64,000 nt of DNA from Vannielia litorea (GTDB lineage Bacteria > Pseudomonadota > Alphaproteobacteria > Rhodobacterales > Rhodobacteraceae), in the NCBI RefSeq assembly GCF_900142295.1, contig NZ_FSRL01000001.1, positions 1,736,001-1,800,000 of the forward strand, given 5' to 3'. The notes beneath the pieces were generated by a model. That model was not told where the DNA came from. It searched no databases and saw nothing but the letters and a program-made list of their open reading frames with translations. Below are positions 1 through 64,000 of this stretch, piece after piece. A program made the translations under genes and the position numbers. Numbering within the stretch: position 1 is the first letter of the stretch; each line of letters starts with the position of its first letter.

Positions 1-809
1 TCCACCTCCTGACCGTCGGGCACCCCCGGCGCGAGGAAGGTGCCAAAGGCCGTCTCCGTCAGCGCCCCTTCAACCTTGCCCCGCAAAACATTGATATCGC
101 TAAAAAAGGCCGCCGCCTTCCGGTCTACCGGGTTGTTGTAGATCGTGTAGGGCGCGCCGTGCTGCACGATCTCGCCCTCGCGCATCAGGGCGATCTCGTC
201 GGCCATCCGCATCGCCTCGTCGGGCTCGTGGGTCACCAGCAGCACCGCGGTGCCCTCTTCCTTCAGAACGCTCAAGGTCTGGTCGCGGATATCGTCGCGC
301 AGCCGCATGTCGAGGCCCGAGAAGGGCTCGTCCATCAGCATCACCCGCGGCTTCGGCGCCAGCGCACGCGCCAGCGCCACCCGCTGCTGCTCGCCGCCGG
401 AGAGCTCATGCGGGTACTTGCCCGCGTGCCCGGCCAGCCCGACCCGCTCCAGCAGTTCCTCCACCCGGCCCCGTGCCGCGCCGCGCGGCAGGCCGAAGCC
501 CACGTTTCTGGCCACCGTCAGATGCGGAAACAGCGCAAAATCCTGAAACATCAGCCCGATGTTGCGCGCCTCCGGCGGCACGAACATCCCCGGCCCGCTG
601 ACCTCGGCGCCTTCCACAAGCACGCGCCCCGCGTCCGGCCGGTCCACCCCGGCGATCATGCGCAATGTCGTGGACTTGCCGCAGCCCGACGGCCCGAGCA
701 GGCAGGTCACCTGCCCCGCCGCCACCTGCAACGACAGGTCGCGCACGATCTCGCGCCCGCCCAGGCGGCGCGTCAGGTTCTGCACCTCAAGCCGGTAGCT
801 CTCGCCCAC
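1..809 (-). CDS. ABC transporter ATP-binding protein, ferric iron (FbpC) type, partial
   Basis: This is the ATPase subunit of an importer of the Fe3+/FbpC class, acting at the cytoplasmic face of the membrane. Visible motifs in order are Walker A (GPSGCGKST), the Q-loop (FQDFALFPH), the signature LSGGEQQRVALARAL, Walker B (VMLMDEP) and the H-loop (LLVTHD). About 30 residues of a C-terminal regulatory region follow (FFSDINVLRG) before the window edge cuts the gene, so the C-terminus is missing. The start is a GTG preceded by a GGAAG-type site; no better ATG lies nearby. It follows an SDR gene on the same strand, 113 bp away. Iron as substrate is inferred from family resemblance only; putrescine or sulfate-type ATPases are alternatives. 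Confidence 0.85.
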   Translation of the reverse strand, partial: MGESYRLEVQNLTRRLGGREIVRDLSLQVAAGQVTCLLGPSGCGKSTTLRMIAGVDRPDAGRVLVEGAEVSGPGMFVPPEARNIGLMFQDFALFPHLTVARNVGFGLPRGAARGRVEELLERVGLAGHAGKYPHELSGGEQQRVALARALAPKPRVMLMDEPFSGLDMRLRDDIRDQTLSVLKEEGTAVLLVTHEPDEAMRMADEIALMREGEIVQHGAPYTIYNNPVDRKAAAFFSDINVLRGKVEGALTETAFGTFLAPGVPDGQEV

Positions 810-922
810 GCTTCTGCCTTCCGTTTCCCGAGCGAAAACCTCGGTCTTCGGGCGTGGTAGCAGCCCCTCCCGAGCCCGGCAAGCGGGCAAGCTGCCGCGT
901 CAGGCTGCCACCAACCGCCCCC

Positions 923-1705
923 TCAGGCGAGCGTGTAGTTCAGCGAGCCGCCGTCGAGCAGGATGTTCTGCCCCACCAGGTATCCCGCGTATTGCGAGCA
1001 CAGGAAGGCGCAGGTCTGGCCGAACTCCTCGGGCGTGCCGTAACGGTTGGCGGGGATGGTCGAGGCCCGCTTGGCCCGCGCCTCCTCCATGCTGATCCCT
1101 TCCTTCTCGCAGACCGCCCTGTCGAGCGAATTCGCCCGGTCGGTCGCATGAATACCGGGGAGCAGGTTGTTGATATTGACGCCATATTCCGCCACCTGCC
1201 GCGCCGTGCCGGCAACAAAGCCGGTCAGGCCCGCCCGTGCCGAGTTCGACAGGCCCAGCACCGCGATCGGGCTCTTCACCGACTGGCTGGTGATGTTCAC
1301 CACCTTGCCCCAGCGCCGCTCCATCATGCCCGGCAGGGCCGCCTGCATCAGCGCGATGGGGGTGAGCATGTTGGCATCGAGCGCCTTGATGAAATCCTCA
1401 CGGCTCCAGTCCTTCCACATGCCCGGCGGCGGGCCGCCCGCGTTGGTGACCAGGATCTCGACCTGCCCGGCGGCCGCCAGCAGCTTGGCCCGCCCCTCCT
1501 CGGTGGTCACGTCGCAGGCCACGGTCTCGACCTCCACGCCAAAGTCGGCCCGGATCGCCGCCGCGCTCGCCTCCAGCGCCTCTTCGCCGCGGGCGTTCAT
1601 CACCAGCCGGCAGCCCGCTTCGGCCAGCGCCCGGGCGCACCCCAGCCCCAGCCCCTTCGACGAGGCCGAAACCAATGCCCGCTTGCCCGAAATTCCCAGA
1701 TCCAT
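923..1705 (-). CDS. SDR family protein with degenerate active site
   Basis: A 260-residue Rossmann-fold short-chain dehydrogenase/reductase. The cofactor loop reads SASSKGLGLG near residue 13, and the NAG motif (TNAGGPP) and the ITSQS serine region are present. Where YxxxK should stand the sequence reads LSNSARAGLTG, so the catalytic Tyr and Lys are both absent. A known beta-ketoacyl-ACP-reductase-like SDR subgroup has exactly this kind of imperfect tetrad, so this is probably a family trait and not decay. The C-terminus ends in LLDGGSLNYTLA, normal for SDRs. Substrate is unknown. It precedes the FbpC-type ATPase gene on the same strand. Confidence 0.85.
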   Translation of the reverse strand: MDLGISGKRALVSASSKGLGLGCARALAEAGCRLVMNARGEEALEASAAAIRADFGVEVETVACDVTTEEGRAKLLAAAGQVEILVTNAGGPPPGMWKDWSREDFIKALDANMLTPIALMQAALPGMMERRWGKVVNITSQSVKSPIAVLGLSNSARAGLTGFVAGTARQVAEYGVNINNLLPGIHATDRANSLDRAVCEKEGISMEEARAKRASTIPANRYGTPEEFGQTCAFLCSQYAGYLVGQNILLDGGSLNYTLA

Positions 1706-1965
1706 CTCGCGTCTCCCTGATGTGTTTGTGCAGACATGCCCGCCGGTTCACCGATTCGCCAGCAGGCCGCCCTCGCAGCGGCTCGTCCCGCGCGTTGTGT
1801 CTTTCTTAATTGTGACCCTGCACAATTGCCACATCCTGCCCCCAAACCACCCTCGCACTAGCGGCCCGTTTGCCATCGGCCGGGCCCCGGAGTAAGACTT
1901 GCCACAGGTGGTGGCACAAACGGCTGCGGGGCAGGTCTCCGCAGATCGCGAACGACTGAGTGCTG

Positions 1966-2994
1966 ATGACCACGTCCCCTGCCCCCTCTTCCCCATCCGC
2001 GCACCGCAGGGCGAGCTACGGCTGCCACGTGTTCAGCGGCCAGGATCTCCACGTCACCTCCGGCGCCAACCTGGGCGACAGGCTGGGCCCCACCGACGAG
2101 CTCTGCGAGGGCGATACCTACGGGCTGGCCGAGGAGGCCGAGGTCTCCAAGCTGGCGCTGGTCAGCGAGGCCGGGCGGCTGCTGGTGGCCGGCGATTCCG
2201 AGATCGGTCGCGCCGGCGATGCCGTGACCCTCGCCGGGCGGCTCACCTTCATGGGCGGCGACGGCGGCGGCACCGAGCTTGTGGTCATCGAGCTCCCCGG
2301 CCCCGAGGGCGGCACGCGGCACTTCCTGCCGCTGCAGCCGATGGAGCCGCGGGTGGACTACGCCCTCATCGGCGTATCGAACGACCCCGGCGAGGTGCAT
2401 CTCTCCGATCTCACCTCCTTCGCCTTCGCCCGCGGCACCGCCATCACCCTCGCCTCCGGGGCGCAGAGGCCGGTGGAAGATCTCGCGCCCGGCGACCGCG
2501 TGCTGACCCGCGACCACGGCGCCCAGCCGGTCCGCTGGATCGGCACCCAGACGGTGCGCGCCGTCGGCGCCTATGCCCCCGTGGTCATCACCAGGGACAC
2601 CCTGGGCAACGCCGCCGACCTGATCCTGAGCCAGCACCAGCGCCTCTTCGTCTACCAGCGCGGCGCCGACCGGGTGACCGAGACCGCCGAGATGCTGGTC
2701 AAGGCCGCCCTGCTGGTCGATGACGATGCGGTCTTCGTGCGCAAGGGCGGCTTCGTCGATTACTTCACCCTGGTCTTCGACCACCACGAGGTGATCTACG
2801 CCGAGTGCATCCCCGTGGAATCGCTGGAGCTTTCGCCCGACACCCGGCACAGCCTGCCCGGCGAGATCGCCGCCGGCATAGAGGCCGAATTCGGCGACCT
2901 CGCCCATACCCCCGCCTTCGGCACCGAGGTCTCGGGCGAGCAGTTGAGCCCCGACAAGCGGCGCAAGATCTTCCGCGGCAGCGCGGGGCGCTGA
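1966..2994 (+). CDS. Hint-domain protein, nucleophile apparently lost
   Basis: A 342-residue protein whose central part (about residues 145-255) matches the Hint (hedgehog/intein-like) domain common in Rhodobacteraceae: GT.I.L.SG...VEDLAPGDRVLTRD, then PVRWIG and LSQHQRLFV. In self-processing Hint domains the domain opens with a Cys before the GT; here that place reads AFARGT, so the nucleophile looks absent and self-cleavage is unlikely. The N-terminal 140 residues are Gly/Asp-rich with no recognisable domain. An in-frame GTG six bases upstream is an alternative start. Function is unknown. Such proteins often sit at the end of secreted calcium-binding proteins, but no RTX repeats are present here. 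Confidence 0.8.
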   Translation: MTTSPAPSSPSAHRRASYGCHVFSGQDLHVTSGANLGDRLGPTDELCEGDTYGLAEEAEVSKLALVSEAGRLLVAGDSEIGRAGDAVTLAGRLTFMGGDGGGTELVVIELPGPEGGTRHFLPLQPMEPRVDYALIGVSNDPGEVHLSDLTSFAFARGTAITLASGAQRPVEDLAPGDRVLTRDHGAQPVRWIGTQTVRAVGAYAPVVITRDTLGNAADLILSQHQRLFVYQRGADRVTETAEMLVKAALLVDDDAVFVRKGGFVDYFTLVFDHHEVIYAECIPVESLELSPDTRHSLPGEIAAGIEAEFGDLAHTPAFGTEVSGEQLSPDKRRKIFRGSAGR

Positions 2995-3064
2995 CATGGG
3001 TTAGAGCTTTGAGCCGGCCCGCGCCTTGGCTATCGTGGGCCTGCGTCAGCAAAAGGCCCGCCCC

Positions 3065-3697
3065 ATGACCACCGGCCAGCACAACCGCAAGGAAGAGATC
3101 GTCACCGCCGCGTTCCAGACCCTCATGGACGAGGGGCTGCCGATGCTCTCCTACGATGCCATCGCCCGCCACGGCGGCCTGTCGCGCCAGCTGATCCGAT
3201 ACCATTACCCCGACCCCGAGGAGCTGATGATCGACCTGCTCGATCACATGGCCGGCGTCTACCGCGAGGCGATGATCGCCGAGGTAACCAGGCTCCAGGG
3301 CACCGACCGGCTGCGCTGCTTCTTCGACTTCTACTTCGACATGATCGAGGGCAATCCCAAGCCGCGCGACAATCAGGCCTATGACGCGGCCATGTCCCTC
3401 GCCACCGCCCACCCGCCGATCCGCGCCACGCTGCGGGGCCAGTATTCCCTGCTGGGGCAGGTGCTCAGCCACGAACTCGAGCTCCAGTATCCCGTCCTCG
3501 GCATCCAGGGCGCGCAGGAGCTCTCCTGGCTTTTCGTCTGCCTGATGTACGGCCACTGGAAGATGGTCGCCTCGCTGGGCTTTGCCGAGACCCACCGCAG
3601 CGTGACCCGCGCCGCCATCGACCGGCTGGTCGAGTCGTATCTCGCCCGCCCGTCGCAGCCCGAAACCGCGCCCAGGATCTGGCACACCACGACCTGA
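3065..3697 (+). CDS. TetR/AcrR-like transcriptional regulator
   Basis: A 210-residue regulator. Residues 8-50 form the TetR-type helix-turn-helix (EEIVTAAF, then LSYDAIARHGGLSRQLIRYH), and the rest is an all-helical ligand and dimerisation domain. The reading frame can be extended to a TTG at 3026, but the ATG at 3065 places the HTH at the usual distance from the N-terminus. The gene lies 70 bp after the Hint gene on the same strand and may be co-transcribed. Target and ligand cannot be read from the sequence. The recognition helix reads RQLIRYHYPDPEEL, with YPDP in place of the usual YYHF. Confidence 0.85.
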   Translation: MTTGQHNRKEEIVTAAFQTLMDEGLPMLSYDAIARHGGLSRQLIRYHYPDPEELMIDLLDHMAGVYREAMIAEVTRLQGTDRLRCFFDFYFDMIEGNPKPRDNQAYDAAMSLATAHPPIRATLRGQYSLLGQVLSHELELQYPVLGIQGAQELSWLFVCLMYGHWKMVASLGFAETHRSVTRAAIDRLVESYLARPSQPETAPRIWHTTT

Positions 3698-4047
3698 CCC
3701 GCTTTTCATTTTGAAAGGCCGCCAAGGCATTCACGCCGATTTTTCAAGGCGGCGCGTCCCTGCGCACACGCTCTGCGGGAACCGGGCATCTCTGCGGCCT
3801 TGCAACTCGAAAGTGGGTTTTCAAGAAGATTGACAGAAGATCGGCGATTTGTTGCCGTAGGGTCATTCTTCAGGCGCGGGCCGCCCGCCACGGGGGGCGG
3901 ATTGATATCCCGCAGGGTATTGAGGCCCACCCAGTCAGGGTCCGGCCATGTGCCGGACCCGCACTGCCGTCATTCCAAAACGTCGCCCCGCCCCGGGTGG
4001 CGCTCCGGGGGCGGTCGGTCGGATGATCTGTCACCGGTCGGCCACAC
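3698..4047. other. Intergenic region between convergent genes
   Basis: About 350 bp without a supportable gene. Apart from the hairpin at 3938-3960 I see only an AT-richer patch near 3800-3870 and no convincing ORF with a ribosome binding site. Confidence 0.6.
3938..3960. terminator. Strong hairpin between convergent genes
   Basis: GGGTCCGGC (3938-3946), loop CATGT, GCCGGACCC (3952-3960): a perfect 9-bp stem. It lies between the convergent TetR and DUF7218-like genes. No T-tract follows on either strand, so it is either a bidirectional, Rho-assisted terminator or a REP-like intergenic hairpin. Confidence 0.5.
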
Positions 4048-4314
4048 CTACCCCCTCAGCGCGGCGATCAGCTCCGGCTTGGTCATGTCGCTGCGGCCCT
4101 CGATCTCCAGTTCCTTCGCCCGGTCATAGAGCTCGTCCTTGGTCCAGTCCTCGTAGGGCGGAGCCTTGCCGCCCTTCTCGCCGGGGTGCATGTCGGGGTT
4201 GGCCCGGGCATTGGCGATCCGCGCCGACTTCTCCTTCGAGTAGCCCTTGTCGCGCAGCGCCTCGTAAACCTCGTGGTCCTTCACGCTCGGACCCGGATCC
4301 TCTCTCTTCGCCAT
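4048..4314 (-). CDS. DUF7218-like small protein with Rho-N/SAP-like C-terminus
   Basis: An 88-residue charged protein. The first half (HEVYEALRDKGYSKEKSARI) resembles the DUF7218 family, and the last 35 residues (YEDWTKDELYDRAKELEI, then MTKPELIAALRG) look like the helix-loop-helix of Rho termination factor N-terminal or SAP domains, which bind nucleic acid. The start is ATG at 4314 with AAAGGAG eight bases upstream, preferred to a codon eight residues earlier. It is divergent from prfC, whose start is about 70 bp away. The nucleic-acid-binding role is inferred from fold resemblance only. Confidence 0.75.
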   Translation of the reverse strand: MAKREDPGPSVKDHEVYEALRDKGYSKEKSARIANARANPDMHPGEKGGKAPPYEDWTKDELYDRAKELEIEGRSDMTKPELIAALRG

Positions 4315-4385
4315 CTCGCATCTCCTTTGCGGGCCCAACGCCCATGGCCGCTTGCCGTTCCCGCCGGGCGTGGTAGAGAGCGGCC

Positions 4386-5984
<1,599 letters not shown>

Positions 5985-6069
5985 GCCCTTGAGGCTTGCA
6001 GCAACAGGCCCTGCCCCCGTAAACTGACGGCATTCATTCTTTACCGTCAATTTTCCGGGAGCAGTTTCA

Positions 6070-7035
6070 ATGGCCTACGAGGTGCGCGTCGTCGCCGAGA
6101 ACGTGGAGGCCTTCGTCAAGGCCAAAGATATCTTCGAGATCACCCGCGATGTGAACACGGTCACGCGCAACAACATCCGCGTCACCATCCCCAAGGGCAC
6201 CGCCTACCTGCCGGCCAAGATGTATGTCGTCGGCGAGGCCGGCTCCTGGGTCTTCTACCTGAGCGGCAAGCAATTGCTTTCCATGGGGCTGGAGCCTTTT
6301 GCGCATCAGATGAGCCATCACAATCTGACGGCCGATCTCTACGACCGCACCAAGGCCATCATCCCGGCAGCCAACCTGATGGCCGCCTTCTGCATCGGCC
6401 TCGGCATGGGCATGTGCACCTTCTGGGTCGGCACCGCCATCACCGCCGGCACCAAGATGTTCCAGCTCTACATCTTCTATGAAAAGAACGAGCGCGCCAT
6501 CAAGAAGGTGGCCGCCCACAGCGCCGAGCTGTTTTCGGCCCTGACCTGGATGAAGGAGCACGCTCCCGTCACCCACGAGCAGATCCTCAAGCTGCTCGGC
6601 GAGCACCTCGACGATGCCCTCTATGCCGCCGCCGGCGGCATCACGCCCAGCACCTGCGCGCCCATCGTCGGGCGGCTGATCGGGCAGCTGGTCTCCATGG
6701 GCAAGAACGGCCCCGGCAAATACGTCAAGACCGGGCTGGTGTTCTGGATCACCACCCTGACCAAGATGCTCGCCACGGCCACCGCCACCAATTTTCCGAT
6801 CTTCCTGCAGGCCGGCCTGATCCGTGCCGGCAAGGCCACGGCGGCGGTCATCGGCGAGGCCTTTGCCACGGCGGGGCAACCCGTCAGCGAGGGCGTCGCC
6901 CGGATGATGGAACAGGAGTGGAAGCGCCCTGAGGCGCCCGAGCAGATCGTCCAGTTCTTCGCCGCGGCCAAGGCCCTCTCCGAGGAGATGGGCGGACTTG
7001 CCCAGGCGCTCGACGCCGAGATCCCAGATTTTTGA
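6070..7035 (+). CDS. Conserved-looking protein of unknown function (321 aa)
   Basis: I do not recognise this 321-residue protein. A GGGAG site precedes the ATG. The first 60 residues are mixed alpha/beta. Two stretches are markedly hydrophobic: LMAAFCIGLGMGMCTFWVG (about residues 103-121), and FWITTLTKMLATATATNFPI with the segment after it (about 227-265). The latter are amphipathic and Thr/Ala-rich, so membrane insertion is possible but not certain. The C-terminus is helical and acidic and ends EIPDF. No catalytic motif is evident. Codon use matches its neighbours, so recent transfer is not indicated. Confidence 0.75.
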   Translation: MAYEVRVVAENVEAFVKAKDIFEITRDVNTVTRNNIRVTIPKGTAYLPAKMYVVGEAGSWVFYLSGKQLLSMGLEPFAHQMSHHNLTADLYDRTKAIIPAANLMAAFCIGLGMGMCTFWVGTAITAGTKMFQLYIFYEKNERAIKKVAAHSAELFSALTWMKEHAPVTHEQILKLLGEHLDDALYAAAGGITPSTCAPIVGRLIGQLVSMGKNGPGKYVKTGLVFWITTLTKMLATATATNFPIFLQAGLIRAGKATAAVIGEAFATAGQPVSEGVARMMEQEWKRPEAPEQIVQFFAAAKALSEEMGGLAQALDAEIPDF

Positions 7036-7117
7036 CCACGGTCACAAACGCAGGAAATTGGCCTCGGGCGTAGGCATCCGCACGCGTCTGCGTAGGATGG
7101 ACAAAGGAGATCCGCCC

Positions 7118-7966
7118 ATGCCAGACCCCACGCCCCCGCTCACGCGCCGCGCCACCCTCGCCGGCCTTGCCGCCCTCACAGGGCTCGCGGCCCTGCCCGC
7201 CCGTGCTTCCGCCCCGAGGCGCGACATCGCCTATGGCCCCCACGCGCTTCAGCGCTACGACGCCTACCTGCCCGAGGCGGCACATGCCGCACCTCTGGTC
7301 GTGTTTCTCCACGGCGGCGGCTGGGCCATCGGCGACAAGGCCAACAACAACGTCTGGAAGGCCAAGTCGGCGCATTGGAACGCCCGCGGCATCGGCTTCG
7401 TCTCGGTCAACACCCGGCTCCTGCCCGAGGCCGACCCGATGCAGCAGGCTGCCGACCTTGCACGCGCCCTCTCGCACATCCAGCAGGCCGCGCCCCCCTG
7501 GGGCGCCGACCCGAACCGCCTGGTGCTGATGGGCCACTCCGCGGGCGCCCATCTCGTGGCGCTGCTCGGGGCCGATCCGGGCCTCGCGCGGCGCTGGGGC
7601 GCGCAGGGCTGGAGCGCCACCGTGGCGCTCGACACCGCCGTCTACGACACCGAGCGCTACATGGCCCGCAAGCCCTCGCGCATCCATGCCCGCGCCTTCG
7701 GCACCAGCCGCGCCTTCTGGGAGGAGGCCTCGCCCCAGGCCCGCCTCGGCCCCGGCGCCACGCCTTTCCTGCTGGTCGCCTCCGCCAAGCGCCGCGAGGC
7801 GCTCTCGGCGGCGCGCAACTTCGCCCGCGCGGCCAAGGCCCGCAAGGTCGAGGCCGAGCTGCTCGAGGTCAACCTCTCCCACGCCGCCATCAACGCCACC
7901 CTCGGCGAGCCCGGCGCCTTTACGGAGGCCGTCGATGCCTTCCTGGCCCGTCACGGCGTGGCGTGA
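7118..7966 (+). CDS. Alpha/beta hydrolase, esterase type, Tat-exported
   Basis: A 282-residue hydrolase of the BD-FAE/kynurenine-formamidase-like group. It starts with a twin-arginine signal (TRRATLAGLAALTGLAALP, cleavage after ARA), so it is probably periplasmic. The oxyanion loop HGGGWAIGDK, the nucleophile elbow GHSAGAH (Ser near residue 150) and a late His in LSHAAINATLGE complete the expected triad elements. ATG at 7118 is chosen because AAAGGAG lies nine bases upstream; earlier in-frame codons overlap the preceding gene. The substrate is probably a small ester or formamide, by family inference. Confidence 0.88.
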   Translation: MPDPTPPLTRRATLAGLAALTGLAALPARASAPRRDIAYGPHALQRYDAYLPEAAHAAPLVVFLHGGGWAIGDKANNNVWKAKSAHWNARGIGFVSVNTRLLPEADPMQQAADLARALSHIQQAAPPWGADPNRLVLMGHSAGAHLVALLGADPGLARRWGAQGWSATVALDTAVYDTERYMARKPSRIHARAFGTSRAFWEEASPQARLGPGATPFLLVASAKRREALSAARNFARAAKARKVEAELLEVNLSHAAINATLGEPGAFTEAVDAFLARHGVA

Positions 7967-8091
7967 TTGACCTTGCCGCCAATCTGCGCTAGGCCGCGCT
8001 TGCCCCCACGATGCGCGTGCGGGCAAGCGCGGGGCGCCTGATCAATGCGTCCCAATCCCGCGGGGAACCTCCCCGCAAGACACGGACGTAC

Positions 8092-9546
8092 ATGACAAAA
8101 TTCAGTGACCTGAAGCTGGACCCCAAGGTCCTCAAAGCCGTCGAAGATGCCGGCTACGAAACCCCCACCCCGATCCAGGCCGGCGCCATCCCGCCAGCGC
8201 TCGAAGGGCGCGACGTTCTGGGCATCGCGCAAACCGGCACCGGCAAGACCGCCAGCTTCACGCTGCCGATGATCTCGCTGCTCAAGCGCGGCCGCGCCCG
8301 CGCCCGGATGCCGCGCAGCCTCGTGCTGGCGCCCACCCGCGAGCTCGCCGCCCAGGTGGCCGAGAACTTCGACACCTACGCCAAGCACACCAAGCTCACC
8401 AAGGCGCTGTTGATCGGCGGCGTGAGCTTCGGCGAGCAGGACAAGCTGATCGACCGCGGCGTCGACGTGCTGATCGCCACCCCCGGCCGCCTGCTCGACC
8501 ATTTCGAGCGCGGCAAGCTCCTGCTGACCGGCGTGCAGATCATGGTGGTCGACGAGGCCGACCGGATGCTCGACATGGGCTTCATCCCCGACATCGAGCG
8601 CATCTTCCAGCTCACGCCCTTCACCCGGCAAACGCTGTTCTTCTCCGCCACCATGGCGCCCGAGATCGAGCGGATCACCAACACCTTCCTGTCGAACCCC
8701 GAGAAGATCGAAGTGGCCCGCGCCGCAACCACCGGCGAGAACATCACCCAGGGCGTGTTGATGTTCAAACCGTCGCGCCGCGACCGCGCCGCCACCGAAA
8801 AGCGTGACATGCTGCGCCGCCTGATCGAGCGCGAAGGCGAGGCCTGCACCAACGCGATCATCTTCTGCAACCGCAAGGTCGATGTCGATGTCGTCGCCAA
8901 GTCGCTCAAGAAGCACGGCTACAACGCCGAGCCGATCCACGGCGATCTCGACCAGTCGCAGCGGATGCGCACCCTGGCCGGCTTCCGCGACGGTTCCATC
9001 AAGTTCCTGATCGCCTCCGACGTGGCCGCCCGCGGCCTCGACATCCCCGCCGTCTCCCACGTCTTCAACTACGACGTGCCGAGCCACGCCGAGGACTACG
9101 TGCACCGCATCGGCCGCACCGGCCGCGCCGGCCGGTCCGGGGTTGCCCTGATGATCTGCGCGCCCGTCGACGAGAAGAACCTCGCCGACATCGAGCGGCT
9201 GGTGCAAAACCAGATCCCGCGCCTCGATGCGCTGGAGGGCACCGCGACCCCCGCCGCCGAAGAGGCCGAAGAGACCGCCGAGTCCAAACCCTCGCGCAGC
9301 CGCAGCCGGTCGCGCAGCCGCAGCCGCAGCAACTCCGAAGAGCCCGCAGCCGAGGCCCCCGAACCGCAGGAGGCCGAAGCCCCCAGGAGCGAGGAAAAAT
9401 CCTCGTCCCGCCGGTCCGGCCGTGGCCGGCGCGATGGCGGAGACCGGGACCGGGGTGGCAACACCCCCACCGGCCTCGGCGATCACCTGCCCGATTTCAT
9501 CGCGCGCAGCTTCGACGACCGGCAGGAAACCCCCGAAGCAGGCTGA
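8092..9546 (+). CDS. DEAD-box RNA helicase, RhlE-like, with RS-repeat tail
   Basis: A 484-residue ATP-dependent RNA helicase. Motifs run in order: Q motif (GYETPTPIQAGAIP), Walker A AQTGTGKT, PTRELA, GG, TPGRLLD, DEAD, SAT, and the C-terminal HGDLDQSQR, ARGLDIP and HRIGRTGRAG. The tail after about residue 400 is low-complexity, with six or seven consecutive Ser-Arg dipeptides followed by Glu/Pro-rich and Arg/Gly-rich segments; such tails usually bind RNA. Likely roles are ribosome assembly or mRNA turnover, and cold-shock involvement is common in the family. ATG 8092 is chosen because the Q motif then lies at the normal distance from the N-terminus. Confidence 0.95.
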   Translation: MTKFSDLKLDPKVLKAVEDAGYETPTPIQAGAIPPALEGRDVLGIAQTGTGKTASFTLPMISLLKRGRARARMPRSLVLAPTRELAAQVAENFDTYAKHTKLTKALLIGGVSFGEQDKLIDRGVDVLIATPGRLLDHFERGKLLLTGVQIMVVDEADRMLDMGFIPDIERIFQLTPFTRQTLFFSATMAPEIERITNTFLSNPEKIEVARAATTGENITQGVLMFKPSRRDRAATEKRDMLRRLIEREGEACTNAIIFCNRKVDVDVVAKSLKKHGYNAEPIHGDLDQSQRMRTLAGFRDGSIKFLIASDVAARGLDIPAVSHVFNYDVPSHAEDYVHRIGRTGRAGRSGVALMICAPVDEKNLADIERLVQNQIPRLDALEGTATPAAEEAEETAESKPSRSRSRSRSRSRSNSEEPAAEAPEPQEAEAPRSEEKSSSRRSGRGRRDGGDRDRGGNTPTGLGDHLPDFIARSFDDRQETPEAG

Positions 9547-9633
9547 GGCAGGGCCCAGCCCTCATCGCTGAGCCATTCCCCCGCCGGAGGCCCCAGCGCC
9601 GCCCGGCGGCCATCCGGCCCAAAACCCGCGTGC

Positions 9634-10581
9634 TCAGCCCTGCCCGCCCATCGCCGCGATCAGCCGCCCCACCTCCGCGTCGGGCGCGCGGTGCCCCACC
9701 ACGGCCACCTCCAGCCCGGCATTGCGATAGATCCGGAACGCCCGCTCCATCGCCCCCAGGATCCACGCCTTGTCGTTGCCGAAGGCCCCGCCGCCCAGCA
9801 GCGTCAGGAAGACCGGCACCTGCAGCCGTGCCGCCAGCCCCAGCGTGATCTCATAGGCCTCCTCCAGCACCAGCCGGGCAAAGGGCGCCCAGGGGCCGGG
9901 CCGCCCGTAGGCCACCGGCAGCGCCGAGCAGTAAACCTGGTGCACGAGATGCCCGCCCCCCTCCAGCGTCACCTCCGTGTCACGCTGGAGCCCCACCTCC
10001 AGCAGGCCGCGATAGCTGTCCGTCCCCCCGGCCAGCCGCGCGCCCACCGCCTCGAGCCCGCCCGGATGCGGCAGCGCGTAGCCGTTGCGCATCTCCCACA
10101 GGGCGCCCCCGTCGTTCCCCAGCGCCCGTCCCAGCGGCGCCAGACAATCCATCTGGCGCGTGCACTGGCCCGCGACCCCGTCATGCTCGGCAAAGTAGTT
10201 CCGCCAGATCGTCCCGGCGGCGCAGGCGATGGCGCAGGCCGGGCCCTGGGTCGGGTCGCCCTCGTAGCGGGTGATGCCCATCGCGGGCGTCACATCGGGC
10301 GCGATCATCTCCAGCAGGTTGAACTGCGACGCCACCTGAAACAGCGCCCCCGGATGCGCAAGGTGCAACGCCCTCGCCTCCCCCACGACCTGGCCAAAGC
10401 GGGACGGCCCGCGCTCCGGCACCGGCCCCAGCGCCGCGCCGGTCACCCGCTCCAGCACTCCGGGCCGCATGACCCGGCCGTTCACCCGGCTGCGCAGCGC
10501 GCCCTTCTCAACCACCAGCTGGCGCCGCACCTCCTCCGGCCCCCGCTCCCTGAACCCCGTCAGCCGTTCAAAGAAGTCCAT
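9634..10581 (-). CDS. Uncharacterised protein with macro-domain-like C-terminus
   Basis: A 315-residue protein without a family I can name. The N-terminus begins MDFFERLTGFRERGPEEVRR. The C-terminal third contains FLTLLGGGAFGND followed by WILGAMERAF, resembling the phosphate-binding loop region of macro (ADP-ribose-binding) domains; this is a weak, local similarity. The middle has several Cys residues (GPACAIACAAGT, QCTRQMDCLAP). The ATG at 10581 lies just downstream of the trigger factor terminator. An ATG at 10611 would start inside that hairpin and is rejected. Confidence 0.7.
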   Translation of the reverse strand: MDFFERLTGFRERGPEEVRRQLVVEKGALRSRVNGRVMRPGVLERVTGAALGPVPERGPSRFGQVVGEARALHLAHPGALFQVASQFNLLEMIAPDVTPAMGITRYEGDPTQGPACAIACAAGTIWRNYFAEHDGVAGQCTRQMDCLAPLGRALGNDGGALWEMRNGYALPHPGGLEAVGARLAGGTDSYRGLLEVGLQRDTEVTLEGGGHLVHQVYCSALPVAYGRPGPWAPFARLVLEEAYEITLGLAARLQVPVFLTLLGGGAFGNDKAWILGAMERAFRIYRNAGLEVAVVGHRAPDAEVGRLIAAMGGQG

Positions 10582-10600
10582 CGCAGGTGCCCCCCAAAGC

Positions 10601-10626
10601 AAAAGGGCCACCCCATCGGGCGGCCC
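10601..10626 (-). terminator. Rho-independent terminator of tig
   Basis: On the minus strand, GGGCCGCCC, loop GATG, GGGTGGCCC, then TTTT: a 9-bp stem with one G-U pair, ending about 25 bp after the trigger factor stop codon. It separates tig from the next minus-strand gene. Confidence 0.85.
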
Positions 10627-10650
10627 TCTTCAAATCCATGCCAGCCGGCC

Positions 10651-11976
10651 TCACTCGTCTTCGAGCTTGTCCACGGCCTCTTTCAGCTCGTCCTTGCTGA
10701 CTTCCTTCTCGCTGACCTTGGCCAGCTCGAAGATGTAGTCCACGACCTTGTCCTCGAAGAGCGGCGCGCGCATCTGCTGCTGCATCTGGGCGTTGTTGCG
10801 GACGAACTCGAAGAACTCGCGCTCCTGCCCCGGATACTGGCGCGCCTGCGCCATGATCGCCTGGGTCATCTCGGCGTCGGACACCTCGATCTTGTTCTTC
10901 TGGCCCATCTCGGCCAGCAGCAGACCAAGACGCACGCGACGGGCGGCGAGCTTCTTGTGCTCCTCGGTCGTCTCGATCTCGGGGTGATCGTGGCCCTGCA
11001 CATCGGGGTTTTCCTCGTGCCACAGCTGATGCGCGATCTGCTTGGCCTCGGCATCGAGCAGGGTCGGCGGCAGGTCGAAATCCACCAGCTTGTCCAGCTC
11101 GTCGAGCAGGGTGCGCTTCATCACCGCGCGGGCGGCACCGGCATATTCGGCCTCGAGGCGCTCGCTCACCTGGCCCTTCAGCGCGTCGAGGCTCTCGGCG
11201 CCGAACTGCTTGGCCAGCTCGTCGTCGAGCTTGGCCTTGGCGGGCTTCTTCACGTCCTTGATGGTGCAGTCGAACACCGCCGCCTTTCCGGCGAGGTTCT
11301 TGGCCTGGTACTCCTCGGGGAAGCTCACCTCCACGGCCTTCTCGTCACCGGCCTTCACGCCGACGAGCTGCTCCTCGAACCCGGGGATGAACTGGCCCGA
11401 GCCGAGCACCAGCGGAAAGTCTTCCGCCGAGCCGCCGTCGAAGGCCTCGCCGTCGATCTTGCCGACAAAGTCCATCACCACCTGGTCGCCATCCTTGGCG
11501 GCACCCTTCTTGGTCTCGAAGGTCTTGGCCTGCTCGGCCAGCCCTTCCAGCGCCTCGGTGACCGCCGCGTCATCGGCCTTCACCACGAGCTTCTCGATCT
11601 TCACCTTGCCAAGGTCGACCTCGGGGATCTCGGGCAGCGCCTCGTAGGACATGGACACGACCACGTCGTCGCCTTCCTTCCAGTCCTCGTTGGTCATCTT
11701 CACCTCGGGCTGCAGCGCCGGACGGTCGCCGCTCTCCTCGAAGTGCTTGGCCATCGCGCCGTCGATCGCCTCCTGCATCGCCTCGCCCAGCAGGCGGGGG
11801 CCAAACTGCTTCTTGAGCAGGGCCAGCGGCACCTTGCCCTTGCGAAAGCCCTTCAGCTCCACGTTCGGCCGGGCCTCTTCGAGCTTGCCGGTCACCTTCT
11901 CTTCCAGCTCGCTGGCCGGAATGGTGATCTCGTAGCCCCGCTTCAGGCCGTCTTTCTGGGTCTCGGTGACCTGCAT
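10651..11976 (-). CDS. tig: Trigger factor, ribosome-associated chaperone/PPIase
   Basis: A 441-residue trigger factor. The N-terminal ribosome-binding domain carries the signature [12 protein letters not shown] (about residues 42-53), the middle FKBP-type PPIase domain includes [14 protein letters not shown], and the helical C-terminal chaperone arm ends in an acidic stretch ([10 protein letters not shown]). It binds the 50S exit tunnel and shields nascent chains. The ATG at 11976 has AAGGAAGCAGGA directly upstream; the reading frame extends 19 codons further but without a better site. It ends at its own terminator. Confidence 0.97.
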
Positions 11977-12138
11977 TCCTGCTTCCTTCTTCGAATAAGC
12001 ACCGCAACCCCCTCGGGCTCGAGGGGGTGACAAATCAGGCGCGTTGTAGGTGGCCCGCGGCGTGGTTGCAAGGCGATTCCCTTGGCCGGGGGCGGGGCCT
12101 TGCCGGTCTCTTTCGTCCGGTCTGCCGGTGGCCCGTGG

Positions 12139-12984
12139 CTAATTCGCGCCCGGATCTTTCCGCAGCCGTGCATGGAGGATCAGCTCGGGTCGATACTCGA
12201 AATGCATCCCGTCGAAGTGGTGCCATTTCCCGCCCCAGATAAAGCCGAAACGCTCCATCTGCCGCACCAGCGCCTCGGGGTAGGTGTTGTCAAAGCGCCC
12301 GGCATCGCCCTCCTTGGCACCCGACCAGCGCCAATACCCGCCCAGCGCGGTGTTGAAGTCGACCGCGATGCCGAAACTATGCGCACTCAGCCGCCCGGTT
12401 CCGGCCACCACGCGCCAGTTGAAGCTGCCGCCAACCTCGTTGAAGAACCTGTCCATCTCCGGCCCCTCGGCCGCAATGGCATCCAGGGCGGCCTGAAGCT
12501 GCGGAGCCACGCAGTAACGCCCGCTTGCCGAAAATCGCGCGCTCCGGCCTGCGCCCCGATAGTCCGTGCGCAGCAGCTCGCCGGCCACCTCCTTCTCGCT
12601 CTGCCCGTAGAGCGCACGCATCAACCCCTCGTGCCTCGCCCGTCCCGGATCGTTCCACGGCGTCAGGCGCTGGTCGAGATCGAAGGCCAGCGGATAGGCG
12701 TCGCTGAACATCTCCGCAATCGACGGGTCCGCGAGGCGCTCGCGCGGGGGGCGGCCGGCGTCCTGCCCGAGCGGCAGCACGGTGCCACTCACCCGCACCG
12801 ATCCCTTCGCCTCGTCCACCTGCAGCCCCGGATAGGCCAGCTCCAGCGCAACGGCTATCGCAGGGCGCTCGCCGAATGCCGGCAAAGGCAGGGCCAGGAA
12901 ATCCCGAACCTCGCAAGCGGCAGCGGACACGCTCGGCAAGATCCCCAGGGCAAGGGACAGCGCAACAAGCCTCGATCTCAACAT
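12139..12984 (-). CDS. M15-family D-alanyl-D-alanine carboxypeptidase-like protein
   Basis: A 281-residue zinc peptidase of family M15. A signal peptide (LVALSLALGILPSVSAAAC) exports it to the periplasm. Zinc ligands are visible in SAHSFGIAVDF (His and Asp) and FDGMHFEYRPE (His). It should trim peptidoglycan stem peptides. Its start overlaps the stop of the caspase-like gene by 7 bp, so the two are translationally coupled. The C-terminus (ILHARLRKDPGAN) is complete. Confidence 0.88.
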   Translation of the reverse strand: MLRSRLVALSLALGILPSVSAAACEVRDFLALPLPAFGERPAIAVALELAYPGLQVDEAKGSVRVSGTVLPLGQDAGRPPRERLADPSIAEMFSDAYPLAFDLDQRLTPWNDPGRARHEGLMRALYGQSEKEVAGELLRTDYRGAGRSARFSASGRYCVAPQLQAALDAIAAEGPEMDRFFNEVGGSFNWRVVAGTGRLSAHSFGIAVDFNTALGGYWRWSGAKEGDAGRFDNTYPEALVRQMERFGFIWGGKWHHFDGMHFEYRPELILHARLRKDPGAN

Positions 12985-14318
12985 CCGTTGGCCTGCTCCG
13001 CCGCCTTGAGGCGGGCAACCTCGCGCTCCTCCGCCGCCGTCAGCACCGGAGAGCGCGTCGTGCAGCGGCTGGTGTCAAAAACCGACCGGGCACGCGCGGA
13101 GGAAAAGCAAAAGCCCCTGTTGTGGAAGATCAGGTTGCGCTCATACCACAGCCGCGTGCAGATATCGCCACTGGTCAGCGGGCTCGGCGGTGACGGCTCG
13201 GCAGCGGGCGCAGGCTCAGGCTCAGGCGCAGGCGCGGCTCTCGCGTTCTGGAGCACCGCGAGCCTGTCCTGTGCGGCGGCCACGAAGATCGGGCAGTCGG
13301 GATACTTGCCGATGAACGCCTGCAGCGCGGCAGAGCTCTCGGAGGAGTCGAGCACCTGCCAATCGGCGCGGGCGGCGGTGCAGGGGTCGCTCGGCGGGGC
13401 CACGGCCTGCGGCTGCACGGCCTCCTGCGGAACAATCGTCACCGGCTCAACGCTGTCCTCGACGCGGCTGCCGGGGTTGAAGCTGAAGTCGCCCGAAAGC
13501 TGGTCGTAGTAGGCCGGAAACTGATTGTGCTGCACGGTGCCGGCCAGCGCCCGCACATCGGTCCGCACCGCCCTCACCAGATCATGGATCGAAAGGCCCT
13601 GCTCGCGAAGCCGGGGCAGCAGGGCGCGGGTGAAGACCGAGTTCGGGTCGGGGTCGGAATTCGCCAGCCGGTCCAGCGCGGTCTGCCCGGAGCCTGCGGA
13701 GAACAGGATGAAAGACCCCTCGGGCGCGTCCATCCGGGCCAGGCCGCGCGATCCCCCCAGCGATCTCTGACCCTCGCCGGGGAACGGGTTGTTGCGACAG
13801 GCATCGAGGATCAGCAAGGTCACCCGCGCGCCCCGCTCCCGGAACGCCCCCAACACCCGGTCGGCCGCGATGCTCTCGCTGGTGACAAAGCTCTCGTCCC
13901 CCGGACGAGCCGCAGGCACGTCCGCCGGCAGCAGGTAATTCCGCCCGTTCACCTCGATGCCGTGGCCCGCGAAGTAGAAGACAACCTCGTCGCCGGGCCG
14001 GATCTGCGAGGCGACCTGCGAGATCGCCTGGTTGAGCGTGCGGCGATCGGCGTCGATGATGCGGGTCACCTCGAAGCCGATCCGCAGCAGAGTGTCCGAT
14101 ACGGACTTCGCATCGTTCACGGCTTTCTGGAGCGGGGTGACATTGTCGTAGGCGTCGATCCCGATCACCAGCGCCAGCCGCCCGCTGCTCGTGGCGGGCA
14201 GGATCACCGCAGAACGGTCCTGGGCCCGCAGATGCGAAGCCGTCGCGAGCAGCACCACGAGGATCGCCGCGAGGTGGGCCCAAGAGCCATGGCGGATCGT
14301 TTGACGAACGATACCCAT
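12978..14318 (-). CDS. Caspase-like (C14) protein with C-terminal YARHG-like domain, exported
   Basis: A 446-residue protein. The N-terminal signal or anchor HLAAILVVLLATASHLRAQ is followed by a caspase p20-like domain: LALVIGIDAYDNV, catalytic His in YFAGHGIEVNG, catalytic Cys in LILDACRNNPF. A Pro/Ala/Glu-rich linker follows (about residues 345-385). The last 60 residues (TRLWYERNLIFHNRGFCF) match the YARHG cell-wall-associated domain. ATG 14318 is chosen because it starts the signal peptide. Its coupling with an M15 peptidase suggests an envelope role. Metacaspase-type specificity for Arg/Lys is known in the family but untested here. Confidence 0.88.
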   Translation of the reverse strand: MGIVRQTIRHGSWAHLAAILVVLLATASHLRAQDRSAVILPATSSGRLALVIGIDAYDNVTPLQKAVNDAKSVSDTLLRIGFEVTRIIDADRRTLNQAISQVASQIRPGDEVVFYFAGHGIEVNGRNYLLPADVPAARPGDESFVTSESIAADRVLGAFRERGARVTLLILDACRNNPFPGEGQRSLGGSRGLARMDAPEGSFILFSAGSGQTALDRLANSDPDPNSVFTRALLPRLREQGLSIHDLVRAVRTDVRALAGTVQHNQFPAYYDQLSGDFSFNPGSRVEDSVEPVTIVPQEAVQPQAVAPPSDPCTAARADWQVLDSSESSAALQAFIGKYPDCPIFVAAAQDRLAVLQNARAAPAPEPEPAPAAEPSPPSPLTSGDICTRLWYERNLIFHNRGFCFSSARARSVFDTSRCTTRSPVLTAAEEREVARLKAAEQANGC

Positions 14319-14506
14319 GCGGTCTCCAGTCGATTGTCGTTTTGCACGCCCCCCGGCATGCAGGTCATCCTGCTCGAAACCCAGCATGGGAGAGGATGGA
14401 AGTCAAACACGCCGTGCTCTGACGGACATCCGATACGTCGGAAAAGCCGCCAACTCCGAACCGCGCCGCCGGACGGAGCAGGCGCAGCACCCGGTTGAAA
14501 TCACGG

Positions 14507-14588
14507 TGCGGGTGAAGGGACTCGAACCCCCACGCCTCGCGGCGCCAGAACCTAAATCTGGTGCGTCTACCAATTCCGCCACACCCGC
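14507..14588 (-). tRNA. tRNA-Leu (anticodon TAG)
   Basis: Acceptor arm GCGGGTG pairs with CACCCGC, the anticodon stem CCAGA/TCTGG encloses TTTAGGT (anticodon TAG), a long variable arm is present (CGCCGCGAGGCG, typical of Leu), and the T-loop is TTCGAGT. The full 3' CCA is not encoded. Confidence 0.95.
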
Positions 14589-14657
14589 TTTCCGTGCGAG
14601 CGGCTTCTATCAGCGCCCCCTGTGGCAGGAAAGCCGGAAAAACACGCCCCGCCGCCA

Positions 14658-14684
14658 AAAGGAGTAGCCTTTAAGGCTTCCTTT
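14658..14684. promoter_or_regulatory. Inverted repeat upstream of second Hint gene
   Basis: AAAGGA-GT-AGCCTT-T-AAGGCT-TCCTTT: two nested 6-bp arms on each side, centred about 60 bp before the Hint gene at 14731. It could be an operator or a hairpin in the 5' leader. No regulator can be named. Confidence 0.4.
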
Positions 14685-14730
14685 ACGGTAGCGTGAAAGA
14701 AAAACGAGGCAGTTTCATAGCGAGCACCCC

Positions 14731-15228
14731 ATGTCTGACATGACGATGGGAGACCTGCGCCGCGCCGCACAGGTGTTCACTCCCGATCTCGGGCCAGCCG
14801 GCATATCCGCCAGCGCCCGTATCCTCACCGCGCGTGGTGAGCGGCGCCTGGGCGATCTCGAGCCGGGCGAGCGGATCATCTCGCGCACCTCCGGCATGAT
14901 CCGGCTGGCCGGGCTGACCCGCTTTGACTGCGAGGCCTGCCCCATCGCGCTGGCGCCCCACGCCCTCGGCAACGGCAGACCTTCCGATCTCGTCCACGTC
15001 AGCCCCGCGCAAAAGCTCCTGCTGCGCGACTGGCGGGCCAAGCTGCTCTTCGGCAGCGCCGCCGCATTGGCCCCCGCCGCCGCCCTGGTGGACAATGGCT
15101 ACATCACCCGCACCCCCCGGCTGACGGGGATGGAGATGGTCACGCTCCACTTCGACGCGCCCCAGATCCTCTATATCGGCATGCTCGAATGCGCCTTCGA
15201 GCCCGACGAGGCCTCGCAGGCCGCGTGA
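14731..15228 (+). CDS. Short Hint-domain protein
   Basis: A 165-residue protein consisting almost wholly of a Hint-type fold: ILTARGERRLGDLEPGERI (residues 31-49), then HVSPAQKLLLRDWRAKLLF and the closing ILYIGMLECAFEPDE. The opening position that is Cys in self-splicing relatives is not Cys here (SASARILTARG), and the usual QH of the middle block reads AQ. It is therefore probably not autoproteolytic. It stands alone between tRNA-Leu and the NAD(P)HX repair gene. Its role is unknown. Confidence 0.8.
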   Translation: MSDMTMGDLRRAAQVFTPDLGPAGISASARILTARGERRLGDLEPGERIISRTSGMIRLAGLTRFDCEACPIALAPHALGNGRPSDLVHVSPAQKLLLRDWRAKLLFGSAAALAPAAALVDNGYITRTPRLTGMEMVTLHFDAPQILYIGMLECAFEPDEASQAA

Positions 15229-15250
15229 TCTGAGCGCCGATCCCCGCGCC

Positions 15251-15310
15251 GTCATCCTCGGGCCTGACCCGAGGACCTCCCGCCACGAGACCCCCGGGTC
15301 GAGCCAGAGG
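15251..15310. repeat. REP-like intergenic palindrome
   Basis: CCTCGGG-CCTGA-CCCGAGG (15256-15274) is followed by a degenerate second arm containing CCCGGGTCGAG. Hairpins of this GTCATCCTCGGG...CCCGAGG type recur in intergenic DNA of many Rhodobacterales. It lies between convergent genes and may also end transcription. Confidence 0.5.
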
Positions 15311-15345
15311 ATAAAACGTCGCCAACGCCCCCGCAGGCTGCGCAT

Positions 15346-16908
15346 TCAAGGCGCACCTTCCCCGGCCTCCAACCGTGCCAACACCCGCGGCATCATCTCT
15401 GGCAGATCCTCCGCAATCAGCCCCGGCCCGAATTCCCGCGCACATTCCACATGCAGCCAGGCCGCCGTCTCCGCCGCCTGCATCGGCGCAAACCCCCGCG
15501 CCATCAGCCCGGTGATAAACCCCGCCAGCACATCCCCCGCCCCCGCCGTCGCCAGCCAGGGCGCGGCCCGGTCGTAGACCGCCGCGTTCACCGAACACGC
15601 CCCGTCCGGCCCCGCGATCACCGTATCCGGCCCCTTGAACAGCACCACGCAGCCCGCCCGCGCCGCCGCCTCCCGCGCCGCATCCACCTTCGAATAGGCC
15701 GGCCCGCGCTCCGCAGGTGCCTCCAGCCTCGAAGCGATATCCGGGAACAGCCGCGCGAACTCCCCGCCATGCGGCGTCAGCACGCAGCCCTCGTGGAGCA
15801 TTTCAAACAGCGCCTCCGGCGCCTCCGCAAAACCCGTCAGCGCATCCGCATCGAGCACCGTCGCACGACCCGCGCCAAGAACCACCGGCACCATCTCCCG
15901 CGCCCGCTCGATCCCCAGCCCCGGCCCGAGGCACACCGCAGTGATCCGCCCGTCCTCCAGCACCCGCGCCAGCGCCGCGCCGTCCCCCACGGCCTGCAAC
16001 ATCACCGCATCCAGCCGCGCCGCGTTCTCCTGCAACGCCCCAGGGCTAGGCGCCACCGTCACTAGCCCCGCGCCAATCCGCAGCGCCCCCCGCGCCGCCA
16101 TCCGCGCCGCGCCGCCCTTTCCACCGCCTCCCGCAAGCACCAGCGCATGCCCGTGGGTGAACTTGTGCGCGTGCCGGCCGAACGGGTCGACCTTGGTCGC
16201 CACGGTCACCACAGGCCCGTCGATCCGCTGCACGATGCCCCTGTCCGCCGCCCCGGCCCGCAGTCCGATGTCCGCCACGGCAACACGGCCGCACACGAAG
16301 GGGCCGCGCCCCAGATAGTGCCCCAGCTTGGCGGCATGAAAGGTCACCGTCAGATCAGCCCAGAGCGCATCGCCCGCCAACGCACGTCCGCTGTCGCTGC
16401 ACAGCCCCGAGGGCAGGTCCACCGCAACAACGCGCGGGCATCCCGGCTCCTGGCGCAGGTCCCATTCCGGCAGCCGCGCGCCAAACCCCGCATCGCGCGA
16501 CAGCCCCCTAGTCAGGCCGGTTCCGAAGAGCGCATCCACGATCAGATCACAGGACCAGGGGTCGCACCCATCCTCCCAGGCCCGCACCTCCCCCAACTCC
16601 CCCCACCGCTCATGATTGACCCGCGCATCCGGCGGCAGCTTCTCCACGTCCCCGTAGAGAAACACCTCCACGTCCCAGCCCCACTCCCGCAGCAGCCGCG
16701 CCACCACGAACCCATCCCCCCCATTATTCCCCGGCCCGCACAGCACCACCGCGCGGAACGTCCCCGCCGCCAGCTCCGGCCATTCCTCGAACATCGCCCG
16801 CACCACGCCCCGTCCGGCGCGTTCCATCAGCTCCAGCCCGGTGACCTCGCCCGAGGCGATCGCATCCTGTTCGATGCCGCGCATTTGTGCAGATGTCAGA
16901 AGTTCCAT
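15346..16908 (-). CDS. nnrDE: Bifunctional NAD(P)HX epimerase/ADP-dependent dehydratase
   Basis: A 520-residue metabolite-repair enzyme that restores hydrated NADH and NADPH. Residues 1-215 are the YjeF N-terminal epimerase (VVLCGPGNNGGDGFVVARLL, then DLIVDALFGTGL). Residues 230-515 are the ribokinase-like dehydratase (LVLAGGGGKGGAARMAARGA, ALRIGAGLVTV, CLGPGLG, ATAGAGDVLAGFITGLM). Both active-site regions look intact. It is divergent from glnB with about 180 bp between the starts. Confidence 0.95.
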   Translation of the reverse strand: MELLTSAQMRGIEQDAIASGEVTGLELMERAGRGVVRAMFEEWPELAAGTFRAVVLCGPGNNGGDGFVVARLLREWGWDVEVFLYGDVEKLPPDARVNHERWGELGEVRAWEDGCDPWSCDLIVDALFGTGLTRGLSRDAGFGARLPEWDLRQEPGCPRVVAVDLPSGLCSDSGRALAGDALWADLTVTFHAAKLGHYLGRGPFVCGRVAVADIGLRAGAADRGIVQRIDGPVVTVATKVDPFGRHAHKFTHGHALVLAGGGGKGGAARMAARGALRIGAGLVTVAPSPGALQENAARLDAVMLQAVGDGAALARVLEDGRITAVCLGPGLGIERAREMVPVVLGAGRATVLDADALTGFAEAPEALFEMLHEGCVLTPHGGEFARLFPDIASRLEAPAERGPAYSKVDAAREAAARAGCVVLFKGPDTVIAGPDGACSVNAAVYDRAAPWLATAGAGDVLAGFITGLMARGFAPMQAAETAAWLHVECAREFGPGLIAEDLPEMMPRVLARLEAGEGAP

Positions 16909-17056
16909 GCGCCATCCGCCTCAAAAGTTTCCAAACCGCCCACGCGGCAATCGACTTGCATATTTTTTCATCACGCCCGAGAATTCCCCCGATACGCGCA
17001 CTCACGCAAGAACCGGCCCCGTTGCCGCCACTTGCTGAAAGTGTTCTCACCCCTAG

Positions 17057-17425
<369 letters not shown>

Positions 17426-17477
17426 GCGCCGCCGCCCTCGCCCGAGAAACTTTCAGCAAGGAGAAAGAGAAGTCATC

Positions 17478-18884
17478 ATGAGCAACAAGGACGTTCTCAA
17501 GACCATCAAGGACGACGACGTGGAGTACGTCGACATCCGCTTCACCGACCCGCGCGGCAGGCTCCAGCACGTCACGGTCATGTCCGACCAGGTCGACGAG
17601 GACTTCCTCGAAGACGGCTTCATGTTCGATGGCTCCTCCATCGCCGGCTGGAAGTCGATCGACAAGTCCGACATGAAACTCATGCCCGATGCCTCCTCGG
17701 CCTACATGGACCCGTTCTATGCCGAGAAGACCCTCTGCCTGCACTGCTCGGTGGTCGAGCCCGACACCGGCGAGGCCTACAACCGCGACCCGCGCGGCAC
17801 CGCCCAGCTGGCCGAGGCCTACCTCAAGTCGTCCGGCATCGGTGACACCTCCTACTTCGGCCCCGAGGCCGAGTTCTTCCTGTTCGACGATGTCCGCTAC
17901 TCGGTCGAGATGAACAAGGTGAGCTTCCAGGTGGATGCAGGCGACGCCGCCTGGAACACCGACACCGAGTTCGACATGGGCAACATGGGCCATCGTCCCG
18001 GCATCAAGGGCGGCTACTTCCCGGTCAACCCCACCGACGACGCCCAGGACCTGCGCTCCGAGATGCTCTCGACCATGAAGCGCATGGGCATGAAGGTCGA
18101 CAAGCACCACCACGAGGTGGCCTCGTGCCAGCACGAGCTCGGCCTGATCTTCGGCACGCTGACCAAGCAGGCCGACGAGCTCCAGAAGTACAAGTACGTC
18201 ATCCACAACGTGGCCAACGCCTACGGCAAGTCGGCCACCTTCATGCCCAAGCCCATCAAGGGCGACAACGGCACCGGCATGCACGTGAACATGTCGATCT
18301 GGAAAGACGGCAAGCCGCTCTTCGCCGGTGACAAATACGCCGACCTCTCCGACGAGGCGCTCTACTACATCGGCGGTATCCTGAAGCACGCCAAGGCGCT
18401 CAACGCCTTCACCAACCCCTCGACCAACAGCTACAAGCGGCTGATCCCCGGCTTCGAGGCTCCGGTTCTGCGGGCCTACTCGGCCAACAACCGTTCGGGC
18501 TGCATCCGGATCCCGTGGGCCGAAAGCCCGAAGGCCAAGCGCGTCGAGGCCCGCTTCCCGGATCCCTCGGCCAACCCCTACCTGTGCTTCTCGGCGCTGC
18601 TGATGGCCGGCCTCGACGGGATCAAGAACAAGATCCACCCCGGCGAAGCCATGGACAAGGACCTCTACGACCTGCCGCCCGAAGAGTTGGCCGGCATCCC
18701 CACCGTCTGCGCCTCCCTGCGCGAAGCCCTCACCGAGCTGGAAGCCGACATGGACTTCCTCACCGCCGGCGACGTCTTCACCAAGGACCAGATCGAGGGC
18801 TACATGGACCTCAAGTGGGAAGAGATCTACGCCTACGAGCACACCCCGCACCCGGTCGAGTACAAGATGTACTACAGCTGCTGA
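17478..18884 (+). CDS. glnA: Glutamine synthetase type I
   Basis: A 468-residue ammonia-assimilating enzyme (glutamate + NH3 + ATP to glutamine), a cytoplasmic dodecamer. Visible motifs are [16 protein letters not shown], the ATP-binding region [25 protein letters not shown], and the adenylylation loop [10 protein letters not shown] with its Tyr, so GlnE-type control is likely. ATG 17478 has GGAGAAAGAG upstream; a frame extension into glnB is not used. It is followed by a textbook terminator. Confidence 0.98.
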
Positions 18885-18908
18885 TTTCACGCGGGACAGT
18901 GAAACAGG

Positions 18909-18934
18909 GGGGCGCTCTTCGGAGCGCCCCTTTT
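18909..18934 (+). terminator. Rho-independent terminator after glnA
   Basis: GGGGCGCTC, tetraloop TTCG, GAGCGCCCC, then TTTT: a perfect 9-bp stem with the stable UUCG loop, 25 bp after the glnA stop. Confidence 0.95.
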
Positions 18935-19206
18935 GCGTCGGGCGGGCAATCTGCCCCCTGCTGCACAACCCGGGTCGCCACCCTGACAGGCCGTCTCGAG
19001 GCGCGCCGTCGCGGCCCCCGCAACGCCCCCCTCTCCAACACGCCCGGCACCCGGCCCCGTTTCCCCTGCCCCCGGCCAGCGGGCGGGCGGGTGAGCGCGC
19101 GCCTCCGCCCCGCCGGGCCGCGCTGCCGCCCCAGCCGCGCCCTACTCTGGCCAGATTGCCCTGCCATCACGCGGCCAAGCAGTGCAAACCAAAAGAGGCA
19201 GCCGAC
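18935..19206. other. Intergenic, GC-rich, no gene seen
   Basis: This stretch after the glnA terminator is mostly C/G-rich (many CGGGCGG and CCGCCCC blocks) and holds no ORF with a credible start. It presumably contains the promoter of the gene at 19207. Confidence 0.6.
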
Positions 19207-20745
19207 ATGCCCCTTCCGAGCCGGATCGACGCCGCTCTTCTCTATGCCTCCAGCCCCGCGCCGGACTTCGCCGCCGTGGCGGAGCGCGTCAACGCGATCA
19301 TGGCGCCCTCCGGCATTGCCCTCGAGACCACCACGCTGAAACCCGCCCAGGGGGCCAAGCTCGAGGCGCCCGGCCTCTCCCTCACCTTCGCGCTGGCCGG
19401 CAAGCGGCTCTCCGAGGGCCGGCTGGCCCGCGCCGTGGCCTCCGACTACACCCGCCTCACCGGTCTCGACGCGCCCGCCGAAGTGGCCGCGCACCAGGCC
19501 TTCATCGCCGTCGTGGCCGAGGCCAAGGGCTTCGACGCCGGCAGCCAGGAGAGCTTCGAGACCCTGCTGGCGCTGACCCAGATCGCCACCAGCCACCTCG
19601 CCATGAGCGCCGAGCCGCTGGCGATCCACTGGGGCCAGTCCGATCAGCTGTTCTCGCCCGAGCGTTTTCTCGCCATGGCCGATGTGCTGTTTCCGCTGCC
19701 GCTGTTCTGCCATCCCCGGCCCTTCTCCTCGGGCCGCGTGGCCGAGGGCACCCAGGTGATCGGCTTCCGCCTCGACCACGCCGAAGAGGTGCTGGGCCGC
19801 CCGCTGCTCTTCCGCGAGGCGCCGGCCCGCCTGCCCTACCTGCTCGACCGCGCCTATGCCTTCATCGACCACTGCCGCGACAAGGGCCGGATCCTCGGCG
19901 ATGGCGCCCAGTTCGGCGCCTCCCCCGGCGAGGTCATCGCCGTGGCCATGAAACCGCCGTCGCAGGACTACCCGCAGGGCCACATCGAGCTGACCCTGCG
20001 CGAGCGCGAGGGCGTGTTCCAGCTCCAGCCCGACGGGGCCTTCAACCCCGCAGGCCTCGCCGATGCCCGGCCCGAAAGCGCGCCCCCCGGACCGCTGCCC
20101 ACCGGCGGCAAGACCGGCAACGCGATGGATGACTTCTTCTCCACCCCCGATGCCTCCGCCCGCGAGCGCATCGGCCAGGCCTCGGCCGCCGGCACCATGC
20201 GCCCGAACGCGATGGGCGGCCTCGCCGCCACCGCCGCGGCCACGCCCGGCGGCATCGAGGCGCTGCGCGCCGCCTCCCGCGAGCGGATGGACCGCGAGAA
20301 GCGCCGCTCCGAGGCGCATGTGAAACAGATGCAATGGGTCGGCTTTCTCTTCGGGGCCGGCATCCCCGGCTGGCAGACCGCCGCCACCACGCCCGGCCTC
20401 CAGAAGATCCTGCCCTGGCTCGCCATAGCCGCCACGGCACTGGTCCACCCCATCGCCGCCGGCCTCATGCTGGCCGTCCACCTCGTCCGCCCGATGCCCT
20501 ATTACGTCTATGGCGGCATCGCGACGCTGGTCTTCATGGTGGCCATGATCGCCGGTGCCGACCCGGCGCTCGGCTACATGGACCTTCTGTCGCTGGCCCT
20601 GGGCGATGAGATGTCGCTGTTCCAGGTCTCCGACAGCACCTACGAGCCCAGCAACTTCGTCGAACGCGACTATTACGAAGGCGCGCGCAGCGATTACGAT
20701 ACCGGCGGCACCGGCTGGTGGTCGCTGCTGAAGGGCACCTTCTGA
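19207..20745 (+). CDS. Unknown protein with C-terminal membrane segments (512 aa)
   Basis: A 512-residue protein. Residues 1-240 are soluble and resemble DUF4261-like proteins (LYASSPAPDFAAVAERVNAI, IHWGQSDQLFSPERF); this is a tentative match. A low-complexity linker (about 285-370) leads to two or three hydrophobic segments (LPWLAIAATALVHPIAAGLM, then YYVYGGIATLVFMVAMIAGA). The acidic C-terminal tail has Tyr/Ser-rich repeats (SDSTYEPSNFVERDYYEGA). AGAGGC precedes the ATG. It is convergent with the histidine kinase, 15 bp away. No function can be assigned. Confidence 0.75.
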   Translation: MPLPSRIDAALLYASSPAPDFAAVAERVNAIMAPSGIALETTTLKPAQGAKLEAPGLSLTFALAGKRLSEGRLARAVASDYTRLTGLDAPAEVAAHQAFIAVVAEAKGFDAGSQESFETLLALTQIATSHLAMSAEPLAIHWGQSDQLFSPERFLAMADVLFPLPLFCHPRPFSSGRVAEGTQVIGFRLDHAEEVLGRPLLFREAPARLPYLLDRAYAFIDHCRDKGRILGDGAQFGASPGEVIAVAMKPPSQDYPQGHIELTLREREGVFQLQPDGAFNPAGLADARPESAPPGPLPTGGKTGNAMDDFFSTPDASARERIGQASAAGTMRPNAMGGLAATAAATPGGIEALRAASRERMDREKRRSEAHVKQMQWVGFLFGAGIPGWQTAATTPGLQKILPWLAIAATALVHPIAAGLMLAVHLVRPMPYYVYGGIATLVFMVAMIAGADPALGYMDLLSLALGDEMSLFQVSDSTYEPSNFVERDYYEGARSDYDTGGTGWWSLLKGTF

Positions 20746-20760
20746 CCGCAGAACACGCAC

Positions 20761-22086
20761 CTACCGCGCCAGCACCAGCTCCGCCTTCAGCCCGCCAAGC
20801 GCCTCGCTCTCGCCCAGCCTGAGCGTGCCGCCGTGGCTCCGCGCCACGTCGAGCGCAATCGCCAGCCCCAGCCCCACGCCCCCGCCCGCATCCTGGTTGC
20901 GCGCCTCGTCGAGCCGGGTGAAGGCCCGCATCGCCTCCTCCCGCCGCGCCTCCGGAATCCCCGGTCCGTCGTCCTCGACGGTAAACCGCACCATCCGCTC
21001 GCCCAGATCGAGGCTCAGCCGGGCCTTGCTGCCATAGCGCCGCGCGTTCGAGAGCAGGTTCGCCACCGCCCGCTCCACCGAGAGCGCGCGGATCGCGATC
21101 TCCCGGCTGCCCTCGCCACGCCGCTCCAGCTCCACCATGCCTCCGGCCCGCCGCGCCTTCTCGGCGACCCGCTCGGCCAGCTCCACCACGTTCACCGCCT
21201 CCGCCGCCTCGCCCGCCTCGGAGCGGACGAAGGCCAGGAAGCCGTCGAGCATCGCCTCCATCTCCGCCACGTCGCGGGCCAGCTCCTCCACATCGGCCCC
21301 GTCCGCCTCGGCCAGCGAAAGCCCCAGCTTCATCCGGGTCAACGGCGTGCGCAGGTCGTGGCTCACCCCGCTAAGCAGCATCGTGCGCTGCGCCGTCTGC
21401 CGCTCGATCCGGTTGCGCATGTCGAGAAAGGCATTGCCCGCCGAGCGCACCTCCACCGCCCCGGCGGGCTTGTAGGGCTCGATCCGCCCCCGCCCGAAGG
21501 CCTCCGCCGCCGCCGCCAGCCGGGTGATCGGCCTCAGCTGGTTGCGCAGGTAGATGAAGGCCACCAGCGCCATCACCACCCCCACGAAGCCCATCAGCAC
21601 CAGAAACTGGTGCGGGTTCGAGGCACTCACCCGCCGCCGGTCGAACCCGATGCTGAGCGGCCCGTGCGGCGTGCTCACCTGCAACGACACCCGCCGCGAG
21701 TTCTCCGACAGGTCCACCGCCTCCACGCCCTCCAGCCCGCCGCGCAGCTCCGCAATCACCGTGGCGCCCGACACGTCATAGAACGGCCGCTTGAAGCCGT
21801 GCATCTCCTCGCCCGGCAGGGCCAGCTGCAACCGCAAGGCCTCGGCCAGCCCCGCGACCTCCGCCAGGGCCGTCTCCGCATCCGGCGCCGCCGCCACCTC
21901 CCCGGTCAGATGGCGCAGCTCCAGCAGCAGCGAGTCGGTCATCTGCTGCGTCACGTCCTCGAAATGCCGCTGGATGAACACCACCGACACCACGACCTGA
22001 AGCACCACGATCGGCAGAAGCAGGATCAGCGCGGCCCGGCCGTAGATCCCCCTTGGCATCGAGCGTTTCAACCACGAAAAATCCAT
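20761..22086 (-). CDS. Sensor histidine kinase, EnvZ-like
   Basis: A 441-residue membrane kinase. TM1 (AALILLLPIVVLQVVVSVVF) is followed by a periplasmic loop of about 120 residues, TM2 (VLMGFVGVVMALVAFIYL), and a HAMP region (LRPITRLAAAAEAF). The phospho-acceptor H-box is GVSHDLRTPLTRMK, and N, G1 (DDGPGIP) and G2 (GGGVGLGLAIA) boxes are present. The architecture matches EnvZ/OmpR-type kinases. No response regulator gene is adjacent, so its partner must be encoded elsewhere. It is divergent from the MBL gene with only 36 bp between, so promoters overlap. Confidence 0.92.
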   Translation of the reverse strand: MDFSWLKRSMPRGIYGRAALILLLPIVVLQVVVSVVFIQRHFEDVTQQMTDSLLLELRHLTGEVAAAPDAETALAEVAGLAEALRLQLALPGEEMHGFKRPFYDVSGATVIAELRGGLEGVEAVDLSENSRRVSLQVSTPHGPLSIGFDRRRVSASNPHQFLVLMGFVGVVMALVAFIYLRNQLRPITRLAAAAEAFGRGRIEPYKPAGAVEVRSAGNAFLDMRNRIERQTAQRTMLLSGVSHDLRTPLTRMKLGLSLAEADGADVEELARDVAEMEAMLDGFLAFVRSEAGEAAEAVNVVELAERVAEKARRAGGMVELERRGEGSREIAIRALSVERAVANLLSNARRYGSKARLSLDLGERMVRFTVEDDGPGIPEARREEAMRAFTRLDEARNQDAGGGVGLGLAIALDVARSHGGTLRLGESEALGGLKAELVLAR

Positions 22087-22122
22087 GCCACAAGGTTACG
22101 GGCGGCAGGCAGGGAGCGAAAG

Positions 22123-23028
22123 ATGCAAAGCGCGGCAGGCGTGGCGGTTGAGCTGGAGCCCGGCGTGGTGCGGGTGATCGCGCCCAACCCCTCGCCGATG
22201 ACCCATTGGGGCACCAACAGCTACCTCGTCGGCGAGACCGGGCTGGCCCTGATCGACCCGGGACCCGACCTGCCCGCCCATGCCGAGGCCCTGCTCGCCG
22301 CGCTGAAGCCGGGCCAGGCGATCACCCACATCCTGTGCACCCACTCCCATCTCGACCACTCCCCCCTCGCCGCCCGCCTCTCCGCCCGCACCGGCGCGCC
22401 CGTCCATGCCTTCGGCACTCACCTCGACGGCCGTCGCCCGGTGATGCAGGCCCTGGCCGAGAGCGGCCTCGCCGGCGGGGGCGAGGGAATAGACGCGGGC
22501 TTTGCCCCCGACATCCGCCTCGCACATGGAGATGTGCTCGCAGGCCCCGGCTGGCAGCTCACCGCGCTCCACACGCCGGGTCACATCGCCAATCACCTCA
22601 GCTTCGCGCTGGCCCGTCCCGAGGGCGAGGCCGTGTTCACCGGCGATCACGTGATGGGTTGGGCCTCTTCGCTCATCAGCCCGCCCGATGGCGACGTCAC
22701 CGCCTTCATGGCGTCGCTCGCGCTGCTGGCCGGGCGCCCCTCGCGCATCTACCACCCCGGCCACGGGGCGGCGGTCACCGATCCCGCCGCCCGGCTCGCC
22801 TGGCTGGCCAGCCACCGCCGTGCCCGCGAATCCCAGGTCCTCGCCGCCCTCGCCGCCGGCCCCGCGAGCCCGCCCGAGCTCACCGCCCGCGTCTACACCG
22901 ATGTCCCCCCGGCGCTCCTCCCGGCCGCCGAGCGCAACCTCCTCGCCCAGCTCGTGGCCCTTGCCGAGCAGGGCGCCGTCACCGCCTCGCCCACCCTGTC
23001 CGCCAGCGCGACCTACGCCCTCGCGTAA
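22123..23028 (+). CDS. MBL-fold metallo-hydrolase, LACTB2-like
   Basis: A 301-residue metallo-beta-lactamase-fold hydrolase. Metal ligands are visible in THSHLDHS (the HxHxDH motif), the His of HTPGHIANH, the Asp of FTGDHVMGW and the His of YHPGHGAAV. The C-terminal 60 residues form a winged-helix-like extension (ESQVLAALAAGPASPPEL), typical of LACTB2-type proteins, some of which are nucleases. ATG 22123 has AGGGAGCGAA upstream. Substrate cannot be deduced. Confidence 0.88.
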   Translation: MQSAAGVAVELEPGVVRVIAPNPSPMTHWGTNSYLVGETGLALIDPGPDLPAHAEALLAALKPGQAITHILCTHSHLDHSPLAARLSARTGAPVHAFGTHLDGRRPVMQALAESGLAGGGEGIDAGFAPDIRLAHGDVLAGPGWQLTALHTPGHIANHLSFALARPEGEAVFTGDHVMGWASSLISPPDGDVTAFMASLALLAGRPSRIYHPGHGAAVTDPAARLAWLASHRRARESQVLAALAAGPASPPELTARVYTDVPPALLPAAERNLLAQLVALAEQGAVTASPTLSASATYALA

Positions 23029-23097
23029 CCCCCGCAACTTTTTCGTCAAAACCCTCTGGACGCCCCCCGGACCCGTTGCTAAAAGCCGCGCCAGTGT

Positions 23098-23172
23098 TCC
23101 GGCGTAGCTCAGCGGTAGAGCAGTTGACTGTTAATCAATTGGTCGTAGGTTCGATCCCTACCGCCGGAGCCA
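23098..23172 (+). tRNA. tRNA-Asn (anticodon GTT)
   Basis: Acceptor TCCGGCG pairs with CGCCGGA, D-arm GCTCAGCGGTAGAGC, anticodon loop CTGTTAA (GTT), T-arm GTAGG-TTCGATC-CCTAC, and an encoded 3' GCCA end. Confidence 0.97.
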
Positions 23173-23608
23173 ATTTTCTCAAGAGCGATGGCAAGATGCT
23201 GCGGCACGCCCCGAAGGGGCTGTCCTGACGTCCGAACGCGGCAACGCATGGTGCGTCGCCGCTTGGCCCGCCCGCCGGCACCGGCTGCCGCTCCCCGATC
23301 CGCAGGCCGGGCTCCGAACCGCCGCACGTCCTCTCCAAAGCCTTTGAAAAAAGGGATATCGTCGCGATCGCCGGCTCCCGGGCCTTCTGGCCGGCGCGCC
23401 CGGTCTCGCGCCCTGGCGCAGCCCCTGATTCCGGAATCAACCCGCGATTGCGGACCCCCGAAAATCCCGAAACAATCAACCCACAATCGACCCAAATGGC
23501 CTAACTCGGCGGGATTATGTCAAAATTTTGTTGAAATGTGGCAAAATTGCGCCCACCATCACCGGGCAAGCCTTTTCATCATCAAGTCGTTTCACCGTGG
23601 GGGGAGAA
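23173..23608. other. Intergenic region with AT-rich promoter-like end
   Basis: No credible gene in 436 bp. A short GCCCC-GAA-GGGGC hairpin near 23208-23220 could end the tRNA transcript. The stretch 23515-23600 is unusually AT-rich for this genome (CAAAATTTTG, TGGCAAAATTG) and is probably the promoter of the secreted protein at 23609. Confidence 0.55.
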
Positions 23609-24428
<820 letters not shown>

Positions 24429-24744
24429 GTCAGGGTCAGTCCGCCTGGTCTGAGCCCTGTGCCAACCCGAAACACGGACGAGGGCCCTTCCGGGCCCCGT
24501 CCAAAGCACGAAAGGACAAGACACGACACCAGGACCGATCCGCCCCGACAGGGGCGACGCTGCCGGGGCCGGATGACGGCTCGGCACAGGATCCTGGCTC
24601 AGCGCGTGACCTCGGTGATCTTCGCGTGAATCTCGGCGCAGAAAGCGTGAATTCCGGAAACGATCCGTAGCGAGTCACCCGCCAAGGCGCTGAAATCGAA
24701 ACTATTGCTGACCCGAATTCAATTCAACCAATGGAGGTTCAATC
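24429..24744. other. Intergenic region between the two cysteine-motif genes
   Basis: No gene is supported in 316 bp. It holds the hairpin at 24476-24502 and, just before the next gene, an AT-richer stretch with GAATTCAATTCAACCAAT that may be promoter or leader. Confidence 0.55.
24476..24502 (+). terminator. Hairpin after the Gly-rich gene
   Basis: GGACG-A-GGGCCC, loop TTCC, GGGCCC-CGTCC: 11 paired bases with one bulged A, about 50 bp after the corrected stop codon. No T-tract, so it is a likely but imperfect terminator. Confidence 0.6.
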
Positions 24745-25266
24745 ATGTATCTTGTGAAATCCGTTACCAAATTTTCGCTCGCCCTCGGCCTCGGCCTGGC
24801 GGCCCTCTCCGCCACCCCGGCCTCGGCCGCCAAATGCACGGCCTTCTCTGCCGTCGGCATGAGCTCGGCCCCCGAGATCTGCGGCTGCACCGTGGTGACC
24901 CAGGGCTTCCTGCGCTCGGTCTCCCGCAAGGACAACTTCGGAACCCTCCTGGGCGCGATGGAGCAATCCTGCCCCGCCCTCGCCCAGCTGGTCACCGACC
25001 TTCCCACCGCGGCCGCCGTGCCGACCATCCGCAACCCCCCGAGCGGGCGCAGCGTGCAGGTGGCCGAGGCTCCGGCTGAGGAGGTGGACGAAGAGTATGA
25101 GGACGAAAACGGCTACTGTGAGCCGGGGGACAGGAAACAAAAAGAAGTCCGTGAGTCCCGTCGCTCCGAGAAGCAATCCCGGAAAAGGTCTAAGTCGAAA
25201 AACCGCTCTGAAGGCCGCAAAAAGCGCGGCTCCAAGTCCGGTCGCTCCGAGCAACAGGTCGATTGA
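24745..25266 (+). CDS. Secreted cysteine-motif protein with Arg/Lys/Ser tail
   Basis: A 173-residue paralogue of the product at 23609. A signal peptide (LALGLGLAALSATPASAAK) is followed by Cys-x14-CGC-x27-CP. Shared positions include VVTQGFLRSV, a later F..LL...E..CP.LA, and TAA at the end of the module. After an acidic linker (EEVDEEYEDE) and one more Cys, the last 45 residues are strongly basic (KKRGSKSGRSEQQ). The paralogue instead carries Gly/Ser. I recognise no named family. The equal CGC-to-CP spacing suggests a small disulfide-stabilised periplasmic or extracellular module with variable tails. Confidence 0.8.
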   Translation: MYLVKSVTKFSLALGLGLAALSATPASAAKCTAFSAVGMSSAPEICGCTVVTQGFLRSVSRKDNFGTLLGAMEQSCPALAQLVTDLPTAAAVPTIRNPPSGRSVQVAEAPAEEVDEEYEDENGYCEPGDRKQKEVRESRRSEKQSRKRSKSKNRSEGRKKRGSKSGRSEQQVD

Positions 25267-25321
25267 CAGGCGCTGCCAAGTCTTGAAGAGAGCGCCTCAA
25301 GCGCACTCTCTATGGATTTAG

Positions 25322-25355
25322 GGCCCCGTCTCTCGATCAATCGACAGACGGGGCC
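25322..25355. terminator. Bidirectional terminator-like hairpin
   Basis: GGCCCCGTCT pairs with AGACGGGGCC (10 bp), and the inner TCGAT/ATCGA extends the stem after one C-C mismatch. It sits exactly between the convergent genes ending at 25266 and 25381. Confidence 0.75.
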
Positions 25356-25380
25356 AATTCAACCCTAATACTGGACTTGC

Positions 25381-25947
25381 CTACCGGCCAAACCCCGAGA
25401 CCCAGCGCGCCGGGTTGTCCGGGTCCTGCATCCGCAGGAAGATGTAGCCGGTCTCGCGCCAGCCCAGCATCTTGTTGGTCTGGTTGTCGAGCACCACATC
25501 GCCCCCGGCGCTGCGATAGATCAGCACCGCATGCGAGCGGCGCTGGTTGTCCAGCGCGGTGGCGATGAGCAGCCGCGACGGGGCCACGCCGCTGCGGATC
25601 AGCTCGCGCTTCTTGATCAGGGCGAAGTCCTCGCAGTCGCCGCCCTTGCGGGTGGGCAGCGCCCAATGCTCCTCGCGCGCATATTGCGACTTGTCCGAGA
25701 TCGTCCGGGTGGAGGCATTGATCGCCAGGTTCACCCGGCGCACCAGCGCCAATTCCGAGGGCCGTCCCGGCCCGGACTGGGCCGCACAGGCCCAGGCGTA
25801 TTGCGAGCACAGCGAGCGTGCGCCGCTCGGCGCGGGGGCCGACCGCGCGCCCACCATGTAAGTGCCCGCCGCCAAAACCGGCGCGGCCGGGGCCGTGAGG
25901 CCGAGTGCAAGAAAAAGTCCAGCGATGACGGTTCGTGCCGTGTTCAT
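25381..25947 (-). CDS. Bacterial transglutaminase-like cysteine proteinase (BTLCP)
   Basis: A 188-residue secreted protein. After the signal peptide (TVIAGLFLALGLTAPAAPVLA) comes a papain-like core with the BTLCP triad: Cys in KGGDCEDFALIKKREL, His in RSHAVLIYRS and Asp in VVLDNQTNKML. Relatives are often coupled to biofilm adhesin processing (LapG-like), but no lapD or adhesin gene is near, so that role is not claimed. ATG 25947 has GAGG upstream and starts the signal peptide directly. Ends VSGFGR. Confidence 0.88.
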   Translation of the reverse strand: MNTARTVIAGLFLALGLTAPAAPVLAAGTYMVGARSAPAPSGARSLCSQYAWACAAQSGPGRPSELALVRRVNLAINASTRTISDKSQYAREEHWALPTRKGGDCEDFALIKKRELIRSGVAPSRLLIATALDNQRRSHAVLIYRSAGGDVVLDNQTNKMLGWRETGYIFLRMQDPDNPARWVSGFGR

Positions 25948-26142
25948 GGGCCTACCTCGTTCAGTCATTGTGCCTTTTGCGGCAACCCGACCCTGCTCGA
26001 TCAGGGAACCGGTCTTCCGGTGTTAGGTCGCGGGTGCGACCGAATTGTGGAGTCTGAGTGACCAATTCGGGGTTAACGCACAATCGCCATGCTCAACCAC
26101 CGCGAGAATTGGCGGAAAAGCGCCAAACATGGTTGGCTGACC

Positions 26143-26808
26143 CTACGGAACCACCAGATCTAGCACAGGCCCGTCCAGATGGAGCCTGGCTCCGGTAACC
26201 GCCTGAAGCGCCTCCATCGACAGGCCGGGCAGCTTTTCACGCAGCACGAATCGCCCCTCCACCACGTCGACCACCGCCAGCGAGGTGTAGATCCGGCTCA
26301 CGCAGCCCACCCCGGTCAGCGGGTTGGTGCAGCGCTCCACCAGCTTGGGCGCGCCCGCCCGCGTCACATGTTCGGTCACCACGGCCACCCGTTTGGCCCC
26401 GGTCACCATGTCCATCGCGCCACCCACCGCCGGGGTGCCGCTGTGCCCGATCCGCCAGTTGGCGAGGTCGCCTGTCTCGGCCACCTCGTAGGCCCCCAGC
26501 ACCGCGAGATCGATATGCCCGCCCCGCACCATGGCAAAGCTGTCGGCGTGGTGAAAGATCGCGGCGCCGGGGTTCAGCGTCACCGCCTTCTTGCCCGCGT
26601 TGATCAGGTCCCAGTCCTCCGCGCCCTCTTCCGGCGCGGGCCCCATCCCGAGAATGCCGTTCTCGCTGTGGTAGGTCACATGCCGCCCCGCGGGCTGAAA
26701 CTGCGCCACCATCTCGGGAAATCCGATGCCGAGGTTCACATAGGCCCCGTCGGGAATATCCTGCGCCGCCCGCCAGGCGATGCCCGCGCTCGTCAGCTTC
26801 TCCATCAA
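26143..26808 (-). CDS. CoA transferase subunit B (3-oxoacid/3-oxoadipate type)
   Basis: A 221-residue beta subunit of a family I CoA transferase. The catalytic Glu lies in SENGILGMGPAPEE (about residue 50), and FHHADSFAMVRGGHIDLAVL and GAMDMVTGAKRVAV are family blocks. With subunit A it moves CoA from succinyl-CoA to a 3-oxoacid. Its ATG overlaps the stop of subunit A by 4 bp. Acetoacetate versus 3-oxoadipate cannot be settled here; the subunit A sequence leans to the PcaI side. Confidence 0.92.
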   Translation of the reverse strand: MMEKLTSAGIAWRAAQDIPDGAYVNLGIGFPEMVAQFQPAGRHVTYHSENGILGMGPAPEEGAEDWDLINAGKKAVTLNPGAAIFHHADSFAMVRGGHIDLAVLGAYEVAETGDLANWRIGHSGTPAVGGAMDMVTGAKRVAVVTEHVTRAGAPKLVERCTNPLTGVGCVSRIYTSLAVVDVVEGRFVLREKLPGLSMEALQAVTGARLHLDGPVLDLVVP

Positions 26809-27524
26809 AACACCTCCCCCGCCCGCACCAGCGCCTCTTCCTGCGCGGGCTCCGGCACCTCGACCAGCCGCTCAACAAAGATCCCCGGCGTCACCACCGC
26901 CTCCGGGTCGATAGCGCCCGGCGCCACCAGCCGCGAGACCTGGGCGATGGTGCAACCCGCCGCCATCGCCATGATCGGCGCAAAGTTCCGCGCCGCCAGC
27001 CGGTAGGTCAGGTTGCCATGCCGGTCGCCCAGCTGCGCCTTCACCAGCGCCACATCGGCCTTCAGCCAGCGTTCGCGCAGATAGAGCCGCCCGTCGAACT
27101 CCTCCACCGGCTTGCCCTCGGCCAGTTCGGTGCCCACGCCCGTGGCCGTGTAGAAGGCCGGGATCCCCGCGCCCCCTGCCCTGATCCGCTCGGCCAGCGT
27201 GCCCTGAGGCACCAGCTCCAGCGCCACCTCGCCGGCCTCGTACCGGCGCTGAAACGCCTGCGGCTGCGACGAGCGCGGAAACGAGCAGATCACCTTGGCC
27301 ACCATGCCCGCATCGAGCATGGCCGCGATCCCCACCGCGCCGGTGCCGGCGTTGTTGTTGACCACGGTCAGTTTTGCCGGATGCCCGGTCTCCCGAAACC
27401 GCGAAACCAGCGCATGGATCAACTCCACGGGAATCCCCGAGCCGCCAAAGCCCGCGATCATCACCACCGCCCCGTCGGCGATGTCACCCACCGCCGCCGT
27501 CAGGCTCGCAACGCTCTTGTCCAT
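26805..27524 (-). CDS. CoA transferase subunit A (3-oxoacid/3-oxoadipate type)
   Basis: A 239-residue alpha subunit. The glycine-rich CoA loop is MIAGFGGSGIPVELI (about residues 22-36). FYTATGVGTELAEGK and GNLTYRLAARNFAP are diagnostic; the latter closely resembles 3-oxoadipate CoA-transferase subunits. It is 24 bp downstream of the TPP-enzyme gene and overlaps subunit B by 4 bp, so the three form one transcription unit. No other beta-ketoadipate pathway gene is in the window. Confidence 0.92.
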   Translation of the reverse strand: MDKSVASLTAAVGDIADGAVVMIAGFGGSGIPVELIHALVSRFRETGHPAKLTVVNNNAGTGAVGIAAMLDAGMVAKVICSFPRSSQPQAFQRRYEAGEVALELVPQGTLAERIRAGGAGIPAFYTATGVGTELAEGKPVEEFDGRLYLRERWLKADVALVKAQLGDRHGNLTYRLAARNFAPIMAMAAGCTIAQVSRLVAPGAIDPEAVVTPGIFVERLVEVPEPAQEEALVRAGEVF

Positions 27525-27548
27525 CGCCGCCTCCCCCGCAACCCTGGC

Positions 27549-29201
27549 CTAGAAATACCCTTTCTTCGGCCCTTCGCCATGGGGCGGCGGCATCAGCAGC
27601 GGCCAGGGCGAGCCATCGCTGCCCCGCTCCTGCTTCACGCAGATCAACGCCGGCTCGTCCCGGTCGAGCGCGGCCTTCAGCGCCGCCTCCAGCGCCTCCG
27701 GCGTATCCGCCCGCTCGGCATGAAGGCCAAAGCTCTTCGCCATGGCCACGAAATCCGGGTTGCCCAGTTCGGCCCCCAGCCTGCGACCCTCGTACATCGT
27801 GTCCTGGTCGCGCAGCACGTTGCCGAAGGCCCCGTTGTCGAAGACCACCACCACCACGCCGATGCCATGCTGCGCCGCCGTCGCCATCTCCTGCGCCCCG
27901 AACAGAAAGCCCCCGTCCCCGGTCACCGCCACCACGGCGCGGTCGGGGTTGGCCACCTTGACCCCCAGCGCGGTGTTGTAGCCGAACCCGAGGTTCTCCT
28001 GGTAGGCCGAGGTCACGTAGGTCCTTGGTTCATAAACCGGAAAGGCAAACCGCGCGGTAAAGCCCACCTGGCTGATCTCCTCCACGAAGAACCCGTCGCG
28101 CGGCAGCGCCGCCCGGATTGCCTTGAGAAAGCCCACCTGCGGCTGCACCCCGTCGATCTTCTCCTGCGCCGCCGCCCGCGCCGCTGCGATCGCCGCGCCC
28201 CGGTCCGGCCCCTCGCCCACGCGCCCCAGCAGCGCCGCGCAGGCCTCGCCCGCATCGCCCAGCACAAAGCCATCGGGCTTCAGCCGCACCGCCTCGGTCG
28301 GGTCGATGTCGATGCGCAGCACCTTCACCCCCTCGGGCTTCCATTGCCACCGCATGAAGGGCAGCTCCAGCCGCGAGCCGATGCCAAGGATCAGGTCGCA
28401 GTCGCGGTAAAGGTCGTAACCCGCCACCATGTTCACCGCGAGCGGGTCATCCTCGGGGATCACCCCCTTGCCGCTGCGATGCGCCACCACCGGCGCCCCG
28501 AGCTTGCGGGCGAGCGCCAAGACCTCGGCCCCCGCCCCCATCGCCCCGAAGCCGACAAAGATCATCGGGTTCTCCGCCTCGGCGATCATCTCCGCCGCCC
28601 GCGCGAGCTGGCCCTCGTCGAGCGGCGGCGGCAGCACCGCCTCCGCCTCGTAGCCTCCGCGCACGGTGCCCTTGGCGGCCATCACGTCCCAGGGTGCCTC
28701 GATGGCCGCAGGCCCGCCCCGGCCCCGGGCCATTTCGCCAAAGGCGCGGCCCAGCATGCGGCCCGTCTCGCTGGCATGTTCCACGCGCCCTGCCCAACGG
28801 GTGATGCTGCCCAGCGTCGCCAGCTGGTCGGGCAGCTCGTGCAGCTGCCCCCGCCCCTGCCCGATGAGGTTCGAAAAGATGTTGCCCGTCACGCAAAGCA
28901 CCGGCGTGCCGCCCGCATAGGCCGTGCTCAGTGCGGCGCCCGCGTTCAGCACCCCAGGCCCCGGCACCACGGTAAACACGCCCGGCCTGCCGCTCGCGCG
29001 GGCATAGCCATAGGCCATGTAGCCCGCCCCCTGCTCGTGCCGCGTGTGGATGAACCGGATCCGCCCCGCCTCCCGCGCCAGCGCATCGTTGAAGGCATAC
29101 ATGTGCGCGCCCGGAATCCCGAAAACCACCTCTGTTCCCGCCTCGGCCAGCCCCGCCGCCAGCGCCTCGCCCGTGGTCCGCTCTGCCTCGTTGCCGCTCA
29201 T
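27549..29201 (-). CDS. Thiamine pyrophosphate-dependent enzyme, acetolactate synthase-like
   Basis: A 550-residue TPP enzyme of the ALS/benzoylformate decarboxylase superfamily. The cofactor-activating Glu is in RHEQGAGYMAYGYA (about residue 50). The central domain follows, and the TPP/Mg motif is GDGGFLFGAQEMATA...FDNGAFGN. No small regulatory ALS subunit is adjacent, so a catabolic 2-oxoacid decarboxylase or carboligase is as likely as a biosynthetic role. ATG 29201 has GGGAGGGCAGG just upstream. A palindromic operator candidate covers the leader. First gene of the operon with the CoA transferase. Confidence 0.88.
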   Translation of the reverse strand: MSGNEAERTTGEALAAGLAEAGTEVVFGIPGAHMYAFNDALAREAGRIRFIHTRHEQGAGYMAYGYARASGRPGVFTVVPGPGVLNAGAALSTAYAGGTPVLCVTGNIFSNLIGQGRGQLHELPDQLATLGSITRWAGRVEHASETGRMLGRAFGEMARGRGGPAAIEAPWDVMAAKGTVRGGYEAEAVLPPPLDEGQLARAAEMIAEAENPMIFVGFGAMGAGAEVLALARKLGAPVVAHRSGKGVIPEDDPLAVNMVAGYDLYRDCDLILGIGSRLELPFMRWQWKPEGVKVLRIDIDPTEAVRLKPDGFVLGDAGEACAALLGRVGEGPDRGAAIAAARAAAQEKIDGVQPQVGFLKAIRAALPRDGFFVEEISQVGFTARFAFPVYEPRTYVTSAYQENLGFGYNTALGVKVANPDRAVVAVTGDGGFLFGAQEMATAAQHGIGVVVVVFDNGAFGNVLRDQDTMYEGRRLGAELGNPDFVAMAKSFGLHAERADTPEALEAALKAALDRDEPALICVKQERGSDGSPWPLLMPPPHGEGPKKGYF

Positions 29202-29211
29202 CCTGCCCTCC

Positions 29212-29230
29212 CGGTGAATTTCATTCACAT
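29212..29230. promoter_or_regulatory. 19-bp palindromic operator candidate, copy 1
   Basis: Plus-strand CGGTGAATTTCATTCACAT, read on the minus strand as ATGTGAAT-GAA-ATTCACCG, 11 bp before the TPP-enzyme ATG. It shares ATGTRAAW-N3-ATTCACAT with sites at 30621, 32222 and 32281. A second inverted repeat (CACATGT-TAAGC-ACATGTG) abuts it at 29226-29244. Confidence 0.6.
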
Positions 29231-29441
29231 GTTAAGCACATGTGCGGGCCGTCCACAACGCCCGCCCGCGACCTTCCTGCCACACCGCCGCAAAGCAAGG
29301 CAAATCCCGAGGGCTTGCCTCATTCTGGTCACATTCGCGGCACCCAATATCCGAACAGAAGAGCAAAGCTCCCACTTGAGAGGCAGGAACCACAGCGCCG
29401 GAGAGCCCGTTGGTGTGGTAACAGAGCAAAGGAACAAGGCA

Positions 29442-29594
29442 ATGGCACCCAGGAAATCGGCCAAGCCGGAGATGAAGACCGAAGAGCGCGCCGCCGAGAA
29501 GCGACAGCGCGACACACAGTCCGACATCTGGGATATCGCTCCCGATGCCGAGACCGACCAGCGGTACATCATCACCGACTGGGCCAGCATCTGA
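29442..29594 (+). CDS. Small charged protein (50 aa)
   Basis: ATG preceded by AAAGGA. The product starts MAPRKSAKPEMKTEERAAEK and ends IITDWASI. It is rich in Lys/Arg/Glu in the first half and acidic in the second, with no signal peptide and no Cys. I do not recognise it. The good ribosome binding site and the composition shift at the start codon favour a real gene. About 210 bp of upstream DNA separate it from the divergent TPP-enzyme gene. Confidence 0.6.
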   Translation: MAPRKSAKPEMKTEERAAEKRQRDTQSDIWDIAPDAETDQRYIITDWASI

Positions 29595-29672
29595 CCCGCT
29601 GACATCCCCTGTCAGCAGGGGCGGCCGCCGCCCCTGTTCCGCGCCCCGTCCCGGCGCTAGGCTGCGGCCATC

Positions 29673-30029
29673 ATGGCCGACTCCCGCACTCCTGTGTCCT
29701 CCATCCGCAATCTCGGCCCCGCGATGGAGGCTTCCTGCGCCCGCGCGGGCATCCACTCCGCCGAGGAGCTGGCCGCGCTCGGCACCGACGAGACCTACCG
29801 CCGCCTGCTGCAAACCGGCGCCCGCCCCCATTTCATCGCCTATTACGTCATCGAGATGGGCCTTCAGGGCCGCCCCTGGAACGACTGCAAGGGCAAGGAG
29901 AAGGAGCGCCTCCGCGCCCGCTTCGACGCCCTCGTGGCCGAGGCCCACGATCCCGGCCTCTCCGAGCTGGAGCGCACGCTCGACCAGATCGGCGTCCGCC
30001 CCGCCCCGCGCCGCTCATCCGGGCCTTGA
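29673..30029 (+). CDS. TfoX C-terminal domain protein
   Basis: A 118-residue protein matching the stand-alone TfoX/Sxy C-terminal domain: SIRNLGPAMEASCARAGI, then HSAEELAALGTDETYRRLL, a helix-hairpin-helix-like fold. In gammaproteobacteria TfoX promotes competence; the isolated C-terminal domain in alphaproteobacteria has no established role. The extra C-terminal 30 residues (LSELERTLDQIGVRPAPR) are family-variable. Confidence 0.85.
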   Translation: MADSRTPVSSIRNLGPAMEASCARAGIHSAEELAALGTDETYRRLLQTGARPHFIAYYVIEMGLQGRPWNDCKGKEKERLRARFDALVAEAHDPGLSELERTLDQIGVRPAPRRSSGP

Positions 30030-30087
30030 GGGTTTACCCCGCCGCCTTCCCCAGCGTAACCTCGTGGCAACAGAAGGAGGGCGCACC

Positions 30088-30597
30088 ATGGCCTGGATGC
30101 TCAACGGCGCAATGAACTTCGTGCTGATCGGACCGCTCGACGTGATCCGCGAGGAAACCGTCGGCTGGGATGCGGCGGCGGTGATCTACCCCTCGGTCTC
30201 CTCCTGCACCACTGTGACCCTCTACAACGGCGCCGCCGGAATGGCGGGCTTTCATGTGACCATGGGCACCACCCAGCCCAAGGTCGCCGCCCTGCTCGAT
30301 CGCGCGGCAACCCACCTCGGCGGGGTCACGCACATCGTCCATGCCGGCCGACTGACCCAGAGCCTCCCCGGCGGCTGGAACACCTTCAACGGCCTGCAAT
30401 GGCCGCAGCAGGCCGCCACCATGCGCGCCATGATCCCCGCCCCGGCCGCGGCGTCGCGCAGCGTCGATACCCCCGTGGGCATGCAGGTCAACGTCAAGGC
30501 CTACTGGCACAACAACGGCCCCGCCATCGCCCTCTCGCCCGACCCCAACGCCCTCACACCGGGCGCCGCTGGCTGGGCCCAGGTCGCGCTGACCTGA
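30088..30597 (+). CDS. Unknown protein (169 aa)
   Basis: A strong AGAAGGAGG site precedes the ATG. The 169-residue product has no signal peptide I can defend and no motif I recognise. It contains several Gly/Thr-rich beta-like segments (CTTVTLYNGAAGMAGFHVTM) and two Trp-rich patches (GGWNTFNGLQWPQQ, KAYWHNNGPAIALS). Ends WAQVALT. It follows the TfoX-C gene by 58 bp and precedes the DUF4112 gene by 70 bp. Confidence 0.7.
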   Translation: MAWMLNGAMNFVLIGPLDVIREETVGWDAAAVIYPSVSSCTTVTLYNGAAGMAGFHVTMGTTQPKVAALLDRAATHLGGVTHIVHAGRLTQSLPGGWNTFNGLQWPQQAATMRAMIPAPAAASRSVDTPVGMQVNVKAYWHNNGPAIALSPDPNALTPGAAGWAQVALT

Positions 30598-30620
30598 GCC
30601 GGGTCACCCGCGCGCACGCC

Positions 30621-30639
30621 ATGTAAACCCTCTTCACAT
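30621..30639. promoter_or_regulatory. 19-bp palindromic operator candidate, copy 2
   Basis: ATGTAAACCCTCTTCACAT: arms ATGTAAA and TTCACAT with a 5-bp spacer, 28 bp before the DUF4112 start. Same layout as the sites at 29212, 32222 and 32281. Confidence 0.6.
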
Positions 30640-30667
30640 CGCGCCCGGCAGCCCCCATATCCCGGGC

Positions 30668-31099
30668 ATGACCGCGCCCACATCCCTCACCGGCCCGCCC
30701 GTCGATGCCGAGATCGCCGCACTCCACCGCCTCGCCCGGCGGATGGATGCGCTCTTCCGCATCCCCGGCACCCAGGTCGATATCGGCCTCGACACCCTGC
30801 TCGGCCTCGTGCCGGTCGTGGGCGACACGCTCGCCGCCGCGCCCTCCGCCTGGATCATCTTCAAGGCCCACCGTCTCGGCGCCACTCCGGGCGCCCTGGC
30901 GCAAATGGCGCTGAACACCGCGCTCGACTGGTCCATCGGCTCGATCCCCTTGGTGGGCGACATCTTCGACGCCGCCTTCAACGCCAACATCCGCAACGTG
31001 ACCCTGCTCGAGAAGAACCTCGCCAGCCAGGCCGCCCGCGCCCGCGAGGTTGGCCCCCGGCGGCTGAATCCGCGTGCCTCCGGAGCGCCCGCGCCCTAG
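30668..31099 (+). CDS. DUF4112 domain membrane protein
   Basis: A 143-residue protein matching DUF4112: MDALFRIPGTQVDIGLDTLL, then GLVPVVGDTLAAAPSAWIIF and SIGSIPLVGDIFDAAFNANI. Two hydrophobic hairpins with internal PVVGD/PLVGD repeats suggest re-entrant or paired membrane segments. Function is unknown throughout the family. A palindromic operator candidate sits in its promoter region and is shared with the DUF2852 gene. Confidence 0.88.
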   Translation: MTAPTSLTGPPVDAEIAALHRLARRMDALFRIPGTQVDIGLDTLLGLVPVVGDTLAAAPSAWIIFKAHRLGATPGALAQMALNTALDWSIGSIPLVGDIFDAAFNANIRNVTLLEKNLASQAARAREVGPRRLNPRASGAPAP

Positions 31100-31134
31100 G
31101 CTGCGCCAAATTCACGAGTCAAGGCGCTGTCCCC

Positions 31135-31605
31135 ATGTCCAAATCCCTCGCCCGCGTCCGCTCCGCGCTCCAAACCGCGGGCCTTCCCGCAGAGATCCGC
31201 GAGATGCCCGAGAGCACCCGCACCGCCGCAGAGGCCGCCGCCGCCGCCGGCTGCGAGATCGACCAGATCGCCAAGTCGATCATCTTTGCCGGCAAGGCGA
31301 GCGGCGCGCTCTATCTCTTTCTCACCGCGGGCGGCAACCAGGTCGATCCCGCCAAGGCCAGCGCGGCGGCCGGCGAGCCGCTTGCCCGCGCCGACGGCAA
31401 GGTGGTGCGCGACCTCACCGGCTTCGCCATCGGCGGCGTCGCCCCCATCGGCCACCTCGCCGCACCCCGTGCCTTCCTCGACCCCCGCCTGCTCGACTTC
31501 GCACAGGTCTGGGCCGCCGCGGGCACCCCGCGCCACATCTTCTCCATCGCGCCGCACGACATGGCCCGCCTGGCAGATGCCACCACCACGGGGTTCACCG
31601 CATGA
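31135..31605 (+). CDS. YbaK/ProX-type aminoacyl-tRNA deacylase
   Basis: A 156-residue protein of the YbaK/aminoacyl-tRNA editing family, which hydrolyses mischarged tRNAs. The diagnostic stretch is EIDQIAKSIIFAGK (conserved Lys) followed by FLTAGGNQVDPAK and GFAIGGVAPIGH. It starts 35 bp after the DUF4112 gene, and its stop overlaps the next start by 4 bp. tRNA specificity (Cys-tRNAPro or Ala-tRNAPro are typical) is not decidable here. Confidence 0.9.
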   Translation: MSKSLARVRSALQTAGLPAEIREMPESTRTAAEAAAAAGCEIDQIAKSIIFAGKASGALYLFLTAGGNQVDPAKASAAAGEPLARADGKVVRDLTGFAIGGVAPIGHLAAPRAFLDPRLLDFAQVWAAAGTPRHIFSIAPHDMARLADATTTGFTA

Positions 31606-32189
31606 TCCGCCCCGCCGCCGCCGCCCTCCTCGCCCTCTCCTTCCCGCTCAGCGCCCAAACGCCTCTCCAACCCGTGCCCGTCGGGCTCGAGGCGCTCGTC
31701 GTCGCCCTCGTCGAGCAACGCGCCGATGGTGAGCCCTCCACCTTCGGGCCCATCCTGCGCGAGCTGATCCTCAAGACCGATGACGACCCCACCAACGACA
31801 ATCCCGGCCATGTCCTGACCCTCGGCGACCGGATGCGCCTCACCAGGGAGGCCGCGATCCTCCGCGTGGCCCTCACCGACGATCAGATCGTCCAGGCCTG
31901 GGCGCTCAAGGCCGACCTCGGGCGCGGCTGCACCGGCTTTCCCGCCGCGCTTCACGCCTTCTGGAGCGTTCCCGCGACCCAGGAGGCCACGCCGCGCCAG
32001 ATCGCCACCCTCTCCGTGCTCGCTCTGGACCCCGCCACCAACGGCACCACCCCCGAGGCCCTGGCCGAAGCCTACCGCCGCGCCCTCTCCGACGCCGGCA
32101 ACGCCCTGCCCGCCCGCATCGTCGAGATCCTGGCATCCCAAGGCCCCGAGCCCATCCCCGAACCGGCCGGATGCGCAGAAAAGCCCTGA
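31602..32189 (+). CDS. Exported protein of unknown function (195 aa)
   Basis: A 195-residue protein with a signal peptide (PAAAALLALSFPLSAQTP), predicted periplasmic. Mature part: acidic, helical, with TDDDPTNDNPGHVLTLGDRM and one pair of Cys (RGCTGF, AGCAEKP) that could form a disulfide. I do not recognise a family. Its ATG overlaps the TGA of the YbaK gene, so it is translationally coupled to it. Confidence 0.72.
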   Translation: MIRPAAAALLALSFPLSAQTPLQPVPVGLEALVVALVEQRADGEPSTFGPILRELILKTDDDPTNDNPGHVLTLGDRMRLTREAAILRVALTDDQIVQAWALKADLGRGCTGFPAALHAFWSVPATQEATPRQIATLSVLALDPATNGTTPEALAEAYRRALSDAGNALPARIVEILASQGPEPIPEPAGCAEKP

Positions 32190-32221
32190 AAATCAGGCTC
32201 CCCGGCAGTTTCTGCCCGTAA

Positions 32222-32240
32222 ATGTAAAAAACATTCACAT
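32222..32240. promoter_or_regulatory. 19-bp palindromic operator candidate, copy 3
   Basis: ATGTAAAAAACATTCACAT, followed by CGACCC. It forms a direct repeat with copy 4, 59 bp downstream, and lies 105 bp before the DUF2852 start. Confidence 0.65.
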
Positions 32241-32280
32241 CGACCCTTGACCGATCCGGACCCCGCCCCCATCTGATGTA

Positions 32281-32299
32281 ATGTGAAAGACATTCACAT
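32281..32299. promoter_or_regulatory. 19-bp palindromic operator candidate, copy 4
   Basis: ATGTGAAAGACATTCACAT, followed by AGACCC, 28 bp before the DUF2852 start. It is the most symmetrical copy. A TTGACC hexamer at 32246-32251 lies between copies 3 and 4 and could be the -35 element. Confidence 0.7.
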
Positions 32300-32326
32300 A
32301 GACCCAAACCGAAACGGAGACCTTCG

Positions 32327-32800
32327 ATGAACACCGCCCAAACCGCCACCGTCACGCACCAGCCCGGCTGGTTCGCCCGTGCCGAAGGCTGGCTGGACGA
32401 GCGTGGCAAGGGAGCCTGGATCGCAGCCATGGTGCTGGGGTTCATCTTCTTCTGGCCCCTCGGTCTCGCCCTTCTCGCCTACATGATCTGGAGCAAACGC
32501 ATGTTTTCCGGCCGCTGCGCCGCCAAGCGCACCCAAGGGCACCACGCCCACACCATGATGAACCGCCGCCACGGCTTCCGCAGCTCGGGCAACACCGCCT
32601 TCGATGCCTACAAGGCCGAAACCCTGCGCCGGCTCGAAGACGAGCAGGAGGCCTTCGAGAACTTTCTCGACCGTCTGCGCGAAGCCAAGGACAAGCAGGA
32701 GTTCGATGCCTTCATGGATGACCGGGCCAAGGCCGCCCGCGCCCCCAAGGACGCTGACGCCGACGCCGAGGGTGAACCCGAGCTGAACGAGCCCCGCTGA
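32327..32800 (+). CDS. DUF2852 family membrane protein
   Basis: A 157-residue protein matching DUF2852. One hydrophobic segment (AMVLGFIFFWPLGLALLAYM) is followed by a basic turn and a C-terminal charged coiled coil (EDEQEAFENFLDRLREAKDK). It is probably an inner-membrane protein with a cytoplasmic coil. Function is unknown across the family. Two tandem palindromes in its promoter suggest tight control by a dimeric repressor or activator. Confidence 0.88.
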   Translation: MNTAQTATVTHQPGWFARAEGWLDERGKGAWIAAMVLGFIFFWPLGLALLAYMIWSKRMFSGRCAAKRTQGHHAHTMMNRRHGFRSSGNTAFDAYKAETLRRLEDEQEAFENFLDRLREAKDKQEFDAFMDDRAKAARAPKDADADAEGEPELNEPR

Positions 32801-32845
32801 GGCCCGCACGGAACGGGGCAGCGCCCCCCGCGTTAGTCCCCCGAA

Positions 32846-32879
32846 GGCCCGCCGCTTCCTCCCCCCTGAGCGGCGGGCC
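32846..32879 (+). terminator. Hairpin after DUF2852 gene
   Basis: GGCCCGCCGCT and AGCGGCGGGCC form a perfect 11-bp stem around a 12-nt pyrimidine-rich loop. No T-tract. It ends the DUF2852 transcript or stabilises its 3' end. Confidence 0.65.
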
Positions 32880-32906
32880 CCTGGCATAACACCGGAGAAG
32901 CCCCAC

Positions 32907-33371
32907 ATGTCCGCCATGGACTACACCAGCACCCACCCCCTCCCCGACCCCGAGCTGAACCCCGAGTTCTACGCCGACACGCCGGCCAAACGCTTCTTCG
33001 CCTGGCTGGTCGACGGGGTGCTGATCTTCCTCGTGACCCTGCTGGTGCTGCCCTTCACCGCCTTCACCGGGCTCTTCTTCTACCCGTTGCTCTGGCTGGT
33101 CATCTCCTTCGCCTACCGCACCATCACCCTGGCCTCCGGCTCCGCGACCTGGGGCATGCGGCTCATGTCGGTGGAGATGCGCACCCATCGCGGCGCACGC
33201 TTCGGGCTGGGCGAGGCCTTCGTCCACACGCTGATCTATTCCTTTGCGATCTCGACCTTCTTCATCCAGGTCATTTCGATCGTGCTGATGCTCACCACCG
33301 CCCGCCGCCAGAGCCTGGGCGACCATCTCCTGGGCAGCGTGGCGATCAACCGGGCAGCCACTGCAGGCTGA
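32907..33371 (+). CDS. RDD family membrane protein
   Basis: A 154-residue RDD protein. The RDD-region equivalents are [19 protein letters not shown] (Arg-Asp spacing slightly altered) and [12 protein letters not shown]. Two hydrophobic segments come first and a third near the C-terminus ([20 protein letters not shown]), followed by [15 protein letters not shown] proteins are poorly characterised; some act as ion antiporters. ATG 32907 has ACCGGAGAAG upstream. Confidence 0.85.
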
Positions 33372-33487
33372 CCGGGGCCTTTCGCCGCATGTCGCCCCTC
33401 CGCCGCGCCTCCCCCGTTCTGGGGGCTTGGCGTGGCGTCATGCCACTGTTACCGTCCTGTGGACGAAAGCAAATCACCCGTTCGCCC

Positions 33488-34342
33488 TTGCGCCACACGC
33501 TCCCCATCGCGCCCCAGTTCTACGTGACGGCTCCGCAGCCCTGCCCCTACCTCGACGGGCGGATGGAGCGGAAGCTGTTCACCGCGTTGCAGGGCGAGGG
33601 CGCCGAAAAGCTGAACGACACGCTGAGCCAGCAGGGCTTCCGCCGCAGCCAGAACGTGCTTTACCGCCCCTCCTGCGCCGATTGTTCGGCCTGCATGTCG
33701 GCCCGGATCCGGGTTGCCGACTTCCGGCCCACCCGGAGCCAGAAGCGGGTGGTCAAGCGCAACGCCGCGCTCACCCGCAAGGCCAACAGCCCCTGGGCCA
33801 CCGAGGAGCAATACGCCCTCTTCCGCCGCTACCTCGACCAGCGCCACGCCGATGGCGGCATGGCCGACATGGACATCTTCGAGTTCGCCGCGATGATCGA
33901 GGAGACCCCGGTCAAGAGCCGGGTGATCGAATATCACCTGCCCCCGGGGGCCGAGGGCAACGACACCGGCGAGGACAAGCTCATCGCCGTCTGCCTGACC
34001 GACGTGCTCGAGGACGGGGTGAGCCTGGTCTATTCCTTCTTCGAACCGGCGATGGAGCGGCACTCGCTCGGGCGCTACATCATCCTCGATCACATCGAGA
34101 TCGCCCGCGAGGCCGGCCTGCCCTATGTCTATCTCGGCTACTGGGTGCCCGGCTCGCCGAAGATGGGCTACAAGGCCAGCTACGGCGCGCTCGAGATCTA
34201 CAAGGCCGGTGCCTGGCGCGACCTGGTCGACCCCGAGGCCCACCGGCAAGACCTGCATCCGCTCTCGGTCGATCCGATCGCCGAGCAGGTCGCCCGCATC
34301 CGCCTGCCCGACAGCCGCCCCGCGCCAACCCGCCGCGACTGA
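33488..34342 (+). CDS. bpt: Aspartate/glutamate leucyltransferase (N-end rule)
   Basis: This enzyme adds Leu from Leu-tRNA to proteins with N-terminal Asp or Glu, marking them for ClpS/ClpAP. At 284 residues it has family length. Motifs: [20 protein letters not shown] at the N-terminus, the Cys cluster [16 protein letters not shown], and [20 protein letters not shown]. Relatives start at MRHTLPIAP; here the matching codon is TTG (33488), so I take that start although an upstream ATG at 33440 is in frame. Convergent with ccmG. Confidence 0.9.
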
Positions 34343-34387
34343 GCGCGATGGCGCCGCCGCCGGCGGGAGACGCGCCGCAGGGCCGCC

Positions 34388-34933
34388 CTATTCGCCCAGG
34401 CGCACCGTGATCCCCGCCGCCTCCAGCGCCGGTCCCAGGTCGCGCGCGAAGGTCGAAGAGGTCACCGGCCCCGCCACCCGCAGCACGATCCGGCCCGCAC
34501 CGTCGATCAGGTAGGTCTCCGGCACGCCGTAGACCCCCCAGCCAAAACCGTTGCGCCCGTTGGTGTCGGCTCCGATGGCGGCATAGGGGTTGCCGAGTTC
34601 CGCAAGAAAATCCGCCGCCTTCGCCGGATCGTCCTTGTAATTGATCCCGTAGACCGGCACGCCCGCCTCCGCGATCGCCACCAGGTTGGGGTGCTCCACC
34701 CGGCAGGGCGCGCACCAGCTGGCCCAGAAGTTCACCAGCTTCAGCCCCTCGCCGTCGAGCAGCGCACGGGTCAGCTCCGGCTCGCCCGCAAAGCCGTCCA
34801 GCATCAGATCCGGCGCCGGAAGGCCGATCATCGTCGAGGGCAGCTCCTCCTGCCCCGCCCGCCCGTTGCCGAGCCAGAAGGCCACGCCGAGCGCGAGGAT
34901 CACCACGAAGGGCACAAAATGCAGCGGCTTCAC
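34388..34933 (-). CDS. ccmG: Thiol:disulfide interchange protein CcmG/DsbE
   Basis: A 181-residue membrane-anchored periplasmic thioredoxin that keeps apocytochrome c and its heme-binding cysteines reduced. The N-terminal anchor is FVPFVVILALGVAFWLG, the active site NFWASWCAPCRVEHP, and the cis-Pro loop YGVPETYLID. The start is GTG at 34933, overlapping the ccmD stop as GTGA. Last gene of the ccm run. Confidence 0.95.
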   Translation of the reverse strand: MKPLHFVPFVVILALGVAFWLGNGRAGQEELPSTMIGLPAPDLMLDGFAGEPELTRALLDGEGLKLVNFWASWCAPCRVEHPNLVAIAEAGVPVYGINYKDDPAKAADFLAELGNPYAAIGADTNGRNGFGWGVYGVPETYLIDGAGRIVLRVAGPVTSSTFARDLGPALEAAGITVRLGE

Positions 34934-35076
34934 TTGCGTTCCTCCTCCATTCGCCGCAGCCGCTCGCGCACCTGCGCTCCGCGCCTCAGGCTCAGCCACA
35001 ACAGCCCGGCCAGGATCGCGATCGACCCGGCATAGGCCAGCAGCACCTCGGCGGCATATTTCCCCAGCTCAGGCAT
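34930..35076 (-). CDS. ccmD: Heme exporter protein CcmD
   Basis: A 48-residue single-pass membrane protein: a short N-terminus (MPELGKYAAEV), one TM helix (LLAYAGSIAILAGLLWLSL), and a basic tail (RRGAQVRERLRRMEEERK). It helps release holo-CcmE from the CcmABC complex. The ATG lies inside the last codons of ccmC (8-bp overlap) and its stop overlaps ccmG. Confidence 0.92.
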   Translation of the reverse strand: MPELGKYAAEVLLAYAGSIAILAGLLWLSLRRGAQVRERLRRMEEERK

Positions 35077-35824
35077 CGGCCATCCGCGCCCGCGCCTCCA
35101 GCGCCTTGATCCGCCTGGCCCTGATCTCGGTCCGCGTCCGCAGCAGCACCAGCGCGATGAACAGCAGCACGAAACCCGCCATGCTCACGAAGAGCGGCAC
35201 CGCGTAGACGTTGCTCACCTTCTCCTCCGTGTCGGCCCCCGTCACCGCCCCGGCCCGCAGCACCGAGGCCCCCTGGTGCAGCCCCTGGTTCCAGAAGTTC
35301 ACCGCATAGCGGCTGAGCAGCGCAAAGACCGAGCCGACTAGGCAGAGCACGCTGGTCAGATCGGCCGCCGTGTCCGGGTCGTCGATCGCCGCCCAGAGCG
35401 CCATGTAGCCCAGGTAGAACAGGAACAGGATCAGAAACGAGGTCAGCCGCGGGTCCCAGGCCCACCAGGTCCCCCACATCGGCTGGCCCCAGACCGCCCC
35501 GGTGAAGAGCGCGATCAGCGTCATCGCCACGCCCACGGGGGCCGCCGCCTTGGCCGCCAGCGCGCTCACATGGTGCCGCCGGACCACCCAGATCAGCGAG
35601 CAGACCAGCATCATCGCCCAGGCATTGATCGCCATCATCGCCGCCGGCACGTGCAGGAAGATGATCTTCACCGTCGCGCCCTGCTTGTAATCCTCCGGCG
35701 TCGCAAAGAACCCCCAGGCCACGCCCGCCAGCGTCAGCACGCCCGCCGCCACGGCGAACCACGGCAGCAGGCGCCCGCTGGTGGCCATGAACTTGACCGG
35801 ATTTGCATATTCCCACAGCGACAT
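35069..35824 (-). CDS. ccmC: Heme exporter/ heme handling protein CcmC
   Basis: A 251-residue six-helix membrane protein that loads heme onto CcmE. The tryptophan-rich WWD motif WGTWWAWDPRLTS (about residue 120) and the two flanking His (KIIFLHVPAAMM; NQGLHQGASV) that ligate heme are present. ATG 35824 starts MSLWEYANP, the usual N-terminus; a longer open frame upstream is not coding. Confidence 0.96.
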   Translation of the reverse strand: MSLWEYANPVKFMATSGRLLPWFAVAAGVLTLAGVAWGFFATPEDYKQGATVKIIFLHVPAAMMAINAWAMMLVCSLIWVVRRHHVSALAAKAAAPVGVAMTLIALFTGAVWGQPMWGTWWAWDPRLTSFLILFLFYLGYMALWAAIDDPDTAADLTSVLCLVGSVFALLSRYAVNFWNQGLHQGASVLRAGAVTGADTEEKVSNVYAVPLFVSMAGFVLLFIALVLLRTRTEIRARRIKALEARARMADA

Positions 35825-35880
35825 GCCGCGCACCCTAGGCCCCGTCCCGCTTCGGCTCAAGACACATAGCCCGGAGCCCC

Positions 35881-36537
35881 TCAGCGCAGGTTGATACGTA
35901 TTGCCGCAGCCGATGCGAAGGGCAAAAGCGCCACCGCCCCTGCCGTCAGCCCGCCCAGCAGCGCCAGCGGCGTGCCCACGGCCAGCGCCTCGGTGCCCCG
36001 CCGCGCCACCTCGGCCCCGAAGATCAGCACCGGCACGTAGAGCGGCAGCACGATCAGGCTCAGGAGCAGCCCGCCCCGCTTCAGCCCCACCGTCAGCGCC
36101 GCCCCGAAGCAGCCGATCACCGAAAGCGCGGGCGTGCCCACCGCCAGCGAGACGGTCAGCCACAGGAATCCCGGCCCCGGCAGGTGCAGGAGCACCCCCA
36201 GCACGGGGGCGGCCAGCACCAGCGGCAGGCCGGTGGTCAGCCAATGCGCCAGCGCCTTCACCGCCGCCACGCCCTCCAACGGCACCGGCGCCGTGGAGAG
36301 AAGCTCCAGCGAGCCATCTTCGATATCCAGCGCAAAGATCCGGTCGAGCGACAGGAGACAGGCCAGCAGCGCCCCCAGCCACAGCACCCCCGCCGCGATC
36401 TCCCCCAAGACCTCCGGCTGAGGGCCCACGGCAAAGGGCACCAGTGTGACCACGATCAGGAAGAAGGCGAGCGCCAGCCCGAATCCGCCGCCCGCCCGCA
36501 CCGCCAGCCGCAAGTCCCTGACCAGCAAGGCCCTCAC
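35881..36537 (-). CDS. ccmB: Heme exporter protein CcmB
   Basis: A 218-residue permease of the CcmAB ABC complex, with six hydrophobic segments. Family blocks: LSLDRIFALDIEDGSLELL (residues 63-81) and LPLYVPVLIFGAEV. With CcmA it hydrolyses ATP to release heme-loaded CcmE. The start is GTG. Unusually it is separated from ccmA by 163 bp, where most relatives have the two adjacent. Confidence 0.95.
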   Translation of the reverse strand: MRALLVRDLRLAVRAGGGFGLALAFFLIVVTLVPFAVGPQPEVLGEIAAGVLWLGALLACLLSLDRIFALDIEDGSLELLSTAPVPLEGVAAVKALAHWLTTGLPLVLAAPVLGVLLHLPGPGFLWLTVSLAVGTPALSVIGCFGAALTVGLKRGGLLLSLIVLPLYVPVLIFGAEVARRGTEALAVGTPLALLGGLTAGAVALLPFASAAAIRINLR

Positions 36538-36612
36538 CGCTCCGCTCCAGTGGCTTGCCGAAAGTGCTCATCCCCGCCACCGGCCCCCCGGCGCATCGCC
36601 TGGACGGCAGGC

Positions 36613-36634
36613 GCAGGGTGGGCGACACCCACCA
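36613..36634. repeat. REP-like hairpin, copy A
   Basis: GCAGGGTGGGCGACACCCAC followed by CA: arms GGTGGG and CCCACC. The same 22-bp element with three mismatches lies at 38441-38462. It sits in the ccmA-ccmB gap. Confidence 0.55.
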
Positions 36635-36700
36635 AGCCCGGGCGGTGAGCGCACCGAAAAGCCCCGCCCCCCGAGCGCAGCGCGGCCCCCGAAGGCCGCC

Positions 36701-37315
36701 TCACAGGAAGGCCTCGTCAAACCCGCCGGGCGCGGCCCGCTCCACCGCCCTGAACGGCCCGAGCTCCAGCACCCGCGCCTCCTCCAGCCCGAGCCCGATA
36801 TGGGTGGCGATCACCGCCGCCCCGCCCGCCGCCACATGCCCGCGCACCACGCCGGCAAAAAGCGCCACCGAATCCGCGTCGAGCGAGACCGTCGGCTCGT
36901 CGAGCAGCCACAGCGCCCGCCCCGTCACCAGCAGCCGCGCAAGGCCCAGCCGCCGTTTCTGCCCCGCGCTCAGGCTGCCCGCCTGCCGTTCCGCCAGGGC
37001 GCCCAGACGCATCCGCTCCAGCGCATCCCCCACCGGGCGCTCGTGCAGCTCCGCCCAGAAGGCCAGGTTTTCGCGCACCGTCAGCGTGGCCTTCAGCCCG
37101 TCCGAATGTGCCGCATAGGCCGCGCCCTCGCTCTCCACCCGGCCTTTTACGGGCGGCGCCAGCCCCGCCAGCACCCGCAGCAGCGAGGTCTTGCCCACCC
37201 CGTTCGGCCCGCGCAGCACCAGCACCTCGCCGGCCGCCACCTTGAAGGACAGCCCCTCCAGCACCGGCACCCCGCCCCGCGCCACCACCAGGTTTTCTGC
37301 ATGAAGCAGGGTCAA
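36701..37315 (-). CDS. ccmA: Cytochrome c biogenesis ATP-binding protein CcmA
   Basis: A 204-residue ABC ATPase. Walker A LRGPNGVGKTSLLRVLAGL, signature SLSAGQKRRLGLARLL, Walker B LWLLDEPTVSLD and a switch His (VIATHIGLGLEEA) are present. It starts at TTG 37315 overlapping the stop of the Mth938-like gene (TTGA); no ATG or GTG fits the N-terminus TLLHAENLVV better. Confidence 0.95.
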   Translation of the reverse strand: MTLLHAENLVVARGGVPVLEGLSFKVAAGEVLVLRGPNGVGKTSLLRVLAGLAPPVKGRVESEGAAYAAHSDGLKATLTVRENLAFWAELHERPVGDALERMRLGALAERQAGSLSAGQKRRLGLARLLVTGRALWLLDEPTVSLDADSVALFAGVVRGHVAAGGAAVIATHIGLGLEEARVLELGPFRAVERAAPGGFDEAFL

Positions 37316-37674
37316 ACGCCACCCACCGGGATCAGCGCGGCCGCAACCCGGCGCCCCTCGCTCAGAAGCACGTTGTAGGCCCGCGCGGCCGAGGGCGAGG
37401 CCATCACGTCCAGCCCCTGGCCCGTCAGTTCGACCGCCTCGCGCAACGCGCGCGGCACCGGGGCAATCTCGCCGCCCATGCCCAGAAACAGCACATCCAC
37501 CCGCCCGGCGATCTCGACCAGCGCGGCGGCATCCTCCAGACCGCCCCAGGGGTGCAGGCCACCCGGCCCCACCAGCACCGGCCCCTCGATCACCTGGCCG
37601 CCCACGCGCCAGAACCCCGGCCCGTAGCCCTGGACCGGCATCTCGCCCCTGAATTCCACTTCGGTGATCCGCAT
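37312..37674 (-). CDS. Mth938-like domain protein (NDUFAF3-related)
   Basis: A 120-residue protein of the Mth938/NDUFAF3 fold. Motifs: ITEVEFRGEMPVQGYGPGFW, then VDVLFLGMGGEIAPVP. The human relative NDUFAF3 assembles respiratory complex I; the bacterial role is unproven. Association with the secDF/ccm cluster is typical of Rhodobacteraceae. ATG 37674 is chosen, as the frame upstream of it reads into the TSUP stop region. It overlaps ccmA. Confidence 0.88.
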   Translation of the reverse strand: MRITEVEFRGEMPVQGYGPGFWRVGGQVIEGPVLVGPGGLHPWGGLEDAAALVEIAGRVDVLFLGMGGEIAPVPRALREAVELTGQGLDVMASPSAARAYNVLLSEGRRVAAALIPVGGV

Positions 37675-37681
37675 GTCCGCC

Positions 37682-38437
37682 TTAATCGCCAAAGATCGGC
37701 AGCCCCGCAAGGGCCGAGGCGATGAAGACGGCATAGGCCACCGCGCGATAAAGCCGCGCCTTCTCGGGATCGAAGAGCGCCTGCCCCGCGAGGTTGCCCG
37801 CCACGTAAGGCGGGATCAGCAGCAGCCCGAGCGCGATGCCGGGCCATGAGAGCACGCCCCGCAGCGCAAAGACCACGCCGAGCATGGCCACGAAGGACAG
37901 CATGAAAAGCAGCGTCGTCGCCCGCACCCGCTCGGGGCGGTATTGCCCGCCAAGATAGGCCAGCACCACCGGCGGCCCCGGCATGCCGACGAAGCCGCCC
38001 AGAAAGCCCGAGGCCACGCCCACGCCCGCGAGCCCCTTCGGGCCGAGGTCCACATGGTGCCGCCAGCCCGAGATCAGCAGCGCCACCAGCGCCAGCGAAA
38101 GCCCCGACACGCCCCAGCGAAACACCGCAGGGTCGGAGGCCGTCAGCGCATAGGTGCCCAGGGGCAGCGCCAGCACGCAGCCCGCCAGCATCCAGCCGAG
38201 GTCGCGCCCCCGCACGTCGCGGATGGCGCGCGGCAGCACCGGGGCCGAGCCCGCCACGTCCACCGCGATCACCGCGGCCATCACCGCGAGCGGCGGCAGA
38301 AAGATCGAGGCCAGCGGGATGAACACCATCCCCGTGCCGAACCCGGCAAAGCCGCGCACCAGCCCCGCGAGCCCGATGATGGCCACGAGCCACCAGAAGC
38401 CTTCGAGCGCCCAGGCCTCCCGAAACGCCTCGATCAT
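37682..38437 (-). CDS. TSUP (TauE/SafE) family permease, copy 1
   Basis: A 251-residue membrane protein with about eight hydrophobic segments and the two TauE/SafE repeats: GLVRGFAGFGTGMVFIPLAS near the N-terminus and ASGFLGGFVGMPGPPVVLAY in the second half. The family exports sulfite, sulfoacetate or other organic anions. A second TSUP gene lies directly upstream. ATG 38437 matches the usual distance to the first helix. Confidence 0.9.
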   Translation of the reverse strand: MIEAFREAWALEGFWWLVAIIGLAGLVRGFAGFGTGMVFIPLASIFLPPLAVMAAVIAVDVAGSAPVLPRAIRDVRGRDLGWMLAGCVLALPLGTYALTASDPAVFRWGVSGLSLALVALLISGWRHHVDLGPKGLAGVGVASGFLGGFVGMPGPPVVLAYLGGQYRPERVRATTLLFMLSFVAMLGVVFALRGVLSWPGIALGLLLIPPYVAGNLAGQALFDPEKARLYRAVAYAVFIASALAGLPIFGD

Positions 38438-38440
38438 GCC

Positions 38441-38462
38441 GCAGGGTGGGTGAACCCCACCA
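38441..38462. repeat. REP-like hairpin, copy B
   Basis: GCAGGGTGGGTGAACCCCAC followed by CA: 19 of 22 positions match the element at 36613-36634. It lies between the two TSUP genes, just before the start of copy 1. Confidence 0.55.
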
Positions 38463-38519
38463 TCCCGAGCCTCGTCATCCCGCAATCCCCCTCGCCGATC
38501 CCCGCACTCGCACCCTCTC

Positions 38520-39269
38520 TCACCACACCGGCAGGCTCATCGCCACCGCGAGGCCGATGAGCCCATAGGCCACGCGGCGATAGAGCGCCTCGTTCTGCGG
38601 CCGAAACAGCGCCTGCCCGGTCAGCGCCCCAACCGCGTAGACCGGCACCACCAGGACCGCGAGCCAGAGCGCCTCGGCCCGGATCAGCCCCTGCACCCAG
38701 AGCATCGGCAGAAGCAGCATCGACAGCAGGGTCAGAAACGCGATCGTCGAGGCCCGCACCTCCGCCGCGCTCGCCTTGCCCGAGAGCTTGAAGAGGATCA
38801 TCACCGGCCCGGTCAGCCCGGTCGCCCCGCCAAGCACCCCCGAGGCCGCGCCCACGCCGAGCAGGGCGCCCGCGCTGTCCCGGGTCTTCCGCCGCCAGCC
38901 CGCGACCAGCGCACAGAGCGTTGCGGCGGCCACCGCGCAGATGCCCCAGCGCATCGCCTCCGGGTCCGCGACCTTCAACAGCCACACGCCCACAGGCAGG
39001 CCGATGAGCGAGGCGGCGAGCAGGATCCCGGTGTCGCGGGTGTCGGCCAGCTTCAGCGCCCGCGGCAGCACCGTGACCACCGAGGCCAGCCCCATGCAGG
39101 CCTCCAGCGTCACCGCCTCCACCGGCCCGACACGGGCGGCGGCCACCGGCATGAAGATCAGCGCCGCGCCGAAGCCCGCAAAGCCATAGGCCAGCCCCGC
39201 CGCCCCCGCCGCCACCAGCACCCAGACCACCCCGGGCACCGCCAGCGCCGCGAGGAGCGGGTCAGGCAT
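38520..39269 (-). CDS. TSUP (TauE/SafE) family permease, copy 2
   Basis: A 249-residue TSUP permease. The repeat motifs GLAYGFAGFGAALIFMPVAA and ASGVLGGATGLTGPVMILFK match copy 1 in position and character (FAGFG, P), so the pair looks like an old duplication. Its start overlaps the secF stop by 8 bp, so it is coupled to the Sec genes. Transported anion unknown. Confidence 0.9.
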   Translation of the reverse strand: MPDPLLAALAVPGVVWVLVAAGAAGLAYGFAGFGAALIFMPVAAARVGPVEAVTLEACMGLASVVTVLPRALKLADTRDTGILLAASLIGLPVGVWLLKVADPEAMRWGICAVAAATLCALVAGWRRKTRDSAGALLGVGAASGVLGGATGLTGPVMILFKLSGKASAAEVRASTIAFLTLLSMLLLPMLWVQGLIRAEALWLAVLVVPVYAVGALTGQALFRPQNEALYRRVAYGLIGLAVAMSLPVW

Positions 39270-40236
39270 CCGAAGTGGAAAACTGCGTGCCGCCCGGCCC
39301 GCCGTCCGAAGGCTTCGACCAGTCGCGCTTGGTGCCCAGCATCAGCACGATGTTCTTGGCCACATAGACCGACGAATAGGTGCCCACGACCACGCCCCAG
39401 GTGATCGCGAAGACAAAGCCCCGGATCACGTCACCGCCCAGCACCAGCAACGCGATGAGCGCAATGAGCGTGGTGCCCGAGGTCATCACCGTCCGGCTCA
39501 GGGTCTCGTTCACGCTGACGTTCATCACGTCCTGCAAGGCCATCTTCTTGTACTTGATGAGGTTCTCCCGCACCCGGTCGAAGATCACCACCGTGTCGTT
39601 GATCGAGTAGCCCACGATGGTCAGCAGCGCCGCGATGGTGGCCAGGTCGAAGCGGATCTGGAACACCGCGAAGATCCCGATGGTCAGCAGCACGTCGTGG
39701 AACAGCGCAACCACGGCGCCCAGGCTGAACTGCCACTCGAAGCGCAACCAGATATACACCATGATCGCGCCCAGCGAGGCCAGCACGGCCAGGATCGCGC
39801 TCTGCACCAGCTCTCCGCTCACCTTGGGGCCCACGCTCTCGACGGAGGTGAAGGTGATGCTCTCGTCCACCCCCTTCAGGGCCGCCTCCACATCCGCGAT
39901 CATCTGCTCGTCGGCGCTCTCCGCCCCCTCCTGCGCCTGGATCCGCAGCATGGCCACATGCTCGTCGGCGGCGAAGGTCGGGTCGAACACCTCGCTGATC
40001 GCCACGTCGCCCAGGTTGAGCGGCTGCAACGCGTCGCGATAGGCGCCCACGTCCACCGGCTGGCTGCTCTCGGTCCGGATCGTCGTGCCGCCCTGAAAGT
40101 CGATGCCGAAGTTCAAGCCCATGGTCAGCCAGGCCACGACCGACAGCACCATAAGCACCATCGAGGCCCCGAAGGTCACCTTCCGCGCCGCGAAGAAGTT
40201 GATGTTGGTCGTCTCGGGAACCAGTCTCAAACGCAT
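39262..40236 (-). CDS. secF: Protein translocase subunit SecF
   Basis: A 324-residue RND-type partner of SecD that uses the proton gradient to help proteins leave the SecYEG channel on the periplasmic side. Motifs: GLNFGIDFQGGTTIR (about residues 40-54), LFHDVLLTIGIFAV, GYSINDTVVIFDRVRENL and the C-terminal GGDVIRGFVFAITWGVVVGT. It is 4 bp after secD. Confidence 0.97.
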   Translation of the reverse strand: MRLRLVPETTNINFFAARKVTFGASMVLMVLSVVAWLTMGLNFGIDFQGGTTIRTESSQPVDVGAYRDALQPLNLGDVAISEVFDPTFAADEHVAMLRIQAQEGAESADEQMIADVEAALKGVDESITFTSVESVGPKVSGELVQSAILAVLASLGAIMVYIWLRFEWQFSLGAVVALFHDVLLTIGIFAVFQIRFDLATIAALLTIVGYSINDTVVIFDRVRENLIKYKKMALQDVMNVSVNETLSRTVMTSGTTLIALIALLVLGGDVIRGFVFAITWGVVVGTYSSVYVAKNIVLMLGTKRDWSKPSDGGPGGTQFSTSDA

Positions 40237-40240
40237 CGGA

Positions 40241-41914
40241 TCATACCTCGATCGTCTTGGGCCGCGCCCGTTCGAACCATGTCACGATCATCAGCCGCGT
40301 CACGTAGATCGCGGTGAAGACGCTCGTGATGATCCCCAGCGCCAGCGTCACCGAGAAGCCGCGCACCGGCCCCGAGCCCATGACAAAGAGAATGGTCGCG
40401 GTGATGAAGGTGGTGATGTTGGCGTCGATGATGGCCGAGAGCGCCTTCTCGTAGCCGAGCGAGATCGCCCGGCTCGGCCCCTTGGCCGTCTTCAGCTCCT
40501 CGCGGATCCGCTCGAAGACCAGCACGTTGGCATCGACCGCCATGCCGATGGTCAGCACGATCCCGGCGATGCCGGGCAGCGTCAGCGTCGCCCCGATGGT
40601 GCTGAGCAGGCCAAAGATCAGGCCCACGTTGATCATGAGCGCGATATTGGCGAACACCCCGAAGAGCCCGTAGCTCAGCACCATGAAGATCAGCACCGCC
40701 GTAAAGGCCACCGCGCAGGCGATGGTGCCGGCCCGGATGCTGTCGGCACCAAGCTCCGGCCCGATCGTCCGCTCCTGCAGAAAATCCATGCCCGCCGGCA
40801 GCGCGCCCGCACGCAGCAGCACCGCGAGGTCGCTGCTCTCCTGCACCGAGAAGTTGCCGGTGATGATCCCGGTCCCGCCCGGAATGTGGCTGCGGATCAC
40901 CGGCGCCGAGATCACCTCGTCGTCGAGCACGATGGCGAAGGGGCTGCCGATGTTCTCGGCGGTGTAGTCGCCGAACTTGCGCGCGCCCGAGGCATTGAAC
41001 CGGAAGTTCACCGCAGGCTGGCCGTTCTGGTCGAAGTCGGGCTGCGCGTCGGTCAGCTCCTCGCCGGTCACCACCGGCGTCTCCTCCAACACGTAGAACA
41101 CGCCCTGCTCGTCGGGGTCGGCACTGGGCAGGGTGATCGTCCGGCCCGTGGCATCGGCCCCCGCGTCGGACGAGGACACCCGCTGCACGACCGGGTGGAA
41201 GGTCAGCTTGGCCGTGGTCCCGATCAGGTCCTTCAGCTCCTGCGCCGAGCCGATGCCCGGCACCTGGATGATGATCCGGTCCGCGCCCTGCCGCTGGATC
41301 GTCGGCTCCCGCGTGCCCACCTCGTCGACCCGGCGGCGGATGATCTCGAGGCTCTGCTGCACCGTGCGTGCATCCGAAAGCTCGCGCTCGGCCTCCGAGA
41401 GCTGAACCACCAGGATGTCGCCCTCGGCGGTGACGGTGATATCGGTCGCACCGGGATGGGAGAGCGAAACCACCTGCCGCGCCAGCCCCTCAACCTCGGC
41501 AATCGCCGCCGCCATCTGGTCGGCGTTCTGGATCCGCACGCGCAGCTGGTCTTCCGGCCCCTCGACCCGGCGAATGGTGCCGACCGTGCCGCGCAGGTCG
41601 CGCAGCGCATCGCGCACCTCGGGCCACATGGCCGTCATCCGTTCGGCATAGACCTCTTCCACCCGGACCCGGCCCAGCAGATGCGCCCCGCCCCGCAGGT
41701 CGAGGCCCAGGTTCACCAGGTTGTTGGGCAGATAGCCCGGCCACTTGGCCGCATCGGCCTCCAGCTCCGGCGTGGCCCCGCCCGTCTCGATCGCCGCCAC
41801 CGCGTCATTGTGGGTCTCGACCCGGCCGTAAAAGACATTGGGCATCGCCGCCAGCAGACCCGCGGCCACGAGCACCCAGATCACCAGGCGATTGAAAAAG
41901 GAGATTTGAAGCAT
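40241..41914 (-). CDS. secD: Protein translocase subunit SecD
   Basis: A 557-residue membrane protein with six TM helices and a large periplasmic P1 domain. Motifs: VNLGLDLRGGAHLLGRV, IQVPGI, and in the membrane part PGIAGIVLTIGMAVDANVLV with ITTFITATILFVMGSGPVRG. With SecF and YajC it completes translocation. 32 bp downstream of yajC. Confidence 0.97.
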   Translation of the reverse strand: MLQISFFNRLVIWVLVAAGLLAAMPNVFYGRVETHNDAVAAIETGGATPELEADAAKWPGYLPNNLVNLGLDLRGGAHLLGRVRVEEVYAERMTAMWPEVRDALRDLRGTVGTIRRVEGPEDQLRVRIQNADQMAAAIAEVEGLARQVVSLSHPGATDITVTAEGDILVVQLSEAERELSDARTVQQSLEIIRRRVDEVGTREPTIQRQGADRIIIQVPGIGSAQELKDLIGTTAKLTFHPVVQRVSSSDAGADATGRTITLPSADPDEQGVFYVLEETPVVTGEELTDAQPDFDQNGQPAVNFRFNASGARKFGDYTAENIGSPFAIVLDDEVISAPVIRSHIPGGTGIITGNFSVQESSDLAVLLRAGALPAGMDFLQERTIGPELGADSIRAGTIACAVAFTAVLIFMVLSYGLFGVFANIALMINVGLIFGLLSTIGATLTLPGIAGIVLTIGMAVDANVLVFERIREELKTAKGPSRAISLGYEKALSAIIDANITTFITATILFVMGSGPVRGFSVTLALGIITSVFTAIYVTRLMIVTWFERARPKTIEV

Positions 41915-41946
41915 GAGCCCCCCGCCGAGCTAGCGCGCCGCGCCTG

Positions 41947-42237
41947 TTACGACTGTGCGTCAGCCGCCGGTTCGGTCTTGCTGAGCACCTGGGCGACGGT
42001 CGATTTCACGACCCGCACCTTCACGCCCTCGGCGATTTCCACCTCGACCTCGTTCTCGTCGCGCACCTTCACGACCTTGCCGACGATCCCGCCCTGGGTG
42101 ATGATCTGGTCCCCCCGGCGGAGCGCGGCAACCATGGCCTGGTGCTGCTTCAGCTTCTTCTGCTGCGGACGGATGAGGAGAAAGTACATGATCCCGAAGA
42201 TCAGGATCAGCGGCACGATGGATTCAAAGCCCTGCAT
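41947..42237 (-). CDS. yajC: Sec translocon accessory protein YajC
   Basis: A 96-residue protein with one TM segment (LILIFGIMYFLLIRPQQKK) followed by the YajC cytoplasmic domain (GDQIITQGGIVGKVVKVRD). First gene of a minus-strand cluster that runs through secDF, two TSUP genes and ccmABCDG. Confidence 0.96.
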   Translation of the reverse strand: MQGFESIVPLILIFGIMYFLLIRPQQKKLKQHQAMVAALRRGDQIITQGGIVGKVVKVRDENEVEVEIAEGVKVRVVKSTVAQVLSKTEPAADAQS

Positions 42238-42454
42238 GGAGGCTCCTTGTTTTTCTTGTTTCCTGTCCCCGCACGAGGGGCGGGCGTTTCGGCGCGCACC
42301 CTATGGCCCGTCATGGGGCGATGCAAGCGCGTGAGGCGGCAGATAAGGACGATTTGACCGGAACGCCAGAGGAAGGGGTGATTGTGTCGCGCCCCCCACC
42401 GGGTCCGCCGGGCCGGCGCGGCCACCCACCCTGCCCCAGCGCACAGCCCGCCCG

Positions 42455-42576
42455 GTTAACCCCCCGCATCGGTGCGTAAACCGCGTATGTATGGGTTGTG
42501 CATGGGTTGTGCATGGGTTGTGACGATTAATGCTTCACTAACAAACACCGCCTTGTTAACCCCTCCGCACGGTGGG
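42455..42576. repeat. Direct repeats flanking tandem repeats, serS/yajC intergenic
   Basis: The 377-bp gap between divergent yajC and serS holds an imperfect 22-bp repeat starting GTTAACCCC at 42455 and again at 42555 (100 bp apart). Between them lie the 11-bp tandem repeats and TTAATGCTTCACTAA (42527-42541), one base from the CtrA-like TTAA-N7-TTAA. No gene is seen. Both promoters must lie here. Confidence 0.5.
42491..42523 (+). repeat. Three tandem copies of ATGGGTTGTGC
   Basis: An 11-bp unit is present three times (last base of copy 3 is A), preceded by a partial copy. Spacing equals about one helical turn. Located 92 bp before serS. Confidence 0.85.
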
Positions 42577-42614
42577 TCTGGTAGGCCCGCGCCAGCAACG
42601 ACAGGACCTCAGAG

Positions 42615-43907
42615 ATGCACGATATCCGCACCATCCGCGAAAATCCCGCCGGCTTCGACGCCGCCATGGCGCGGCGCGGGATCTCTTCGGCCTCCGCCCC
42701 CATCCTCGCTCTCGACGAGGCCCGCCGCGCCGCCATCACCGCCGCCGAGGCCGCCCAGGCCGAGCGCAACGCGGCCTCCAGGGACGTCGGGGCCGCCAAG
42801 GCCGCCGGCAACGAGGCCGAGTTCGAGCGCCTCCGCGCCCTTGTCGCTGAAAAGAAAGACGAAATCGCCCGCCTCGAGGAGGAGTCCAAGAGCAAGGACG
42901 CCGAGCTGCGCGAGATCCTGATGGGCCTGCCCAACCTGTTGCAGGACGACGTGCCCGACGGCGCCGACGAAACCCAGAACGTCGAGATCCACCGCTGGGG
43001 CACGCCCCGCGATTTCGCCTTCGCGCCGCTTGAGCATTACGAGCTGCCCGGCGCGAAGGAGGCGATGGACTTCGAGACCGCCGCCAAGCTCTCGGGCTCG
43101 CGCTTCGTGCTGATGAGCGGCGGAATTGCCCGTATTCACAGGGCCTTGTCCCAGTTCATGCTCGATTTGCACATCACCCAGCACGGGCTCACCGAGGTCA
43201 ACGGCCCGGTCCTGGTGCGCGAGGAAACCATGCTCGGCACCGGCCAGCTGCCCAAGTTCGGCGAAGACAGCTACCAGACCCGCGAGGGCTACTGGCTGAT
43301 CCCCACCTCCGAGGTGACGCTGACCAACATCGTGGCCGATTGCCTCATCGCCGAGAGCTATCTGCCGCGCCGCTACACCGCCCATTCGCTCTGCTTCCGC
43401 TCCGAAGCGGGCAGCGCGGGCCGCGACACCGCCGGCATGCTCCGCCAGCACCAGTTCGAGAAGGTCGAGATGGTCTCGATCGTGCACCCCGACGCTTCGG
43501 CCGCCGAGCAGACCCGGATGACCAACTGCGCCCAGGCCGTTCTGGAAGCCCTTGAATTGCCTTACAGAACCGTCGTGCTCTGCTCGGGCGACACCGGCTT
43601 CGGCGCACGCCGCACCCACGATCTCGAGGTCTGGCTGCCGGGGCAGAACACCTACCGCGAGATCTCCTCGGTCTCCAACTGCGGCGATTTCCAGGCCCGC
43701 CGGATGAACGCCCGCTTCCGCCCCGAGGGCGGCGGCAAGCCCGAGTTCGTCCACACGCTCAACGGCTCCGGCCTCGCCGTGGGCCGCGCGCTGATCGCGG
43801 TGCTCGAGAACGGCCAGCAGCAGGACGGCACGGTAACCCTGCCTTCCGTGCTGCACGCCTATACTGGCGGCCTGACCACGCTGACGCGCGACGGAACCCT
43901 TGCCTGA
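42615..43907 (+). CDS. serS: Seryl-tRNA synthetase
   Basis: A 430-residue class II synthetase. N-terminal coiled-coil arm for tRNA-Ser (about residues 30-100), then motif 2 ([30 protein letters not shown]) and motif 3 ([19 protein letters not shown]). ATG 42615, starting [17 protein letters not shown] as in relatives. A monocistronic gene by spacing, divergent from yajC. Confidence 0.98.
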
Positions 43908-43967
43908 TCCCCTTGCTCCCCCGCTCTGCGGGCCCTACATCTGGTGCGACGAAACAAGGGACTGCAT

Positions 43968-44201
43968 ATGGCCATCGACGCGCAAGACATCGAGAACCTC
44001 CTCCGTGAATCGTTCCCTGACGCAACGATCTCCGTCGAGGGGAATGACGGCCAGCATTTTGCCGCGGAAGTGATCGACGAAAGCTTCCGCGGTATGAACC
44101 GTGTCCAGCAGCAGCGGGCCGTCTATGCCGCGCTCAAGGGCAAGATGGATGGCCCCGCCGGCGAGCTGCACGCGCTGGCGTTGACCACCCGGGCGCCCTG
44201 A
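43968..44201 (+). CDS. BolA family protein
   Basis: A 77-residue BolA-like protein. The conserved His in NDGQHFAAEVI and the region RVQQQRAVYAALKGKM with a C-terminal HALALTT are typical of the YrbA/IbaG-type. Such proteins bind [2Fe-2S] with monothiol glutaredoxins, and a CGFS glutaredoxin gene lies two genes downstream. ATG 43968 preferred. Confidence 0.92.
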   Translation: MAIDAQDIENLLRESFPDATISVEGNDGQHFAAEVIDESFRGMNRVQQQRAVYAALKGKMDGPAGELHALALTTRAP

Positions 44202-44211
44202 GGCCGCCGCG

Positions 44212-44412
44212 ATGGACCCGGCGCTGATCCTTTTCCTGGGGTTCATCGTCGGCGTTGCCGTCCTCCGCGCCAGCATGAGCCGCCGCAAGAAACACCGGAT
44301 CAACCCCGACCCGGATCCCGACGAGGCTCCCCAGGAGCCCGAAACCGACACCCCGCAGCGCCGCCCCAGTTATGGCGCCGCCCGATCCAGAACCAGAAAT
44401 CTCCGGGAGTGA
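44212..44412 (+). CDS. Small single-pass membrane protein (66 aa)
   Basis: A 66-residue protein: one TM helix ([19 protein letters not shown]), a basic stop-transfer patch (SRRKKHR), then a Pro/Asp-rich and Arg-rich cytoplasmic tail. It lies 10 bp after bolA and its stop overlaps the leader of grxD, so the three are one operon. Position in a BolA/Grx unit suggests, but does not show, a link to iron-sulfur work. Confidence 0.72.
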
Positions 44413-44417
44413 CCGTG

Positions 44418-44777
44418 ATGACCGCACAAGACAAGATCGCCGAAACCGTGAAGGCACATGATGTGGTGCTCTACATGAAAGGCACCAAGGAGATGCCCCA
44501 ATGCGGCTTCTCCTCCCGAGTAGCCGGCGTTCTCAATTTCATGGGCGTCGAGTACCAGGACGTGAACGTGCTGGCCGACGAGGAAATTCGTCAGGGCATC
44601 AAGGATTATTCCGACTGGCCGACGATCCCGCAGCTCTACGTGAAGGGTGAATTCGTGGGCGGTTGCGACATCATAACCGAGATGACCCTCTCCGGCGAAC
44701 TCGACACGCTCTTCGAGCAGAACGGTGTCGCCTACGACAAGGACGCCGCCGACAAGATCCGCGAAGCTAACGCCTGA
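44418..44777 (+). CDS. grxD: Monothiol glutaredoxin, Grx4/GrxD type
   Basis: A 119-residue glutaredoxin with the CGFS active site ([17 protein letters not shown]) and the GSH-binding [19 protein letters not shown]. It carries or transfers [2Fe-2S] clusters, usually with BolA. ATG 44418 has CCGGGAG upstream; an in-frame GTG three codons earlier is less likely. Confidence 0.96.
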
Positions 44778-44811
44778 GTCATGTTTGATCCCAAGCGCTT
44801 GCGGTTCGAAG

Positions 44812-45588
44812 CTACATGCGCCATTGCGGCGTCGCGGCCATCCGCATCAAGCGAAAGCGCTTGCGGAACTCGCTCAACTCCAGCGCCCCGTCGGCCACAC
44901 GGCCCGGGGCGTTGATGGCCTTGCGCAGCAGCACCGGCGCCATCGCGCCGAGCAGCATCGGCGACGACGCCAAGGCACTCAGCCTCCCGCGCCATTGCGA
45001 ACCTGAAGTCATGGCCGCAAGCCCTTCTTCCGCAATGGCTTTCACAGCTTCCGGCCGACCGTCCACCAGCGGCAGCCGACCCCGGCTCTCAAGCTCGGGC
45101 ACGGCTTGCAGATAGCGCGCCAGGGCAGCGCCCCGCCCCCAGGCGCGCAAGCCCTCTTCGGCGTCGGGACCGGCTCCCAAGGCCGCCGCCGCGGCCCAGA
45201 CCAGCCCACCGCCCGTTGCATCGAGGTAGCCCCAGAACGCCGCCTCATCGGCAAACGGTTCCCGCCCCACGTCCCACTCGCGGGCATCGACGCAGGCCAG
45301 CAGAGGCGCCACCGGCACCCCCTCGGCCACCGCGGTGGCCAGGGGCGCGGCCACCTCATGCGCCCGCGCCTTGCCCGTTGCGGCCTCCTCCAGCACGTCG
45401 CGCCAGAACTGCAATCGCATCTGCGCAATCATCGGTTCCTGGCTGGCCCAGGGCGCCCGCGCCAATTCCAGTGCAAAGGCCTGAACCGGAAAGAGGATCC
45501 TGCGCGCGTCGACCGGCGCCGCCATGATCGCGGCAAAGCTCTCCCGCCCCGCGCGGGCAACCAGATCTGCGCAGGCCTGAAGGCTCAT
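44812..45588 (-). CDS. Squalene/phytoene synthase family protein, NDUFAF6-like
   Basis: A 258-residue all-helical protein of the isoprenoid synthase-like fold. The prenyl-diphosphate Asp-rich motifs of true phytoene synthases (DxxxD) are not seen; the protein instead resembles NDUFAF6, the complex I assembly factor (ILFPVQAFALELARAPWASQ, MRLQFWRDVLEEA). It is convergent with grxD and followed upstream by cimA. Complex I assembly is inferred by family only. Confidence 0.8.
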   Translation of the reverse strand: MSLQACADLVARAGRESFAAIMAAPVDARRILFPVQAFALELARAPWASQEPMIAQMRLQFWRDVLEEAATGKARAHEVAAPLATAVAEGVPVAPLLACVDAREWDVGREPFADEAAFWGYLDATGGGLVWAAAAALGAGPDAEEGLRAWGRGAALARYLQAVPELESRGRLPLVDGRPEAVKAIAEEGLAAMTSGSQWRGRLSALASSPMLLGAMAPVLLRKAINAPGRVADGALELSEFRKRFRLMRMAATPQWRM

Positions 45589-45598
45589 CGACCGCGCC

Positions 45599-47230
45599 TC
45601 ACACGCCCGACCGACGCAACTCGGCCCCCGTCTGAACCAGCTTCCAGGTCACCGCGTCGATCAATGCGCCGAAGCTCGCATCGACGATATTGGCGCTGAC
45701 ACCGACGGTGCTCCACCGCCGCCCGGCGTCATCCTCGCTGTCGATGATGACCCGCGTCACCGCCTCGGTGCCGCCATTGGTGATCCGCACCTTGAAGTCC
45801 ACCAGGCGCATGTCGTCGATCCGGCCCTGGTAGGGGCCGAGATCGTCGATCAAGGCGTGCCAGAGCGCGTTGACCGGCCCCGCATCCTGCATCTCTTCAG
45901 GGTGCTCGTTCTTGTAGTAGTTGGTCACCAGCTTTCCGCCCGGCAGCGTCACGGCCACCACCGCCTCGCTCTCCACCACGATCTGCCCGCGCGCGTTGCG
46001 GCGGCGCTCCGAGATCACTCGGTAGCGCTCCACGTCGAAGTAGTCGGGCAAGAGCCCAAGCTCCCGCCGCGCCAGCACCTCGAAGCTCGCCTGCGCCGTG
46101 TCATAGGAAAAGCCCTGCGATTCCCGCTCCTTGATGGTGTTCAGGATGGCGCTCAGCTGGGCCTTGTCGGCCTCCAGCCCGGCCTCGGCCAGCCGCTTCT
46201 TGAGGTTCGAGGTGCCCGCCTGGTTGCTCATCGGGATCACCCGCATGTTGCCCACCAGTTCCGGCGCGATGTGCTCGTAGGTCGCGGGGTTCTTCAGGAT
46301 CGCGGAAGCATGCAGCCCCGCCTTGTGGGCAAAGGCCGAAGCCCCGACAAAGGGCGCCGCCCGCATGGGCACGCGGTTCAGAATGTCGTCGAGCTTGCGA
46401 CTGATGAAGGTCATCTGCGCAAGGCTCTCCCGGCTCACGCCGGTCTCATAGGTGCTGGCGTAGGGCTCCTTCAGCAGCAGGATCGGGATCAGCGTGGTGA
46501 GGCTCGCGTTGCCGCAGCGTTCCCCCAAGCCGTTCAGCGTGCCCTGGATCTGCCGGACACCGGCATCAACGGCCGCCAGGCTGCCAGCCACCGCGTTGCC
46601 GGTATCATTGTGGGTGTGAATGCCGAGGTGATCGCCCGGCACGCCGCTGTCGATCACGTCCTTTACGATTTCGTAAATCTCGCCAGGTAGGGTGCCCCCG
46701 TTGGTGTCGCAAAGGACGACCCAGCGCGCACCGGCATCGAGCGCCGCCTTGAGGCAACTCAACGCATAGTCGGGGTTGGCACTGTAGCCATCGAAGAAGT
46801 GCTCGGCATCAAACAGCGCCTCTCTGCCCTTTGCCATGATATGCGCCACCGAGGCGCGGATGTTCTCCACGTTCTCCTCGAGCGTGATCTCGAGCGCGTC
46901 GGTGACGTGAAAATCATGGGTCTTGCCGACCAGGCAGACCGACGGCGTGTCCGCGTTGAGCACGCCGGCCAGCACCTCGTCGTTCTCGGCGCTGCGCCCG
47001 GCCCGCTTGGTCATGCCGAAGGCTGTGAAGGTGGCGCGGAGTTTCGGCCTGGCCTCGAAGAAGGCGCTGTCGGTCGGGTTCGCCCCCGGCCAGCCACCCT
47101 CGATATGGTCGACCCCGAGGCCGTCGAGAAGCGCCGCGATCTCCTGCTTCTCGGCGAGCGAAAACTGCACGCCCTGGGTCTGCTGCCCGTCCCGGAGGGT
47201 GGTGTCGTAGAGATAGAGGCGTTCGGTCAT
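45599..47230 (-). CDS. cimA: Citramalate synthase
   Basis: A 543-residue enzyme that condenses pyruvate with acetyl-CoA to (R)-citramalate, feeding isoleucine synthesis without threonine. HMGL-like barrel: [17 protein letters not shown] at the N-terminus, the metal-binding [20 protein letters not shown], then the LeuA-type allosteric C-terminal domain (residues about 405-540). Length and the DQQTQG variant fit CimA over 2-isopropylmalate synthase. Its ATG overlaps the cysS stop by 4 bp. Confidence 0.92.
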
Positions 47231-48591
47231 ATCAACGCCTCCAGCTTGGCAGCGTCGAAACCCGGTTTCGCCTCCAGATCAACACCTTGCTTGCTCATCT
47301 TCACTTCCACGCCTGCCTCGGTCAAAGCCGATTTGAAAGCATCCACAGCAGAGAAGTCCTTGCTCTGCATCGCCGCCTCCCGCAGTGCCGCGAGCTGCCG
47401 GGCGTAGCCCGAAAGATCCACCGTCGAGACCGTCTCCCAGCCGGCCAGCTCGTCTGTCAGCACGCCCATGAGTCGACCCGCGGCCAACAGCCCGGCGGCA
47501 TCGCCCTCGCCCGCGAGCCGGTGCATCTCTGCAACCACGCCGGGCGTGTTCAGGTCGTCGGCCAAGGCCGCGAGCACAGCGCGCGGCACCTCGCCCGGCG
47601 TGACGCCAACCACCATCACACGCCACTTCCGCAGCACCGCCTCCGCCTCGCCCCGCTTCTTCTCGGTCCAGTCCATCGGCTTGCGGTAATGCGTCCCCAG
47701 AAACACGAACCGGATCACCTCGCCCGGCACGCCCTGGTCCAGCAAGTCCCTGACGGTAAAGAAATTCCCCAGGCTCTTCGACATCTTCTTGCCCTCGACC
47801 TGGAGCATCTCGTTGTGCATCCAGATCCGCGCAAACTGCCCGTCCGGGTGCGCGCAGCAGCTCTGCGCGATCTCGTTCTCGTGGTGCGGAAACATCAGGT
47901 CGTTGCCCCCGCCATGAATGTCGAAGCTCTCGCCGAGGATCCCGTGCGCCATGGCCGAGCACTCGATGTGCCACCCCGGGCGGCCCTTGCCCCAGGGCGA
48001 GGCCCACCCCGGCTCGCCCGCCTTGGCAGGCTTCCACAGCACAAAGTCCATCGGGTCTTCCTTGTAGGGTGCCACTTCGACCCGCGCGCCTGCGATCATG
48101 TCGTCCACCGAGCGGCCCGAGAGCGCACCATAGGCCTCGTAGCTTCGCACCCGGAACAGCACGTGCCCCTCGGCCTCGTAAGCATGCCCGCCCGATATCA
48201 GCCCCTCGATCATCTCCACCATCGCGGCGATCCACTCGGTGGCGCGGGGCATGTCCGTGGGCTCCAGCGCGCCCACCGCGGCCATGTCCTCGAGATACCA
48301 TTGGGTTGTTTCGGACGTGATCTGACCGATTTCCCGGCCCGACTCCTCTGCCCGCGCGATGATCTTGTCATCGACATCGGTGAAATTGCGCACGTAGCGC
48401 ACGTTCACCGGCCCGTAGACATGCCGCAGCAGCCGAAACAGCACGTCGAAGACGATGACGGGCCGGGCATTGCCGATATGCGCCCGGTCGTAGACCGTCG
48501 GGCCACAGACATACATGCCCACCCGCCCCGGCGTGACCGGGACCAGAAGCTCTTTCTTCCGGGTCTTCGTGTTGTGCAGATGAATGTCCAT
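47227..48591 (-). CDS. cysS: Cysteinyl-tRNA synthetase
   Basis: A 454-residue class I synthetase. HIGH-type motif [14 protein letters not shown] (about residue 32), Zn ligands in [18 protein letters not shown] and [18 protein letters not shown] ([12 protein letters not shown]). GAGGAG lies close before the ATG. Upstream is a Cys-rich leader ORF with alternative stems (48612-48714), so synthesis may respond to charged tRNA-Cys. Confidence 0.97.
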
Positions 48592-48611
48592 GAGGGCTCC
48601 TCGGGGCTACC

Positions 48612-48660
48612 CGCGGGCTTTAGCAACTTCGTCTGGATGATAAAAGAGACCGGGCCCGCG
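48612..48660 (-). promoter_or_regulatory. Alternative stem-forming leader of cysS
   Basis: On the minus strand CGCGGGC (48660-48654) can pair with GCCCGCG (48618-48612) downstream, or its CGCGGG with CCCGCG (48710-48705) inside the leader ORF upstream. The two pairings exclude each other. The second arm ends about 12 nt before the GAGGAG of cysS. A short T-run (TCTCTTTTATC) lies between the arms. Confidence 0.5.
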
Positions 48661-48669
48661 TGACTGATG

Positions 48670-48714
48670 TCAGCAGGGAATGCAGCAGATGTTGATGATC
48701 TCGGCGCGGGTCAT
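48670..48714 (-). CDS. Cysteine leader peptide upstream of cysS (candidate)
   Basis: A 14-codon ORF, MTRAEIINICCIPC, on the same strand and 78 bp before cysS. Three of its last five codons are TGC (Cys), two of them adjacent, immediately before the stop. No strong Shine-Dalgarno is visible before its ATG. Cys is rare in proteins, so the cluster is unlikely by chance. Ribosome stalling at these codons would alter pairing of the flanking GC stems. Confidence 0.55.
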   Translation of the reverse strand: MTRAEIINICCIPC

Positions 48715-48804
48715 GAGCTGTCAGTAGCACCGCCCGCGCAGCCTGCCAAGCCTCTTGTCCCGCGCCGCAAGCCGGGTCAGCCTTGGTGTCAAAGGGAGGC
48801 ACCC

Positions 48805-49629
48805 ATGGACAAGTTCGAAACCTACCGCGCGCTGCATGTGCCGGGCGACCCCTTCATTCTCGCCAATGTATGGGACGTAGGCTCGGCCCGGATGCTCGCC
48901 GGGCTGGGCGCCAGAGCACTGGCCACCTCTTCCGCCGCACTGGCCTTCGTGCAGGGCAGCCGCGACATGGGCGCGATCAGCCGCGACGACGCGCTGGCCC
49001 ATGCAGAGCAGATCGTTGCCGCCACCGACCTTCCGGTGCAGGGCGATTTCGAGAACGGATTCGGCGACGATCCCGACACGGTGGCCGAAACCGTGCGCCT
49101 TGCCGCCGAGGTCGGACTGGCCGGGATCTGCGTGGAAGACATCTCCTACCCTTCGAACCAGCCCTACCCTGCCGAACTGGCAACGGAGCGGATGCGGGCC
49201 GGGGCGGCGGCGGCCCGTGCTCTTCGGCGTGACTTCGTCTTCGTCGCGCGGGCCGACGGCGTCTTGAACGGAGTCTACGGCATGGAGGAGGCCCTCGCCC
49301 GTGTCGCCAGCTTCGATGCCGCGGGAGCCGATGCCCTCTATGTGCCCCTGCCACCCACGCTTCAAGATCTCGCCCGCATTTGCGCCGCTACCACCAAGCC
49401 CGTGAACGCACTGGCCGCCGGCGCCTTCACCGCCGCCACGCTCTCCGATTTCGCGAAAGCGGGCGTGGCGCGCGTGTCGCTGGGCGCTGCACTGGCACGG
49501 GTGACCCACCGGGCGATCCTCGATGCGGCGCAGGCCATGCTGAACGCCGGGGATTTCACCCCGCTCGCCCATTCGGTCTCGGGCGCGCAGATCCAGGCGC
49601 TGATCGACAAGGGCGTGCCAAGAGGCTGA
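48805..49629 (+). CDS. PEP mutase/isocitrate lyase superfamily enzyme
   Basis: A 274-residue TIM-barrel protein of the isocitrate lyase/phosphonomutase superfamily. Motifs: LANVWDVGSARMLAGLGARA, the metal-binding DFENGFGDDP, the Glu-Asp of GICVEDISYP, and FVARADGVL. It lacks the KKCGH of true isocitrate lyase, so a carboxyphosphonoenolpyruvate-mutase-like C-C or P-C lyase is likely; the substrate is unknown. AAAGGGAGG precedes ATG 48805. Confidence 0.88.
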   Translation: MDKFETYRALHVPGDPFILANVWDVGSARMLAGLGARALATSSAALAFVQGSRDMGAISRDDALAHAEQIVAATDLPVQGDFENGFGDDPDTVAETVRLAAEVGLAGICVEDISYPSNQPYPAELATERMRAGAAAARALRRDFVFVARADGVLNGVYGMEEALARVASFDAAGADALYVPLPPTLQDLARICAATTKPVNALAAGAFTAATLSDFAKAGVARVSLGAALARVTHRAILDAAQAMLNAGDFTPLAHSVSGAQIQALIDKGVPRG

Positions 49630-49648
49630 CACGGGAGCACAGAGGATC

Positions 49649-49999
49649 ATGGACAGAGCCAGCGTGAACACGATCTGCGCAGCCCTTCCGGGGGCGACTG
49701 TTTCGGACCCCTGGGGCGGAGGGCATGACGCCTGGAAGGTGGGCGGCAAGATGTTTGCCTGCATCGGGGCCATGGGCCAGGGCGTGAGCGTGAAGACCGA
49801 CAGCATCGAAACCGCGCAGTTGGTGATCGAGGCCGGACGCGCCGAGAAGGCGCCCTACTTTCACCGCAGCTGGGTTCTGCTGCCCTGGGGCATCGTTTCC
49901 GATGCTGAGGTGGAAGAACGGCTACGAACGAGCTACGCCCTCATTCGCGCCGGATTGACGAAGAAGGCTCAGGCCGCCCTCGCCCCCTTCACCGCCTGA
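49649..49999 (+). CDS. MmcQ/YjbR family protein
   Basis: A 116-residue protein of the MmcQ/YjbR fold: VNTICAALPGATVSDPWGGG, WKVGGKMFACIG, YFHRSWVLLPWG, DAEVEERLRTSYALI. Family members bind DNA or are of unknown function. It is 19 bp after the PEP mutase-like gene and probably cotranscribed. Confidence 0.9.
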   Translation: MDRASVNTICAALPGATVSDPWGGGHDAWKVGGKMFACIGAMGQGVSVKTDSIETAQLVIEAGRAEKAPYFHRSWVLLPWGIVSDAEVEERLRTSYALIRAGLTKKAQAALAPFTA

Positions 50000-50041
50000 A
50001 AAACCTTGCCCGACTCGGCCCCTCGTGGCCAAATCCCGGCT

Positions 50042-50935
50042 ATGACGTTTTTGATCCGCGCATTTCGCCCCGCCCAATTTCTTCTGGCCGTCCTCGCGCT
50101 CACCTTTCTGCCCGCGAGCGCGCGCGCCCAAAGCTATCCGGACCTGCCGTCGAGCTACCTGCTTGACGATGCGGGCGTGCTGTCGGACGCGCAGGAGGCG
50201 GATCTCGCCGAGGCCTTGCGCGAGATGAAGGCCGATACCGGGGTCGAGATGGCGGTGGTGACCGTGATGTCGACGGCCGACTATGGCGGTTTCGACTCGC
50301 TCGAGAGCTTTGTCACCGGGTTGTTCAACAGCTGGAGCCTTGGCGACGAGGCCAGGGGCGACGGCATCCTGGTGTTTCTCGCGCGCGCCGATCGCGAGGT
50401 CAGGATCGAACTGGGGACCGGCTTGCAGGGCAGCTACGACAATGAGGCCGCGCGCATCATCGACGAGGTCATGCTGCCCGCTTTCCGCGAGGATCGTTAC
50501 GGCGATGGCGTGGTGGAGGGCAGCAAAGCCGCCATCACCCGCATCGCCACCCCCTATGCAACGCCCGCCGCAGCCTCGGGTGGAGATGCCGCGGCAACGG
50601 GGGATGAAGAGAAGGGCGGCGGCGGCCTGACCCTCGGCATCATCGGCGCCGTCATCGCCGGGGTGATCGGCCTCGTTGTCTTCGGGGCCAAGCGCGCAAA
50701 GGCCAACCGGGTCTGCGCATCCTGCGGGGCCAAGGGGCAGGTCGAGATCAGCAGCCGGACGATCCAGCAGCCCACCGAAACCTCAACCGGGATCGGCGAG
50801 AAAACCACCACCTGCGGCGCCTGCGGCCATAGCTCGACGGAGAAATACACCATCGCCCGAAAGAGCAAGCCGTCCTCCACCACCAAGACGGGCGGAGGCA
50901 AATCCGAGGGCGGTGGCGCATCAGGCAAGTGGTAG
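50042..50935 (+). CDS. TPM domain membrane protein with zinc-finger-like region
   Basis: A 297-residue protein. Signal peptide (FLLAVLALTFLPASARAQ), a TPM domain (residues 35-165; LLDDAGVLS, VEMAVVTV, GDGILVFLARADREVRIELG, YDNEAARIIDEV), one TM helix (LGIIGAVIAGVIGLVVFGAK), then a cytoplasmic part with two CxxC pairs (CASCGAKG, CGACGHSS) that suggests a bound metal. TPM proteins act in envelope quality control and photosystem repair elsewhere. The tail is Gly/Ser/Lys-rich. Confidence 0.9.
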   Translation: MTFLIRAFRPAQFLLAVLALTFLPASARAQSYPDLPSSYLLDDAGVLSDAQEADLAEALREMKADTGVEMAVVTVMSTADYGGFDSLESFVTGLFNSWSLGDEARGDGILVFLARADREVRIELGTGLQGSYDNEAARIIDEVMLPAFREDRYGDGVVEGSKAAITRIATPYATPAAASGGDAAATGDEEKGGGGLTLGIIGAVIAGVIGLVVFGAKRAKANRVCASCGAKGQVEISSRTIQQPTETSTGIGEKTTTCGACGHSSTEKYTIARKSKPSSTTKTGGGKSEGGGASGKW

Positions 50936-51042
50936 GCGCGCCGGCCGCGCCCCTCACAAACACGTCACGGGCTGTTACAACCGGTTGTCACAGCACGGAA
51001 AACCGCGCCATAACCCCCTGACACCAAGGGGATGGGTCAAAC

Positions 51043-51660
51043 ATGCTCGACGGCGTCGCGCGCAAACTGATCGACCCGCCACTGAACCGGGCTGGCACGA
51101 TGCTCGCGTCGCGCGGTTGGCAGGCAGATCATGTCACCCTGGCGGGACTGGGCCTCGGGCTGGCAGCCGCCGCGCTGATCTGGGCGGGGTTGCCCGGCAT
51201 CGCCCTGATCCCCCTCCTCGCTTCGCGGATCGCCGATGGGCTTGATGGCGCCGTCGCCCGAGCCACGGCCAAGACCGACTTCGGCGGCTATCTCGATATC
51301 TGCGCCGATTTCGCCTTTTACGCGGCCATTCCTCTGGCTTTCGTCCTCTCGAATCCCGCAGGCAACGGTGCTGCCGGAGCCTTCCTTCTGGCCTGCTTTT
51401 ACATCAACGGTTCCACCTTCCTCGGCTACGCGATCCTCGCCGAACGCGCGAAGATGCAAACCTCATCGCGCGGCGCAAAGACGCTCTATTTCACCGGCGG
51501 ATTGCTCGAGGGTACCGAAACCATCGTTTTCTTCTGCGCGATCTGCGCCCTGCCCCACCTCTTCAATCCGCTTGCCTGGGCCTTCGGCGCCCTCTGCCTT
51601 GTCACCGCCACCAGCCGCGTGCTTCTGGCGCACCACACATTCCGCGCAAAGGACACGTGA
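51043..51660 (+). CDS. CDP-alcohol phosphatidyltransferase, YnjF-like
   Basis: A 205-residue membrane enzyme. The signature DGLDGAVARATAKTD-x4-LDICAD (about residues 65-89) has all Asp of the D-G-x2-A-R-x8-G-x3-D-x3-D motif. Five to six hydrophobic segments. It sits first in an operon with YnjB/C/D-like genes, as YnjF accompanies those genes in Escherichia coli. The lipid substrate is unknown. Its TGA overlaps the next ATG. Confidence 0.9.
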   Translation: MLDGVARKLIDPPLNRAGTMLASRGWQADHVTLAGLGLGLAAAALIWAGLPGIALIPLLASRIADGLDGAVARATAKTDFGGYLDICADFAFYAAIPLAFVLSNPAGNGAAGAFLLACFYINGSTFLGYAILAERAKMQTSSRGAKTLYFTGGLLEGTETIVFFCAICALPHLFNPLAWAFGALCLVTATSRVLLAHHTFRAKDT

Positions 51661-52883
51661 TGAAATACACGCTCGCACTCGCTCTCACCCTCGCCACACC
51701 CGTTTTGGCCGGGCCGGACCCCGAACGCCTGTCCGACGGACTCGCTGCGGATGAATGGCAATCGGTGGTCGAGGCGGCGCAGGGGCAGACGGTCTACTGG
51801 CACGCCTGGGGCGGGTCGACCACGACCAATGCCTTCATTGATTGGGTCGGAGACCGGGTGCAGGAGGAGTACGACGTCACCCTCCAGCACGTGAAGCTCT
51901 CCGACACCGCCGATGCCGTCTCCCGCGTGCTCTCCGAGCAGCAGGCCGGGCAGGATGAGGGCGGCGCGGTCGACCTCATCTGGATCAACGGGCCGAACTT
52001 TGCCGCCATGAAGGGCCAGGGCCTGCTCTTTGGTCCCTTCGCCGAGAGCCTGCCCAACTGGAAATATGTCGACGTTGAAAACAAGGACGTGCAGACCGAT
52101 TTCACCCTGCCGGTCGAAGGCTACGAGGCGCCCTGGGCCATGGCGCAGGTGGTGTTCATCTACGATAAGGCGCGCCTTCCCGAACCGCCACAATCCATGC
52201 CCGCACTTCTTGAATGGGCGCAGGCCAACCCCGGCCGTTTCACCTTTCCGCAGCCACCAGACTTTCTCGGCTCGACCTTCCTGAAACAGGCGCTGATCGA
52301 CCTGAACGGCGATGATCCTGCGCTTTCAGGCCCGGTCGAGACCGCCGACTACGAGGCCAGCACGGCGGCGCTCTGGTCCTTCATCGACGCCCTCACTCCC
52401 AACCTCTGGCGGCAGGGCCGGGCCTACCCGCAGACTGGCCCGCGCCAACTGCAACTCATCGCGGACGGCGAAGTGGAACTCGCCATCTCCTTCTCGCCGG
52501 GCGAGGCCTCCGCCGCGATCGCCAACAACGAGCTGCCTCCCACGGCGCGGACCTATGTGCTCGAGGGCGGCACCATCGGCAACGCGAGCTTCGTCGCGAT
52601 CCCCTACAATTCCTCGGCAAAGTCGGGCGCCATGGTGGTCGCCGACTTCCTGATGTCGCCCGAGGCACAGGCACGCGCGCAGGACCCCGAGGTGTTGGGC
52701 TACGGCACCGTCCTGTCGATGGAAAAGCTCGGTGACGCAGACCGCGCCGCCTTCGACGCGCTCGACCTCGGTGTGGCCACCCTGTCGCCTGCCGAACTCG
52801 GCACCGCCCTGCCCGAGCCGCACCCATCCTGGATGACCCGCCTCACCGAGGACTGGATCGCCAGGCATGGCGTCAAGGAGTGA
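51660..52883 (+). CDS. ABC transporter substrate-binding protein, YnjB-like
   Basis: A 407-residue periplasmic binding protein. Signal peptide LALALTLATPVLAGP. The mature part resembles YnjB/ThiB-type iron- or thiamine-like binding proteins (VYWHAWGGSTTTNAFIDWVG, LIWINGPNFAAMKGQGLLFG). The ATG overlaps the YnjF stop (TGATG). Ligand not known. Confidence 0.9.
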   Translation: MKYTLALALTLATPVLAGPDPERLSDGLAADEWQSVVEAAQGQTVYWHAWGGSTTTNAFIDWVGDRVQEEYDVTLQHVKLSDTADAVSRVLSEQQAGQDEGGAVDLIWINGPNFAAMKGQGLLFGPFAESLPNWKYVDVENKDVQTDFTLPVEGYEAPWAMAQVVFIYDKARLPEPPQSMPALLEWAQANPGRFTFPQPPDFLGSTFLKQALIDLNGDDPALSGPVETADYEASTAALWSFIDALTPNLWRQGRAYPQTGPRQLQLIADGEVELAISFSPGEASAAIANNELPPTARTYVLEGGTIGNASFVAIPYNSSAKSGAMVVADFLMSPEAQARAQDPEVLGYGTVLSMEKLGDADRAAFDALDLGVATLSPAELGTALPEPHPSWMTRLTEDWIARHGVKE

Positions 52884-52980
52884 GCGCTGGTCGCTCTCCT
52901 GCCCTTTCGGCCGGCTACACGGCGGGGGTGCGCCTGCCTGGTGGCGCCGGAGATAACCGACGAGCGATTTCGCCAACCGC

Positions 52981-54657
52981 ATGAGAGTTCCTCGCCTCAC
53001 CCTGCCCGCGCTCACGGTGGCGCTGCTGACCCTGCCGGTGGGGTTGGGGTTGTTCTACACACTGGCGCCTGCGCTCGGCCTCATCGGTCCGCCCGGTCCT
53101 GCGCCCTTCATGCGCCTCGGGGACTGGCCCGGCATCGGCCCGGCCACCCGGCTCTCGCTCACGACCGGCTTCGCCGCGACCGTGCTCTCGCTCGCCATCA
53201 CCGCGCTCATCGCGGCCGGCTGGCAAGGCACCCGCGCCTTCGCCTTGCTGCAACGGCTGCTTTCCCCCCTGCTCTCTGTACCTCACGCGGCCGCGGCCTT
53301 CGGGCTCGCCTTCCTGATCGCCCCCTCCGGCTGGCTCGCCCGGGCGTTCTCGCCCTGGCTCACTGGCTGGAACACTCCGCCGGATCTGCTCATCGTGCAA
53401 GACGGCGCAGGGCTGGCGCTGATTGCCGGCCTCACCGCGAAGGAGGTGCCATTCCTCCTGCTGATGCTGATTGCCGCCCGCAGCCAGACCCGCTCGGAGG
53501 CCCATGCCCGCGTGGCCACCACCCTCGGCTACCCTCGGGCCACGGGCTGGCTGCTGGTGGCCTTTCCCTCGCTCTACGCCCAGATCCGACTGCCGGTTTA
53601 CGTGGTGCTGGCCTACTCCATGTCGGTGGTCGACGTGGCCATGATCCTTGGCCCCAACACGCCTCCCACGCTCGCGGTTCAGATCACCCGCTGGATGGCG
53701 GACCCCGACCTCTCCCTCAGGGCCGTCGCCGCAGCGGGGGCACTGTGGCAACTGGCGCTGGTTCTGGGGGGCCTCACCGCCTGGCGCGCCGCCGAGGCCC
53801 TGGCGGCCCGTGCGGGCGTCGCCCTCGCGATGTCCGGCCACCGCCTGCCGCGGCTTGCCGCTGCCCTGCGCGCCGTGGGCCTTGCCGCCGGCCTCGCCGT
53901 GGCGGCCTCTGTGCTCGCGGGCCTTTCCTCGCAAGCTGTCTGGTCCGTTGCGGGCTACTGGAGCTTCCCCGAGTCCTTCCCCGACGCCCTCGACCTCAGG
54001 ACATGGGCGCGCCATGGCCCCATGCTCTGGCCCATCGCCCTGACGACCCTGCTCGTTGCCGCCACAGCCGCCTTCGCGGCGCTGGCCCTCGTTGTCGGCT
54101 GCCTTGAAACGGAGGCCCGCCACGGGCTGCGCATCGGACGCACCGGACGGCTCATCCTTTACCTGCCCTTGCTGATCCCTCAAATCGCCTTCCTGCCCGG
54201 CCTTCAGGCCCTCATGCTCTCGCTTGGCCTGCGCGAGGGGCTGTGGCCGGTGATGCTGTCGCACCTCACCTTCGTGCTGCCCTACACGCTCATCGCGCTC
54301 TCCGGGCCCTACCACGCGATCGACCGGCGCTTGTTCACTGCCGCCGCCGCGCTCGGTGCCTCGCCCGCCCGCCGGTTCTTGCGCCTGCGCCTGCCGCTGC
54401 TGCTGGCCCCGCTGCTCACGGCCCTTGCCGTGGGCTTTGCCGTCTCCGTGGGGCAATACCTGCCCACCCTCCTGCTCGGCGGCGGGCGCGTCACCACGCT
54501 CACGACCGAGGCCGTCGCCCTCACCTCGGGTGGGGACAGACGCGCCATCGGGGCCTACGCGCTGGCACAAACCGGCGCGGCGCTCTTGCCTTTCGCCCTG
54601 GCCCTCGCCATCCCGCGGCTGATGTTCGCCAATCGAAAAGGAATGCGCGGTGGCTGA
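52981..54657 (+). CDS. ABC transporter permease, fused double domain, YnjC-like
   Basis: A 558-residue permease: two binding-protein-dependent transport domains, each of about six TM helices, in one chain as in YnjC and FbpB/ThiP. EAA-like loops: VATTLGYPRATGWLLVAFPS (residues about 179-198) and FTAAAALGASPARRFLRLRL (about 453-472). 97 bp downstream of the binding protein. It overlaps the ATPase gene by 8 bp. Confidence 0.92.
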   Translation: MRVPRLTLPALTVALLTLPVGLGLFYTLAPALGLIGPPGPAPFMRLGDWPGIGPATRLSLTTGFAATVLSLAITALIAAGWQGTRAFALLQRLLSPLLSVPHAAAAFGLAFLIAPSGWLARAFSPWLTGWNTPPDLLIVQDGAGLALIAGLTAKEVPFLLLMLIAARSQTRSEAHARVATTLGYPRATGWLLVAFPSLYAQIRLPVYVVLAYSMSVVDVAMILGPNTPPTLAVQITRWMADPDLSLRAVAAAGALWQLALVLGGLTAWRAAEALAARAGVALAMSGHRLPRLAAALRAVGLAAGLAVAASVLAGLSSQAVWSVAGYWSFPESFPDALDLRTWARHGPMLWPIALTTLLVAATAAFAALALVVGCLETEARHGLRIGRTGRLILYLPLLIPQIAFLPGLQALMLSLGLREGLWPVMLSHLTFVLPYTLIALSGPYHAIDRRLFTAAAALGASPARRFLRLRLPLLLAPLLTALAVGFAVSVGQYLPTLLLGGGRVTTLTTEAVALTSGGDRRAIGAYALAQTGAALLPFALALAIPRLMFANRKGMRGG

Positions 54658-55300
54658 CGGCCTGATCCTCGATCGCCTCGAAGTCATGTTGGGCGGGGCC
54701 TGCCTGCTGGGTCTGACGGCCCGGATTGCGCCGGGCGAAGTGCTCACCCTGATGGGCCCTTCGGGCGTGGGCAAGTCCGCCCTGCTCTCGGCCCTCACCG
54801 GCACCCTCGATGCCCCGCTCACGGCGGCAGGCTCGGCCAGGCTCGCCGGAACGGAGATCACCCGCCTGCCATCGGAGCGCCGCCGCTTGGGTATCCTCTT
54901 TCAGGAGAGCCTGCTCTTTCCCCACTTGTCGGTTGCCGGAAATCTGGCCTTCGCCCTTCCGCCCGGTTCACGCGCCCAGCGGAACGCCGCCATCGAGGCG
55001 GCCCTGTCCGACGTCGGCCTGCCGGGCTTCGGACACCGTGATCCGGCCACGCTCTCGGGCGGCGAACAGGCCCGCGTGGCGCTCATGCGCACGCTGCTCG
55101 CCGAACCGCGTGCCCTGTTGCTCGATGAGCCCTTCTCGCGGCTCGACGCGGCCCGGCGCGAAGAGGTGCGCCAGCTGGTCTTCGACCGGGCGCAGGCGCG
55201 CGGCCTGCCGGTGCTCATGGTCACTCACGATGCAGAGGATGCGCGGGCTGCCGGTGGGCCCGTGGTGGAGGCGGTGCCGGGGCAGATCGTGGGCCACTGA
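54650..55300 (+). CDS. ABC transporter ATP-binding protein, YnjD-like
   Basis: A 216-residue ATPase. Walker A LMGPSGVGKSALLSALTG, Q-loop FQESLLFPHL, signature ATLSGGEQARVALMRTLL, Walker B ALLLDEPFSRLD, H-loop LMVTHDAEDA. Short, with no C-terminal regulatory domain, as YnjD. It completes the ynjF-B-C-D-like operon. Confidence 0.93.
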   Translation: MADGLILDRLEVMLGGACLLGLTARIAPGEVLTLMGPSGVGKSALLSALTGTLDAPLTAAGSARLAGTEITRLPSERRRLGILFQESLLFPHLSVAGNLAFALPPGSRAQRNAAIEAALSDVGLPGFGHRDPATLSGGEQARVALMRTLLAEPRALLLDEPFSRLDAARREEVRQLVFDRAQARGLPVLMVTHDAEDARAAGGPVVEAVPGQIVGH

Positions 55301-55364
55301 AGATTGCGCGGAGTGCTGCTCCGCACACCGCAGATGGAGCACCCCGGTTTCGCGCCTATCAGCG

Positions 55365-57182
<1,818 letters not shown>

Positions 57183-57247
57183 GATGCGCTCCGCCTATCC
57201 CGCCAGCGGGTGACGGTCAAGCTACGACGGGTCGACCCCGCTGGCTC

Positions 57248-57400
57248 TCAGAACCGGCCGAATATCCGGCCGATGCGCAGCGCCGACCGCAGCTTCCGGC
57301 CATTCGCATTTGCGCCCTTGCCGCCGCCCCCATTGGCATTGCGCCGCCGGGTGCGCATCAGCATGCGCAGCGCCATGTTGATGAGACGTGCCGCGTTCAC
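57248..57400 (-). CDS. Small basic protein (50 aa)
   Basis: A GTG-started ORF: N-terminal helix ARLINMALRMLMRTRRR, a Gly/Asn-rich middle (NANGGGGKGANANG) and a basic end (SALRIGRIFGRF). Lies 4 bp after the neighbouring small gene, on the same strand. I know no family; the length and helix are typical of small alphaproteobacterial proteins and the tight packing supports it. Confidence 0.55.
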   Translation of the reverse strand: MNAARLINMALRMLMRTRRRNANGGGGKGANANGRKLRSALRIGRIFGRF

Positions 57401-57404
57401 GCGA

Positions 57405-57545
57405 TCAGCCGTCCTTGCTCTTGCGGGTCGCCTTGTCGGTCGCCGACCGGATGCCGCGGCTGACCGCAGTGTTGACCGTGTGCTCCGCCTTGTAGCGGAA
57501 CTGCCTGGCAATCGAGCGCCAGATGGCCGTGAAGAAATCACCCAT
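57405..57545 (-). CDS. Small protein (46 aa) after scpB
   Basis: A 46-residue ORF, MGDFFTAIWRSIARQFRYKA, continuing into ENH-type basic residues and ending TRKSKDG. It starts 3 bp after the scpB stop, with GGAGGACT on the scpB end as the ribosome binding site. Amphipathic helix plus basic tail; function unknown. Confidence 0.6.
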   Translation of the reverse strand: MGDFFTAIWRSIARQFRYKAEHTVNTAVSRGIRSATDKATRKSKDG

Positions 57546-57548
57546 GTC

Positions 57549-58202
57549 CTAGTCCTCCTTGAAAAGTTCGTCCTGATCCTCGTCCTGGTCCGCCTCGTCC
57601 TCGTCTCCCAGCCCGAGGCTGCCCGGCGGCGGGCGGCTGTCGAGCAGGCCCGCGGCGCGAAGCTCCTTGAGCCCCGGAAGGTCGCGGGCGCTTTCCAGGC
57701 CGAAATGGTCCAGAAAGGTCTGTGTCACCACGTAGGTCACGGGCCGCCCGGGCGTCATGCGGCGACGCCCGAACCGGATCCACTCCATCTCTATCAGCTG
57801 ATCCACCGTGCCCCGGCTCACGCTGACGCCGCGGATCTCCTCGATCTCGGCACGGGTCACGGGCTGGTGGTAGGCCACGATGGCCAGCGTTTCGATGGCC
57901 GCTCGGCTCAACTTGCGAACCTCGACCGTTTCCTTCTGCATCAGAAATCCGAGATCGGCGGCCGTGCGCATGGCCCAGGCATCGCCCACGCGGCGCAACT
58001 CCACGCCCCGGCCATCGTAGCGCTTCTGAAGGTTCTCCAGCGCCACCTGCGCCTCGGCGCCGTGCGGCATGCGGGCGTTCAGCTCCGCCACGGTCACCGG
58101 CTCGGCCGACGCGAAGAGGATGGCCTCGACCATCCGCTCCTGCTCGCCCATCGGCGGGGCTTCAAAGAGGCTCTCCTCGACCTCCGTTTCGAGCTCAGCC
58201 AC
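57549..58202 (-). CDS. scpB: Segregation and condensation protein B
   Basis: A 217-residue winged-helix protein that bridges SMC and ScpA in the condensin complex. Motifs: MVEAILFASAEPVTVAEL (first winged helix), AIETLAIVAYHQPVTRAEI and RGVSVSRGTVDQL, then the acidic tail (DEDEADQDEDQDELF). Start GTG 58202 overlaps the scpA stop by 8 bp. Confidence 0.95.
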   Translation of the reverse strand: MAELETEVEESLFEAPPMGEQERMVEAILFASAEPVTVAELNARMPHGAEAQVALENLQKRYDGRGVELRRVGDAWAMRTAADLGFLMQKETVEVRKLSRAAIETLAIVAYHQPVTRAEIEEIRGVSVSRGTVDQLIEMEWIRFGRRRMTPGRPVTYVVTQTFLDHFGLESARDLPGLKELRAAGLLDSRPPPGSLGLGDEDEADQDEDQDELFKED

Positions 58203-58986
58203 GGGGAGCCTCCCGCAGCTTGATCTGGATCGGGGCAAACGTGTCTTCCTGGCGGATGGTGAGGTGACCGTGCTTCACCAACTCCAGCGAGGCGGCAAAG
58301 GTGGCCGCGGTCGCCGAACGGCGGCGCATCGGGTCGTTCTCCCAGCCTTCGGGGAGGTAGGTCATCAGGTTGGTCCACTCGCCCGCATACCCGATGAGGC
58401 CGCGCAGCCGGTCAAGCGCCTGCTCCATGGTGTAGAGGTTCTCGCGGTCCATCACGAAGGGGCGGAATTCGTCCTTGGTGCGGATGCGGGCATAGGCCTG
58501 CATCAGGTCGAGCAATGTTGCGGTGTAGGTCACCCGCCGCACCCGCTCAACGCTCTCCGGCACGCCGCGCGGAAAGAAATCGCGGCCCAACTGGTCGCGG
58601 GCCATCAACCGGGCCGAAACCTCGCGCATCGCCGAAAGCCGCTCGAGCTGGAAGGCAAGATGCGCCGCCAGTTCCTCGCCGGAGGGCCCCTCCTCCGATG
58701 GATCGGGCGGCAGGAGCAGCTTCGATTTCAGGAAGGCCAGCCAGGCCGCCATGACCAGATAATCGGCAGCCAGCTCGATCCGGAGTTGCTTGGCACGCTC
58801 CACGAAGCCCAGGTATTGCTCGGCCAGTTGCAGGATAGAGATTTTCCGCAGATCGACCTTCTGGGTCCGGCCAAGGGTCAGCAACAGATCGAGCGGGCCC
58901 TCGAAGCCGTCGACGTCGATGATCAGCGCCTCGGCGGCCAGCCGATCGGAAACGTCCGCAAAACCTGCCGCGCCGTCTTCAGCCAT
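58195..58986 (-). CDS. scpA: Segregation and condensation protein A
   Basis: A 263-residue kleisin. N-terminal SMC-binding part (LIIDVDGFEGPLDLLLTLGR, DLRKISILQLAEQYL) and the C-terminal winged helix (ATFAASLELVKHGHLTIRQE, ETF). It closes the SMC ring on DNA. Overlaps nagZ by 8 bp at its start. Confidence 0.96.
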   Translation of the reverse strand: MAEDGAAGFADVSDRLAAEALIIDVDGFEGPLDLLLTLGRTQKVDLRKISILQLAEQYLGFVERAKQLRIELAADYLVMAAWLAFLKSKLLLPPDPSEEGPSGEELAAHLAFQLERLSAMREVSARLMARDQLGRDFFPRGVPESVERVRRVTYTATLLDLMQAYARIRTKDEFRPFVMDRENLYTMEQALDRLRGLIGYAGEWTNLMTYLPEGWENDPMRRRSATAATFAASLELVKHGHLTIRQEDTFAPIQIKLREAPRG

Positions 58987-60001
58987 CCACCGCCTGCCCT
59001 TTCAACAGGGCCTCATACTCGGCCCGCGTTGCGTTGCGATCAATGGTATCAGGCGCGCGACGGGCTTCCAAGGCGGCATCGGCCCGGGCGAGGCTTGTTT
59101 CATTCATGTCTTCGGCAATCTCGGCCAGCGCAGCGAGCTCGCTGAAGGCCCCCTTGCAGTAGAGCACCGCGTCACAGCCGGCCGCCAGCGCCGCCTCGGC
59201 CCGCTGCGGCAAAGAGCCGTCGAGCGCCTCCATGCTCAGATCGTCGGTCATGAGCAGCCCGCCGAAACCGATCTCGTCGCGGATCATCGCAATCATCCCC
59301 GGGTCCACGGTTGCCGCGCGGTCTGAGAGCGCCTCGTAGACGATATGGGCGCTCATGCCGAGCGGCAGGTCGTTGAGAGCCTCGAAAGCGGCGAAATCGG
59401 TCAGCCGCAACTCCTCGGCCGATGCGGACACACGAGGCAACTCGAGGTGGCTGTCCATCGTGGCGCGGCCATGGCCGGGAATGTGCTTGAGGACCGGCAG
59501 CACCCCGCCCGCGAGCAGGCCATCGGCCACGGCGCGGGCCGATTTTACCACCGTTTCAAGGGTTTCTCCGTAGCAACGATTGCGGAGCACCGGGTGCGTG
59601 CCAGGATGGGCGATGTCGCCCAAGGGAGCGCAGTTGCCGTCGATCCCCACCGCGCGCAGGTCGTCGGCGATCAGGCTATACCGCAGACGCATCGCCCGCG
59701 CCGCATGGTCCGGCCCGACCCGCGCCCCCTCGTCGAGCGGCGGCAGCCAGCTGCCCCAATGGGGCGGCCCCATCCTGTCTACCCGACCACCCTCCTGGTC
59801 GATGAAGATGGGCGCCTCCCAGTCAACCGCCTCCCGCAACCCGGCCGTCAGGCGCCGCAGCTGCTCGGGATGCTCGATGTTGCGCTTGAACAGGATGAAC
59901 CCGAAGGGCTGCACGTCGCCGAAGAGCGCGGCTTCGTCAGGCGTCACCTCCAGCCCGTCGCAGCCAAAGATGAAAGGTGAGAGCCGCGCAGGCCTCGTCA
60001 C
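58979..60001 (-). CDS. nagZ: Beta-N-acetylhexosaminidase NagZ
   Basis: A 340-residue GH3 enzyme that removes GlcNAc from anhydromuropeptides during cell-wall recycling in the cytoplasm. Signature: FKHIPGHGRATMDSHLELPR (residues about 166-185; conserved KH, the His-Gly-His/Asp dyad) and the nucleophile LLMTDDLSMEAL (Asp). GTG 60001 overlaps the stop of the SPOR gene as GTGA. Confidence 0.96.
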   Translation of the reverse strand: MTRPARLSPFIFGCDGLEVTPDEAALFGDVQPFGFILFKRNIEHPEQLRRLTAGLREAVDWEAPIFIDQEGGRVDRMGPPHWGSWLPPLDEGARVGPDHAARAMRLRYSLIADDLRAVGIDGNCAPLGDIAHPGTHPVLRNRCYGETLETVVKSARAVADGLLAGGVLPVLKHIPGHGRATMDSHLELPRVSASAEELRLTDFAAFEALNDLPLGMSAHIVYEALSDRAATVDPGMIAMIRDEIGFGGLLMTDDLSMEALDGSLPQRAEAALAAGCDAVLYCKGAFSELAALAEIAEDMNETSLARADAALEARRAPDTIDRNATRAEYEALLKGQAVDG

Positions 60002-61047
60002 CGCGCCACGACCGGAATGCACTCCGCCCTCTCGGCCACCAATGCGGCGCAGAACCGGCGGGCATCGCTGAGGTCCGCAAAGCCCTGCGCGCGGAGCCTG
60101 TAGAAGGTCTGGCCACCGCTCTCGGCCTCCATGATGAGCCGGGTCTTTTCGACCATAAGGCTGTCAAACTGGCCCGCCAGCCGTGCCCAGAGCTCTGCCG
60201 CCTCGTCGGGGCTCTCGAAAGCTCCCAGCTGCACCAGCCGCGTGCCTGCCGGCACCTGATCGGCCCGCGCCACAACGGCATCCTGCGGGACCACCGGAGC
60301 GCTTGGCGCGTCGGCCTCGATCTCCGAAGCCGCCGTCCGCTTCAGCCCGGCGGGGCGACCCAGCGGGCGAAGCGACACCTTGACGCCCGGAAGCTGTGCG
60401 AGCTTTGCCTTGGCCGGATCGGCCACCTCGACCTCCTCCCCGCCCGAAAGCGGCTTTGCGCCTTCGGTAAGCTCGCCCGCGAGCGCCAGCGCCACGGCGA
60501 CCGGATCGTTGGGGTCCACATCGTCCGGCAGGTTCACTGCAACCGCAAGTTCCGGCTCGGCAAGGGCCCCGTCAGCGGCCTCGCTCGTCGGGGTGACTTC
60601 CGTCTCTGCCTCGACCTCGCGCTGAACCATCGCCGCCAGCGGCAGATCCTCTTCCGTCAGCAAGGCCGGTCCGGGAGCCAGGGTAATTTCTTCAGGCAAC
60701 TCGCCGGCCTCGCCCTCGGCGGCCACGTCATTGACCGTGAGGCCGGTGTGGTCGGCCACCTCGCCGCCCGGATTCTCTGGCGCAATCCGCATCGGACCCT
60801 CGAGCGCCGCAACCACGGGCACGCCCGTCACGTCGCGCACGGTGATGCGGTAGCCCCAGATGGCCAGCCCGGCGATCAGCGCGAGGCTCATCACGGCCCC
60901 TGCCCCACTGACCAGCCGAGCACTTGCACTTCTCGGCGCATCTTCATGAAAATCATGAGAATAGTCGGGGTCGTCACCCGCATACATCTCTGCCTGCGGT
61001 GCCCCATCAGGGTACCACGCGACCTTGTTCATCGGTCGATGATCCAT
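59998..61047 (-). CDS. SPOR domain membrane protein
   Basis: A 349-residue bitopic protein: an acidic cytoplasmic N-terminus, one TM helix (VMSLALIAGLAIWGYRITV, about residues 50-68), a long low-complexity acidic periplasmic part, and a C-terminal SPOR domain (TRLVQLGAFESPDEAAELWA ... FYRLRAQGFADLSDARRFCA). SPOR domains bind denuded septal glycan. Location between argS and nagZ is usual for the family. Confidence 0.93.
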   Translation of the reverse strand: MDHRPMNKVAWYPDGAPQAEMYAGDDPDYSHDFHEDAPRSASARLVSGAGAVMSLALIAGLAIWGYRITVRDVTGVPVVAALEGPMRIAPENPGGEVADHTGLTVNDVAAEGEAGELPEEITLAPGPALLTEEDLPLAAMVQREVEAETEVTPTSEAADGALAEPELAVAVNLPDDVDPNDPVAVALALAGELTEGAKPLSGGEEVEVADPAKAKLAQLPGVKVSLRPLGRPAGLKRTAASEIEADAPSAPVVPQDAVVARADQVPAGTRLVQLGAFESPDEAAELWARLAGQFDSLMVEKTRLIMEAESGGQTFYRLRAQGFADLSDARRFCAALVAERAECIPVVAR

Positions 61048-61134
61048 GCTCGCCTCGCTCTCTCGGCCCGCCCTCTTTGCCGGGGCTGGGCACGCTTGCC
61101 TGCCTCCCCGATCCGAGGAGGCAGGCCGCAAGGC

Positions 61135-62877
61135 CTAGCGCATCTCTTCCGCCGGGGTTACCCCCAAGATACCAAGACCGGCCGAAATGACAACGGAAAC
61201 GGCCTTGGCCAAGGCGATTTTCGGCAAACTCGCGCTCTCTTCGCCCTCGCGGTAGAACCGCAGTTCGGGCAAGTCGTTGCCCCGGTTCCACAGGGCGTGG
61301 AAGGCCTGCGCCAGATCGTAGAGGTAAAATGCGATCCGATGCGGCTCGTGGCCCTTGGCGGCGATCTCCACCAGCCGGGGCCACTCCGCCAGTTTGCGGG
61401 CGACCGCGAGCTCGGCCTCGTGCAGCCCGTCGAGGTCCTGGTCCAGCAGGGTCACGTTGTCCAGCTTCCAGCCCGCAGCTTCGGCCTTGCGCATCACTGA
61501 ACGCACGCGCGCATGGGCATACTGGACATAGAACACCGGGTTGTCCTTGCTCTGCTCGAGCGCCTTGGCAAAATCGAAGTCGAGCGGCGCGTCGTTCTTG
61601 CGGGTGAGCATGACGAAACGGGTCACATCGGCCCCCACCTCCTCCACCACGTCGCGGAGGGTCACGAAGGTGCCCGCCCGCTTGGACATCTTGAACTCCT
61701 GCCCGTCCTTGAAGAGCTTGACGAGCTGGATCAGCTTCACGTCAAGCGGCACGGTCTGGCCGGAGAGGGCGGCAACTGCAGCCTTCATCCGCTTCACGTA
61801 GCCCCCGTGGTCCGCGCCGAACACGTCGATCAGCTCGTCGAAGCCGCGCGTCACCTTGTCGTAGTGATAGGCGATGTCGGGCGCGAAATAGGCCCAGGCG
61901 CCATCAGCCTTCATCACGGGCCGATCCTCGTCGTCGCCGTAATCGGTGGACCTGAAGAGCGTCTGCTCGCGGGCCTCCCAGTCTTCGGGGAGCTTGCCCT
62001 TGGGCGGTGCGAGCGTGCCCTCGTAGATCAGCCCCTTGCCCCGCAGATCGTCGATCGCCGCCTCGATCTTGCCGGTGCCGTAGAGGCTCTTCTCGCTGAA
62101 GAACACATCCATCTGCACGCCCAGCGCGGCGAGGTCCTGGCGGATCAGCTCCATCATCGCGTCGGTGGCGAAGTTGCGCACCTCCTCGAGCCAGAACTGC
62201 TCTCCCTTGTCGATGAACCGGTCCCCGACCCTGGCCTTCAAGGCCTCGCCCACCGGCACGAGATAATCGCCCGGATAGGTGCCATCCTCGAAGGCAACGT
62301 CATGGCCGTGCGCCTCGAGGTAACGCAGGTAGACCGACCGGGCGAGCACGTCGACCTGGGCGCCGCCATCGTTGATGTAATACTCGCGCGTCACCTCGTA
62401 ACCCGCATAGGCCAGCAGGCTTGCCAGCGCGTCGCCAAACACCGCGCCCCGGGTGTGCCCCACATGCATCGGCCCGGTAGGGTTGGCGGACACGAACTCG
62501 ACGTTCACCCGCCGTCCCTCGCCCATGCTCGACCGGCCATAGGAGACCCGATCCGCCAGAACCGCCTTCACGATCCCGCCCCAGACATCGGAAGCCAGAG
62601 CGAGGTTGATGAAGCCGGGGCCGGCCACCTCCGCCCGTTCGATCCGGCCATCACGCACCAGACGCTCCGCCAGCGCGGTGGCGATCTCGCGCGGGTTGGC
62701 GGCGGCGGGCTTGGCCAGCACCATCGCGGCGTTGGTCGCCATGTCGCCATGGGCGGCGTCGCGCGGCGGCTCCACCGTCACGTTGGCGAGGTCCAGCCCC
62801 TCGGGCAGCGCGCCTTCGGCCATCATGGCGCCCAGCTCGGCCACCACCAGCGCCCGGATATCGGCAAAGAGGTTCAT
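61135..62877 (-). CDS. argS: Arginyl-tRNA synthetase
   Basis: A 580-residue class I synthetase. HIGH-type [16 protein letters not shown] (residues about 110-125), KMSKR-type [14 protein letters not shown], the C-terminal anticodon-binding DALB domain (from about 465). Two adjacent ATGs (62877, 62880) follow [18 protein letters not shown] matches relatives. First of the argS-SPOR-nagZ-scpA-scpB run. Confidence 0.97.
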
Positions 62878-62972
62878 CATTTCGGTCCTTCTCGTGCCCC
62901 GCGTCTCTATCACCGCGCATCCGCGCGTCAAGCACCGCTTGCCGCGGCCGTGCCGCTTGGTAGAAGACGGGG

Positions 62973-63089
62973 ATGAAGGCTGACCTCGGCCAGTATGACC
63001 CGCAACAGGGCCTCGCGATGGTGGTTTCTGCGCTCCGCCTCACGGCGCCCGAAGCCTTCTCCGCCGCTCGCACCTACCTCAACCGCTGA
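62973..63089 (+). CDS. Small ORF (38 aa), uncertain
   Basis: A 38-codon [23 protein letters not shown], then LRLTAPEAF and ending TYLNR. GACGGGG precedes the ATG. It lies 14 bp before the membrane protein gene and 95 bp from the divergent argS start. No family is recognised. It may be a real small gene or a chance frame. Confidence 0.35.
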
Positions 63090-63103
63090 ACCCAAGGCCC
63101 CCC

Positions 63104-64000
63104 ATGGACGACCTCTCCCCCAGCCACCGCGCCCTGCGCCTGAGCATCGCCCTTGCCCTGGCCTCGGCAGGCCTGAGCCTGCTGCTCTTCACCATCCCCC
63201 GCGAGATGATCATGCCCCGGCCGCCGCTCTACCAGTTCGAGGGGCTGGCCTTCCGGTTCGTGCAGGGGGCGGGCCTCGCCATCTCTTTGCTGTCCATGCT
63301 GATCGCCGCCGTGCTGCCGCAAGCCGTGCCTCTGCCCGGCTCGGGGCGCTGCGCGCGCATCGGGGCGCACCTGGCCACGGCCCTCCTGGCGCTGATCGCG
63401 GTGGCCAACATCTGGTTCGCCACCCGCAGTGGGCTGGAGCTGGCCGCCCGCGATGTCTACGTCGCACAGGTTGCCGTGCTGTCGCTTGGCGCGCTCATCG
63501 GCATCGCCGGTCCGCTGGCGCTGATCGCCGCTCTGGCGCTGCGCCTGCCCCGGCGTGGGCCGCGCATTGCCGCGCTGGCCGCTCTCGCCCTGCTGGTGCT
63601 GGCCGACGTCGCGCTTTCGGCGGGCCTCTCGCCCCTGCCCACCGGCGGGCTGCTCCTGGCGCTCCTGTTGCTGCTCGCCACCGCCCTGCACCGCCACGCC
63701 CTGATGCCCGGGGCCACCCGCCCCTGGCTCGTCGCGCTGGCCGCACTCTGGGCCCTGCCCTGGGCGGTGGCCCGGCTGCCGCTGGCCGGGGCCGCGCTGA
63801 TGATCAGCGACACCTCCCAGCGTTTTCCCTCCCTCGCCGAGGCCCTCCTTGCGCCCGAACCCGCCGACCACCTGATCGGCGCCCTGCCGCTGCTGCTCTG
63901 CCTCGGCGCGCTGGCCAGCCTGCTCTTCGCCCAGCCGCACCGCCGGATCAACCGCGCCCTCGCTACGCTGCTCTGCCTCGCCGCCCTGCTGCCCGCGCTG
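63104..64000 (+). CDS. Multi-pass membrane protein, partial
   Basis: Open from ATG 63104 to the right edge (299 codons without stop), so the C-terminus is missing. At least seven hydrophobic segments, e.g. LRLSIALALASAGLSLLLFT, ALLALIAVANIWFA, LALLVLADVALSAGLS, GLLLALLLLLATALH and LIGALPLLLCLGALASLLFA. Leu/Ala-rich throughout; sulfatase- or phosphoethanolamine-transferase-type membrane halves look like this but no catalytic part is in view. Not named. Confidence 0.7.
   Translation, partial: MDDLSPSHRALRLSIALALASAGLSLLLFTIPREMIMPRPPLYQFEGLAFRFVQGAGLAISLLSMLIAAVLPQAVPLPGSGRCARIGAHLATALLALIAVANIWFATRSGLELAARDVYVAQVAVLSLGALIGIAGPLALIAALALRLPRRGPRIAALAALALLVLADVALSAGLSPLPTGGLLLALLLLLATALHRHALMPGATRPWLVALAALWALPWAVARLPLAGAALMISDTSQRFPSLAEALLAPEPADHLIGALPLLLCLGALASLLFAQPHRRINRALATLLCLAALLPAL

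Follow-up and report, generated by a model that had tools for sequence, protein, structure and literature searches.

In E. coli, a tRNA synthetase operon is under attenuation by the pheST leader (PheM), and the thrABC and ilvGMEDA leaders read more than one amino acid. The leader analysed here would differ from these in that a single leader would serve both a synthetase and a biosynthetic gene that belong to different amino acids; if true, the charging of one amino acid would be tied, through the attenuator of a tRNA synthetase, to the synthesis of another across a large bacterial family. The closest described element is uORFC-8-2, a predicted ribosome-mediated attenuator with 145 examples, exclusively upstream of cysS in Rhodobacterales, whose model in the consulted text has a U run at the 3' end and a proposed intrinsic terminator (PMC8632094, RNA Biol 2021). 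The trpL transcript of S. meliloti is reported to start at the AUG (PMC10117765, PMC7298713). It shares with the present leader an alphaproteobacterial peptide of 14 residues, a transcript start at the AUG, which is predicted here from promoter spacing, and exclusive hairpins; however, its codons are Trp codons, its target is trpE(G), and termination is reported to yield an sRNA there. Candidate cys leader peptides of Actinobacteria likewise come from short ORFs ahead of sulfur or cysteine genes, with Cys codons in runs close to the stop, but these stand before cys operons and cbs and have no conserved terminator hairpins (PMC1262725); the word cysS is absent from the available text of that paper.

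We analysed a 64,000-nucleotide stretch of Vannielia litorea DNA, hereafter the window, in which the leader and two overlapping genes lie as follows.

48670..48714, minus strand: leader ORF with Cys and Ile codons, in translation MTRAEIINICCIPC and then stop, a putative leaderless uORF; the stop ends 78 nt before the cysS ATG
within 48673..48687, minus strand: proposed control codons C(-5), C(-4) and I(-3), which read CCI in 61 of 94 distinct leaders
48597..48602, minus strand: cysS Shine-Dalgarno (SD) sequence GAGGAG
47227..48591, minus strand: cysS, cysteine--tRNA ligase (TIGR00435 equivalog, 421 bits against a cut-off of 340)
45599..47230, minus strand: cimA, citramalate synthase (TIGR00977, 571 bits; cut-off 450), which shares 4 bp with cysS

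The initial annotation had reported an ORF ending in ICCIPC 78 bp before cysS with three TGC among its last five codons, and both points are exact: the ORF runs from 48714 to 48670 on the minus strand, and its last five codons (48673..48687) are TGC TGC ATT CCC TGC. The neighbouring genes are a divergent member of the PEP-mutase/methylisocitrate-lyase superfamily (48805..49629, plus strand), which scores below all curated cut-offs and shares the intergenic region with the proposed leader promoter, and, after cimA, a squalene/phytoene-synthase-like gene (44812..45588, minus strand; 42 bits with the HpnD model, far under the cut-off of 279).

Like uORFC-8-2 as its paper's consulted text describes it, the element precedes cysS in Rhodobacterales, has an AUG uORF with tandem Cys codons (UGC dominant) and two stems, and is proposed to act by attenuation. 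The tandem Cys codons usually occupy positions 14 and 15 in PMC8632094 and positions 10 and 11 here, where the published choice of start codon may differ; the first published stem contains the cysteine codons, and the conserved stem here that may correspond to it, 1:2, is formed by the final two codons with the stop, the tandem pair lying outside it. The core finding is therefore already known, since PMC8632094 published uORFC-8-2, and the earlier statement that no cysteine attenuator for cysS had been described must be withdrawn, as that motif is in print as a prediction. We put the probability that cysS-cimA is an operon under ribosome-mediated attenuation, by the element known as uORFC-8-2, at about 0.75. 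A literature search under the motif name returned no paper besides PMC8632094, the main text of which does not contain the words isoleucine, citramalate, cimA or leaderless. Likewise, Ile or cimA as part of a cysS attenuator is not described in the titles and abstract openings among the matches listed, which cover few subscription papers. The probable additions to the published motif are a leaderless uORF, joint sensing of Cys and Ile, and a second promoter independent of the attenuator, and the predicted RNA motif thereby gains a concrete anatomy.

The cysS loci compared came from two sources, namely 61 related genomes, of which 59 had a match and from which 30 loci including the window's own were returned, and a scan of named genome contigs, from which the best 80 of 585 were used. 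A leader-like ORF was scored by script in 101 of the 110 loci, a count that includes the window's own locus and some near-duplicates; among the nine loci scored as lacking one is L026, owing to its short upstream sequence. At L007 the choice of the script was wrong, and the leader by eye is MTICCIIPTIIIR. With one genome taken per genus, a covariance model of the element (R1) matches 203 of 248 family genomes. Most of the named leader-bearing loci carry genus names of Rhodobacteraceae, and L048 comes from a strain of Ruegeria pomeroyi; for a few, the title goes no further than Alphaproteobacteria. The contig of record L060, an unverified 'Flavobacteriia' bin, agrees in length, stretch and match values with that of the Roseobacter bin L061. 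Several lineages (L014, L018, L019, L034) lost the leader and retain cysS-cimA, so that it is dispensable; some cimA-bearing loci without an R1 match (L164, L174, L176) show a leader-like ORF by eye.

A spread of the element beyond the family was considered and rejected. Hits occurred in 11 of 289 genomes of the class. The four strong ones belong without exception to the family; the remaining seven scored 22.9-28.2 bits (E 0.001-0.01), a number not far above the three or so that chance would give at the cut-off. Fifteen upstream regions from outside the family, of 20 fetched, contained no such leader by script and by eye. Outside the family, L119 (G043:C493) has a short ORF ending LLICCAYPPI 174 nt before cysS, which was taken as chance, like a few other short ORFs scored there. 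The pattern TGYTGYAT occurs in the window's own genome at the leader and at one other site, which by eye has no such leader. Comparison of the window with the Rfam covariance models returned only two tRNAs at gathering scores; a T-box or other Rfam family was rejected, the three sub-threshold matches at the locus all lying on the opposite strand.

Codon usage was counted on 99 of the 101 leader rows, which give 94 distinct ORFs. The total length is 13 or 14 codons in 92 of the 101 leaders, and the peptide ends resemble IIICCITC. In the distinct ORFs, Ile accounts for 30.0% and Cys for 22.5% of the codons, whereas the 101 cysS genes from these loci have 3.8% Ile and 0.9% Cys. Codon -3 is Ile in 92 of the 94, and Cys stands at -5 in 79 and at -4 in 76, so that control codons for the amino acid concerned, as in a trp-type attenuator, are present. 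TGC outnumbers TGT by 249 to 19 over the 94 leaders. The Ile codons ATT and ATC occur 209 and 148 times in leaders against 343 and 1396 times in cysS genes (p = 2e-46), with ATT over-used and ATA absent. With residue frequencies taken from five coding sequences of the window, at least three Cys in 13 residues has a chance of p = 3e-5, and at least four Ile a chance of p = 1e-3. A chance ORF beside chance GC pairing might be suspected of a short ORF in a GC-rich genome, but this explanation has a negligible probability and is refuted by the conservation of the leader in the loci and genomes counted above and by the covariation of its stems; the sequence comparison confirms the observation as real, far beyond chance.

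The final codon is TGC in 53 and CGC (Arg) in 23 of 99 leaders, an exchange that keeps a base pair and not the amino acid. This bears on a role of the leader RNA or peptide in trans, comparable to rnTrpL/peTrpL of S. meliloti, where a leaderless attenuator sRNA has trans functions (PMC10117765, PMC7298713). Such a role would agree with the well conserved C-terminal half of the peptide, but the frequent replacement of the final Cys makes it improbable, and a cis-acting attenuator is preferred.

The proposed attenuator involves three arms and a tract downstream of the second arm.

48669..48677, minus strand: arm 1, CCTGC from the two final codons followed by the stop TGA and one C, which pairs in helix 1:2
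48654..48664, minus strand: arm 2, GTCA-C-GCGGGC, of which GTCA and GCGGG pair with arm 1 and CGCGGGC with arm 3
48612..48618, minus strand: arm 3, GCCCGCG, the partner of arm 2, with 7/7 pairs at the best place in 53 of 87 leaders and 6/7 in 33 of 87
48639..48651, minus strand: pyrimidine-rich tract GGTCTCTTTTATC 3' of arm 2 (coordinates from the sequence)

CGCGGGC (48660..48654) thus has two alternative partners, an upstream arm or GCCCGCG (48618..48612). In the family, helix 1:2 joins CCYGC-TGAN, made of the last codons and the stop, to NTCA(n)GCGGG, and helix 2:3 joins GCGGGC to GCCCGC before the cysS ribosome site. Helices 1:2 and 2:3 each show covariation and compete for arm 2; they are thus mutually exclusive conserved stems, as in trp-type attenuators. 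The initial annotation had proposed two exclusive GC stems; the exclusivity is conserved, but the upstream partner it had drawn, CCCGCG in codons 2-4, pairs 6/6 in only 7 of 87 leaders, six of them from the genus of the window, and the conserved upstream partner is the last two codons with the stop codon. Its placing of the second arm near the cysS ribosome binding site is borne out, as 9 nt separate the 3' end of arm 3 from GAGGAG.

Stems were evaluated on 87 leaders, after 14 of the 101 rows had been dropped (two wrong or odd, one doubtful, the rest near-duplicates), and on an alignment (A1) of 80 leaders, from which seven further rows had been dropped. In A1, 2:3 together with a hairpin at the stop codon pairs in 85.9% of cells, compared with no more than 47.5% after sliding, and has a covariation of 0.190 against 0.100 +/- 0.007 in shuffles; the values for 1:2 are 84.8% against at most 45.7%, and 0.214 against 0.149 +/- 0.007. 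For both structures, none of 500 shuffles reaches the observed percentage paired, the cells changed on both sides, or the covariation score. Two of the five covariation measures are within reach of the shuffles, which ignore relatedness: the pairs changed on both sides (reached by 22 of 500 for 2:3 with the stop hairpin and 151 of 500 for 1:2) and the further pair types (71 and 375 of 500). An alignment-free test with swapped partners in the 87 leaders favours the true partners of 1:2 in 61 (p = 4e-8) and those of 2:3 in 72 (p = 3e-9), and is weaker for the stop-codon hairpin alone (p = 0.015). The local minimum-energy fold pairs arm 1 with arm 2 in 86 of the 87, and RNAalifold on the gappy alignment A1 predicts no pair. 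Compensations in A1 include GGCGGAC:GTCCGCC (L064), CGCGGAC:GTCCGCG (L050) and GGCGGGT:ACCCGCC (L087). The comparison that the initial annotation had called for, an alignment of Rhodobacteraceae cysS leaders, therefore gives conserved TGC codons and stems with compensatory changes. Its central proposal, ribosome-mediated attenuation by Cys codons, is well supported, as the leader, the tandem Cys and the two exclusive stems are all conserved.

The attenuator may work as follows. The upstream promoter would give transcripts that start at, or a few nt from, the AUG of the uORF of 13-14 codons, and the uORF would be translated without a leader. When Cys-tRNA, and probably also Ile-tRNA, is ample, ribosomes would complete the uORF and depart, and arm 1 would pair with arm 2; the upstream transcript would then be halted in the pyrimidine-rich tract or be poorly expressed. 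When charged tRNA-Cys or tRNA-Ile is scarce, a ribosome stalled at the C-C-I codons would mask arm 1, arm 2 would pair with arm 3, and with 1:2 blocked cysS-cimA would be expressed. A second promoter in the loop of 2:3 would supply basal cysS-cimA mRNA independent of the switch. A ribosome footprint reaches about 12 nt beyond the A site; on this measure, a stall at codon -5 would mask part of arm 1 and a stall at -4 or -3 all of it, with arm 2 largely free.

Termination of transcription is graded as a possible output, because a strict scan for intrinsic terminators passes none in the window and the first TT there lies 9 nt after GCGGG. In 62 of the 87 leaders, five or six T occur within 12 nt after GCGGG. 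The tract GGTCTCTTTTATC is probably the U run of the published motif uORFC-8-2 and possibly a terminator tail. The output might instead be translational, in that stalling at Cys codons would let 2:3 form and free a cysS SD that otherwise stands beside a 3:4 hairpin, with no termination, and cimA would follow by translational coupling through the 4-bp overlap with cysS. This would suit the lack of a passing terminator, the closeness of arm 3 to the SD (9 nt), the overlap of the two genes in the window, and the SD-adjacent hairpins that can be drawn by eye in many leaders. The predicted accessibility of the SD is also slightly higher when 2:3 can form (0.386 vs 0.360; Wilcoxon p = 0.004). The median difference is tiny (0.009), however, with shifts above 0.05 upwards in 24 and downwards in 11 of the 87 leaders, and the 3:4 hairpin beside the SD is unsupported, being better than its swapped partners in 48 and 50 of 87 leaders (p = 0.16 and 0.09). 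We regard the translational alternative as unlikely, and the modelled case for a purely translational switch through the cysS SD as weak; the altered translation suggested in the initial annotation keeps this small effect in its favour, although the accessibility barely changes.

Joint sensing of Cys and Ile by the attenuator is suggested by the 30% Ile codons together with the next gene, which encodes citramalate synthase, the enzyme at the entry to Ile synthesis. The Cys-centred interpretation of the initial annotation is sound as to the Cys codons but overlooked those for Ile, and also that cimA stands second in the operon. cimA was found in 228 of 248 family genomes (one per genus), and a hand count from coordinates places it next to cysS in 33 of the 34 family genomes having both, the other having them on two contigs. 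An R1 match is absent in 11 of 20 cimA-less and 34 of 228 cimA-bearing genomes (Fisher p = 1e-4), and among good genomes in 6 of 10 and 29 of 205 (p = 0.002). This two-by-two comparison of leader and cimA is confounded, because in all nine cimA-less genomes that have a leader the contig stops in or shortly after cysS, or inside cimA (G177); of the 11 cimA-less genomes without an R1 match, five were inspected, and two of these carry a leader by eye (L192, L197). The argument from cimA therefore relies on the inspected loci and not on the comparison of counts.

Four genomes (G017, G077, G135, G180) lack cimA and have directly after cysS the squalene/phytoene-synthase-like gene that in the window comes next to cimA on its downstream side. 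Three of these show no leader by eye, and G135 alone keeps one: its leader (G135:C19, L192), MDWICCLCRA, is rich in Cys and has one Ile, the sequence that follows looks rearranged, and the covariance model missed it. Three Gemmobacter loci have no leader and no cimA in the flanks covered, which extend for only 3.5, 3.5 and 1.5 kb. In a FastTree cysS tree of 119 sequences, these losses fall in five places, some weakly supported. The sister of G017 in this tree, L170 (G199), has cimA and no leader, so the loss of the leader in the G017 lineage may precede that of cimA. At G020:C19 (L113), where cimA lies beside cysS, the leader MNAPNRIIGIIIGG has five Ile and no Cys, and the stop-codon hairpin TGACGAATCGTCA is kept. 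In G132 (L197), an assembly of 870 contigs, the leader MGTAIRICGICITV has both Cys and Ile, and no cimA is found in the 658 nt covered after cysS.

The Ile codons may also have another purpose, with only Cys-tRNA sensed: they could provide an A/U-rich unstructured stretch or a slow pacing of the ribosome. The preference for ATT over the ATC usual in cysS genes could serve the RNA in this way, and L197 has both residues in its leader and no cimA in the sequence covered. By the ribosome footprint, only Ile(-3) fits a masking of arm 1, because from -6 to -8 a ribosome stalled on Ile would be too distant to reach it. The published control codons, in the consulted text of PMC8632094, are the tandem Cys codons as well. 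Yet both Ile synonyms, ATT and ATC, occur at -6 to -8 with the amino acid kept, which favours selection on the amino acid; Ile at -3 is nearly invariant (92 of 94); and L113, with cimA adjoining, has Ile without Cys, while L192, without cimA, has Cys and a single Ile. Sensing of Cys only is thus possible, if a less probable account than not. On balance we lean, on sequence evidence, towards a two-amino-acid sensor in which one leaderless peptide would read the charging of both Cys and Ile for cysS-cimA, with a bypass promoter of its own located within the switch hairpin's loop. This leads to a sharper prediction, namely that limitation of Ile as well as of Cys should induce cysS-cimA, and that the second promoter should give an attenuator-independent mRNA.

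The promoter-like elements, all on the minus strand, are listed here.

48744..48749, minus strand: -35 box TTGGCA of the proposed leader promoter, with TTG beginning 35 or 36 nt upstream of the leader start codon in 79 of 98 rows
48721..48726, minus strand: -10 box TACTGA of the proposed leader promoter, with TA 12 or 13 nt upstream of the leader start codon in 81 of 98 rows
48617..48645, minus strand: internal promoter-like element TTTTAT-N17-TAAAGC in the loop of 2:3 (consensus TTTCCA-N17-TGCTAAG in majority letters), with nearly fixed spacing

The spacing of the leader boxes was counted on 98 rows. Because the -10 box ends 6 nt before the ATG, transcription is expected to begin on the ATG or no more than a few nt away from it. 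SD-like words occur upstream of 8 of 96 leader starts, against 94 of 101 cysS starts. This rarity, together with a promoter-like spacing locked to the ATG, suggests that the uORF is leaderless, and it would be a good model for the regulatory use of leaderless translation. The initial annotation was right that a leader SD is not obvious; it had counted this against the attenuator, but the absence is no weakness, because the promoter spacing points to a probable leaderless uORF. A strict scan of the window for the sigma-70 consensus did not pick the proposed leader boxes; the sole minus-strand site that passes, CTGACA-N18-GATCAT (48724..48695), spans the ORF start and differs from the promoter proposed here.

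A weight matrix of the internal element was built from 78 leaders and applied to 22 loci in which, according to the script or the model, the leader ORF is missing. With mononucleotide shuffles, 12 of the 22 have the element at p ≤ 0.002 and 15 at p < 0.05, against 2 of 21 at p < 0.05 in a control stretch 240-360 nt upstream. Ten of the 12 loci at p ≤ 0.002 have it 30-39 nt upstream of cysS; L164 and L176, both among the 12, show a leader-like ORF by eye. The element is probably a second promoter that would bypass the attenuator, in addition to the upstream one. A transcript start downstream of 48670, which the initial annotation had named as evidence against attenuation, may thus partly exist, as the internal promoter-like element is conserved, but we interpret it as supplementing the upstream promoter and not as replacing it. 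At the G017 locus (L022) the internal element is absent (p = 0.99). In the Gemmobacter loci the element follows, by eye, a terminator-like hairpin of the upstream gene.
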